A stretch of 34,802 bases of DNA from NCBI GenBank assembly GCA_028696365.1, contig JAQVHG010000002.1, positions 1-34,802 of the forward strand. Reading direction: 5' to 3'. The notes beneath the pieces were generated by a model. The model ran no database searches, had not been told where the DNA came from, and worked only from the letters and a program-made list of their open reading frames with translations. Origin of the DNA: Methanofollis sp. GTDB taxonomy: Archaea; Halobacteriota; Methanomicrobia; Methanomicrobiales; Methanofollaceae. The stretch's first letter is position 1. Every line of letters starts with the position of its first letter. Shown in pieces: positions 1 through 34,802 of the stretch. Both the position numbers and the translations under genes were made by a program.

Positions 1-1563
1 GTGCGTCCCCCGTTCCCCGACGACCGGCTCGTAGCCCTGAGAGACCGCCAGGATCTCGGCATGGACCTGCGCCTTCCGGGCAGCCTCGATCACCTCATCT
101 CTTCCTGCCTCGGGCCTTCCGTACCTGATATTCTCTTCGATGGAGGTATGGAAGAGGAAGAGGTCCTGCGAGACGACTGAGACCTGACGGCGTACCCATC
201 CAGAATCGAGGTCGGCAAGATCGTAGCCGTCAAGGGTGATCATACCCGACTGCGGGGTGAAAAATTTCAGGAGCAAATTGATCAGCGTCGTCTTCCCGGC
301 CCCAGTCCGCCCGATGAGTGCGACGACCTCGCCTGGCCCGACGCTGAGATTGACCCCATGCAGGACCGGTGTCTCATCTACATATGAGAACGAGACGTCC
401 TGAAACTCGATCTTTCCTTCTATAGAATCTGGAATGATCTCGCCGCTCTGACCTGACTCGGTCTCAGTCCTGAACAATTCCTGGAGCCGTTCGACCGAGG
501 TGAAGACAGGCTGGATGATAACCGGGAGAGAGAAGAAGGTGCTGGAGGCGGTTGAAAACGTCACAATATATGCAACATATGCAACAAAGTCCCCGACCGT
601 CATCACCCCGACGAGGACGTCCTGCCCGCCGATCCAGATGACAGCGAGCAGCATCATAAACTGGGTGCCCAGGAGAAACTGGCTGGAAAAAGAGTTGAGC
701 ATCGAACTTTTGACCCTTGTCTGGATCACGCCCCTCAACGAATTCACCACACGTCCGACCTCCCGCGCTTCTGCAGCATGGGTCTTGACTGTCTCGATGC
801 CAGAGAGGATCTCCTGGAGGTCCCTGGAGACATAGGCTCCTCTCTCTCGTTCCAGGTAGGTGATGGCACGTATCCTGCTGATAAATATCAGATTGACCAG
901 GAGAAAGAGAGGCGTGAAGATGATCAGGATAAGAGTCAGTTTAGCGCTGAGAGCATAGAGTATGACCACAGAGAAGGCGACATAAAAGAGGCTGGAAAAG
1001 ATCTGGGGGAGATACTGGGAGAAGAGATACTGCATGATCCCGACATCTCCTGAGATGCGTGACATCAGGTATCCGGTCTGACCGGCCTTGAAGTACGAGA
1101 GAGGAAAACGGAGCACGTGCTCGAAGAGGTCGGTCTGGAGATGAAAGGTGTACTCCTCCCTGAACCTTACCAGGAGGTATGACTGAACCAGCCCGAGCAG
1201 CCCGATGGCGGCACCGAGGATACATATCGCCATGACAAGGGCCGGGAGAGAGGAACAGATCGCACTGAGCGAGGTGTCCAGGAGTGAAGAAGTTGGGGCA
1301 GTCACTGGCGAAGATCCAGTGGCACCAGGCACCACATAGTCAAGAAATATCTTACCTGAGAGGGGCACGAGCGCTCTCAACCCGACAAGAAGGAGAGTGA
1401 GACCAAGACTGATGACGCCGATCTTCCAGACTGGTCTCAGGTATCGGGAAAAAAAGAGAATGTCCTGGGTCCGGACTTTGCTGTCAGTCTCTCGTGCAGG
1501 AGTAAAGATCTCCCTGACAAATGCGATGCCGGCCCTGATCTTCGCAGCACCCTTCTGTCCCAT
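1..1563 (-). CDS. ABC transporter, fused permease/ATP-binding protein (exporter type), truncated at window start before the ABC signature motif
   Basis: Open minus frame not listed in the ORF track because it runs off the window. It translates as MGQKGAAKIRAGIAFVREIFTPARETDSKVRTQDILFFSRYLRPVWKIGVISLGLTLLLVGL...; Walker A GRTGAGKTT in LHGVNLSVGPGEVVALIGRTGAGKTTLINLLLKFFTPQ, then Q-loop VSQDLFLF. Starts just after the upstream rSAM stop. Exact start codon uncertain. Confidence 0.88.
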   Translation of the reverse strand, partial: MGQKGAAKIRAGIAFVREIFTPARETDSKVRTQDILFFSRYLRPVWKIGVISLGLTLLLVGLRALVPLSGKIFLDYVVPGATGSSPVTAPTSSLLDTSLSAICSSLPALVMAICILGAAIGLLGLVQSYLLVRFREEYTFHLQTDLFEHVLRFPLSYFKAGQTGYLMSRISGDVGIMQYLFSQYLPQIFSSLFYVAFSVVILYALSAKLTLILIIFTPLFLLVNLIFISRIRAITYLERERGAYVSRDLQEILSGIETVKTHAAEAREVGRVVNSLRGVIQTRVKSSMLNSFSSQFLLGTQFMMLLAVIWIGGQDVLVGVMTVGDFVAYVAYIVTFSTASSTFFSLPVIIQPVFTSVERLQELFRTETESGQSGEIIPDSIEGKIEFQDVSFSYVDETPVLHGVNLSVGPGEVVALIGRTGAGKTTLINLLLKFFTPQSGMITLDGYDLADLDSGWVRRQVSVVSQDLFLFHTSIEENIRYGRPEAGRDEVIEAARKAQVHAEILAVSQGYEPVVGERGTH

Positions 1564-1583
1564 GGCCTCTATCCGACGAGATC

Positions 1584-2732
1584 TCAGGAGGGAGGCTCAG
1601 AGACCAGCGTGCCCAGGTGCTCCTCCGCACCTGCACCCCTCCCCACCTTCCTGGTCTCTGGAAAGATCCCGGCCCGCTCAGCCTCCTCGCAGAACCAGTA
1701 CGGTTCCCAGAGGTCGCCACTCCGATAATAGTTCTGCGCAAGACAGCTCCCGAGGCACCGCCCTTTCATCAGACATCGCCCGCACACCCCCTCCAGTTTC
1801 TCAGGCAAACCTCCCCTGATCTCCCCAAGCATGGGAGTGTGTTCCCAGATATCGACGAGTCGGTCGGTTCTGGCATGCCCGAAGATCATTTCTGAAAGGC
1901 TCTCCCCGATCCCGCAGAGGGCGTAAGAACCGTCTGAGAGCACACCGAGAATGCTGAAGATCCCACAGACGCTGCAACCGTCCCCATGGTCCCCAAACAT
2001 CCTGCTCAACGGACGGAAGGCGGGGGGGTGATCATAGATCAGATTGAGGGTCGTGGTAGGGGCAAGATCCCGTTCGACCCATTGCCCAAGGGCGATGAGT
2101 TCTCTGATTTCCAGGGCCTCGCCACTGTGGTGCATCTGTTTGCCTCGCGAGGTGGGTTGCAGGAGGTTGAACTTCACCGACCCGGCGCCGAGCCACTCCG
2201 CGAGCCTGACCATCTCCCCGATCTGATCTCTGTTCCGCCGCATGACCGTCATGATCACCTGAGGTCTGAGCCCGGCATCAGCGAGATGCCTGACTCCTGC
2301 ACATGCCGTATCATAACTCCCGGGAACGCCCCTGACCCACTCATGGGTCGTTGCATCGGTACCGTCGAGGCTTACTGAGACAAAGGTATTCTTGCATGAG
2401 GCGATCGCCTCTGCGATCTCTGAGGCCATCAGGGTCCCGTTGGTCTCTAATACAAGTTTTAATCCCTCTCTCTTGACAATATCCACCATTTCTGCGAATT
2501 GTGGATGGAGCAGAGGCTCTCCCCCCGTAAGTTTCACCGTCATGAGCCCAAGCGGTTGCGCCTCTCTAATAATGGAGACAAAGAGATCAATGGGGAGGAA
2601 CGATGTGGCCTTAGTGGCGTTCTGATACTTGGGTGCGATCCAGCAGTGACGACATGCGAGGTTGCACTCGTCGGTGAGGTAGAAGTAGAGCTGGTATAGG
2701 GGATATCTCCGCGTCTCACTGTCAGTGCTCAC
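1584..2732 (-). CDS. scmF: Radical SAM/SPASM peptide maturase, resembles SynChlorMet ScmF
   Basis: YQLYFYLTDECNLACRHCWIAPKYQ (CxxxCxxC), KLTGGEPLLHP, C-terminal Cys-rich SPASM (CSVCGIFS...CGRCLMKGRCLGSC...FC). GTG start at 2732 overlaps the upstream TGA (GTGA); the track's ATG at 2783 would force a 55-bp overlap. ScmF assignment is from memory of sequence style. Confidence 0.85.
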   Translation of the reverse strand: MSTDSETRRYPLYQLYFYLTDECNLACRHCWIAPKYQNATKATSFLPIDLFVSIIREAQPLGLMTVKLTGGEPLLHPQFAEMVDIVKREGLKLVLETNGTLMASEIAEAIASCKNTFVSVSLDGTDATTHEWVRGVPGSYDTACAGVRHLADAGLRPQVIMTVMRRNRDQIGEMVRLAEWLGAGSVKFNLLQPTSRGKQMHHSGEALEIRELIALGQWVERDLAPTTTLNLIYDHPPAFRPLSRMFGDHGDGCSVCGIFSILGVLSDGSYALCGIGESLSEMIFGHARTDRLVDIWEHTPMLGEIRGGLPEKLEGVCGRCLMKGRCLGSCLAQNYYRSGDLWEPYWFCEEAERAGIFPETRKVGRGAGAEEHLGTLVSEPPS

Positions 2733-3847
2733 AGGATCACCTCGGGCAGCCGTCCCCCGGCCGCAATAAATCTTCTCAGACATGCGTCAGGGCTCGGGTG
2801 GTAGACGTCACCGAGGGTCGTATACGCAAGGGCAGGACAGTTGCCGGTACAGAATTTTATGTAGTCACATCCACGGCAGAAGGCAAATTGTTCCAGCGGG
2901 ATCTCTTGCCTTCTCCTCAGCTTGTTCAGGTCCGGATGATAGGTCCAAATGTCCTGGAGGGCGGTTCTGCCGATCTGTCCGAGTTCGATGTGGCTGATCA
3001 GGATGCAGGGGACGATCACCCCGTCGGCCCGCACCGCGATCTTGCTCGTCGTGCAGCCGCAACCGGTGAGAGAGCCACCGCCGGGCAGTCTGTCCATTCC
3101 CTCTAGACGGGCACGCTCCATCTCCGCCCACCGCTCCGCCTCTGCAAGAGGGCCAGCAGTAGCCGAGATCCGGTTCCCATACTCCTGTTTCAGTCGTACC
3201 AACGTCTCCATGGCCTGGGTCCGATCGGCGACAGTGAGTTGCACCGCTTCAGTGTGTTCCCGGCAGAGGCCGAAATGGGACGCTGCGTTGGTGGAGAAAG
3301 ATGGAAGCCCAAGGTCTTCAAGGAGGAACCTTGCGATCTCGTCGAGGTGGTCGACGTTCTGGCGGTGGATCGTCACCCTGACCGCTACGGGTATTTCATG
3401 ATCCCTGAGATGCCCTATCCCATTTACTGCCTGATCAAATGTCCCTGTTCCCCGAAAGGAGTCATGAACCCTAGGAGTAGGGCCGTCGATGGAGACCTGC
3501 ACCGAGGTGCACCGCCCAGTCCCGGCGAGATGTGCAGCCGCATCATCGGTGATCAGCGTCCCGTTGGAAAGAATCGAGAACCGCATTCTATTTTCTACGA
3601 TCCCGTCGATGAGTTCAGGGAGGTCGGGCCGACAGAAGGGCTCGCCACCCTGGAGAGTGACGTTCATCACCGCGCAGCGGTTCAGTTCCTCAAAGAAATG
3701 CAGCCACTCGTCGATCGGGAGGTCGCGCTCTGCTTCGGATGCACTCGAAAAGTGGCTACAGTAGGTACACCGAAGGTTGCAGCGGTTCGTAACTGCAAGG
3801 TCGACTGTCCTCGGCGAGCGCATGACTTGAGATTTGGGAGGGGTCAT
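2729..3847 (-). CDS. scmE: Radical SAM/SPASM peptide maturase, resembles SynChlorMet ScmE (PqqE-like)
   Basis: VDLAVTNRCNLRCTYCSHF (CxxxCxxC), TLQGGEPFCRPDL, SPASM-like C-terminus (CGCTTSKIAVRADGVIVPCILISH...FCRGCDYIKFCTGNCPAL). Start ATG overlaps PqqD-like stop (ATGA). Confidence 0.85.
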   Translation of the reverse strand: MTPPKSQVMRSPRTVDLAVTNRCNLRCTYCSHFSSASEAERDLPIDEWLHFFEELNRCAVMNVTLQGGEPFCRPDLPELIDGIVENRMRFSILSNGTLITDDAAAHLAGTGRCTSVQVSIDGPTPRVHDSFRGTGTFDQAVNGIGHLRDHEIPVAVRVTIHRQNVDHLDEIARFLLEDLGLPSFSTNAASHFGLCREHTEAVQLTVADRTQAMETLVRLKQEYGNRISATAGPLAEAERWAEMERARLEGMDRLPGGGSLTGCGCTTSKIAVRADGVIVPCILISHIELGQIGRTALQDIWTYHPDLNKLRRRQEIPLEQFAFCRGCDYIKFCTGNCPALAYTTLGDVYHPSPDACLRRFIAAGGRLPEVIL

Positions 3848-4134
3848 GGAGTGGTCACGTCCTGCCCCACATAACCTCGTTCCACAAGTTCATCGATGAA
3901 TTGCATAATCTCAGCCGGCGCCTCTTCTGGGACGTTGGAAAACAATCGCATCATCGCCTCTGCGATCTCCTTGACTGAGGTAGTGCCGTCCAGCATCTTC
4001 CAGGCAAGGGCACCTGTTGGGTTGAGGCCAAAGACATTTCCAGTGTCGGGATCGAAAAGGATTGCCCAGTCGTCGAACTCCTCCCTGAAAACGATGTCCG
4101 GGTTCCGTACGTGATATTTAATTGTTTTGCTCAT
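3844..4134 (-). CDS. scmD: PqqD-like RiPP recognition element protein (ScmD-like)
   Basis: 96 aa, PqqD-like pattern: NPDIVFREEFDDWAILFDPDTGNVFGLNPTGALAWKMLDGTTSVKEIAEAM...FIDELVERGYV; translationally coupled to rSAM. Confidence 0.85.
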   Translation of the reverse strand: MSKTIKYHVRNPDIVFREEFDDWAILFDPDTGNVFGLNPTGALAWKMLDGTTSVKEIAEAMMRLFSNVPEEAPAEIMQFIDELVERGYVGQDVTTP

Positions 4135-4315
4135 TGCCCGAGAGATCCGAACAGTCCTATATAATTGTGTTCCTGGTGTTCTGCTGATCCTGGATACACA
4201 TCAAAACCTCTCTCTGTCCTGACGATATCCTTGGTCCAGAGGTATGGATGATGTGACCGCACCCTGTCTATCAAGAACATCTGGCAGTCGCCCTAGCTTT
4301 GGCTGCGGCAAAATA

Positions 4316-4673
4316 TGAGGTCATTCCAAAACTCTCCAGCCCTCCCCCTCCTCAGAAGAGGGCACTGAATGTGGTGGAGAAATCCTCTCTCTTCGTTGCC
4401 CAATCATGCCTTCATGCCTTCCAACTTCACCTCACCGTGCCCGGGGGCGCTGCCCCCGGACCCCCGGGATGAAGATAGGGTCGGGAAGGCATCATGGGCA
4501 ACTGTGACGAGAGTGCTGCCGTCCACGACCAATCGTGTGGCGGGGGGTTCGGGGGGCGGCAAGCCCCCCGACAGAGAGAGAGATCCAGAGGATTTCTACA
4601 GGGCCAGAAATTCAGAAACGAAAAAATTCAGTTCAAGATGATTTTCAACCCCTGTGAGTTTAGGGATATGTTC
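4316..4673 (-). repeat. Modular intergenic repeat, type-A termini, reverse orientation
   Basis: tgaggtcattccaaaactctcc ... gtttagggatatgttc ends; core hairpins cccgggggcgctgcccccgg and ggggggcggcaagcccccc; internal B-like end ggatttctacagggcc. Confidence 0.75.
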
Positions 4674-4822
4674 TATGTAAAAGGAATTGGAGTGCCGCTG
4701 AGGTGCAAACATATTTATATCGATATAATGAGGCTCGACCAGAGGTTCTGGCAGGGTGTGATATCAATACATCGCGATCGCTCGAACTGAGATCAAGGAT
4801 CTGATATCTCAACCAGATTGGT

Positions 4823-4840
4823 GTGTAACATGGGTTACAC
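4823..4840. promoter_or_regulatory. Inverted repeat GTGTAAC-atgg-GTTACAC upstream of the HPr-kinase-like gene; candidate operator
   Basis: Perfect 7-bp inverted repeat, 4-nt spacer, about 50 bp upstream of the 4892 start. Confidence 0.35.
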
Positions 4841-4891
4841 GGCGAAAAGGATCTTTGGAGATGGAGAAGATTGCTTATTTTGTAGAAAAAT

Positions 4892-5833
4892 GTGCTTCAG
4901 GCGATGAAATCTATATCTGAGGATCCATGGAAGAGTCCCGGGGTGGAATGGGGAGAGGACAGAGGATACCTGCTCACTCTCGGCGATGGACAGAGGCGGG
5001 TACTCTGTGCAGATGAGGGAATGACCGAATGGCTTAGCCGTTTCGCCGCGATCCTGAGGCTCGCACCAGGTTGTGTGGGGAATGGTCCTGTAATTTATTA
5101 TATGAGCAGAGGGGGCGTTTCTCCTCGTCTATTTGCGGGGTGGGAGTGCCATCCTCTCAGGTTCTTTCGGGTCTGGTGCCACCCAAAATCCCCCGACATG
5201 ATCCTGGAATCCTCCTGGACCTGGGAGGAGAAACGCTTCATACCATATATCATGATGCACGAGGCTCTCTCGGTTTTATGCACTGATCTCCATGTGCCGA
5301 CCGCCCTCCCCCTTCACACTGCCGCTCTCGCACGGGACGCCGGGGACGGCGGAGCGGTGGCGCTCCTGGCACCCAGTGGGACCGGGAAATCGACCTGTGC
5401 GGCACGGGTTCCATCACCGTGGGAACCTCTCTGTGACGATATGGCCCTCATCGTTAGGGACAGCGATGGGGCGTTTCGTCTCCATCCTCTCCCCACCTGG
5501 AGCGAGGTCACGATGCGAGGACGCACCGATCTGACCTGGGACGTCTGCCGCCACCTCCCGCTACAGGCCGTTTATCTCCTCGAACAGGGCGATCGAGACA
5601 GAGTGACTGAAGTCGGAAATGGGGAGGCCACCGCTGCAATCTTTCGTTCCTCGGTCCAGATCATGACACCGTATCTGAACCGTCTCGATCCAGCAGATGT
5701 CATAGTATTGAAGAGGCGATTTTTAGAAAATGCCTGTACCCTCGCCTCTGCGCTCCCGGCGTTCCGTCTCAGAGCGACCATTTCTGGGCGTTTCTGGGAG
5801 GCGATAGAAGGATCACTTGCAGATGAGCGATGA
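4892..5833 (+). CDS. HPr kinase/PEPCK-like P-loop protein of a RiPP cluster (possibly ScmC-like)
   Basis: 313 aa; GAVALLAPSGTGKSTCAARVPSPWEPLCDDMALIVRDSDGAFRLHPLPTWSE: P-loop GTGKST followed by LCDD, typical of HprK-like proteins next to PqqD/radical SAM or lasso clusters. Confidence 0.8.
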   Translation: MLQAMKSISEDPWKSPGVEWGEDRGYLLTLGDGQRRVLCADEGMTEWLSRFAAILRLAPGCVGNGPVIYYMSRGGVSPRLFAGWECHPLRFFRVWCHPKSPDMILESSWTWEEKRFIPYIMMHEALSVLCTDLHVPTALPLHTAALARDAGDGGAVALLAPSGTGKSTCAARVPSPWEPLCDDMALIVRDSDGAFRLHPLPTWSEVTMRGRTDLTWDVCRHLPLQAVYLLEQGDRDRVTEVGNGEATAAIFRSSVQIMTPYLNRLDPADVIVLKRRFLENACTLASALPAFRLRATISGRFWEAIEGSLADER

Positions 5834-5950
5834 GATGACGCGGTAGACACACACCTGATACTGACTGCAGACCAATGAAAGATCTACGATACTGCTACGT
5901 AGAATTCAGCATGAATCCTGGGATCATATGCAATAAAAATCTGATATCGC

Positions 5951-6188
5951 GGCTTTGTAGAAACCCTTTTGATGGGTCACTCTAGCAGGGTGCGTGCCGC
6001 GCCCCCCCCGAACCCCCGCGCGAGTGATAGGGGGAAGGACGGCCTGTCTCTCTTCAAGTCTCTCGATTGTGCCTCCCCGTCTCTATCTTCATCCCAGGGG
6101 TTCGGGGGCAGAGCCCCACAGCACGAGCATAGGGGAAGGCGGCTGAATCATACTTAAACTAAGAAGAGATGAGGTTTTCTACAGAACC
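5951..6188. repeat. Modular intergenic repeat, type-B termini, flanked by GATATCGC direct repeats
   Basis: ggctttgtagaaaccc ... ggttttctacagaacc terminal inverted repeats; GATATCGC immediately on both sides. Confidence 0.75.
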
Positions 6189-6300
6189 GATATCGCGACT
6201 ACAGAACCGATATCGCGACTACAGAACCGATATCGCGACTACAGAACCGATATCGCGACTACAGAACCGATATCGCGACTACAGAACCGATATCGCGACA
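6181..6300. repeat. Perfect tandem repeat, 6 x 20 bp, unit ACAGAACCGATATCGCGACT (last base of last copy differs)
   Basis: Directly visible in sequence. Confidence 0.99.
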
Positions 6301-6603
6301 TTGTAGAGACCTTCATTAATTATGGACATATCCCAAAACTCACTGTGGTTGAAAATGATCTTGAACTGAATTTTTTCGTTTCTGAATTTCTAAACCCTAT
6401 CCTCCACCAGGGGGCGAGTGCCACCCGGACCCCCCGTGTCACGATAGGTCGTGGACGACAATCCCTCTTCAGGGAGTTTGAATATGCCTTCCCGGCTCAA
6501 TCTTCATCCCAGGGGTCCGGGGGCAGAGCCCCCGGCGAGATTCATGAGGGAAGGTGGTTGAGTCACACATGCACCCATAAAGGGTGAGGGTTTCTACAGA
6601 GCC
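6298..6603. repeat. Modular intergenic repeat, hybrid A-left / B-right termini
   Basis: gacatatcccaaaactcac (A-left) at ~6324; gagggtttctacagagcc (B-right) at 6586-6603; core ccgggggcagagcccccgg. Confidence 0.75.
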
Positions 6604-6737
6604 GAATCTAGAAACCATGAGGACAGTGGGTGACTCCGTCGCTCTTCTGTGTTAATCAATCCTCATTGCGGTGGGATCATCATGGGAATTGAGGCTGATG
6701 TTCAGGACCGATCGGCAGGGTTACAATCGAACGAATG

Positions 6738-6747
6738 TATATATATA
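6738..6747 (+). promoter_or_regulatory. TATA box of the precursor peptide gene
   Basis: tatatatata about 33 nt upstream of the ATG at 6780; GGTGG Shine-Dalgarno-like sequence at 6771. Confidence 0.55.
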
Positions 6748-6779
6748 CGCCAATATTATAACGCAATCCTGGTGGCTAC

Positions 6780-6971
6780 ATGGCAGACACCAGAGATTAT
6801 GAAGCGCCCAGAATGATAGATCTCAGCGAACAGGTGCGTGTCGGACACGGGCTTTGTCAGGACGGGAGTTGTCCCGCCACAGGCAATTGCCAAAACGGAT
6901 GTTATGCATCTGGGCACTGTACAAGCGGTGGAGAGGCGAATTCTACATGTTCTGAAGGGCCTGCAGTCTGA
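6780..6971 (+). CDS. Cys-rich RiPP precursor peptide candidate (63 aa, six Cys)
   Basis: MADTRDYEAPRMIDLSEQVRVGHGLCQDGSCPATGNCQNGCYASGHCTSGGEANSTCSEGPAV: Cys-free leader with YxxPRMxxLSE, then core with Cys at 26,31,37,41,47,57. Own TATA box and SD; lies between the HPrK-like and peptidase genes. Confidence 0.85.
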   Translation: MADTRDYEAPRMIDLSEQVRVGHGLCQDGSCPATGNCQNGCYASGHCTSGGEANSTCSEGPAV

Positions 6972-7127
6972 ACACCACGAGTCTGTATGGTAGGCTGTTT
7001 CTTCGGAGTTCCCGCGCCTGATCGCCCAGGAAAACAGCAGCCGCGCTGAGCAAGAAGGGATCTCATCTAAGTGATGCGGTCCGTAAAAATGGTGCACTTA
7101 GGGCGAACGTGACGGAGGTCCACCGAT

Positions 7128-7742
7128 ATGATCTCTAACCAGATCGATCTCATCACCTACGTGGGACCGAGCATGTACCCCACCTTGAAGCCTCTAGACC
7201 TCCTGTATTGTCGCCCCGCAGGTGAGAGGAGCAGGGTGCGGAAAGGGGACGTGATAGTTTTCCAGCATCCTGAAATCGGCCATATCGTCATCCACCGGGT
7301 CATTGCTGTCACTTCTGCAGGAATAAAGACTCGAGGAGATAACAACAGCCTTGAAGACCCGTATCTCGTCTCCCCAGATGCGGTTCTCGGTCTGGCTCTC
7401 TACGCAAGACGGAATGGGAGACTTATAGCGATAAGGGGGGGATACAGAGGACGATCCCGCGCCGCCGCTATCCAGATGCGCCGCCGGGCGGTGCATATCG
7501 CGGCGGCTGTGCTGCGCCGTCCCTGCGACGCCCTTCCCAGGAGATGCCCGGTCGAAATTCCTTTCCTTCGGGTCGTCGCCTTCAGACGAACCCACGGCAC
7601 AGAGTTGCGTCTCCTCCTTGGCGGGCGATCGATCGGACACCTCCCGGCCGGTGAGAGGCGCTGGCGGATCAAGCGGCCGTTTGGGATTATCGTAAATGAA
7701 GAAGCACTCCCTGGACCACACTCAGAGGAGAAGCATGAGTGA
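7128..7742 (+). CDS. S26-family (Sec11-type, Ser-His-Asp) signal peptidase-like protein without an N-terminal TM anchor
   Basis: YVGPSMYPTLKPLDLL, VRKGDVIVFQHPEIGHIVIHRVIAV, IKTRGDNNSLEDPYLV; SD ggaggt at 7114; in-frame stop at 7110-7112 fixes the start. Confidence 0.85.
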   Translation: MISNQIDLITYVGPSMYPTLKPLDLLYCRPAGERSRVRKGDVIVFQHPEIGHIVIHRVIAVTSAGIKTRGDNNSLEDPYLVSPDAVLGLALYARRNGRLIAIRGGYRGRSRAAAIQMRRRAVHIAAAVLRRPCDALPRRCPVEIPFLRVVAFRRTHGTELRLLLGGRSIGHLPAGERRWRIKRPFGIIVNEEALPGPHSEEKHE

Positions 7743-8883
7743 CCGTGCCGGTATCTCGGACTCAACATCGGCGATCAGAGATCTTCACCGCACATACTGT
7801 CTCTGCGGAGTGCCGAGAAACGATCTTCTCTCGGTCCCGGACGCACTTCTCCTCTATCTCTCTTCGATTCTGCGGAATGAAGAGACGAATCCACCAGAAT
7901 GCAGTCCAGAAGTATGGCGAGCCCTTCTCCAAAGCCTATACCCACACTGGGTTACTCCGATCCTGTATGGATATCTCAGGTCATGGGACCAGGCGCACCT
8001 CCCTCCCCCTGAGATCATGGAGGCCATGCGCCGCGAATATCTCATCAGCAAGGGCCGCTCGGTCCAGATGGACCATCAACTCAACGAACTCCTCGCTGCA
8101 GCAGAGGAGCAGGGGACCAGAATATTGATCCTGAAAGGCCCTGCCTTCGCCAGATCGATCTACCCTGATCCCGCAATGCGGGACGGGAGCGATCTCGATG
8201 TGCTGGTCTGCCCTGATCTGGTGGAAGAGACTGAAGACCTTCTCACTGCTCTTGGGTATCAGTGTGATGAGAAAAAATTTGCAGTCTCAAAGAACTATTA
8301 TCATGAAGAGACATTTTACCCGAAAAAAATTGATCAGGGGCGCGTCGCGGTCGATCTCCACTGGCGATGCACGCCGTCACTTGGGTTCACCCTCGCTATC
8401 CCGCCTGAAGAACTCTTCTCACAGGCTGTCACCGTCCACACCGATCAATTCTCATTTGAGACACTGGGCCCCAGAGATGCCTTCCTGCATATGGCATCGC
8501 ATATGATCTATGGTCACACAAGAGACATACGTCTCACCTGGGTCCATGACATTGCCCTCCTTGCCGATCGTCTCAGGGGTCCTGAGGACTGGACGGCAGT
8601 GAGGGAGGCGTGTCATGGATGGGGGGCACGGAATGCCGTCGAGGTCGCCCTTACTATGGCAGAGGTCTGGACAGGCCTCACTCTCCCTAAAGGATTCAAC
8701 GACTTTGATCAGTGGCCGACGCCGTCTGAGAAAGAGATGGCGATCTGGCCCGATCTCCTGAGAAAAGATCGATCGATTCGATCCTATTTGAAACTCAGGC
8801 TCTCAGCGTTGCCTGACAGAAGAGAGAAGATCCATATACTGAGGTATCTTGCCTGGCGTGAGATGAAGAATCGAATCAGGTGA
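7735..8883 (+). CDS. Nucleotidyltransferase family protein (NTP_transf_5-like)
   Basis: ILILKGPAFARSIYPDPAMRDGSDLDVLVCPDLVEETEDLLTALGYQ ... VAVDLHWRCTPSL; SD gaggag at 7726; start overlaps the peptidase stop by 8 bp. Confidence 0.8.
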   Translation: MSDRAGISDSTSAIRDLHRTYCLCGVPRNDLLSVPDALLLYLSSILRNEETNPPECSPEVWRALLQSLYPHWVTPILYGYLRSWDQAHLPPPEIMEAMRREYLISKGRSVQMDHQLNELLAAAEEQGTRILILKGPAFARSIYPDPAMRDGSDLDVLVCPDLVEETEDLLTALGYQCDEKKFAVSKNYYHEETFYPKKIDQGRVAVDLHWRCTPSLGFTLAIPPEELFSQAVTVHTDQFSFETLGPRDAFLHMASHMIYGHTRDIRLTWVHDIALLADRLRGPEDWTAVREACHGWGARNAVEVALTMAEVWTGLTLPKGFNDFDQWPTPSEKEMAIWPDLLRKDRSIRSYLKLRLSALPDRREKIHILRYLAWREMKNRIR

Positions 8884-8993
8884 TCTGAGGTCGTTACGGC
8901 CCCTGTTATCATTCCATATTGTCTTTATCCTGCCTCGCCTCCCACACGCTGATATGTCAGGAGCGCGTCAGAGTCCCGCTGGGGTGAGACCAC

Positions 8994-9668
8994 ATGAGAG
9001 TATCGATGACGTACCTGATTGTATGCCTGGCCGGGCTGATGGTCGTCGGAGTCTCTGCCATGTCACCGCCGGCATGGGTGGGGCCTGGCACGACCGTCAC
9101 CTATGAGGCCGCATTGACGCCGTACTATGCAATCGACTCTGACGATCCCCTTGAGAGGTGGGTGCACTATGAGGGGACTGGAGTGTACGGCTTCTGGATC
9201 GACAGGGTCACCGGGTGGGACGAGACCGGGTATTATGGAGACGCAACCGTGATCAGCGCCTTTGACGGCAGCACCATGGTGGAGGGTGAGTGGTCGTACC
9301 AGCCTGGAGATCCAGGCATGGGCCTTTTCTGGGTTGATCTCGACGGCATCGCCTTCAGTGAGGAGAATCTTGTCGCGGAAGGGCCGATGGAAGCCGCCGG
9401 AGAGGTGTGGGACGCCCAGGCATATTACTATGCATCGATAGGGAACACCTTCGACGTACGGTTCATCGTGGACAAGGAGAGCGGGCTCCTCCTCAGCAAG
9501 ACCGAGGGGTTGACTGGTGCAGATGGCCGGATGCAACGGGCAATCTACCTCCTGCAGTCGATCGAAAACCCACAGCCAGGGATGGGTGCACCTGAGGAGA
9601 ATGTCTCGTGCGAGGGAAGCGAAGCTCAGAAAAAAATGGGCGTGAGAGGGCCGATACGTAGAGGATAG
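8994..9668 (+). CDS. Secreted protein with N-terminal signal peptide, unknown function
   Basis: MRVSMTYLIVCLAGLMVVGVSAMSPPAW hydrophobic signal-like segment; 224 aa, Gly/Trp/Tyr/Asp-rich. Confidence 0.7.
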   Translation: MRVSMTYLIVCLAGLMVVGVSAMSPPAWVGPGTTVTYEAALTPYYAIDSDDPLERWVHYEGTGVYGFWIDRVTGWDETGYYGDATVISAFDGSTMVEGEWSYQPGDPGMGLFWVDLDGIAFSEENLVAEGPMEAAGEVWDAQAYYYASIGNTFDVRFIVDKESGLLLSKTEGLTGADGRMQRAIYLLQSIENPQPGMGAPEENVSCEGSEAQKKMGVRGPIRRG

Positions 9669-9974
9669 AAAATTCTTCTGATGGATCGGCGGCCCCGAAT
9701 CGTCAAATTTTTCCTGCAATCTCGTGCCGGGGGGAAACCCCCCCCTAACCCACCCCCACGACGAAGAGAGCCGAGGGGCGGCATGACGCTCGACTTCGAT
9801 TCGCTCCTCGAACGGAAGGATGAGGGTCAGGAATTGATCCAGTTCTGACATGATATTTTGATCCTGTACTTGAGCCCAAAGTTCATGCTCAATTCTACTC
9901 GGCTTCAACGTGATATGACAAGTTCAAACTCTCATGCAAACCTGAAGAAATAATCATCAGGATCATTTTCATGG

Positions 9975-10313
9975 AGCATATCCCAAAACTGTCTTGGGAT
10001 AAACATCTGCGATCCTCCGCCAATCTTCATCAGGGGGGGTTAGGGGTCGGGACTTCCCTCGATGGAGAAGAGAGTGTAGAATTCCTGGAAGGAAGCAGAA
10101 GCACTTCGGTTCGAGGTAACCATCTTCACGATCACCGCTCTGCCTTCCCGGCCCTATCTTCATCCTGGGGGTCCGGGGGCAGAGCCCCCGGCTCGAGCAT
10201 GGGGGAAGGCGACGAATGCATTTGTGCCCGATGAAAACACAAGGATCTCTTCATTATCATCCGTCGCTCTCATAGGCAAAGAGAAGGGCAGGAAAGTTTT
10301 GGGATGACTTCAT
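9975..10313. repeat. Modular intergenic repeat, type-A termini
   Basis: gagcatatcccaaaactgtc ... ggaaagttttgggatgacttcat; core ccgggggcagagcccccgg. Confidence 0.8.
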
Positions 10314-10315
10314 GG

Positions 10316-10551
10316 TAAACCCTCTAGACTAGGCTCTCTGTCGGGGGGCGTGCCGCCCCCCGAACCCCCCGCCACACGAGAGGTCGAGGACGGCAGCACT
10401 CTCTTTATGGCCCCATCTATTCTGCCTTCCCGACCCTACCGACCCTATCGTGATCCCAGGGGTCCGGGCGGCACTCGCCCCCGGCCAAAGGGGTAGGAAG
10501 GCGGGAGACACACGTCTCCCCCACACAAGAGGCGAGGGGTTCTACAGAGTT
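10316..10551. repeat. Modular intergenic repeat, type-B (left end degenerate)
   Basis: aaaccctctag ... gaggggttctacagagtt; core cggggggcgtgccgccccccg. Confidence 0.7.
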
Positions 10552-10720
10552 ATCTTTCCCTCTTCTCCCTTCTCTTTGGTTCATCCCCTCTGATCGGCGT
10601 GCCTCCCCTCACCCTCACATCGGAGTCTCTCGAAGATCGTCGTCGTCTCGATTCCAATTCCCTTCGGTCGTCGTCGGAAAAATGCTCTGCATTTTCCGTA
10701 CACGAAAAAATATTCCATTA

Positions 10721-11059
10721 GCATATCCCAAAACTCTCTAGGGTCGAAGTTCTCCTCGAACTGAAGTGCTTCCTTCCAGAAATTTGAAACGCTCTCCTCG
10801 ACCGGGAGGCTTGGCCGCCCCCCGGACCCCCCCGCTGATGAAGAGTGGTGAAGGATTGCGTACTGTCTTCATGATCTTAACTCTATCTTCCCCCCGTCCC
10901 CATCGCCATCCTTGGGGTCCGGGGGCAGAGCCCCCGGCGTGAGTGAGGGGGGAGCTGACGAATACATGGGTGCGCGATGAAAAAACTGGGATCTCTTCAT
11001 TGCCACCTATCGCTCTCAATCGGTGAGGAGGAGGGTCGGAGAGTTTGGGGATGACCTCC
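10721..11059. repeat. Modular intergenic repeat, type-A termini
   Basis: gcatatcccaaaactctc ... gagagtttggggatgacctcc; near-colinear with the 31157-31495 copy. Confidence 0.85.
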
Positions 11060-11262
11060 ATATTTTTTCTCCCCTGAAAATCTCCGATCGCTTATGTTTC
11101 CAAGTTCGTTATCGCTCACGCTCATTCTTCGGGATGAAGAAAGGAGCAGGAACGCACAATGTCGTCCTTCATCACATCCTGATGCAAGGAATCGAAGTTG
11201 AGATGACAAAAGAGAACGTTCTCTACAAATCCGAGAACTCAAAGAAAAAAAGATTAAAAGAT

Positions 11263-12507
11263 TTATTCCTTCTGGAAGATGTTGAAGATCTGGTCGCTGC
11301 CAGTGGCGGCGAGCCGGTCCCTCTCCTCGTTCTCCTCGACAAGCGCAAGGAGCGGGAGGGTCATGTCGACACCCGGCACAAACCCGAACATCTCCTGGAG
11401 GTCGACCTGGAGGGCGTGCATGAACAGCGAGTTCGGGATGTCCATGGCACAGAGTTCCTCGCACTGACCACAGTTGACACAGGAGTCAGAGATGTGGGCA
11501 AACCTGATGAGGTGGAACATGAAGTTCGGCGGGACCTCACCTGGCTTGACCAGGTACGGCTTCTTGGTGGAGCACTCGACACAGTAGCAGATCGGACAGT
11601 TTTCGATGCACTGGTAGCACTTGATACACCGGGAAGTCTCCTCGATGATCTTCTTCAGGCGGTCGCTGCCTTCACCGAGCGCGGCGAAGTCCTTTGCACG
11701 CCAGGAGTCCCCGAGCTTGAGCATGGCGTTCTCGACCTTACCGCGGATCTCGATACCCTTCGGGTTCGGAGCCTCGGTGGCGAGCTTGCCTGCCTTGACG
11801 GCCTCGTCGAGGATCTTTGCGCCCTTCTCAGAGCAGACCTCGATGAAGGTGGCCTTGCCGGCCTTGTCACCGATGACACCCCAGTTCCCGCAGGCAAGGT
11901 CGGCCTGACGTGGAACCTTGGTCTTGCACCGGCGGCAGTTGGACCTGCGGCCATAGCCTTCCTCTTCGAGCTCGTCCATCTTGATGCCCTTGTGCTCACC
12001 GTCGGCAGTCTCGATGATGAACTGACCCTTGTCGATCTCTTCTTTCACGACAGTGTCAGGGTCGGTCTCGAACTTGTCGGCGATCATCCTGCGAGCGGTG
12101 ACCGGGCTGACCGTACCACCACAGTTGAGGCCGATCATCACGACATTGTCGAGGTTGATCTGCTTCCTCTTGGCAAGTTCGTAGATACCCATTGCGTCGC
12201 AGCCCTTGACGGTGACCGCGATCTTCATGTCGTTTGCACCGTTGAGGTACTTCTTGAAGAGCTTGGAGAGCAGGAGCGTCCCACAGTGGAGGGACCCCGC
12301 AGTCTCTGCGATCTCTTCTGGGTTGGTGATGAGGGTCGGGACTGCATCGTAGATATCCGCACCCTTCTTCACGGCCAGGACCGCGTCGACCATCTTGCTC
12401 TCAAGGGCGTACTTGAGGAGCGAAGAGACCGCACCGCCGCACTCACCCTTTGCAAGGAGGTCCTCGTCGGTCGACCATGCATAATACATATCGCCTTTTG
12501 CTGACAT
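11263..12507 (-). CDS. fdhB: Formate dehydrogenase subunit beta (F420-reducing, FrhB/FdhB family)
   Basis: MSAKGDMYYAWSTDEDLLAKGECGGAVSSLLKYALE..., ferredoxin-type CIKCYQCIENCPICYC and CVNCGQCEELCAMDIP motifs; 3 bp downstream of fdhA. Confidence 0.93.
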   Translation of the reverse strand: MSAKGDMYYAWSTDEDLLAKGECGGAVSSLLKYALESKMVDAVLAVKKGADIYDAVPTLITNPEEIAETAGSLHCGTLLLSKLFKKYLNGANDMKIAVTVKGCDAMGIYELAKRKQINLDNVVMIGLNCGGTVSPVTARRMIADKFETDPDTVVKEEIDKGQFIIETADGEHKGIKMDELEEEGYGRRSNCRRCKTKVPRQADLACGNWGVIGDKAGKATFIEVCSEKGAKILDEAVKAGKLATEAPNPKGIEIRGKVENAMLKLGDSWRAKDFAALGEGSDRLKKIIEETSRCIKCYQCIENCPICYCVECSTKKPYLVKPGEVPPNFMFHLIRFAHISDSCVNCGQCEELCAMDIPNSLFMHALQVDLQEMFGFVPGVDMTLPLLALVEENEERDRLAATGSDQIFNIFQKE

Positions 12508-12509
12508 TT

Positions 12510-14576
12510 TCAGGCCTCCTGGATCTTCTCAACCTTCACCGCACATGCCTTAAACTCCGGAATCTTTGCGATCGGGTCGAGGGCATTGTTGGTGAGGACG
12601 TTTGCTGCGCACTCAGCGAAGTGGAACGGCATGAAGGTGACGCCCTTCATAATGTCCTTCGTGACCTTTGCGGGCACGTTGACACTGCCACGGCGTGAGG
12701 TCGCCTTGACAATCTCACCATCAACGACGCCGATCTTCTCGGCATCCTCTGGGTTGATCTCGATCCAGCCGGTCGGAACCTCGGCGTGGAGGCTCTCAGA
12801 GCGGCGGGTCATGGTGCCGGTGTGCCAGTGGAAGAGACACCTGCCGGTGGTGAGAATGAGCGGATATTCCTCGTCTGGAACTTCCGCCGGCGGCTTGTAC
12901 TCAACGGCATGGAAGACACCGAGTCCGTCGGCGTGCGAGAACTTACCGATGTGGAGGATCGGGGTTCCCGGGTGTTCGGTGGACGGGCACGGCCAGTGGA
13001 GCCCCTCAGGCTTCTCCAGCCTCTCGTAGTTCATCCCGTGATAGGACGGGGTGACCTCGGCGATCTCGTTGAAGATCTCCTCAGCCGACTGGTACGGGAA
13101 CTGGTCGGCATAGCCCATCTTGGCAGCGAGCTCAGAGATGATCTGCCAGTCGAGCTTGGCGTCGCCTGGTGCGTCCTGGGCCTTGTGCCACATCTGGACA
13201 CGCCGCTCGGTCGAGGTCTGGGTGCCGGTCTTCTCTGCGTAGCAGGTGGCCGGGAGGATGACGTCGGCGAGGGCGGCGGTCTCGGTCATGAAGATGTCCT
13301 GCACAACCAGGAACTCGAGGCTCTTGAGTGCCTTCTCGACGTGAGTGAGGTCAGGGTCGGAGAGCATCGGGTTCTCGCCCATGATGTACATCGCCTTGAG
13401 TTCACCTGGGTTGTCGGTGAGGACGTCCATCATGACAGTGACCTCGTAGCCGTTCTTCGACTCGCAGATGCCGTCTGGGAAGCCCCATGCGTCGACGAAC
13501 TTCTTGTAGGCGGCTGGGTCGGTGACCTTCTGGTAGCCGGTGAAGGAGACCGGGAGTGCACCCATGTCGCAGGCGCCCTGCACGTTGTTCTGGCCACGGA
13601 GGGCGTTCACGCCTGAACCTGGCTTGCCCAGGTTGCCGGTGAGCATCTGGATGTTGGCGACGGACTTGACATTGTCCACGCCGGTGGTGTGCTGGGTGAT
13701 GCCCATCGAGTAGAGGATGGCGGAAGCCTCGGACTTGGCAAACCACTCGGTCGCCTGCTTCAGCTGCTCGACCGGGATGCCTGAGATCTTCGAGACGTTC
13801 TCGAAGGTGTAATCAGGCTTCATCACGACTTCTTTCAGCTTTTCGTAGTCCTTCGTGCGCTTCTCGATGAACTCCTTGTCTTCCCACCCGTTCTGGATGA
13901 TGTACTGCATCATGCCGTTGAGGATGGCGACGTCAGAGCCAGAGCGGAACTGCATGTACAGGTCGGCCTGCTTTGCAGTTGCGGTGTAGCGCGGGTCGGC
14001 GTAGATGATCTTTGCGCCGTTCATCTTTGCCTGGGCGATCTTCCTGCCGATGAGCGGGTGCTGCTCAAAGGTGTTGGACCCCAGGATAAAGAGACAGTTA
14101 GACTCGGCGATGTCGAGAATCGAGTTGGTCATCGCACCCGAGCCAAAGGAGGCGGCAAGCCCTGCGACGGTTGACGCGTGGCAGAGACGGGCACAGTGGT
14201 CGATGTGGGGCGTCTTGAGGACACCGCGGGCGAACTTCATCAGCGCGTAGTTTTCCTCGTTGGAAGTACGAGCCGATGAAAGACAGGCCATCTCGTCAGG
14301 CTTGAAGGACTTGAACTTCTGGGCGATGAGGTCGTAGGCCTCGTCCCAGGTTGCCTCAACAAACTTGCCGTCCTTCTTGATGAGCGGCGTGGTGAGGCGG
14401 TCCTCACGGTTCACAAATTCCCATGCATAGGTGCCCTTAGGGCAGACCTTGCCCTCGTTGACAGGGGAACGGTGGTACGGCTGGACGCCGCAGACCTTTC
14501 CGTCCTTGACAACGAGGTTGAAGGAACACCCGGTACCGCAGTACGGGCATGTCGTTCGAACATACTTTACGTCCAT
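12510..14576 (-). CDS. fdhA: Formate dehydrogenase subunit alpha (molybdopterin, Cys-type active site)
   Basis: CPYCGTGCSFNLVVKDGKVCGVQPYHRSPVNEGKVCPKG; HIDHCARLCHASTVAGLAASFGSGAMTNS, with Cys at the usual Sec position. Confidence 0.95.
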   Translation of the reverse strand: MDVKYVRTTCPYCGTGCSFNLVVKDGKVCGVQPYHRSPVNEGKVCPKGTYAWEFVNREDRLTTPLIKKDGKFVEATWDEAYDLIAQKFKSFKPDEMACLSSARTSNEENYALMKFARGVLKTPHIDHCARLCHASTVAGLAASFGSGAMTNSILDIAESNCLFILGSNTFEQHPLIGRKIAQAKMNGAKIIYADPRYTATAKQADLYMQFRSGSDVAILNGMMQYIIQNGWEDKEFIEKRTKDYEKLKEVVMKPDYTFENVSKISGIPVEQLKQATEWFAKSEASAILYSMGITQHTTGVDNVKSVANIQMLTGNLGKPGSGVNALRGQNNVQGACDMGALPVSFTGYQKVTDPAAYKKFVDAWGFPDGICESKNGYEVTVMMDVLTDNPGELKAMYIMGENPMLSDPDLTHVEKALKSLEFLVVQDIFMTETAALADVILPATCYAEKTGTQTSTERRVQMWHKAQDAPGDAKLDWQIISELAAKMGYADQFPYQSAEEIFNEIAEVTPSYHGMNYERLEKPEGLHWPCPSTEHPGTPILHIGKFSHADGLGVFHAVEYKPPAEVPDEEYPLILTTGRCLFHWHTGTMTRRSESLHAEVPTGWIEINPEDAEKIGVVDGEIVKATSRRGSVNVPAKVTKDIMKGVTFMPFHFAECAANVLTNNALDPIAKIPEFKACAVKVEKIQEA

Positions 14577-14765
14577 TGAAAAACCTCGGATAGAAAAATG
14601 TCACAGAGACGGCATATAAGGTTACCCCTTCTCGCGATCAAATTTGGTGAATAGTGGTGGACGGACGCCCTTGTGTCTCCCAATTTTGGAACTACACATA
14701 GTTAACCCACATGGGTTTTGATTTACCTACCTGTGCTGATAGATTAAAAATGTGGGGGAGCGCAG

Positions 14766-15401
14766 GTGTACCCCATGCAGGTGCCTGTGCCCCCCATGCT
14801 CGCCGACCTTGTCGCGACCTCGTTCTCAGCACTTGACGGTGTGGAATTCTCAGACCTCTCCAGATGCCCGGAATGCGGTGGGGAGGTGCGGGGGCATGAC
14901 ATGAAGAATCGGCGGTTTGCAGTGATCAAAACCGCAAAAGGACGCACCGAGATCACGGTCTGGGTGCAAAGATATTATTGTACTCAATGCGGGGCGCTCT
15001 GTTCGGCCCCGGCCCCGTTCTATCCTGACACCAGGGTGGGGGCGCCGGTCGTCGACCTCTGCCGAGTCTTTGCTGGAGAGTACTCTTTCAGCCGGGTGGC
15101 ACGGATACTCGGCGCCATGGGTATCGTCCTCGACCGTGGGTCGGTCAGGAATTATGCTGCTCTCGAACTTAAGCCTGTCCCGTCCATCGAACTCTGGGGA
15201 CTCCGCCTGCCAGGATCTCTCCTTTCACTCATCTCTCTTACCATCGACAGGAGTAAGGGGACTCCCGTCCCAGGGGCAGAAGTCCTCAGGGCCTGCGGTT
15301 TCCCAGCCGCAGACCGGGCACCGCTTCACCCGCCTGGGTCTCCGTCCGAGGAAGGGGATGAGCGGGATGAAGAGGAAGAGAAAGAAAAACGGGAGTTCTA
15401 A
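14766..15401 (+). CDS. Zinc-finger protein, possibly transposase-like; unknown function
   Basis: CPECGGEVRGHDMKNRRFAVIKTAKGRTEITVWVQRYYCTQCGALCSAPAPFYPDTRVGAPVVDLCRVFAGEYSFSRVARILGAMGI; C-terminal ~60 aa is low complexity and antisense to another likely gene. Confidence 0.6.
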   Translation: MYPMQVPVPPMLADLVATSFSALDGVEFSDLSRCPECGGEVRGHDMKNRRFAVIKTAKGRTEITVWVQRYYCTQCGALCSAPAPFYPDTRVGAPVVDLCRVFAGEYSFSRVARILGAMGIVLDRGSVRNYAALELKPVPSIELWGLRLPGSLLSLISLTIDRSKGTPVPGAEVLRACGFPAADRAPLHPPGSPSEEGDERDEEEEKEKREF

Positions 15402-15449
15402 GAGGAAACAGACCGCCGTAACGAGGAGCGAGCCTGCGAGGAGGAGCAA
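15225..15449 (-). CDS. Small membrane protein with C-terminal zinc ribbon
   Basis: MLLLAGSLLVTAVCFLLELPFFFLFLFIPLIPFLGRRPRRVKRCPVCGWETAGPEDFCPWDGSPLTPVDGKRDE; starts directly after the 15452-16384 stop on the same strand. Confidence 0.65.
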   Translation of the reverse strand: MLLLAGSLLVTAVCFLLELPFFFLFLFIPLIPFLGRRPRRVKRCPVCGWETAGPEDFCPWDGSPLTPVDGKRDE

Positions 15450-15451
15450 GC

Positions 15452-16384
15452 TCAGCGTAGCGGATCGCGTTCTGCCACCTCCAGGACGGCATACGCGGGC
15501 AGGGCGTCGGCCATGCCTTTGAGTTCACGGTTCAGGTCGGTGCCAGAGAGCATCTCGGCAAAGACCGGCGACCCGATCCCGCCGCAGAGGATCTGGGTGC
15601 ACCCCTGCGTCCCCATGCAGGTGCTGACCGCCCTGACGATCATCCCGGCCTGGGCAGACCAGCACTGGACGGCGATCCCCCGCGCCGCCTCTTCGCCGAT
15701 CTCTTCGAGGTCGGCGCAGACGACCCTGGAAAGCCGGCGCATTGCCGCTTCCACCGTGACCGGGCCGCCGTCAGGGGTGGCTGCGGTATAGTCTTCTGGT
15801 TTGATCTGGCCAAGGACCAGGTGGACGTCTCCGCTGCACGCAAAGTATTCGGTCGAGACCGGAGTGAAGACTCCTCCCACCTCGACGGCCCTGACCAGGG
15901 TGGCGACATTTGTCCTGAGCATCCCGGTGTAGACCAGGTAGCCCTGCTGAAGGCGAAGGAGGTCGGTAAGCCCACAGAGGTCGTCGAAGCGGTTGAGCGG
16001 GATGATGTCCGCAGTGGTGCTCCCGACGTCGAGGAGGGTGGCGTTGGGATAACGGCCGCGGAGATAGTCTGCAGAGGCCAGCCAGTTTGCAGCGGCGAGT
16101 TCGGGCACCGGGCCGTCATGGAAGGTCCCGTCGGTCCCGTAGAAGAGGGCGTCAGGGAAGGACTCCTGCACGGCGTCCACGATAAATTTGATGCCTTCGT
16201 TTTTGGATGAGAAACTGTCGGCAAGTTCGCCGCTCATCACGACTGCAGCGTTCTCTCCGTCTTTTGCATAGGGGGCGAGCAGGTCGGCGAGCGGGGCCTC
16301 CTTCCAGAGGGGGCAGTAGTGGATGTGGGCTCCGCCCCTGTCCACCACTTTCAGGTTTGCCCCGCCGATGTCGATGCCGATCAT
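15452..16384 (-). CDS. mfnF: Hydantoinase/oxoprolinase-type kinase, H4MPT-linked C1-transfer / methanofuran pathway (MfnF-like)
   Basis: MIGIDIGGANLKVVDRGG...LLDVGSTTADIIPL...; overlaps mfnD by ATGA. Confidence 0.8.
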   Translation of the reverse strand: MIGIDIGGANLKVVDRGGAHIHYCPLWKEAPLADLLAPYAKDGENAAVVMSGELADSFSSKNEGIKFIVDAVQESFPDALFYGTDGTFHDGPVPELAAANWLASADYLRGRYPNATLLDVGSTTADIIPLNRFDDLCGLTDLLRLQQGYLVYTGMLRTNVATLVRAVEVGGVFTPVSTEYFACSGDVHLVLGQIKPEDYTAATPDGGPVTVEAAMRRLSRVVCADLEEIGEEAARGIAVQCWSAQAGMIVRAVSTCMGTQGCTQILCGGIGSPVFAEMLSGTDLNRELKGMADALPAYAVLEVAERDPLR

Positions 16385-17271
16385 AGGGGCGTCACCCGTC
16401 CTTCACGGTCGAATTCCACTCTTCCTTTGAGATGCACCCCGTTGGCCGGCACCTTCCCGCAGGAAGCGTCGACGAGGAGGGAGGCGATCTCTTCCTCCAT
16501 GCAGACAGCGATCCCGACCATGCTCGTCGTCATCCTGGGGTTTACTTCCAGCACATAGGGGCGGTCGCCGACGATGAGGTCGACCCCTACATATCCCTGG
16601 CACCCAAGCACCGTCGCTGCTTTCACGGCGGTCTTGATGATCTCGTCTTTCATGGGGTGGTCGACGGGGGTCTCGCCGCCATGGTAGGCAAAGTAGCCGT
16701 CCTCGCCGAGGGAGATCTTCTGCCGGTTGAGAGAGAGGACGAGCGGTTCTGCACCTGAGAAGTAGAGGCAGGCTTCGCCGACGATCCGGCTCCCGATGAG
16801 GCTGACCGACATGGGTTCGCCCTCGATATATTCCTGCCCGATCTCGTCGGGGCCTGGGGCCGCCTCGGTGAGTCTGGTATTGTAGGTGTCGCACCCACGG
16901 ACCGGCTTGACCACCTTGAGCCCGTCGGTCTTCTCTGCAGGGACCGGGATACCGTGCGCAGCGAGCACCTCAAGCGAACGCTTCTTGTTGGCGCAGAGGG
17001 CGATGTTCATCGACCCACATCCGATGTTACGTGTGCAGTCTTCGAGTTTCTTGGTGAGGGGGGCGAGAAGGTGGTCGGGGGCGATGACCAGTCCGACGTC
17101 GCAGTCCGGGGCGAGGTCCTCGATCTCGGCCATCAGGTCACCACCGCGCGGGGAGACGACCTCGTAGCCACAGCGTGCAAAACTCTCAGAGAGGATCTTC
17201 AGCATGGCCCGCCCTTCCACCGCGAGGTCAGGGTCATGGAAGACTGTGTATTCAGCAAGAAATGCCCTCAT
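16381..17271 (-). CDS. mfnD: ATP-grasp enzyme, tyramine--L-glutamate ligase-like (MfnD)
   Basis: ATP-grasp pattern KVVKPVRGCDTYNTRL, CQGYVGVDLIVGDRPYVLEVNPRMTTSM; coupled to the mfnF-like gene. Confidence 0.8.
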   Translation of the reverse strand: MRAFLAEYTVFHDPDLAVEGRAMLKILSESFARCGYEVVSPRGGDLMAEIEDLAPDCDVGLVIAPDHLLAPLTKKLEDCTRNIGCGSMNIALCANKKRSLEVLAAHGIPVPAEKTDGLKVVKPVRGCDTYNTRLTEAAPGPDEIGQEYIEGEPMSVSLIGSRIVGEACLYFSGAEPLVLSLNRQKISLGEDGYFAYHGGETPVDHPMKDEIIKTAVKAATVLGCQGYVGVDLIVGDRPYVLEVNPRMTTSMVGIAVCMEEEIASLLVDASCGKVPANGVHLKGRVEFDREGRVTPL

Positions 17272-17356
17272 TCATTACTGGATTGGCACCGACCGAAGAT
17301 GTAGATATTGATCGCAAACGACTATCTGGGACGGGGGTACACTCATTCAACCAACG

Positions 17357-18136
17357 ATGGACCGGAAGATTCTCCTCACCAATGACGATGGTGTATATTC
17401 CAATGGGATCTGGGCGGCATATGAGGCGCTCTCTGAGATCGCCGACGTGACGGTCGTAGCACCCGCCACCCAGCAGAGTGCGGTCGGGCGTTCGATCTCG
17501 ATCTTCGAGCCGATCCGCGCGACGAAGATCGCGGTCGACGGCGTGACGGCCTATGCGGTCGGCGGTAAACCGACCGACTCGGTGATCATCGGGCTCTTTG
17601 CCCTTGACCTCAAACCTGACCTGGTGGTGAGCGGGGTCAATATCGGCGAGAACCTCAGTTATGAGTCGATCATGACCTCGGGCACGATCGGGGCGGCGCT
17701 GGAGGCATCGAACCAGGGGACGCCTTCGGTCGCCTTCTCTCTCCAGGTCTGGGACCAGGGGGACAAGTTCGACGACCCGCGCCATGTGGGGAGCAGTTTT
17801 GAGGAGGCGAAGACAGTGGTGCGGGACGTCTGCGAGCGGATCTTTGCACGCGGGTTCCCGGCCCAGACCGATGTCGTCAATGTGAACATTCCCTCAAAGG
17901 TGCAGGGAGGCTACGAGGTCACCCATCTGGCCCGCAAGCTCTTCCACACCGGGGTGGAGCGCCGCCTCGACCCGCGCGGGAGGCCGTATTACTGGATCAA
18001 TGGACCGCTGGTCGAGGACGCGGAGGAAGGGACCGATGTCCATGCGATCAGGAAGGGGAATGTCTCGGTCACCCCGATCACCCTGGACTGCACGGCGGCA
18101 GGTGCTGAGGCCAGCATCCACGACCTCCTGAAGTGA
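17357..18136 (+). CDS. surE: 5'/3'-nucleotidase SurE
   Basis: KILLTNDDGVYSNGIWAAYEAL...VVAPATQQSAVGRSIS...VVSGVNIGENLSYESIMTSGTIGAALEA. Confidence 0.95.
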   Translation: MDRKILLTNDDGVYSNGIWAAYEALSEIADVTVVAPATQQSAVGRSISIFEPIRATKIAVDGVTAYAVGGKPTDSVIIGLFALDLKPDLVVSGVNIGENLSYESIMTSGTIGAALEASNQGTPSVAFSLQVWDQGDKFDDPRHVGSSFEEAKTVVRDVCERIFARGFPAQTDVVNVNIPSKVQGGYEVTHLARKLFHTGVERRLDPRGRPYYWINGPLVEDAEEGTDVHAIRKGNVSVTPITLDCTAAGAEASIHDLLK

Positions 18137-18179
18137 AAGGCCCTGCGTCGCCCTGGGGCCGGGTTTTTCTTCTTTTTGG

Positions 18180-18429
18180 GCTTTTGTAGAAATCCTCTAA
18201 ATCCTCTAGATGGGGCTCTGTGTCGGGAGGCGTGCCGCCCCCCAAACCCCCTGCCACACGATAGGGCGAGGACGGCAGCACTCTCTTTATGGTCATTGAT
18301 GGTGCCTTCCCATTCTCATCATGAACCCGGGGGCCCGGGCGGCAATCGCCCCCGGCCAACCCGGCCAAAGAGGTGGGAAGGCGGATGACACGCATTCTCC
18401 CCACGACAAGTGAGGGTTTCTCCAGAGCC
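18180..18429. repeat. Modular intergenic repeat, type-B termini
   Basis: ttttgtagaaatcctc ... gagggtttctccagagcc; core gggaggcgtgccgcccccc. Confidence 0.8.
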
Positions 18430-18545
18430 CAGATTCACATATCTCTGGTCAGTCATCGATCCGTCCTCTCCAGAGCGTGGTCCCCCGCGCACGCTCGGTT
18501 GCCGGCGGCACCCCTTATCTGTCCAGGCCTCCATACTTTTTTTCA

Positions 18546-19262
18546 ATGAGCAAACAGGACAACCTCGAAGTGAAACAAATCGCGGGCATCGCCGCCGCTG
18601 AAGAGGTGCAGGACGGGATGATCGTCGGTCTCGGCACCGGGTCGACGGCGCATTATGCGATCCTCAGGATCGGCGAACGGGTGAGGGAGGAAGGGCTTTC
18701 GATCGTCGGGGTGCCGACCTCGTATCAGTCGGCGATGCGAGCGCGTGCCGCCGGAATCAGGGTGGCCGACCTCGTGGATTACCCTGAGATCGACCTCACC
18801 ATCGACGGTGCCGACCAGGTGGACGCCGACTTCCATCTCATCAAGGGCGGCGGCGCGGCGCACACACGTGAGAAGTGCGTGGCGGCGGCATCGAAGCGTA
18901 TCATCACCGTCGTGGACCCTTCAAAACTCTCCGAGCACCTCAATGTCCCGGTGCCCCTTGAGGTCGTCCCTTATGCCCTTGCCCTTGTAGAAAAACAGGT
19001 CGAGGCCCTAGGAGGCAAACCCACGCTGCGAGAAGGCGTGAAAAAAGACGGCCCCGTAATCACTGACAATGGAAACTTTGTCCTAGACTGCGACTTCGGA
19101 ACCATCACCGATCCAGAAGGGCTCGAAACAAAGTTAAACACCCTGCCAGGCGTCCTTACCTGCGGGATATTTACGGAATTTGCAGAAAAAATATGGGTTT
19201 TAGTTGGTGAGAGCGAGGGGTGCAGAACTCTTACGAGATCAGACCCCTGGCCTTCTCAATGA
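18546..19262 (+). CDS. rpiA: Ribose-5-phosphate isomerase A
   Basis: VGLGTGSTAHYAILRIGERV...DLTIDGADQVDADFHLIKGGGAAHTREKCVAAAS; start at MSKQDN preferred over the longer track ORF. Confidence 0.95.
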   Translation: MSKQDNLEVKQIAGIAAAEEVQDGMIVGLGTGSTAHYAILRIGERVREEGLSIVGVPTSYQSAMRARAAGIRVADLVDYPEIDLTIDGADQVDADFHLIKGGGAAHTREKCVAAASKRIITVVDPSKLSEHLNVPVPLEVVPYALALVEKQVEALGGKPTLREGVKKDGPVITDNGNFVLDCDFGTITDPEGLETKLNTLPGVLTCGIFTEFAEKIWVLVGESEGCRTLTRSDPWPSQ

Positions 19263-19605
19263 GCGCCAGTTGGTTGTCAACCTCTTTTCTCTTATTTCTC
19301 TCGATAATGTCGATGATCTCGTTGATCGGCTTAGATAGCGAGTAGATCTTTACCGGGCGCCCCTTGCTTTCCGCCTTGCTCTCGCGGGTGTTGATCCACT
19401 TCTTCTCCTTGAGAAAGCGCATCGCAATCGAGACCTCAGGTTGCCTGAGATCGGTGCCACGCTCGATCTCCCGGGAGGTTGCTTCATCGGTGTTGGCAAG
19501 GTATACAAGCACCTTTGCAACATTGCGTTTGATTCCGATGTCAATAAGGAGTGTAGCGAACTCTTCTTCTTTTGGGGTAAAGTACAGGACTTCTTCTGCT
19601 TTCAT
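19231..19605 (-). CDS. HTH transcriptional regulator (winged-helix, TrmB/MarR-like)
   Basis: KRNVAKVLVYLANTDEATSREIERGTDLRQPEVSIAMRFLKEKKWINTRESKAESKGRPVKIYSL; 3' end overlaps the rpiA 3' end by 32 bp. Confidence 0.85.
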   Translation of the reverse strand: MKAEEVLYFTPKEEEFATLLIDIGIKRNVAKVLVYLANTDEATSREIERGTDLRQPEVSIAMRFLKEKKWINTRESKAESKGRPVKIYSLSKPINEIIDIIERNKRKEVDNQLALIEKARGLIS

Positions 19606-19828
19606 GATTGTTCACCCAGTTGACCAATAATAGGTTTCGTATCTGGACTATATGAATATTGGTGCTCGATATATATTAAACACGATAATCTTAGATACAA
19701 TATCATCTCTCAAAATAGGAGATCCTTACAGTTGGATCCTCACGGCCGCTCGTCGATATGAGGTTCCCAATGGCTGAAGGGGGTTCTCTTCTCAAATATA
19801 TTGACTCAATAATTAAAAAAGGTATAGC

Positions 19829-20389
19829 CTAGAGGAGGCCAAGATTGGAGAGGTCTGTCATGATCTTTCTAACCGCGAGGCGCGCGTCCTCAGGCTGCTT
19901 GCCGCCAGTGATGATCAACTTCCCAGATCCGAAGAGGAGGACAACGACCTTGGGTTCTTCAAGGCGATAGACAAGACCAGGGAACTGCTCTGGCTCGTAC
20001 TCGATTCGGTCAAGGTTGAACCCGATTGCGATCTTGTTGAGGTTGATCGGTTTGCCGAGATCGGCGGAGGTGACGATATTCTGGATCGTGTAGGTAAGAT
20101 GTTCGTCGATCTCGATGTCAAGATCGCGGAGTTTGTTTCCCAGGATCTCAAGACCTTCACTGAGGTTGTCCACACTTTTTGCACCAGTAAGGACGACTTT
20201 CCCAGATCCAAAGACAAGCGCAGCGATCTTAGGATCTTTCATTCTGATGACAACGCCAGGGAAACGTTTTTTGTCATAGTCAGCACCCGGGATGCGTGAT
20301 GATATCGTTGGGAGGTCAAGAGAGTCGCTTACTTTGGCAGAGGCAACGATATTTTCTATTTTCAGGGATTCCTCTGGGCTACCGTGCAT
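19829..20389 (-). CDS. tbp: TATA-box-binding protein
   Basis: Two imperfect repeats: KIENIVASAKVSDSLDL...FPGVVIRMKDPKIAALVFGSGKVVLTGAKS and TIQNIVTSADLGKPINL...FPGLVYRLEEPKVVVLLFGSGKLIITGGKQ. Confidence 0.97.
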   Translation of the reverse strand: MHGSPEESLKIENIVASAKVSDSLDLPTISSRIPGADYDKKRFPGVVIRMKDPKIAALVFGSGKVVLTGAKSVDNLSEGLEILGNKLRDLDIEIDEHLTYTIQNIVTSADLGKPINLNKIAIGFNLDRIEYEPEQFPGLVYRLEEPKVVVLLFGSGKLIITGGKQPEDARLAVRKIMTDLSNLGLL

Positions 20390-20431
20390 GTTTATAACTG
20401 ACGTAAAAAAGGTATATAAAGAGTTGGTCGG

Positions 20432-22327
20432 TCACTCTTCCAGGGTCGAGAGGTCCCCCAGATCCATCCCAAGTTCCTGGGCCCTCAGCACCCGGCGCAT
20501 GATCTTGCCACTCCTGGTCTTTGGGAGCGAGTCGACAAACTCAACCTCGCTTGGCATGGCAATCGGACCTACTGTCATCCTGACATGGTAGCGCAGGTCG
20601 GAGACGAGGCGTTCGCTCGCAACCTCCCCATCGCGGAGGATGACGAAGGCCTTGATCTGGTTGCCCTTCACCGGGTCAGGGACGCCGATCGCCGCCGCCT
20701 CTGCGACGGCCTCGTGGGAGACAAGGGCCGACTCCACCTCAGCCGTGCCGATGTTATGACCTGAGACGATGATTAGGTCGTCTGCTCGGCCGATGACCAT
20801 GATGTTGCCGTCATGCCCTTTCACCGCAAGATCGGTGGCGGTGTAGACATGGTCGATGGTGGTCCAGTACTTCCGGTAGCGCTCGTCGTCATTGAAGACC
20901 CCACGCAACATCGAGGGCCATGGCCGCTGGATCACCAGGTAGCCACCGTTCCCTGGTTCAACCGGGTTGCCGTCCTGATCGACGACGTCGGCGACGACAC
21001 CAGGAATAGGCCGCCCGGCAAACCCGGGGCGCATCGGTTCGCCGACAGTCGTGGTGATCATGTGCATCCCAGTCTCAGTCTGCCACCAGGTGTCAACGAT
21101 CGGACACCGGGCGCCGCCGATATGGTGGTAGAACCACTCAAATGCCTCGGGGTTGAGAGGTTCGCCAACTGAGGCAAGAACCCGTAGTGAACTAAGGTCG
21201 TACTTCGAGGGCCACTCCTCACCCACCCGCATGAACATCCTGATCGCCGTCGGAGCGGTGTAGAAGACTGAGACGCCATAGTCACGGATCAGTTTCCACC
21301 ATATCCCTGGGTCAGGGTAGTCAGGGGTCGCTTCGGTAAAGAAGACCGTCGTCCCATTGAGGAGGGGGCCATAGACCACGTAAGAATGGCCGGTGATCCA
21401 GCCAGGATCGGCGGTGCACCAGTAGACGTCGTCCTCCTTGACGTCGAGAACATATTTAGTCGTATACTGGGTGCCGACAGTGTAGCCTCCGCAGGTATGG
21501 ACGATCCCCTTGGGAGACCCGGTCGTGCCGCTGGTGTAGAGGAGGAAGAGCGGATCTTCGGCGTCCATCACCTCAGCCTCGCAGGTGTGCGGTTCGTTTT
21601 CCATCAGCTCCTCAAAGTCGATCTCAATCTCAGAGTGGAGCTCGACCTTAGGGTCGTCACGGCGCAGCACGACGATCGTCTCGATGCTGGGTGCGTTGAC
21701 CACCGCCTCTTCCACGATCGGCTTGAGCTGGATCGCCTTGCCGCGACGCATCGAACTGTCTGCGGTGATCACGATCCTGGAGCCTGAGTCCCTGATCCGC
21801 TGGTTGAGGGCATTGACTCCGAACCCACCGAAGACGACCGAATGGACCGCACCGATCCTGGCGCAGGCCAGCATGGCGATGATCTGTTCTGGGATGACTG
21901 GCATGTAGATGCAGACCCGGTCGCCCTTCTTCACGCCGATCCGCTTGAGACCGTTGGCCAGTCTGCAGACCTGCCTGAGGAGTTGGCTGTAGGTGTAGGC
22001 CTTCTCCTCGCTGTTCTCTCCCCGCCAGAAGAGGGCGACTTTGTTTGCCCGACCGTTTTTCACGTGCCGGTCTAGGCAATTGTAGGTGATGTTCAGTTTC
22101 CCGTTCAGGTACCACCTGGCGTACGGGAAGTCCCACTGCATTACCGTATCAAATGGCTCAAACCAGTCGAGTTCGGCTGCGCGTGCCTTCCAGAAGGCCT
22201 CGGGATCGGCGATGAATTCCTGGTATGCTGTCTGGTAGTCTCCGACCCACGACTGTTCCTGGTAGGAAGGGTCAGGCCGGTAGTACTTTGGGGCCTCGAG
22301 AGGCACAGCAAAGTCTTGCTCTGTCAT
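20432..22327 (-). CDS. acs: Acetyl-CoA synthetase (AMP-forming)
   Basis: YTSGTTGSPKGIVHTCGGY, ADPGWITGHSYVVYGPL, WWQTETGMHMI, PKTRSGKIMRRVLRA; start at MTEQDF. Confidence 0.95.
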   Translation of the reverse strand: MTEQDFAVPLEAPKYYRPDPSYQEQSWVGDYQTAYQEFIADPEAFWKARAAELDWFEPFDTVMQWDFPYARWYLNGKLNITYNCLDRHVKNGRANKVALFWRGENSEEKAYTYSQLLRQVCRLANGLKRIGVKKGDRVCIYMPVIPEQIIAMLACARIGAVHSVVFGGFGVNALNQRIRDSGSRIVITADSSMRRGKAIQLKPIVEEAVVNAPSIETIVVLRRDDPKVELHSEIEIDFEELMENEPHTCEAEVMDAEDPLFLLYTSGTTGSPKGIVHTCGGYTVGTQYTTKYVLDVKEDDVYWCTADPGWITGHSYVVYGPLLNGTTVFFTEATPDYPDPGIWWKLIRDYGVSVFYTAPTAIRMFMRVGEEWPSKYDLSSLRVLASVGEPLNPEAFEWFYHHIGGARCPIVDTWWQTETGMHMITTTVGEPMRPGFAGRPIPGVVADVVDQDGNPVEPGNGGYLVIQRPWPSMLRGVFNDDERYRKYWTTIDHVYTATDLAVKGHDGNIMVIGRADDLIIVSGHNIGTAEVESALVSHEAVAEAAAIGVPDPVKGNQIKAFVILRDGEVASERLVSDLRYHVRMTVGPIAMPSEVEFVDSLPKTRSGKIMRRVLRAQELGMDLGDLSTLEE

Positions 22328-22827
22328 GGGGCACCTCAGATTATCATGAAAAATACCTGTGCGGGATCTTCCATTGATAAATCTACATGATCGATAGTGA
22401 ACATTAGATATATATTTTGTGGTACGCTTTATTCTCACTCCATTTTAGAATCCAAAGTTAAATTTCGACGATATGCGATGGGTAGATAAACTCTCATGAT
22501 CGTACATGATGGATCGCGCAGGCAGATAGATTCGCCATTTCTAGGCGAATATGGTTGAATATCTCTTCTATCCTGTCCGTTCAGATTACCGGAGAGTAAG
22601 GATTAGGCAAAGATCATCGGCGATTGTCGACAGGGGCTTCAACAAATTCAAAAAGAACTTAAAGACTGGGGTAAACCACTATGGTATCAATCCAATACAT
22701 ATTTCAAATCAGTGCATATACCGAATGTTGTCACATTTGAGAGCGCTGTTCCCTGATCCTGGCCGTCAAGATGGCGCAGATGGCTGCTTCGGGTCAGTTC
22801 GTTCCCAGTATCTGAGAGGAAATATCC

Positions 22828-24891
22828 ATGGCAAAGAGAATGCTGAGTGAGGCAGAGGGGTACGATCTCCTTCGGGAATATGGTGTACCGACCCCTGGCT
22901 TCGAGATTATTACGAACGCCGATGCGGCCGCGAAAGCGGCGTCAGCCATCGGCTTTCCGGTCGTCATGAAGGTAATATCCCCCCAGATCGTCCACAAAAG
23001 CGATGCTGGCGGTGTGATTGTGGGGATCTCAGGGGCTGCCGAGGCAAAGAAGGCATTTACGCAGATCGTGGACTCTGCGAAAGAATATGATCCTGATGCC
23101 GAGGTCAAGGGCGTCATCGTCGAGGAGATGGCACAGCCAGGGCTCGAACTCATCCTGGGAGGGAAGACCGACCCGGCCTTTGGGAAGGTGATCACCTTTG
23201 GGATGGGTGGAACCCTGGTTGAACTGATGAAAGACGTCACCCTCAGGATCGTCCCAGTCTCTGAGGAGGAGATCAGGACGATGGTCAAGGAGATCAACGC
23301 CTATCCCCTCATTGCGGGCTACCGCGGGATGAAGCCGAGAGACGAAGAGGCTCTGGTTGAGATCATCGCCGGGGTGGCGCGGTTCTTTGAGGAGAACCCG
23401 CAGGTGACCGAGTTCGACATCAACCCGCTACGGCTGTATGAGTCTGGTGCCTGTGCGGTGGATGCCAGGATCATCGTGGACGAGGATCTCAAAGCCGTCG
23501 AGCGCAGGGAGCGGACATTTGTCCCGCCCGAGTACTTCACCCCGCGGTCAGTTGCAGTCATCGGGGCCTCGTCAAACCCGAAGAAGATGGGCTATGCCGT
23601 CCTCCACAACCTTCTCCACTTCCCTGGTCAGATCTATCCGGTCAACAACAAGCGGACCGAGGTCCAGGGGCTGAAGGCTTACCCGACCGTGACCGCGATC
23701 CCAAATCCTATCGACCTTGCGGTGATCACTGTCCCGGCGGCCCATGTGCCACGGGTGATGCAGGAGTGCGGCGAGAAGAAGATCCCGCTGGTCGTGGTCA
23801 TCACCGCCGGGTTCAAAGAGGCCGGCGAGGAGGGCAAGGTCCTCGAAGAGCGGATGCTTGACATTGCCAGGCATTACAACATCAGGGTCGTCGGCCCCAA
23901 CTGCCTGGGTCTGATCATCCCACCGCGGGGCCTGGACACCACCTATGTCCACGAGTCGCCCAAGCCAGGCAGTGTCGCTTTTATCTCACAGAGCGGTGCG
24001 ATCATCAATACGGTCGTCGACTGGAGTCTCAAACAGGACATCGGGTTCTCAGCGGTCTTCTCGGTGGGCAACCAGGCCGACCTCGACTTCCTGGACTATC
24101 TCCGGTTTGTTGAGCAGGACAAGAGCACGAGAGCGATCATCCTGTACATCGAGCAGCTCACCAATGGCCGGGAGTTCATGGAGGTCGTCTCTGAAGTGGC
24201 GAAGAAGAAGCCGGTCGTGGCGATCAAGTCGGGCTCGTCGCAGAAAGGACAGAAGGCGGCGTCGTCCCACACTGGTTCGCTCTCGGGATCGTATGAGGTC
24301 TATATGGAGGCGTTCAGAGAGGCCGGGGTCATCCCGGTCAGGGCGCTCAGGGGTGCCTTCGAGGTGGCCGAACTCTGTGCGTCGCCTGGTGGGTATCCAA
24401 AGGGCAGGCGTGCGATCGTGATCACCAATGCCGGCGGGTTTGCGGTCCTCTCCTCGGATTATGCCGAGATGTACGGTCTCGACCTCATTGACCTGCCGCC
24501 TGCGATCCTGAACGAGCTCAATGAGATCCTCCCTGACTACTGGAGTCATGCAAACCCACTCGACCTCCTCGGCGATGCATCTGAGAAGCGTTTCCAGCAG
24601 GTCTTCGATGTGCTTGCCCGTCACTCCGACCTCTGGGACATCGCCTTTGTGGTCGGGTTCCCGAACCTGGTCCTCGACTCTGAGAGTCTGGCTCACCAGG
24701 TCATCAAATTCAGCGGGAAGACCGAGAACCTCGTCGTCGGCACTCTCCTTGGTGGCGAGTGCATGGACGCGGGGATCAAGATCCTCAAGGACCACGATAT
24801 CCCCAACTTCGACGAACTTGAACAGTGTTTCAAGGTCGTGGGCCGCGTTGTCTGGCAGCGGTGCAGGGCGAAGTCCATCGGGCTGCCCTGA
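22828..24891 (+). CDS. Acetate--CoA ligase (ADP-forming), fused, ATP-grasp (beta) domain N-terminal to CoA-binding (alpha) domains
   Basis: MLSEAEGYDLLREYGVPTPGFEIITNADAAAKAASAIGFPVVMKVISPQIVHKSDAGGV then PRSVAVIGASSNPKKMGYAVLHNL...SQSGAIINTVVDW...SHTGSLSGS. Confidence 0.93.
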   Translation: MAKRMLSEAEGYDLLREYGVPTPGFEIITNADAAAKAASAIGFPVVMKVISPQIVHKSDAGGVIVGISGAAEAKKAFTQIVDSAKEYDPDAEVKGVIVEEMAQPGLELILGGKTDPAFGKVITFGMGGTLVELMKDVTLRIVPVSEEEIRTMVKEINAYPLIAGYRGMKPRDEEALVEIIAGVARFFEENPQVTEFDINPLRLYESGACAVDARIIVDEDLKAVERRERTFVPPEYFTPRSVAVIGASSNPKKMGYAVLHNLLHFPGQIYPVNNKRTEVQGLKAYPTVTAIPNPIDLAVITVPAAHVPRVMQECGEKKIPLVVVITAGFKEAGEEGKVLEERMLDIARHYNIRVVGPNCLGLIIPPRGLDTTYVHESPKPGSVAFISQSGAIINTVVDWSLKQDIGFSAVFSVGNQADLDFLDYLRFVEQDKSTRAIILYIEQLTNGREFMEVVSEVAKKKPVVAIKSGSSQKGQKAASSHTGSLSGSYEVYMEAFREAGVIPVRALRGAFEVAELCASPGGYPKGRRAIVITNAGGFAVLSSDYAEMYGLDLIDLPPAILNELNEILPDYWSHANPLDLLGDASEKRFQQVFDVLARHSDLWDIAFVVGFPNLVLDSESLAHQVIKFSGKTENLVVGTLLGGECMDAGIKILKDHDIPNFDELEQCFKVVGRVVWQRCRAKSIGLP

Positions 24892-24967
24892 ACTTTTTTC
24901 CAGGTTCTTTTTTTGCGAAATAGGGATACCAACCGCTTGATGCTCCCTGGCGGGGGGAGCAAATAAA

Positions 24968-25158
24968 GAGGTCATCCCAAAACTCTCTGGCCCTCATCCC
25001 CAACCGATTGAGAGCGATGGATGAAAATGAAGAGATCCCAGCTTTTTCATCGCACACCCATGCATTCGTCCCCTTCCCCCTCGTCCCCAGCACGATCCAT
25101 GTGAGAAGGCGAGTGAGTCTCGCTCATATCAGGGATGAGTGAGGGCTTCTACAAAGCC
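24968..25158. repeat. Modular intergenic repeat, hybrid A-type/B-type ends, GC-rich core missing
   Basis: gaggtcatcccaaaactctc ... gagggcttctacaaagcc. Confidence 0.65.
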
Positions 25159-25388
25159 GATTTAAGAACACCAGTGAGTTCGAGAAGTGACAGGAGGATC
25201 TTCGAGCGGCACGTCCCCCACCAGAGGGGGTCGTCAAGAAGATCTCTACAGTCCCTTCCAGACATTTTGATATCTGACCCTCACTACTGCAGACGACATC
25301 CAGTTCACCTGGATCATGCTCCCGTCCTCCCAGCACACCAAACTATTATCTTCTTCGACTGACATCTCAACACCGAGGGGGACCAGAG

Positions 25389-25649
25389 ATGGAAACCAGC
25401 AGATTGTATGTCGGGAACCTCACCTATTCGGTAACTGAAGATCAATTGGAGGAACTTTTCTCTGCCTATGGGGGAGTCAAGAGCGTCAGGATCATTGGGG
25501 ACAAGGGGTTCGGGTTTGTCGAGATGGACTCTATCGAAGAGGCCGAGAAAGCACAGGAAGCCCTGAACGAGACCGAGTTTGTCGGACGGACGATGCGGGT
25601 GGAGGAGGCACAGCCCCCCAAGCCGCGTCGAGAGTACCGGAGATATTGA
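25389..25649 (+). CDS. RRM-family RNA-binding protein
   Basis: METSRLYVGNLTYSVTEDQLEELFSAYGGVKSVRIIGDKGFGFVEMDSIEEAEKAQEALNETEFVGRTMRVEEA: RNP2 LYVGNL, RNP1 KGFGFVEM. Confidence 0.93.
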   Translation: METSRLYVGNLTYSVTEDQLEELFSAYGGVKSVRIIGDKGFGFVEMDSIEEAEKAQEALNETEFVGRTMRVEEAQPPKPRREYRRY

Positions 25650-25784
25650 TCTCTTTCTTTTTTTTGGTATGCAGCGGGGTGCACGGATTTTTCCCGCCGT
25701 TCGCGGGAAAGGCAGCCATGGAATATTTGGTGTTTCCCATGACGTGAACATAGCCCCAGCATAGTGCATGAATAATTGGCGAAG

Positions 25785-26039
25785 AGCATATCCCAAAACT
25801 CTCTGAGAGTTGAACACTCACTCGAACCGAAGCGCGTCCTCCCGGAAATTATAAACGCCCATCTTCCACCTGGGGGCGAGTGCCCCCAGGACCCCCCATG
25901 GATGAAGAGTGGCAGGGGATTACATCCCTTCTTTATGGTCATCCCTTCGCCTCCCCCTATCTCCCCCTATCGCAATCCAGGGAGTCCGGGGGCGGCACGC
26001 CCCCTACCAGAGAGACATCCAGAGGGTTTCTACAGAGCC
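25785..26039. repeat. Modular intergenic repeat, hybrid A-left / B-right termini
   Basis: gagcatatcccaaaactctc ... gagggtttctacagagcc. Confidence 0.75.
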
Positions 26040-26151
26040 CAACCTTGAAAATATATCTGTAATGCTCTTTGTGTAAGAATAGCCGCATGCCCATCCCCCT
26101 CAACGAAGAAAATACCAATCTTTTCAGAACAGAAAACAAAACCAGACAAGA

Positions 26152-26562
26152 TCAGACTGTCTTCAACATTCCATTCCCATCAGGTTCTGTTCTTCCTTCA
26201 GGCGTCCGATCAAAATCCACATCAAAACTGACAAGTGAGAGACCATTGCGTTGTGCCGCGCAATACTGGTAGGCATCGTCGAAGTCCAGAGAATAGGCTT
26301 CCATCGCCCGGACCATCGCGTCCATATCTCCAGGGCCGAGATGAATGAGACGGACGCCGCCATCATAAAAAAGATCGTGCGTAAACATCAAGAACAGGCC
26401 TGAATAGTGCAGCCTGCAGAGGATGACCCCAATCGAATGATAGCAAAAATCTGTGCAAAAAAGCCTGTCTGAAGATGTTTTTGCAAGGAACGCACCGACA
26501 TCTTCCGATCGGCCCTGATCCAGAAGGCGTTCCAGCCAGATGTTGGTATCGACAAGATACAT
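26152..26562 (-). CDS. PIN-domain protein (VapC-like toxin)
   Basis: MYLVDTNIWLERLLDQ...; acidic residues and SFDVDFDR near the C-terminus; downstream of a small antitoxin-like ORF. Confidence 0.8.
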   Translation of the reverse strand: MYLVDTNIWLERLLDQGRSEDVGAFLAKTSSDRLFCTDFCYHSIGVILCRLHYSGLFLMFTHDLFYDGGVRLIHLGPGDMDAMVRAMEAYSLDFDDAYQYCAAQRNGLSLVSFDVDFDRTPEGRTEPDGNGMLKTV

Positions 26563-26568
26563 CAGACC

Positions 26569-26775
26569 TCAATCACTCCGCCACTCCAGCGCTTTTTTCT
26601 GGAGTTCCACCGACGTGTATGATCCCTTCAGTGCCGCAAGCCCCCCTGCCCAGTCCTGCTTCAGGATGACACCTGTCTTTTTTCTCTCCCTGGAAAGTAA
26701 AAACAAAGCATAATCCTCGACTTCCTGCCTGAGATGAGGGGGCAGTTCGCGGATTATCTTATCTATCGTCGTCAT
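26569..26775 (-). CDS. DUF2281/VapB-like antitoxin
   Basis: MTTIDKIIRELPPHLRQEVEDYALFLLSRERKK...; start at MTTIDK preferred over the longer track ORF. Confidence 0.7.
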   Translation of the reverse strand: MTTIDKIIRELPPHLRQEVEDYALFLLSRERKKTGVILKQDWAGGLAALKGSYTSVELQKKALEWRSD

Positions 26776-27208
26776 GCTCCTGGCCGCGAGGAAGTTCTTC
26801 GTGTCACTACATATCTCTTTTCCCTCGCTGGCACCATGGGGGCATATCAAAATACGCGGTAACGTTAGAACAGATTTGAGCAATAAAAACCCCTGACTTC
26901 TCTCAAAGAGACCCAGAGGAGGAAAAAAGACTTCATCATAATCTTCCCTTGATCTTACCAGATTCTACTGGGCCATATTATTCATAGCCGATCGAACAAC
27001 ATCGACAATATGTTTAAACCAAAATATATCAATAAAGATCAATTAGAAATATATATATATTAAAATCTTAGCTCAATAAAATCTCGGAGGTGATACGGAT
27101 TCAAAACCATATAATCTTTTTACCATTTCTTCGATGATATCAAACAAATTGTACGATATCAGTGCATAGATTATGACTTTAAATCTAATCAAAAGGAGGA
27201 ATTAAATC

Positions 27209-27376
27209 ATGAAAATATCTATGGAAAAAGTCTGGACTGTACTCCTCTTGGGAATTGTCGTATTTCTCCTCATCAGTGGGCTCAGTTATATCATCGAGGG
27301 AAAAGTGAACTGGGTAATTGCTATAGGGACCGCAATAGGTTTTTCGATCATATTCTTCATCTTCAAAAACCGGTAG
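27209..27376 (+). CDS. Small two-TM membrane protein (55 aa), not in the ORF track
   Basis: aaaaggaggaattaaatcATG strong SD; MKISMEKVWTVLLLGIVVFLLISGLSYIIEGKVNWVIAIGTAIGFSIIFFIFKNR*. Confidence 0.7.
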   Translation: MKISMEKVWTVLLLGIVVFLLISGLSYIIEGKVNWVIAIGTAIGFSIIFFIFKNR

Positions 27377-27552
27377 TGGAAAAAAGGTCACCAACTTCTC
27401 ATTTTCATCATGAAAAAACCCAAGCAGGATTATATCTTCAGTCCAGACCCCTCCATTCTCTGGAATAGGGAACAATATCTTTCGCAATACCAAACACCTA
27501 TGATGTGGATAGCACAGCGATCAGAAGATCTACTCAGAACAATGTTCATACT

Positions 27553-27876
27553 GAGGTCATCCCAAAACTACTCTGACCTTAGTAGGTGAGTAGAGGAAGT
27601 ATCTGAAGCGTGGTGTCGTTCAAGAACTTGTTGCCCCCCCTATATTCATCGTGGGGAGTCCGGGCGACACTCCCCCCGGCAGGAGAGAGCAAGAACCATG
27701 TTTTATTTTTTTGTGGGCGGCACCTCTGATCGGTCGCCTTCCTCCGTCATTCACACCGGGAACACCATCTTCACACCCCGGGGAGTGGCGATTAAACCGG
27801 GGGAGGCAGAAGGATGGCCAGAAACGGTCCTAATCCCCAGGATTGACTAAGCCAAGGATACTTTTGGGATATGTTC
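27553..27876. repeat. Modular intergenic repeat, type-A ends (reverse), divergent interior
   Basis: gaggtcatcccaaaactactc ... acttttgggatatgttc. Confidence 0.6.
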
Positions 27877-27920
27877 ACTGTATACATAAGGCAGGTGTTT
27901 GCCTAATAGTCAATTCTACA

Positions 27921-28134
27921 GCTCTGTAGAAATCTTCTTGATGAATCTCTCTGGCGGGGGACTGGCCGCGACACGATAGGTCGAGGACGGCAGCACCCTC
28001 GTCACAGTCGTTCATTGTCCCTTCCCACCCCTATCCTCCTCCCTGGGGTCCGGGGGCAACACCCCCAGCGTGAGGCTATAGGAAGGCGGATGACACGCAT
28101 TCTCCCCACGATAAGTGAGGGTTTCTACAAAGCC
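27921..28134. repeat. Modular intergenic repeat, type-B termini
   Basis: gctctgtagaaatcttc ... gagggtttctacaaagcc; core cacgataggtcgaggacggcagcac. Confidence 0.75.
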
Positions 28135-28223
28135 AATTCTAAAGAATTGAATCTACATTTCCATTCCTGGATACTCTAGAGATCCAACAAAACTAGCCCC
28201 ACCAGTTCCCCTGAACACCCCCC

Positions 28224-28484
28224 TCAGGACGACACCGGGACCGCCTCATGGATCAGGAAGAGAAACCGCTCCTTCGGGAGGGCGGCCTGTTGGAGCACTG
28301 AAAGAAGCGTTCCCACTGGAAGGTCACCGCGGCGCGGTACGACCACCAGGAGCGGACGCCCAGACTCGTCGAGGCATGAGAGAGCGATCTGGCTCCCTTT
28401 ACTCCGCTTCGGTGCGAAGTCAAACCCAATCCTCTTCAGGACCCTGATGACCCGGTCTGAAGAGATCACTGAAAGGCGCGTCAT
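28224..28484 (-). CDS. HicA-like toxin
   Basis: VISSDRVIRVLKRIGFDFAPKRSKGSQIALSCLDESGRPLLVVVPRRGDLPVGTLLSVLQQAAL; directly coupled to a HicB-like ORF. Confidence 0.75.
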   Translation of the reverse strand: MTRLSVISSDRVIRVLKRIGFDFAPKRSKGSQIALSCLDESGRPLLVVVPRRGDLPVGTLLSVLQQAALPKERFLFLIHEAVPVSS

Positions 28485-28717
28485 TCTGATACCTCAAAGG
28501 TCGTCGTGAACTTGCGCGGCGAGCGGAGTGCCGGGATCACGTCCTCAGTCAGCCCGAGCACTTTTGCATTCTCCAGATAGAGTTCAGCCGCCTCCCTGAG
28601 ATGAACAAGGGCGCGGTCAGGCGTATCGCCGCAACTTGCGACTCCTATTTCAGGACACTTCGAGACATAGACGCCCCCCTCCTCCCAGAGCGCTGCAGTC
28701 AAGGTATATCTCTTCAT
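28481..28717 (-). CDS. HicB-like antitoxin
   Basis: MKRYTLTAALWEEGGVYVSKCPEIGVASCGDTPDRALVHLREAAELYLENAK. Confidence 0.8.
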   Translation of the reverse strand: MKRYTLTAALWEEGGVYVSKCPEIGVASCGDTPDRALVHLREAAELYLENAKVLGLTEDVIPALRSPRKFTTTFEVSE

Positions 28718-28846
28718 TCCTCATCTCCCCCCAGAGTGCCGGAGACCCGGCACCCATCCTTCAGGAACCCTTTCAATATCAACCCTTGCCCTTCCTGGAC
28801 GGTCGTACATCACTGCCTTTAACATGGCTCCAGTCGACCTCTTTTT

Positions 28847-30175
28847 ATGGACATTGAGGGATTCGCCCGCCGCGAACGTGCGGCAGGCAGGAGCAGGGAG
28901 GACGTGGTTGAGACCCTCACCGACAGGATCCTTGAGATCAAGAGAGGCGTTTCCAGAGCATATGCCCGGCAGTTCGCCGCGGCTGTCGTTGAAGAGGTGG
29001 AGAACACCTCTGGGCTGACCGGCGACCTCTTCGAGTACGAGCACGCCGGCGTCACGATGGGCGAGTTCGGCGTTGGATCAAGAGGCCGGGGCGACTTTTT
29101 CGCCCATCGCCAGTTCCCCAGGATCATCGGGAAGGCTGCAGTCGCGGTCGGTGTCGACGAGATGGACGACGCCGGGGCTGTCAGGGCCGGCGGGGAATAT
29201 ATCATCACCACCGTCGACGGGATGCACTCGCGTCTCTCCGACTTCCCCTTCCTCGCCGGGTTCCACGTGACGAGGGCGACACTCCGCGACGCCTACGTGA
29301 TGGGGGCCCACCCTATCGCCCTCCTCTCCGACATCCATGTCGCCGACGACGGCGACGTCGCCAAGATCTTTGACTACACCGCCGGGATCGCCGCCGTCGC
29401 CGAGGCGATGAAGGTTCCGCTGGTCACCGGGTCGACCCTCCGCATCGGCGGGGACATGGTCCTCGGCGACCGGATGACCGGGTGTGTCGGGGCCGTCGGG
29501 GTCGCCGACCACCTCACCGCCCGCACCGAGACAAAGCCAGGCGACGTCCTGCTTATGACCGCGGGCGCAGGCGGCGGGACCATCGCCACCACCGCTCTCT
29601 ACTTCGGCCACCCAGAGGTCGTCGAGGAGACGATCAACCTCCACTTCCTCAAGGCCTGCGAAGCCCTCCTCAGGAGCTCGGTCCTCGAACATATCCACAC
29701 CATGACCGACGTCACCAACGGCGGACTGCGCGGCGACGTCTATGAGATGGCCGAGACCGCCGATTGTAAGATCGTCGTCGACGACGAGAACCTCAGGAAA
29801 CTCGTCCAGCCGCGGGTGCTGAAGATGCTCGACGCCCTTCAGATCGACTATCTCGGCGTCTCCCTCGACGCCCTCCTCGTCGTCGTCCCGCCAGAGCACG
29901 CCGAGGAGGTCATGGCCGTCGTCAGGTCAGAAGGTGTCCCAATCGCGGAGATCGGATATGTCGAGGAAGGCCCGGCCGACTCGGTCCTCCTCTCTGAGGG
30001 CGAGGAGCGGGACTTCCAGCCGCGTTTCAGAGAGTCTGCCTACACTCCGGTGAAGAAGGTCGTAGATAAAGAGCCCCGCGACTTCGATGAGATGAAGGAG
30101 CAGGTCCACAGGGCCGCCGACGCCGCCATCGCAAAGAAAGAGCGGATCCTCAGACAGCTCCAGAAGGCTGAGTAA
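28847..30175 (+). CDS. AIR synthase / selenophosphate synthase-related protein (methanogenesis-marker-like)
   Basis: AGGEYIITTVDGMHSRLSDFPFLAGFHVTRATLRDAYVMGAHPIALLSDIHVADDGDV...MTDVTNGGLRGDVYEMAE; PurM-like pattern. Confidence 0.85.
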   Translation: MDIEGFARRERAAGRSREDVVETLTDRILEIKRGVSRAYARQFAAAVVEEVENTSGLTGDLFEYEHAGVTMGEFGVGSRGRGDFFAHRQFPRIIGKAAVAVGVDEMDDAGAVRAGGEYIITTVDGMHSRLSDFPFLAGFHVTRATLRDAYVMGAHPIALLSDIHVADDGDVAKIFDYTAGIAAVAEAMKVPLVTGSTLRIGGDMVLGDRMTGCVGAVGVADHLTARTETKPGDVLLMTAGAGGGTIATTALYFGHPEVVEETINLHFLKACEALLRSSVLEHIHTMTDVTNGGLRGDVYEMAETADCKIVVDDENLRKLVQPRVLKMLDALQIDYLGVSLDALLVVVPPEHAEEVMAVVRSEGVPIAEIGYVEEGPADSVLLSEGEERDFQPRFRESAYTPVKKVVDKEPRDFDEMKEQVHRAADAAIAKKERILRQLQKAE

Positions 30176-30210
30176 AGGAGAGGGAGATCTGCCAGGATCT
30201 AGCCCGGTTT

Positions 30211-30233
30211 CGGGATCGGCCACCCCGATCCCG
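30211..30233 (+). terminator. 3' stem-loop downstream of the AIR-synthase-like gene
   Basis: CGGGATCGG-CCACC-CCGATCCCG: 9-bp perfect stem, 5-nt loop, about 36 nt after the stop; no clear U tract. Confidence 0.35.
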
Positions 30234-31156
30234 GGCCGGATCCGAGAGATCAGGCGATCTCGGCAGAACAAGTCTATTTTTCCGAACACACCCTGGAAAC
30301 CAGGCCCGTAAACGCCCCCTGAGGCCACATATGAATGAGAGAGATATTTCTGGTCAGAGGGAACCAGTGCGGCGGCCAGGGGACGTTGTGAAATCCCGGA
30401 GATCAGCGCGATTTTGAAGGATAAAAGATGGCTTTTGAGCCATTATGCCTGCATTTATACGTCAAATTCCTTAAGAATTTCAATCAGGCCATTCGTTCGA
30501 AGATCGAAGATACTTGCAGCCTATTCTGTTCATGCCCCCAGCCCAGGCCAAGTCGGCCCTGACCACAGGGAAAATACGCTTATATCGGCCCTCGTTTCGG
30601 GATGAACCAGACCAATCGCGGCCCAGATAGATGATATCGTGCGATCTCGTCAGAATAAGCCTGATTAACCGATCATGCCAGGGAAACCACCTCCATAAAC
30701 GCCCCCTAACGGCCTTTATGACTACAAGTAATAAGGGGGCCAGAGAGCGACGGTACGCCGGCCAGCGAGTGTCGTGAATGCCGGGAAAACGGCGCGATTT
30801 TGAAGGGAGAAGAGAGGCTCTTCAAGCCGAAAAATACCATTGAGGCCATATAGGGACTCAATGGGCCACCCAGCGCCCGACCACTCGAAGGATTGGCCGG
30901 GGACCACAATATATCCTTCAGGATCGGTTCTGTCGAATCGAGCATGAGCCCCGGGCTCAAGCATACGTGATGAACATTCTTGTGGCTCCCTGGTGTGAGG
31001 ATAGATCGATCTGTGATCTTTCTTGTGCCGCTCCCCCATATCCTCACGCGAGATCACGGGAACGTTTCTGCGATTGAGGGCGGCACGCCTTCCACATCAA
31101 TCACACCGGGGGCGGCCAGCCCCCCGTCGAAGTGAACTTTCAAGAAGATTTACCAT

Positions 31157-31495
31157 GAGCATATCCCAAAACTCTCTAGGGTTGAAGACCTCCTCGAACT
31201 GAAGTGCTTCTTTCCAGAAATTTTAAACGCTGTCCTTGACCGGGGGGCTTGGCCGCCCCCCGAACCCCCCGCCGATGAAGATTGGCAGAGGATTGCGTTC
31301 CGTCTTCATGATCTTTTCTCCGCCTTCCCGCGCCTATCTCGCTCCTGGGGGTCCAGGGGCAACGCCCCCGGCGTGGGCGAGGGGGAAGGCGACGAATGCA
31401 TGGATGTGCGATGAAAAAGTTAGGATCTCTTCATTGTCATCCATCGCTCTCAATCGGTGAGGATGAGAGCCAGAGTGTTTTGGGATGACCTCATG
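31157..31495. repeat. Modular intergenic repeat, type-A, longest terminal inverted repeat
   Basis: ttaccatgagcatatcccaaaactctc / gagtgttttgggatgacctcatggtaa; near-colinear with 10721-11059. Confidence 0.85.
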
Positions 31496-31497
31496 GT

Positions 31498-32041
31498 AAG
31501 AAGATCGAGAACCCACAATAATTCTTCCGCACCGACGAGAAAGCCCTTGCGAAGGCGCAGAAGAGACTCTCGAAAGCAGAGAAAGGTACTCCTGAACGGA
31601 AGAAGGCCAGAAAGATCGTCGCACATATCCACAAACGGATCGCCAACAGACGGCTCAATTTTGCTCACCAGACTTCCTGGAAGTTAATGGCTCTGTAGAA
31701 ATCTTCTGGATGATTTTGTCTGCCGGGGGGCTTGCCGCCCCTAGCCAAAGAGGCGGGAAGGCGGGTGAGGTACGCTCACATCAGGAATTGGTGAGGGTTT
31801 CTACAAAGCTGAAAAGAACCACCTTCTGGCAAAAAGCATTGCAGATGTTGCCAGGAATATGTTCATCACGATCACTGAGAGCAAAGCGGAGGAAACTGGC
31901 TCGAACGTGATCCTGGTGAGCCCCAGGAATACATCGCAGCAATGTTCCAGATGTGGAATGATCGTCGCAAAGACACTCTCTGATCGCGACCAGAATGCGG
32001 CGATCAATATCATGAGATTAGGGCTACAATCTCAGGGGTAA
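31498..32041 (+). pseudogene. Degenerate TnpB (IS200/IS605 OrfB) remnant, interrupted by a 122-bp type-B repeat
   Basis: ...EKALAKAQKRLSKAEKGTPERKKARKIVAHIHKRIANRRLNFAHQTSWKLM [repeat] KNHLLAKSIADVARNMFITITESKAEETGSNVILVSPRNTSQQCSRCGMIVAKTLSDRDQNAAINIMRLGLQSQG; in-frame stop and missing second CxxC. Confidence 0.85.
31689..31810. repeat. Short type-B modular repeat inside the tnpB remnant
   Basis: ggctctgtagaaatcttc ... gagggtttctacaaagct. Confidence 0.8.
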
Positions 32042-32047
32042 CATCCC

Positions 32048-32082
32048 ACGATGCCCATGACTTCAGTCGGGGGAGCAGTCAC
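32048..32082 (+). mobile_element. Putative IS200/IS605 right end with hairpin
   Basis: cccatGACTtcAGTCgggggagcagtcac 3' of the TnpB stop, as expected for an IS605-family right end. Confidence 0.5.
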
Positions 32083-32405
32083 AAGCGCTACCGAAATGGG
32101 ATGGCGCGGGTGATCCACTGATGAGCATTATAGTTCTCTTGTGGTCGAACGTCGGGAGAAAAAAGGCGATCACGAGGATACGTATCCTCTCCTATTGAAA
32201 AATGATCTCAAGAGTTGAATGAAAGTTGAAACAGGATAAAATACCCTGGCAACCGGGCATATTTCAGTTTTCTCCTGTTTCAAGCAGAAAATCACGTTGT
32301 CAAGGACGCCCCTCGTGGGGCAGGTGTTCTCAATCTCTCCAAGTTATATCACAAGGGAGGATTGATCATCAGATCCAATCTGATTGAAACAATGCTGAAG
32401 GGTAC

Positions 32406-32588
32406 TTACTCGATAACCCCCTCCTCTGTTTCATCAAGAAGATGGTGAAGATGATCGTCGAGATTTTTGATGTGCGCGTTGAGTTCTTCAATATCTCTTC
32501 CCACGTGCTCTATGTCGTCATGCACATGTTCGAGTTCGACTTTCATGTGATCCACGAGTTCTCTTGTGTCTGTCACCTGTTCACTCAC
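32406..32588 (-). CDS. Small His/Asp/Glu-rich coiled-coil protein (60 aa, GTG start)
   Basis: MSEQVTDTRELVDHMKVELEHVHDDIEHVGRDIEELNAHIKNLDDHLHHLLDETEEGVIE; heptad-like pattern. Confidence 0.45.
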   Translation of the reverse strand: MSEQVTDTRELVDHMKVELEHVHDDIEHVGRDIEELNAHIKNLDDHLHHLLDETEEGVIE

Positions 32589-32752
32589 CTTCTCAAGTCT
32601 ATGATTCTGTAAGGAGGAGCCTCCCTACACTATTTGATTAGAGGATAAGGGAGCGAAGAACCTCACTCGAAAGATCTTCGATTTTGATCTCATTCCCTAA
32701 ATTATGGCTTTGTAGAACCCCTCATCCATTATAGGTGCGGGCGTGATTCTCC

Positions 32753-32993
32753 GGCTCTGTAGAAACCCTCACCAATTGTGTAGGTGAGAGGTGTGTCCCC
32801 CGCCTTCCCACATCTTCAGGCCGGGGGCGAGTGCCACCCGGACCCCCGGGATGAAGACAGGGGCGGGAAGGCAGAATCGATGATCATAAAGAGAGTGCTG
32901 CCGTCCTCGACCTATACCTATAGTGTGGCGGGGGGTTCGGGGGGCGGCACCTCCCCCGCAGAGATGGCTATCCCGAGCATTTCTACAGAGCCC
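32753..32993. repeat. Modular intergenic repeat, type-B, reverse orientation, with an extra left-end remnant at 32706
   Basis: ggctctgtagaaaccctc ... catttctacagagcc; internal gtggcggggggttcggggggcggcac. Confidence 0.75.
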
Positions 32994-33195
32994 GAAAATC
33001 AGAGATCCACGGAAGATCGAAGACCTTCTTATCATCGGGAATCTTCGATTCTCTCAGTTCTCGAACTCGCTCACGCTAGGGAGGGGAAGACGAAGTCGAT
33101 GGATCTGAAGAGAGATTTGACGTCCACTACCTATCGCTTACGGGGGATCCTGGGGATGCGACCGAAGGGAGCTTGAGAAGATTGAATATCTTCGA

Positions 33196-33245
33196 GCGGC
33201 CCGCATCCCGTCAGAGTGTTTCATCTAGAGAGTTTCTACAAAGCC
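33196..33245. repeat. Right-end remnant of a type-B modular repeat
   Basis: gcggcccgcatcccgtcagagtgtttcatctagagagtttctacaaagcc. Confidence 0.5.
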
Positions 33246-33266
33246 CCCCCCCCCAAAAAAAAGAAT

Positions 33267-34523
33267 TCAGTCCTGGCGCTGCCGGCGGAGCCGCACTGAG
33301 TTGGCATGGGCATGGAGCCCCTCGGCGGTGGCAAGCGACTCGACGATATCGCCGAGCGCCTCGGCACCCTCCCTGCTGAGCATCTGGATCGATGAAGTCT
33401 TGCAGAAGTGGTGGATGTCGAGGCCTGAGTATGTCCTGGCATAGCCTGCGGTCGGGAGGACATGGTTGGTCCCTGAAGCATAATCCCCGAAGGCGACGGC
33501 GGTATATGGCCCGACAAAGATGGAGCCGGCATGGTGCACGGCGTTGAGGGCCGCCATCGGGTCGGTGACCTGGATGGAGAGATGCTCTGGGGCGATCCCG
33601 TCCATCGCCTCGACGGCCTCGTCAAAGTCGGCGGCGACGACATACCCTGAGTTTTCAAGGGCGGCCTCGATGATCTCCCGGCGCTCGGCCGTCTTGAGTT
33701 GTCGCGTGATCTCGGCTCCCACCCGCTCAGGGAGGGTGGAATCGGTGGTGACCAGGACGCACCCGGCATGCGGGTCGTGCTCGGCCTGGGCAAGGACATC
33801 TGCGGCGATGAAGACCGGGTCTGCGCTCTCGTCGGCGAGCACCCCGATCTCTGAGGGACCGGCCGGGAAGTCGATCTCGGCGTGATCTCTCAGCATCATC
33901 TTGGCCGCGGTCACAAAGACGTTCCCTGGCCCGACGATCTTCTGAACCGGGTCGATGCTCTCGGTACCCAGGGCCATTGCGGCGATGGCCTGCGCCCCGC
34001 CGATCTGGTAGCACTCGTCCACCCCGGCCAGGTCGAGGGCGACAAGGGTGAGGGGGTGGATGGGAGGTGGCGAGCAGACGCAGACCTCCGCCACCCCTGC
34101 CACCTGCGCGGGGACCGTGGTCATCAGGGCCGTCGAGGGATAAGATGCGCGCCCGCCAGGGACATAGGCCCCGACCCGGTCGAGAGGCGTCGTCTTCACG
34201 CCGAGTACCACGCCGGGTTCTACCTCTTCGAGCCAGAGTGAACGGTTGCGCTGCAACTCGTGGAACCGCCTGATATTGGCCTCGGCATCGGCAAGAGCGT
34301 CGACCAAGGTGTCATCCACTTCATCATATGCGGCCTCAAACTCCTCAGGGGCGACGGCCAGGTCCTCAAGATCGATATGGTCAAACTTTTTGGTGAGGGC
34401 GTAGAGCGCCTCGTCCCCATCTTTCTGTACTGCATCGACGATCCCGGCAACGGCCTCCCGCACCCCCGCGAGGTCGGCCCGCCGCTGTTCCTTCCATGCA
34501 GCAACATCCAGCGCCTTCCACAT
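33267..34523 (-). CDS. hisD: Histidinol dehydrogenase
   Basis: VGAYVPGGRASYPSTALMTTVPAQVAGV, QIGGAQAIAAMALGTESI, KIVGPGNVFVTAAK, DFPAGPSEIGVLAD; start at MWKALD preferred. Confidence 0.95.
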   Translation of the reverse strand: MWKALDVAAWKEQRRADLAGVREAVAGIVDAVQKDGDEALYALTKKFDHIDLEDLAVAPEEFEAAYDEVDDTLVDALADAEANIRRFHELQRNRSLWLEEVEPGVVLGVKTTPLDRVGAYVPGGRASYPSTALMTTVPAQVAGVAEVCVCSPPPIHPLTLVALDLAGVDECYQIGGAQAIAAMALGTESIDPVQKIVGPGNVFVTAAKMMLRDHAEIDFPAGPSEIGVLADESADPVFIAADVLAQAEHDPHAGCVLVTTDSTLPERVGAEITRQLKTAERREIIEAALENSGYVVAADFDEAVEAMDGIAPEHLSIQVTDPMAALNAVHHAGSIFVGPYTAVAFGDYASGTNHVLPTAGYARTYSGLDIHHFCKTSSIQMLSREGAEALGDIVESLATAEGLHAHANSVRLRRQRQD

Positions 34524-34637
34524 AGTGCGAAAAGATTCGACACATGAAGGCATTAAGGCTTGCTGTCATTCCAGGGAATGACGGATACAAAAATATGAAT
34601 TCAGAAGAATTATTTAAGAGGGATACCCATTTAAAAT

Positions 34638-34802
34638 ATGATGAAATCGAAATCCCTGCTGGTAGCTGCGGTGCTGCTCGTATGCGCCGCAGTCTTCCTC
34701 TGTGGGTGTACCGGCACCCAGACAGATGCCACCGACGGAGTCACCACTCCGACGCCTGGCGACGAGAATGTTACCACTGCACCGTCTGAGAATGTTACCG
34801 AA
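34638..34802 (+). CDS. Lipoprotein, N-terminal part, truncated by window end
   Basis: MMKSKSLLVAAVLLVCAAVFLCGCTGTQTDATDGVTTPTPGDENVTTAPSENVTE: signal peptide with lipobox-like FLCGC. Confidence 0.7.
   Translation, partial: MMKSKSLLVAAVLLVCAAVFLCGCTGTQTDATDGVTTPTPGDENVTTAPSENVTE

Follow-up and report, generated by a model that had tools for sequence, protein, structure and literature searches.

The closest described counterpart of the locus analysed in this study is the SynChlorMet cassette, which NCBIfam represents by the models TIGR04248 to TIGR04252. These already include a precursor family, TIGR04252 (SCM_precur_ScmA, 49 positions, cut-off 35 bits), which overturns the statement in the first-pass annotation of this DNA that no precursor of the cassette had been identified. 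We found no mention of the SynChlorMet cassette in the open-access papers searched, nor of the TIGR accessions in the papers listed for them, so the chemistry of the cassette is apparently unstudied. The locus described here resembles the cassette in that ScmC, ScmD, ScmE and ScmF are adjacent and score over their cut-offs, with a small precursor made up of a leader and a cysteine core alongside. It differs in that its precursor falls outside the ScmA model, and in that an S26 protease, a nucleotidyltransferase and an ABC transporter, though recurrent with the cassette, match no Scm model. The ranthipeptides and sactipeptides (SkfB, CteB, PapB, AlbA) likewise combine SPASM radical SAM maturases with Cys-rich precursors, whereas the present locus has two different maturases, a separate PqqD-like protein, a C-x2-G-x2-A-x3 repeat and S26 rather than C39 processing; of the marks of that class, in which a Cys thioether is formed to an alpha, beta or gamma carbon, this locus shows the Cys-repeat core and the SPASM maturases. 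GeoRSP systems share with it two SPASM proteins and a PqqD-like protein. We rejected a GeoRSP assignment because the GeoRSP models scored far below cut-off, at 123.8 of 400 bits for ScmE and 26.6 of 100 for ScmD.

The window, that is the whole stretch of 34,802 nucleotides that was analysed (G000:C150:1-34802), begins at a contig edge, and the host genome is that of a methanogen, as it encodes methyl-coenzyme M reductase alpha (mcrA) twice. The first 8.9 kb hold two divergent gene groups. On the minus strand lie ScmD (3844-4134), a PqqD-like predicted leader-binding protein (RRE; TIGR04248 at 107.4 bits, cut-off 100; PF05402 at 63.2 bits), the radical SAM/SPASM maturases ScmE (2729-3847; TIGR04250 at 606.7 bits, cut-off 400) and ScmF (1584-2783; TIGR04251 at 564.8 bits, cut-off 400), both of which keep the CX3CX2C radical SAM motif and the SPASM cysteines, and an ABC exporter (1-1563; PF00664 and PF00005) with membrane and ATPase domains and without a C39 peptidase domain. 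The plus strand carries ScmC (4892-5833), an HPr-kinase-like P-loop protein (TIGR04249 at 195 bits, cut-off 125), the ScmA-type precursor peptide of 63 residues (6780-6971), an S26 signal-peptidase-like protease (7128-7742; TIGR02228 at 56.2 bits, cut-off 51.85) that is a candidate leader peptidase, and an NTP_transf_5 nucleotidyltransferase (7696-8883; PF14907 at 174.9 bits, cut-off 31.2, E 2.9e-51), a candidate tailoring enzyme with a GSDLD active-site-like motif and a probable start at the ATG at 7735. The minus-strand genes are tightly coupled: ScmD and ScmE overlap by four bases (ATGA), ScmE and ScmF overlap in GTGA if ScmF starts, as is probable, at the GTG at 2732, and 20 bases separate ScmF from the ABC gene. 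The eight genes with their positions and strands, the tight coupling and the identity of the cassette had all been proposed in the first-pass annotation and are borne out here. Its description of the locus as complete holds for the presence of all eight genes and has to be qualified for the exporter: because the window starts at the contig edge, the 3′ end of this gene is lost, leaving 521 residues compared with about 600-690 in full-length relatives, and anything beyond is out of view. ScmC, ScmD, ScmE and ScmF all exceed the curated NCBIfam cut-offs, and on that basis this methanogen has a true SynChlorMet cassette.

The intergenic DNA has features of its own. Between ScmC and the precursor gene, at 6179-6299, there are six perfect tandem copies of a 20-base unit, CTACAGAACCGATATCGCGA, which two relatives in the same genus lack at their loci. 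GC-rich stretches that resemble one another in sequence, such as GGTCCGGGGGCAGAGCCCCC, recur between genes at about 4430-4480, 6000-6150, 6400-6560, 9720-9780, 10150-10210 and 10340-10480, and look like a dispersed repeat family of the host genome.

The small ORF at 6780-6971 reads MADTRDYEAPRMIDLSEQVRVGHGLCQDGSCPATGNCQNGCYASGHCTSGGEANSTCSEGPAV, in which a leader, YEAPRMIDLSEQVRVGHG, is followed by a core of CxxG-type repeats with six cysteines; the core can be read as four C-x2-G-x2-A-x3-type units, of which two contain an additional Cys at +5. Loci fetched around ScmE elsewhere in the phylum have a small ORF built on the same plan adjoining the cassette, and these precursors share a leader resembling YxxPxxIDLS, a GxG directly ahead of the first cysteine of the core, and C-x2-G-x2-A-x3 repeats of about ten residues. 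The core cysteines are mostly spaced by 10-11 residues, and across 21 precursors with 113 core cysteines Gly occupies +3 in 78% of cases and Ala occupies +6 in 40%, which is 3.8 and 3.5 times their respective backgrounds. An ORF this short, with no database family of its own, might be spurious or encode an unrelated Cys-rich protein, in which case the cassette would act on something else. We consider this very improbable, since a profile made with six sequences, all from other orders, and searched against the 494 ORFs of the window found this ORF alone (E 8e-13; next best ORF 0.31), the family co-occurs strictly with ScmE, and the profile agrees with TIGR04252 on the precursor of one relative, G019. 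The ORF is also preceded by a TATA-like box, TATATATATA (6738-6747, plus strand), and by a GGTGG ribosome site (6771-6775, plus strand) before its ATG, both read from the sequence; together with the homologues beside Scm cassettes elsewhere, these signals indicate that it is not a chance frame.

The alignment behind our wider counts includes sequences from many ScmE-positive genomes, so that recall in them is partly by construction: at E <= 0.001 the precursor profile matched 17 of the 232 genomes of the order, all among the 22 with ScmE and none among the 210 without it (Fisher 1e-21), and among 397 genomes of the phylum it matched 10 of the 11 that carry ScmE and 1 of the 386 others, this sole ScmE-less match being borderline (E 7.6e-4) and at about chance level over that many genomes. 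Independent of the alignment are the negative genomes of both sets, among them the 210 of the order, and five matches, those in G245, G403, G506, G520 and G534. The five ScmE-positive genomes of the order without a match comprise three whose ScmE contigs measure 1.7-3.4 kb, one with a contig of 7.9 kb, and G388, for which the profile found none and a candidate precursor was spotted by eye at L030:5536-5724. Further precursor matches, on different contigs of the same genomes, mostly adjoin Scm-type genes (L114, L115, L116, L117, L118, L119 and L121), the neighbours at L118 and L119 being S26, nucleotidyltransferase or ABC genes only, and no Scm-type genes were seen alongside the matches at L120, L122 and L123.

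How this family relates to the recognised ScmA can be judged from the single genome, among 24 ScmE-bearing genomes tested, in which the TIGR04252 cut-off is passed (G019, 64.4 bits). The match there is L022:7998-8180, the very ORF that had been picked earlier by position and design, before the model surfaced, and a profile made without G019 still recovers it (E 3e-5). The window ORF gives no TIGR04252 match at all, the precursor of the same-genus G155 reaches 17 bits over the full model, which is below cut-off, and Pfam and NCBIfam scans of the precursors of relatives yielded, G019 apart, sub-threshold matches only. By homology to the recognised ScmA of G019 and by its place next to the cassette, the window precursor is a divergent ScmA. 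TIGR04252 covers a small part of the precursor family, and the present profile widens it. The proposal in the first-pass annotation that the small Cys-rich ORF is the precursor is therefore upheld by the profile and its distribution; the further proposal that the locus supplies missing parts of the cassette stands for a divergent member below cut-off and for the recurrent S26, nucleotidyltransferase and ABC partners, and falls for the precursor as such, which had already been named. A precursor, a predicted leader-binding protein and maturases are encoded together, as in a RiPP locus, and we regard it as very likely from these comparisons that this is a RiPP locus of SynChlorMet type with the ORF at 6780-6971 as its precursor.

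Kinase-like, protease, nucleotidyltransferase and exporter genes accompany the cassette elsewhere too. Among 17 well-covered loci, the window included, the profiles detect a precursor in 16, all but that of G388, and an ABC exporter likewise in 16; 15 have the S26 protease, either as a free protein or as part of a fusion, and 13 have the nucleotidyltransferase. Because the locus of G338 showed no S26 protease and four loci showed no nucleotidyltransferase, each of the two may be dispensable. At five loci (L029, L030, L063, L071 and L121) ScmC and S26 form a single fusion protein, linking the protease to the pathway. The S26 residues Ser15, His56 and Asp71 are invariant across nine relatives, and the window protein has, by eye, no N-terminal membrane segment. 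In the outlying G520 (L062:10965-11730), GG-type leaders (VSGGEG) and a C39-peptidase ABC protein stand in place of S26; the predicted cleavage solution of this distant relative is a different one. Beyond the nucleotidyltransferase, the window encodes at 8994-9668 (plus strand) an unknown 224-residue protein that begins like a signal peptide and whose conservation next to the nucleotidyltransferase is confined to the cassette of G155 (L023:15498-16127), that of G451 lacking it; it may be a partner dedicated to the pathway or just a passenger.

A single-sequence search with ScmC against solved structures gave nothing useful. With the ScmC family profile the best match was the HPr kinase 1ko7 (E 0.004), the top five also including 1knx, 1jb1 and 2qmh, and the alignment to HPr kinase covers the His, the P-loop and the Asp-Asp that lies downstream; His142, G165-K166-T168 and D182 are invariant in ScmC. 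Pseudomycoidin and paeninodin lasso tailoring likewise involves an HPr-kinase homologue and a nucleotidyltransferase, encoded next to a separate PqqD-like protein and a precursor whose leader is of the YxxP type. Kinase and nucleotidyltransferase genes are known in lasso clusters, and pseudomycoidin, a phosphoglycosylated lasso peptide, is made by such a pair (PMC8498205). The product of the present locus could accordingly be a phosphorylated or phosphoglycosylated lasso-like peptide, its kinase and nucleotidyltransferase resembling lasso tailoring enzymes and its leader resembling the YxxPxL leaders of lasso precursors; the precursor of G062 weakly matches the lasso leader model (14.5 bits, cut-off 19). 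Yet no lasso cyclase or B2 protease was found among the nine proteins scanned, and the locus instead has a radical SAM/SPASM pair and a precursor with a Cys-rich, repetitive core. We rejected the lasso reading for want of the cyclase and the B2 protease, and find it hardly credible.

Our results suggest a pathway of SynChlorMet type in which the gene identities, the precursor family, the conserved leader and core design and the strict co-occurrence are read from sequence, and from these we infer every enzymatic step. ScmD very probably binds the YxxPxxIDLS leader and would hand the precursor to ScmE and ScmF. These would modify the Cys repeats, and the balance tips slightly towards the Cys sulfur being linked to a residue within each repeat, that is a thioether. 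A thioether is preferred because the cysteines are periodic and the enzymes are kin to SkfB and further SPASM maturases; among the solved relatives of ScmE are SkfB 6efn and 5v1q, which make thioethers. To our knowledge, no established thioether motif exactly matches the C-x2-G-x2-A-x3 repeat. The radical SAM pair could also perform other chemistry on the Cys repeats or nearby residues, such as C-C or C-O links, epimerisation or oxidation, with the cysteines forming disulfides or binding metal, and the locus would still be a SynChlorMet RiPP locus. ScmE and ScmF are also related to PqqE and to the heme and mycofactocin maturases, and the presence of two distinct maturases in each locus hints at more than a single chemistry; against this stand the thioether function of the same solved relatives and a core in which regularly spaced Cys predominate and aromatic residues are few. 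We give such other chemistry a substantial chance, somewhat short of even. In the pathway that we favour, it is about as likely as not that ScmC phosphorylates the peptide on a Ser/Thr, and the nucleotidyltransferase may, more tentatively, decorate the phosphorylated site by acting on the phosphate; an enzyme pair of this kind acts in the making of pseudomycoidin (PMC8498205). The S26 protease would probably remove the leader near the conserved GxG. Signal peptidases favour small-x-small sites, which cleavage near GxG would fit. The ABC transporter would export the product.

The cassette is patchy in its distribution, and of 12 listed genomes in the genus of the window 3 have ScmE. G155 has two precursors within its cassette and, a few kb from the full cassette (L072:1174-4159), a further set of precursor, ScmC, S26 and nucleotidyltransferase; no radical SAM genes were found in the stretch fetched for this second set, which suggests that it shares the maturases of the full cassette. 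At L056 (G528) and L057 (G521), long precursors with up to about 10 Cys each are interleaved in tandem arrays with several ScmD copies, with up to about nine precursors per locus. A search of a genome contig collection with ScmE alone returned three weak radical SAM relatives and no true ScmE. In a plasmid collection, the best ScmE matches listed were only relatives at 25-29%, and the one neighbourhood inspected held no cassette.

The locus is thus a divergent-ScmA member of a known, uncharacterised cassette, and what is new is the wider precursor family together with the S26, nucleotidyltransferase and ABC partners. It is conceivable, although we think it rather unlikely, that its product belongs to a chemically new class of archaeal peptide, in which two cooperating SPASM enzymes turn Cys-linked 10-residue repeats into a ladder that is phosphorylated, decorated with a nucleotidyl or sugar group, cleaved by a soluble S26 protease dedicated to it and exported as a methanogen signal or antimicrobial. 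Only two haloarchaeal lanthipeptides had been validated before a 2025 paper, as stated there (PMC12144867). Very few modified peptides from archaea have a proven structure, and one from a methanogen would add a new group and a new chemistry to them. The wider precursor family supplies substrates for direct co-expression tests, so that SynChlorMet chemistry is now testable.
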